Source of the DNA: Candidatus Methanoplasma sp. | GTDB taxonomy: Archaea > Thermoplasmatota > Thermoplasmata > Methanomassiliicoccales > Methanomethylophilaceae | DNA length: 6,963 nt | Direction of reading: 5' to 3' | Assembly: GCA_031256615.1 (NCBI GenBank) | Contig: JAIRQG010000059.1 | Coordinates: 1 to 6,963 of the forward strand | Shown: positions 1 to 6,963 of the stretch, piece after piece | How the letters are laid out: each line of letters starts with the position of its first letter | Position numbering within the stretch: the stretch's first letter is position 1 | The notes under the pieces: model-generated | What the model was told of the DNA's origin: nothing | Databases searched by the model: none | Seen by the model: only the letters and a program-made list of their open reading frames with translations | Program-made: the position numbers and the translations under genes

Positions 1-297
1 GTCCGTGCTGAACGAGCCGAAAGCGGTTATGTCCTTCGTAGACCATCTGGCGGTCGAGCCTTTTATGGAAGGTATGAGATTTCTCCAAAGGTTTGCGCCG
101 TCGGTATCGCCGAGATGGAGGACCATTGTTCCCTTAGACGTGACAAGCTCGAAATCATTGGTTGCCTCAGTGAGCTTTTCCGTTGAGATATGAACGGATA
201 TCAGAGAGCCGGGTTCGTAGACCTCGCCTTTCACGGCATCCTTGAGGGTCGCACCTTTCGCGAGGTCCTTCTCTTTTCCGTTCACTGTTATTTTCAC
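1..297 (-). CDS. Methanogenesis marker protein 3-like, N-terminal part (runs off the window)
   Basis: Only the first 99 codons are present. The start is a GTG with a strong ribosome-binding site (GGAGG, complement of 306-310) eight bases upstream, inside the end of mcrC. The stretch reads VKITVNGKEKDLAKGATL near the start, which looks like a small beta-grasp (ThiS-like) fold. It is followed by a conserved-looking block with GDTDGANLW at about residues 67-75 and RWSTKDITAFG at about 85-95, which I recall from the UPF0288/MMP3 family of methanogens. Family members are several hundred residues long, so most of the gene lies outside. MMP3 is known as part of the MCR activation complex with McrC and component A2, which fits its place one base after mcrC. 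The family call is from memory of the motif and from context. Confidence 0.72.
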   Translation of the reverse strand, partial: MKITVNGKEKDLAKGATLKDAVKGEVYEPGSLISVHISTEKLTEATNDFELVTSKGTMVLHLGDTDGANLWRNLIPSIKGSTARWSTKDITAFGSFSTD

Positions 298-298
298 A

Positions 299-919
299 TC
301 AATCTCCTCCGTGCGGAGGCAGCGTCTTCTGTACCTTCGAGACTATCTCATCCAGTTTATCCTGCGGCGCGGTCACGCCTCTGATGACCCCGGTTATTAT
401 CTCCTTTATCTCACCGCGGGTGTTGATGTCCTCATCCGAAGGCATGACCCTCGAGGTCTTCACGCCGATGGCCGCGAAATCCTCAAAATCCACAGGCGTT
501 TGGGCTACCACTATCGCCGGGATGTCAACATTCCTCAGTATCAGCCTGGCCTTGTATATTATGTGCTGCCTGACGTTCCCGAGGTGTATTATCGCGACCT
601 TGTACTGCTGGATCCTTTCCACTTCGATCGGATCAAGGCCGAACTGTGATGTATGGGATGTGTCGGGCGTATCGGCGGGCACGCCGCCGCCTGCATTGAC
701 CACAAGAACGCTTGTGTCAATGCCTTCTTCTCTCAGGGCGTAGGTTATTTCACAGACAGGCTTCGTTATGTGCCTTCTTCCCGGCCCCATAGCGATGACG
801 ATGACGTCCATCCCGCTTTCGGATATGGTCGCTCTCTGCGCAAGCCCTCCGCCGACGCCCATGCCCATGGATTCTCTGCATTCGACAAAGCTTAGGTGCC
901 TGCCTATCTGCTTTTTCAT
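299..919 (-). CDS. mcrC: McrC, MCR activation protein
   Basis: A soluble cytoplasmic protein of 206 residues, close to the usual McrC length. The whole protein is typical: [16 protein letters not shown] at residues 14-29, [20 protein letters not shown] at 45-64, [11 protein letters not shown] at 71-81, [11 protein letters not shown] at 122-132 and [13 protein letters not shown] at 143-155. McrC is encoded in or near mcr operons and belongs to the complex that, with ATP and component A2, reduces the F430 nickel of methyl-coenzyme M reductase to its active Ni(I) state. Start choice: ATG at 919 has GAGG six bases upstream and places the conserved IGR motif near the N-terminus as in relatives. 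A GTG at 931, overlapping the atwA stop as GTGA, would add four residues and is possible. The gene is the second of a minus-strand operon atwA-mcrC-MMP3 and its end carries the ribosome-binding site of the next gene. Confidence 0.93.
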
Positions 920-927
920 GGGCCGCC

Positions 928-2511
928 TCACTGATCCTTGTTGAACTCATTTATTATCTTGTCCGGCGGTCCGATATCGACGACCTTACCGTTCTTCATG
1001 AACGCTGCGCGGTCGCAGCAGTTCAGCACAAAATCCATGTCGTGGCTTACCACGATGAAGGTCTCATCCAGATCGTCCCTCGCTTTGAGCACCGACTTAG
1101 CGATCATGACCTTTGTTATGGGGTCCATGGTCCCCGTCGGCTCATCGAGGATTATTATTTTCGGTTCTTTGATAAGGACCTGCGCAAAGGCGATCCTTTG
1201 GGATTCTCCGACGCTCAGCGAGTCCGGATAAGAATACAGTATCTTCTCAACGTCCTTTCTGTCAAATCCGACGCTCAGGAGCACCTGGATCGCTTTCATC
1301 TTCGCAAGTTCCGCAGGCATCTTCATGCCTATTGATGTGGAAAGGTTCTGAAGCACCGTGTCGAAGGGATACAGCGAATACTCCTGATGGAGGAACCCGA
1401 TGTAAGGTGTTGCCCTGCCTTTTCCGGCGAAGCCCTCCTCAGACATGTTCACCCAATCGTCGCCTATCTTGATCGCCACTTTGCCGGAGGTCGCAGGCGT
1501 CATTCCCGCGATCATCCTCGAGGTCGTGGTCTTGCCGGCGCCCGATAATCCCACCAATGCGAATATCTCTCTTTCTTTGATGTCAAGCGATACATCGTCG
1601 ACCGCTTTCACCACGCCTCTCGACACAGAGAAATAATGTTTCTGGGCATTTTCCAGTATGATAAGTGAATCTCCGGTATTTTTTCCCGTTTCTTTTTCAA
1701 AGTGGTACCCTTCCATGAATTTGGCCGTCACTTCCTCAGGGGTCCCGTCCATCATGACATTTCCCGCATCCAGCCATATGGCGTGGTCCGACATCTCGAC
1801 GATCGCCTCCGGCCAGTGCGACGCCATCACCATGCATATGTTGTGTTTTTGCACATAATCAACAAGTCTTTTGTGGATTATGGCAGAGGTGTGCGGGTCT
1901 AAGGTGCCCGTCGGTTCATCCGCAAGGAAGAACAGCGGGTTCTTAGCCAACTGTCTGGCCATTACTATTCGCTGCTTCTCCCCTCCCGAAAGGTCCCTGG
2001 CGATGTGCGTCGCGCGGTGCGTCATATTGACGAACTCAAGAAGCTCGACAGCTTTGTCCACGCGTTTCGGGTCTCCGGGATCCAGAGCTTCCAGGATATT
2101 CTCCACAACGGATTTGTCGCCGAATAATGCAAATGTTCTCTGTATCATTATCGCGATGCGCCCTTTCAGCTCCTGTCTCACGGGGTCGTACTCTTTCAGG
2201 CCCCAGTAATCTATCTGTTTGGAGACGGGTTCTGCGCCGCATTTTGAGCAAGGCGTTCCGGGGAACGGCAGATCCATGTTGCCGCATTTAGGGCAGTGGT
2301 TGACATGGAACAGCAGCCTTCCTGAGTCGGGGCCGTAGCCTTCGCTGCCGCGGATCATATGGATGAGGACGCTCTTTCCCGCGGCACTCTTCCCAACCAG
2401 CCCCAACACCTTTCCAGCTGAGATCTTTGCGCTGACATTTTTGAGGACGGTTCTTCCGTTAAAACTCTTAGTAACATTCTCAATGGTCAAAAGATCGACC
2501 GAAGCATCCAT
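928..2511 (-). CDS. atwA: Methyl-coenzyme M reductase activation component A2 (AtwA), twin ABC ATPase
   Basis: A soluble ATPase of 527 residues with two ABC nucleotide-binding domains and no membrane segments, so not a transporter. Domain 1 has Walker [12 protein letters not shown] at 37-47, signature LSGGEKQR at 174-181, Walker B ending LADE near 196-199 and a switch His in SHWPE. Domain 2 has Walker [10 protein letters not shown] at 321-329, a slightly degenerate signature LSVGESQR at 432-439, Walker B IIILDE at 452-457 and switch His in SHDMD. Domain 1 holds an insert with CPKC at 73-76 and CSKC at 88-91, a zinc-ribbon-like pair. This layout, together with the adjacent mcrC, identifies component A2, which supplies the ATP-dependent step in reductive activation of MCR. 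I chose ATG 2511 because a TATA box lies about 26 bp upstream, suggesting a leaderless mRNA. An in-frame TTG at 2523 would add four residues but has no ribosome-binding site. Confidence 0.94.
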
Positions 2512-2533
2512 GCATACACGCAAGGCCTACGTT

Positions 2534-2546
2534 AGATATAAATTAT
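2534..2546 (-). promoter_or_regulatory. TATA box of the atwA-mcrC operon
   Basis: On the minus strand the sequence reads ATAATTTATATCT, a good archaeal TATA element. Its centre (about 2539) is roughly 26-28 bp from ATG 2511, the spacing expected between a TATA box and the transcription start, so the transcript would begin at or next to the start codon. The same AT block, ATATAAAT on the plus strand, could also act in the other direction. Confidence 0.55.
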
Positions 2547-2573
2547 GGGAAGGTACGGTCTTTATGATAGTAA

Positions 2574-2616
2574 CCGCTGCGGGAGGGGCCCTGACATCAG
2601 CGGCGGCCGCGCCGCC
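2574..2616. repeat. Overlapping GC-rich inverted repeats in the divergent promoter region
   Basis: Two perfect dyads share bases. CCGCTG (2574-2579) pairs with CAGCGG (2598-2603) across 18 bases, and GGCGGC (2602-2607) pairs with GCCGCC (2611-2616) across CGC. Inside the first lies a small CTGA-CA-TCAG dyad (2591-2600). They sit about 30-75 bp upstream of the atwA TATA box, so they could be operators for a shared regulator or RNA structure. Nothing in the sequence decides between these. Confidence 0.4.
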
Positions 2617-2632
2617 AGATTCTTAAAATTCC

Positions 2633-2655
2633 TGCGTTGCCGCATCAGTTTTTTT
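2633..2655 (+). terminator. Possible terminator: short hairpin followed by seven T
   Basis: TGCG-TTGC-CGCA (2633-2644) forms a 4-bp stem and is followed after TCAG by T7 (2649-2655) on the plus strand. No protein gene ends here in that direction, so it would stop either a short non-coding transcript from the 2534-2546 AT block or stray antisense transcription from atwA. The stem is short, so this is weak. Confidence 0.25.
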
Positions 2656-2712
2656 GAATGCTCCTCTCTCCGTTTAGCGAGGGCAGCCCGCTGTTTTCCC
2701 TGTGTTTCTGCC

Positions 2713-2724
2713 GATAAAATTTTT
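2713..2724 (+). promoter_or_regulatory. TATA box of the DUF4443/DUF2111 regulator gene
   Basis: GATAAAATTTTT is the only good AT-rich element just upstream of the gene. Its centre is about 26-28 bp before ATG 2747, again the spacing of a leaderless archaeal transcript. There is no clear ribosome-binding site before that ATG, which supports the reading. Confidence 0.45.
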
Positions 2725-2746
2725 CTTCAAGGCAATGTTATTTAGG

Positions 2747-3727
2747 ATGGATGCAGTATACATCCACATGGCATACAGGAACGCTTCAAAGCTTGGCGGG
2801 CCGATACCTAAGTTTGGAGATTATCATGTTTGGAAGGCACTTTACTGCATCTCCGAGAACAATCTGCTCGGAAGGAAAAGTTTGGCCGCACTTCTGAAGA
2901 TCGGAGAAGGAAGCACCAGGACCATACTGAACATGCTTCAGGAAGACGGATTGATCGTCATCAACAAGAACGGCGTCTCCTTCACCAAAGAAGGTATTAC
3001 TGCGTGGAGGGCCCTCAGGATGGAGATACAGCACATAGACGTCTCCGAACTGACAATAGGTAAAAACGACTGCGCGGTAAAGGTCCCCGGAATGGCCGGC
3101 AGCATCAAGTACGGCTGCGAGGAAAGGGATATCGCCATAAAACAGGGAGCAACGGGCGCAACCACTCTCATATGTTCAAACAATGTGCTGCTGTTCCCCG
3201 GATCGCTTTATCCTGTGGACCAGAAGGTGGAAAATGCCCTCAGGGACTGTTTCGACATCAAGGACGGAGATGTGATAATCATAGGCACCGCATCCGACAA
3301 AGAAAAAGCGGAACTGGGCGCGGCGACCGCCGGCCTAGAGCTTATGGGCGGACTGCGCATAAGGCGCGAACTGGACGATGTTCTCACGCAGAGGAGCACC
3401 GGGAGCGAACTGCTTTCCCTTGCCTTTGCGATACACGATCTCGTAGGAGGCCTGCCGGTCTGCGCCAAGAGCAGGGACAACCTGGGCATAAGGATAGAGG
3501 ACGGAGTGGTCATCGACAACGCTTACACCGGTGCGGTATTAGAAGAAGTAATTAATTCAGGGACCACTATTCGGAAAATCGCAATATCCGGACCATATAG
3601 AGGAATAAGAGTCATCGTTACGCCGATAGAGCTCGATAACAGAGTGATAGCGGCCATCGGTGTCGTCGACATCCGAAGCATGGCCGGGATAAACAATTTG
3701 ATCAGACAAAGGAGTGATGAAGAATGA
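2747..3727 (+). CDS. Probable transcriptional regulator: winged helix, DUF4443-like and DUF2111-like domains
   Basis: A soluble protein of 326 residues. Residues about 27-75 form a helix-turn-helix/winged-helix (HVWKALYCISENNLLGRKSL, then IGEGSTRTILNMLQEDGLI). Residues about 100-200 have the look of a DUF4443 domain (ERDIAIKQGATGATTLI, GDVIIIGTASDKEKAELGAA). Residues about 225-310 match what I recall of DUF2111 (IHDLVGGLPVCAKSRDNLG, YTGAVLEEVI, IAAIGVVDI), a domain of unknown function common in methanogens. By architecture it is a DNA-binding protein with a sensing C-terminal part; ligand and targets are unknown. ATG 2747 is chosen from the TATA box spacing; an in-frame GTG at 2702 would read through the promoter and gives a poorly conserved-looking N-terminus. 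It is divergent from atwA and overlaps the next gene by ATGA, so regulation of either is plausible. The family names are from memory of the motifs. Confidence 0.75.
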   Translation: MDAVYIHMAYRNASKLGGPIPKFGDYHVWKALYCISENNLLGRKSLAALLKIGEGSTRTILNMLQEDGLIVINKNGVSFTKEGITAWRALRMEIQHIDVSELTIGKNDCAVKVPGMAGSIKYGCEERDIAIKQGATGATTLICSNNVLLFPGSLYPVDQKVENALRDCFDIKDGDVIIIGTASDKEKAELGAATAGLELMGGLRIRRELDDVLTQRSTGSELLSLAFAIHDLVGGLPVCAKSRDNLGIRIEDGVVIDNAYTGAVLEEVINSGTTIRKIAISGPYRGIRVIVTPIELDNRVIAAIGVVDIRSMAGINNLIRQRSDEE

Positions 3728-4044
3728 ATGAGTGCAAAGCTACCGTAGAACCCGGCGTATGCAAGCTGAAGACCATTATTATCGCAAAGGCAGACCCCGA
3801 AACATTCTTGGTCGAGTTCAGCATCCAAAGCGAATGCCCAAATGTCACGAAACTCGCGGCGGCCGTGAAGCCGATATGCCCGTATACGGAAGTGGAAGCC
3901 AAGCTTAACAACACCGCGGTCTATAACCTCGCGGGTGACCACCTGCCGCATGCGGCGTGTCCGGTGCCCTGTGCATTAATGAAATCCCTTGAGGCCGCTG
4001 CGGGACTGGCCCTTAAGAGGGACGTCCACATCAAACTGGAATGA
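3724..4044 (+). CDS. DUF6951-like cysteine-rich small protein, copy 1
   Basis: A soluble 106-residue protein with no signal peptide or membrane segment. Six cysteines (C4, C13, C38, C52, C79, C83) all recur in copy 2. The best conserved blocks are KPICPYTEVE (residues 49-58) and LPHAACPVPC (74-83). Together with the C-terminal LKRDV they resemble the DUF6951 family of methanogens, whose function I do not know. The cysteine pattern suggests metal or iron-sulfur binding or redox chemistry, but that is inference. The start ATG overlaps the regulator stop (ATGA) and has GGAGTGATG (3711-3719) just upstream, so it is translated from the same mRNA. A hairpin terminator follows at 4066-4091. The gene lies in a roughly 600-bp tandem duplication. 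Confidence 0.8.
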   Translation: MNECKATVEPGVCKLKTIIIAKADPETFLVEFSIQSECPNVTKLAAAVKPICPYTEVEAKLNNTAVYNLAGDHLPHAACPVPCALMKSLEAAAGLALKRDVHIKLE

Positions 4045-4065
4045 ACCGGTTTCCTGCGGCATAAA

Positions 4066-4091
4066 GGGGGAACGCCCCCGTCAAATCTTTT
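4066..4091 (+). terminator. Terminator after copy 1 of the DUF6951-like gene
   Basis: GGGGG (4066-4070) and CCCCC (4075-4079) form a stem with loop AACG, followed by GTCAAATCTTTT. The same arrangement, with a related tail AAATCTTTT, follows copy 2 about 600 bp on, so the element was part of the duplicated block. Confidence 0.6.
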
Positions 4092-4098
4092 CGCCTGA

Positions 4099-4313
4099 AG
4101 AGGACCGGCCTTTCGTAAGGTCATCAGACTCGGTTTTTCGGAAGAAGTAATTAATGGAAGGAAAGCTATCGGGAAAATCGCAATACCCGGGTCTTGTTGG
4201 GAGATAAAGGCCGTCGCGATGCCAATATGCTTCAAACGGAGCGGCAGCGGCCGCCGGTGCCGCCGGCATCGGAAACGCGGCAGGATAAACGGTTCGATCA
4301 TGAGAGGAGTGAT
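4099..4313 (+). pseudogene. Relic of the 3' end of the DUF2111-like regulator gene
   Basis: This stretch is a decayed copy of about 3495-3719. GAAGAAGTAATTAAT at 4141 is identical to the bases at 3542, followed by near-identical GGAAAATCGCAATA. The end, GGATAAAC-GATCA-AGGAGTGATGA, matches the regulator end. Read in frame from 4141 it gives EEVINGRKAIGKIAIPG, against EEVINSGTTIRKIAISG at residues 266-282 of the intact protein, and similarity then fades. A TGA at 4096-4098 closes the frame upstream, with no start codon before the match, so it is not a working gene. Its last bases still provide the ribosome-binding site of the next gene. Similarity upstream of 4141 is weak, so the left edge is uncertain. 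Confidence 0.78.
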
Positions 4314-4318
4314 GATGG

Positions 4319-4642
4319 ATGAGCAAAGAGTGCAAGGTTACCATAGATGCAGGCGTATGCAAGAGGATAACCATTATTACAGCAAAGGCTAACCCCGAAA
4401 CGGGGATGGTTGAAATAGACATCAAAAGCGACTGCCCTGACATTCTGAAGATGTCATGGAGCATCAAGCCGATATGTCCGTATACGGAAGTGGAAGAGGA
4501 AATATGCAAAACAGACGTCTATTCCCTTGCAAGCGGAATTTTGCCCCATGCGGCATGCCCCGTGCCGTGCGGCATAATAAAGGCCGTAGAGGTGGCAGGG
4601 GACCTGGGGCTCAAGAGGGATGTATCTATCAAAATAGAATGA
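4319..4642 (+). CDS. DUF6951-like cysteine-rich small protein, copy 2
   Basis: A 107-residue paralogue of the gene at 3724-4044, about 58% identical in an ungapped alignment by eye. It keeps all six shared cysteines (C5, C14, C39, C53, C80, C84), adds one at C63, and keeps KPICPYTEVE (residues 50-59) and LPHAACPVPC (75-84). Changes concentrate in residues about 42-50 and 60-74. Selection seems to have kept the reading frame while the neighbouring duplicated regulator fragment decayed, so the protein is probably functional. The ribosome-binding site GGAGTGAT (4306-4313) precedes ATG 4319. Because a terminator separates it from copy 1, it needs read-through or its own promoter; I see no convincing TATA box in between. 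Function unknown; metal or redox role is a guess from the cysteines. Confidence 0.8.
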   Translation: MSKECKVTIDAGVCKRITIITAKANPETGMVEIDIKSDCPDILKMSWSIKPICPYTEVEEEICKTDVYSLASGILPHAACPVPCGIIKAVEVAGDLGLKRDVSIKIE

Positions 4643-4665
4643 ACATCCGTATTTCGTATTCTAAC

Positions 4666-4695
4666 GGGGTGAAATTCCCCTGTGAAATCTTTTTT
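4666..4695 (+). terminator. Terminator after copy 2 of the DUF6951-like gene
   Basis: GGGG (4666-4669) pairs with CCCC (4677-4680) around TGAAATT, and the tail TGTGAAATC ends in T6 (4690-4695). It matches the copy 1 terminator in layout and tail sequence, and here the T-run is longer. Confidence 0.6.
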
Positions 4696-4737
4696 CATAT
4701 CGCTAATCTTTTGTAATCATTACTCCATTTCACATTA

Positions 4738-5286
4738 ATGAGCGAAGAATCCGTCAATAAGCCCCTTGAGATCGTAAGGAACATGAAAGGCGTCGTGAAC
4801 GCATTCTACCTTGACAAAGCGATCCTCGGACAGATGAAAGAGGAAGAGGAGAAAGTGAAGGCGATGGGCAATATCGCGGTCAACAATGAGGGATTCAGCG
4901 AGGCTCTTGTAAGGGACCACGTTATTGCGATAATAAAGGACCCGCGTTTCAGGCCTCCGCCGGAGCCGACGGTCGTGCTTATGTCGGACGGGGGCGAGGT
5001 AATGGGCCTGGAGGTGTTCCCGTTCACAGCCAAGGAATATCTCAACAGGGACGGCGTCATATGGCTTTCTGACGCCTTCGTTCTGTTCCCTGAGATCAAA
5101 GGCACCGGCCATGAGAAATTCGTCATGCCGCCCGTATCCTTCCCCGAACTGAACAAGGGCAACGGCTGCAAGGATGTTGTGTCGTGCAGCCCGGCGCCTA
5201 CCTGCGACCTTCTGATGAGGACATATTACAAACTCAAAGACGACCCCAAACTCGCAAGCGTTCTTGTCGGCTACAACGACATATGA
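4738..5286 (+). CDS. Unrecognised 182-aa protein upstream of the McrA thioamidation gene
   Basis: I do not recognise a family. The protein is soluble, with no signal peptide or membrane segment. Residues 33-42 form a charged helical patch (MKEEEEKVKA). The centre is rich in aromatic and hydrophobic residues (VVLMSDGGEVMGLEVFPF, residues 79-96; VIWLSDAFVLFPEI, 107-120). The C-terminal part has three cysteines at regular six-residue steps (C144, C150, C156) in GNGCKDVVSCSPAPTCDLLM, possibly a metal or redox site. ATG 4738 is the first start; no clear ribosome-binding site or strong TATA box precedes it, so a leaderless mRNA is possible. Only 30 bp separate it from the YcaO gene, so both are probably co-transcribed and may work together on McrA. 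It does not look like TfuA, the usual YcaO partner. Confidence 0.72.
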   Translation: MSEESVNKPLEIVRNMKGVVNAFYLDKAILGQMKEEEEKVKAMGNIAVNNEGFSEALVRDHVIAIIKDPRFRPPPEPTVVLMSDGGEVMGLEVFPFTAKEYLNRDGVIWLSDAFVLFPEIKGTGHEKFVMPPVSFPELNKGNGCKDVVSCSPAPTCDLLMRTYYKLKDDPKLASVLVGYNDI

Positions 5287-5316
5287 TGCCGAGATGGGAT
5301 TAAATCCTACAACGGT

Positions 5317-6537
5317 ATGGGCGCACGCATGATATTGAACAGATGTCCGAAATATTCGCCGGCAACGGGAATAAGGACAGTGCCTCCCGAGAAGACGCTG
5401 GAGAGGGTGCTCCCTCTGCTTTCCGGGATAGGGATATGCGATCCGCTGGACATCACTCCGCTTGATAACATAGGCATCCCGGTCTTCGCGGTGGACAGGC
5501 CCGGAGCGTCAAAGGGAGCGGTCAAGAACTACAACGGCAAAGGCGTTACGCCGGAGCAGGCGAAAGCATCCGCTGCCATGGAAGCGATAGAAAGGTACAG
5601 CGCGGAGGTAAGAGATACCGATGAGGTGGTCTACGGTACAATGCAGCAGGCGGCGGATGTAGGTCTCACTGTGGATCCGAGGGACCTCATACTTCCTCTG
5701 AGGACGCTTGACATATACGACACGGCGGAGATCGCTTGGGTCAGAGGTTACGAGATGCTCAGAGGGACTCCTATATGGGTTCCCGCATGCGCGGTATTCC
5801 GCCCGTATTTCCCCGAAGACGATCTCCAGCTTTTCAGGTATCACACGAACGGCATCGCCTCGGGGAACACAATCGAAGAAGCGATCCTCCATGCGCTGTT
5901 CGAATTGATAGAAAGGGACGCTTGGTCGATGGCAGAAGGGCGCGGCAGAGCATCCGCGGATGTGACGGTGAGCGAGGATTCCGTTCCTGGAAAACTGTTG
6001 AAGAAGTTGGAGAGCAAAGACGTGAGAATACACCTTAAGGACCTGACAAATGACATAGGGGTCCCGACCATCGGCGCGGCGGCCGATGATACCGTCTCGA
6101 AAGACCCGGAACTGCTCACGATAGGCGTGGGGACGCATCTGAGCCCCGAGATAGCTTGCGTCAGAGCGATCACCGAGGTCGCGCAAAGCAGGACCACACA
6201 TAAACACGGTGTCAAAGGCAACGCAAGGCTGCTGAAGATAGCAAACGACATGGGATACGAGAGGATCAAAACCGTCAACACGGTATGGTACAGAGACCTT
6301 AACGAAAAGATCCATTTGGAAAGTATGAAGGATCTCTCCACGCCGTATGTCCTGGATGATATCGAAGTGGTTCTGGACAGGCTTGTGGACACAGGGTTCG
6401 GTATGGTGATAGTTTCCGACCTTACAAGGCCGGAGACCGGCATACCCGTGGTACGGATGACCGTGCCCGGTCTCGAGGTGTCCACAATGGATCCCGAGAG
6501 GGAAGGCGCCAGGCTCCGCGGCATGTGGAACGCCTGA
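5317..6537 (+). CDS. ycaO: YcaO-family McrA-glycine thioamidation enzyme (methanogenesis marker protein 1)
   Basis: A 406-residue cytoplasmic enzyme with the YcaO ATP-binding fold. Visible motifs are GKGVTPEQAKASAAMEAIER (residues 74-93, the Ser/Glu-rich ATP and Mg site), NGIASGNTIEEAILHALFEL (178-197) followed by IERDAW, CVRAITEVAQSR (281-292) and the C-terminal VPGLE (384-388). YcaO enzymes activate a peptide amide with ATP. In methanogens the family member of this type converts a glycine of McrA to thioglycine, often together with TfuA, which is not in this window. The assignment to this branch rests on length, the RPGASKGAVKNYNGKG region and the methanogen context with atwA and mcrC nearby. 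ATG 5317 is taken as start; ATG 5329 is an alternative, with AT-rich ATTAAAT about 26 bp before it. The gene ends in tandem stops TGA-TAG. Confidence 0.88.
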   Translation: MGARMILNRCPKYSPATGIRTVPPEKTLERVLPLLSGIGICDPLDITPLDNIGIPVFAVDRPGASKGAVKNYNGKGVTPEQAKASAAMEAIERYSAEVRDTDEVVYGTMQQAADVGLTVDPRDLILPLRTLDIYDTAEIAWVRGYEMLRGTPIWVPACAVFRPYFPEDDLQLFRYHTNGIASGNTIEEAILHALFELIERDAWSMAEGRGRASADVTVSEDSVPGKLLKKLESKDVRIHLKDLTNDIGVPTIGAAADDTVSKDPELLTIGVGTHLSPEIACVRAITEVAQSRTTHKHGVKGNARLLKIANDMGYERIKTVNTVWYRDLNEKIHLESMKDLSTPYVLDDIEVVLDRLVDTGFGMVIVSDLTRPETGIPVVRMTVPGLEVSTMDPEREGARLRGMWNA

Positions 6538-6620
6538 TAGGCATACGCGGCACAATTTCCTATCTTCTTTCCCACGGAGCGGAACCCGCCACCAGTCATT
6601 TATATTTCGGGCAAACAAAG

Positions 6621-6645
6621 CTCTGAATATACATATTTTTCAGAG
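6621..6645. promoter_or_regulatory. Inverted repeat upstream of the thermosome gene
   Basis: CTCTGAA (6621-6627) and TTCAGAG (6639-6645) are a perfect 7-bp dyad with an 11-base AT-only or nearly AT-only spacer (TATACATATTT). It lies about 45-70 bp before the likely transcription start, and its spacer could itself be a TATA box that a bound protein would cover. It is a candidate heat-shock operator; it does not obviously match the Pyrococcus Phr site. Confidence 0.45.
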
Positions 6646-6654
6646 TCAAGATTG

Positions 6655-6669
6655 AAAATATTAATATAG
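6655..6669 (+). promoter_or_regulatory. TATA box of the thermosome gene
   Basis: AAAATATTAATATAG lies about 26 bp before 6690, giving a predicted 5' leader of about 20-25 bases that contains the ribosome-binding site GGGAG (6699-6703). Other AT-rich blocks at about 6597-6606 and 6628-6638 are possible alternative promoters. Confidence 0.45.
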
Positions 6670-6713
6670 AAGAACAAAATTACCAATACTTAAATTCAGG
6701 GAGATTACATCCT

Positions 6714-6963
6714 ATGTATGCGAACGGAAACCAACCGATCATTGTGCTGAAAGAAGGCACAGAGAGAACTAAAGACAAAGAGGCTCAGTTCAACAACATC
6801 GCAGCCGCGAAAGCTGTGGCCGACGCCGTAAGGTCCACGCTCGGACCCAAAGGAATGGACAAGATGCTTGTGAACACAATCGGAGACGTTGTAATAACCA
6901 ACGACGGTGTGACGATCCTCAAAGAGATCGAAGTACAGCACCCTGCGGCAAAGATGGTCGTCG
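6714..6963 (+). CDS. Thermosome subunit, N-terminal part (runs off the window)
   Basis: The first 83 residues of an archaeal group II chaperonin subunit, an ATP-driven double-ring folding machine of the cytoplasm. Diagnostic pieces of the equatorial domain are [20 protein letters not shown] (34-53) and [16 protein letters not shown] (57-72), which includes the nucleotide-binding NDGVT motif. The N-terminus ([20 protein letters not shown]) is typical. ATG 6714 is preceded by GGGAG with a 10-base gap. Full-length subunits are about 540 residues, so most of the gene is outside. It has its own promoter and is probably not part of the ycaO unit. Confidence 0.95.

Follow-up and report, generated by a model that had tools for sequence, protein, structure and literature searches.

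Asymmetrically diverging tandem duplicates typically comprise one conserved and one fast copy, with low dN/dS in both. The pair of DUF6951 genes described here resembles them in all these respects, but differs in that the fast copy has retained its overlap with a regulator gene. Another close comparison is the single-copy DUF6951 gene of Methanomethylophilaceae, which is also regulator-linked, has the same family and length, and shares synteny with A2/mcrC and ORF182, in some loci also with YcaO. Beyond these, the IscU/SufU/NifU-N family (PF01592) offers a structural comparison; the ligand site of IscU consists of three Cys plus His, and the CGD, C and HC motifs of IscU were seen in sequence. 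A literature search, in which subscription papers lay mostly outside coverage, found no paper naming DUF6951 or DUF4443, and none combining DUF2111 with methanogen.

The window, by which we mean the whole 6,963-nt stretch analysed (contig JAIRQG010000059.1 of Candidatus Methanoplasma sp., genome G000), differs from the single-copy form of Methanomethylophilaceae in that it has two tandem copies of DUF6951 (D1 and D2), one of them diverged, with a remnant of the regulator (REG) between them (Table 1).

Table 1. Features of the window and the evidence for each.
Feature	Position	Strand	Evidence or remark
Partial mmp3	1-297		beside A2 and mcrC
mcrC	299-931		beside A2
A2 component, methyl-coenzyme M reductase system (divergent neighbour)	928..2511	-	TIGR models
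REG, HTH + DUF4443 + DUF2111 regulator-like protein, intact	2747..3727	+	PF14544, PF09884, PF21715 (profile search began at 2750, start Met omitted)
Duplicated block, copy A	3542..4092	+	aligned locally to 4141-4694
D1 (copy 1), DUF6951, 106 aa; start overlaps REG stop (ATGA)	3724..4044	+	PF22263, 104.1 bits
Hairpin with T-run after D1, resembling that of D2	4066..4091	+	repeat family D4
Duplicated block, copy B	4141..4694	+	aligned locally to 3542-4092
Remnant of last 61 REG codons, small indels	4141..4318	+	72.5% nt identity to G000 REG 3' end
D2 (copy 2), DUF6951, 107 aa, conserved	4319..4642	+	PF22263, 104.5 bits
Hairpin with T-run after D2	4664..4693	+	repeat finder, terminator scan, folding
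ORF182, conserved downstream neighbour	4738..5286	+	Pfam/NCBIfam: no match
YcaO-type McrA-glycine thioamidation protein (methan_mark_1)	5317..6537	+	TIGR03266, 403 bits

A tandem duplication spanning the regulator 3' end and DUF6951

Both D1 and D2 belong to DUF6951, scoring 104.1 and 104.5 bits against a gathering score of 27. A single local alignment with small indels paired the two copies of the block, each of ~550 bases and each with one small cysteine-rich gene, so that two such genes lie in tandem. Copy A contains the last 61 codons of REG, D1 and a hairpin with a T-run; copy B contains a decayed REG tail, D2 and the second hairpin. The preliminary description had proposed that one block, at 3492..4695, was duplicated as a single piece, on the basis of landmarks recurring at a near-constant offset. 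These landmarks were recovered (GAAGAAGTAATTAAT at 3542 and 4141, offset 599; ATG codons at 3724 and 4319; stop codons ending at 4044 and 4642), and the one colinear alignment bears out duplication in a single piece. The left edge, however, lies at 3542 and not at 3492, as 3495-3541 showed no likeness to 4095-4140 (score 7, shuffle mean 5.9). Likewise, there was no likeness between 4095-4140 and 4697-4742 (score 7 versus a shuffle mean of 5.6).

As in a tandem segmental duplication, colinear similarity extends past the coding sequence. Significant nucleotide similarity was found in the non-coding match of 3542-3723 with 4141-4318, the regulator tail (score 67, best of 1000 dinucleotide shuffles 16, z 40.7), and in the short 3' flanks of the copies (score 14, shuffle maximum 13, z 6.5), besides that between the two coding sequences (z 77, dinucleotide shuffles). 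By eye, the right edge falls just 5' of a conserved TCGCTAATTGTTTATAATC-like stretch upstream of ORF182, which is present in most of the single-copy spacers compared. The block stops short of this stretch, and thus the likely promoter of ORF182 was not copied. An assembly artefact was ruled out, because the copies differ and the pair is independently present in a second genome of the genus, G016, where the two DUF6951 proteins carry consecutive locus tags (FWC29_02750 and FWC29_02755). The locus is a genuine tandem duplication that can be placed on a tree and whose divergence is lopsided.

The hairpins that follow the two genes had been described as terminator stems at 4066 and 4666. Hairpins are indeed found near 4066 and at 4666-4668, at an offset of 602 by the repeat finder instead of 600, but the name terminator is tentative. 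This is because both regions folded much as their shuffles did, neither being much more stable (z +0.5 for the first, -1.05 for the second), only the second hairpin passed the terminator scan while the first failed, and shuffled versions of 3500-4800 averaged 1.6 such hits.

The small gene was kept in both copies and the regulator fragment lost, as first described, but the copied piece consists of the last 61 REG codons only, so there is no sign of a former whole second regulator. A tree built from the DNA of REG 3' ends grouped the remnant with the G000 and G016 regulators (support 97/93), although the branch of the remnant is long and the bootstrapping had not converged. G016 still has an identical 21-nt stretch, GGAAGAAGTAATTAATGGAAG, where the remnant begins on its left side (4140-4160 in the window; L031 5812-5832). 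Most of the remaining remnant is gone there, and the distance between the D1 and D2 starts is 440 nt, compared with 595 in the window. The remnant also carries GAAGAAGTAATTAATG, as do 5 of 10 other REG genes compared, while the REG of G000 has the last base changed, which fits a duplication before the G000/G016 split. Separately, TAATTAAT within the kept 21 nt ends 46 nt 5' of the copy 2 start in G016, and may therefore serve as a promoter.

These features bear on the reading in which the tandem pair is ancient and most lineages have since lost D1. The deep position of D1 in the protein trees (see below) would agree with it. However, the intervening remnant retains 72.5% identity to the REG beside it and falls with G000/G016 in the DNA tree, and the junction between REG and DUF6951 is clean in 12 of 12 other single-copy loci of the genus. 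The tree placement of the remnant in particular disfavours old paralogy, which we regard as highly improbable.

Distribution and divergence of the two copies

A search with D1 at E 0.001 gave a match in 14 of 17 genomes of the genus, and the Pfam model in 16 of 17. When copy number was compared at the locus in 13 other genomes of the genus, 12 had a single DUF6951 gene, 0-18 nt 3' of REG, and only G016 (contig WQTN01000103) had the tandem pair. The comparison supports a duplication confined, among the genomes examined, to a single lineage. The family itself is not methanogen-specific, contrary to the preliminary description, since 35 of the best 80 DUF6951 loci are bacterial according to their record titles (Chloroflexota, Spirochaetota, Bacillota, Armatimonadota, Desulfobacterales and others). 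A control search also matched the family in Methanosarcina acetivorans. Two side observations concern DUF6951 genes elsewhere. In another genus (L166 and L170; genomes G045 and G046), the REG-linked DUF6951 is diverged and a D2-type copy occurs at another place in the genome, which may parallel the case described here. A DUF6951 paralogue in G006 (L049:7557-7874, minus strand) has one in-frame TAG mid-gene, either a pyrrolysine codon or the mark of a pseudogene.

D1 and D2 of the window share 58% amino acid identity. Identity to the 12 single-copy orthologues is 58-79% for D2 and 46-61% for D1; between G000 and G016, D1 orthologues are 75% and D2 orthologues 88% identical. Tajima relative-rate tests, in which D1 and D2 were assumed to be sisters and the 12 single-copy outgroups are not independent, gave 19-27 private changes in D1 versus 5-9 in D2 for G000 (p<0.05 with 12 of 12 outgroups) and 28-37 versus 4-9 for G016. 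The D2-type clade has an MSW motif, with the Trp in 49 of 50 clade rows, which D1 has lost, but D1 keeps all eight invariant residues of alignment A4, in which it is itself a row. Thus, the copies have diverged unequally, as had been noted, but according to the relative-rate tests the key contrast is between the small genes, with D1 the fast one.

The NG86 dN/dS was 0.10 for the D1 orthologues and 0.07 for the D2 orthologues. Between D1 and D2 it was ~0.24, with synonymous sites near saturation, which fits constraint plus asymmetry. This does not make the locus the clear case of neofunctionalisation or dosage that was first claimed. Neofunctionalisation of a copy is possible. Plain dosage gain, in which equivalent copies are retained for more product, would be in line with the intact frames in both copies and the low dN/dS between species, but the 58% identity, the disappearance from D1 of the MSW motif of the D2 clade and the rate asymmetry argue against it, and we consider it very unlikely.

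Two protein trees, the larger built from 108 columns and 96 rows, placed D1 with P0002 and P0004 outside the order-wide D2-type clade. This deep position could reflect either fast evolution with loss of clade residues, or a swap of the coding part for a paralogue. Constraining D1 with D2 costs 23.6 log units (AU p 0.117), and constraining it with all D2 genes of the genus gave an AU p of 0.136, the tested groups having been named after the first protein tree was seen. In the swap scenario, the block was duplicated and recombination then replaced the copy 1 coding sequence with that of a diverged paralogue or of a foreign DUF6951 gene. This would account for the protein-tree position of D1, next to P0004 and not within the D2 clade, and for outgroup-like residues in D1 at 7 of 19 diagnostic sites, and diverged REG-linked DUF6951 genes do occur in genus g21. 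On the other hand, the diagnostic sites are scattered over the whole protein, with no break visible, and the AU test still allows a recent duplication. Furthermore, pS between D1 and D2 in G000 (0.594) is below the mean of D2 to the single-copy genes (0.716; 61 of 2000 bootstraps not lower), which weakly favours fast evolution of D1 over replacement. For D1 to the single-copy genes, 211 of 2000 bootstraps were not lower, and for the same two comparisons (D2 and D1 to the single-copy genes) in G016, 351 and 377 of 2000. We judge replacement unlikely.

The explanation that we consider probable is that a tandem duplication before the species split produced a fast, regulator-joined copy and a conserved D2, both serving as IscU-like activation helpers with differing clients or conditions. 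The block duplication most likely preceded the separation of G000 and G016, after which copy 1 would have changed fast while copy 2 stayed conserved. Copy 2 would have kept the ancestral job, and copy 1, still overlapping REG, may have taken a changed or narrower one, through sub- or neofunctionalisation.

Predicted fold and gene neighbourhood of DUF6951

Structure models of D1 and of a bacterial homologue (pLDDT 94.6 and 94.7) both had IscU/SufU as their best solved-structure matches, and D1 and D2 probably adopt a fold like that of IscU, an iron-sulfur scaffold. From the models, DUF6951 is predicted to share the IscU/SufU/NifU-N fold over ~90 residues, and its Cys (three) and His would then occupy corresponding positions along the chain. 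These residues (Cys13, Cys38, His76 and Cys79) are present in 53 of 53 rows of alignment A4, which include D1 and D2 and were partly picked by an HAACP-containing pattern, and in all of the 30 best hits to the family model. Unlike IscU/SufU/NifU-N, however, DUF6951 lacks sequence-profile similarity to that family, the Asp two residues after the first Cys and, in a distant subfamily, the His. D1 and D2 were unmatched by the PF01592 profile, and hhalign gave a probability of 1.9%. Neither a viral fold library searched with D1 (E 0.001) nor the PDB sequences searched with the DUF6951 profile (E 1) yielded a match. In the weak family-model hits (20 loci, L207-L226), the three Cys are kept and the His is absent in 16 of 17 rows with letters. 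This distant PF22263 subfamily, from the same order, mostly has CL where D1 has CP, and may deserve a family of its own.

Separate PF01592 (NifU_N) genes are present in 15 of 17 genomes of the genus. In 7 of the 8 genomes searched from other genera of the family (G017-G021, G023 and G024), DUF6951 was present and PF01592 was not found, a pattern that is suggestive only.

The order mmp3-mcrC-A2 (divergent) / REG-DUF6951-ORF182 is found in several genera of Methanomethylophilaceae, with ORF182 followed by YcaO in many loci of Methanoplasma as well as in g21. In G035, from another family of the same order, McrC-A2/DUF6951-ORF182 is kept and a REG match was not found. ORF182 had no Pfam or NCBIfam match, though it is kept beside DUF6951 across genera. 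The A2/mcrC/mmp3 stretch of the window matched TIGR03269 (737 bits), TIGR03264 (295 bits) and, partially, TIGR03268. McrC, A2 and Mmp3 are described in M. maripaludis as parts of an ATP-driven complex that activates MCR (PMC12176620).

Members of a cluster of RACo-type corrinoid activators occur near DUF6951, at ~5 kb or less, in 5 of 35 bacterial loci and in 4 of the 35 archaeal ones (raw counts). Family models were run on five of these nine, Pfam on L094 and L102 and NCBIfam, under curated cut-offs, on L121, L126 and L127; among 29 neighbours, 3 gave a Pfam RACo match. Clusters of B12-binding and URO-D proteins likewise lie close to DUF6951. Six related archaeal loci have a cluster near DUF6951 whose sole scanned member is MtaB, and by the tree they are related sequences that amount to about one event. 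In L071, L075, L076, L081, L082 and L094, a 510-519 aa ORF lies immediately 5' of DUF6951, close to mtaB-type genes; that of L094, the only one scanned, matched an IS1634 transposase model below cut-off.

G114 and G112, from one genus, have a weak family-model match just 3' of a RACo match; in G114 this divergent DUF6951-like gene (L202:2748-3092) begins 62 nt past the RACo-like gene. Among the 200 genomes of the window's phylum that were searched, RACo was found in 60, including 50 of 50 with DUF6951, a co-occurrence that is weak because all 50 belong to one order.

From the models and neighbours we infer that DUF6951 is an IscU-like helper of activation machinery. It would be a three-Cys protein, with the His in this subfamily, and act as a carrier of Fe-S clusters, sulfur or metal that serves low-potential activation machinery. 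Candidate clients are the A2/McrC/Mmp3 complex, which activates MCR, and RACo/RamA, which activates corrinoid proteins, in which case D1 and D2 would have different clients or conditions. A bolder version is doubtful: that DUF6951 proteins are unrecognised IscU-like scaffolds devoted to reductively activating both Ni(I) MCR and Co(I) corrinoid proteins, with the Methanoplasma tandem copy split off to one machine.

The duplication itself is ordinary in kind. Placed on a tree, common to two species and lopsided, it is thus a natural experiment on an uncharacterised family, and the D1/D2 pair would allow testing of how an IscU-like helper divides its work. The predicted fold and the neighbourhoods together would give DUF6951 a first testable role, in activating methane-making and methyl-transfer enzymes, a process that is poorly understood.
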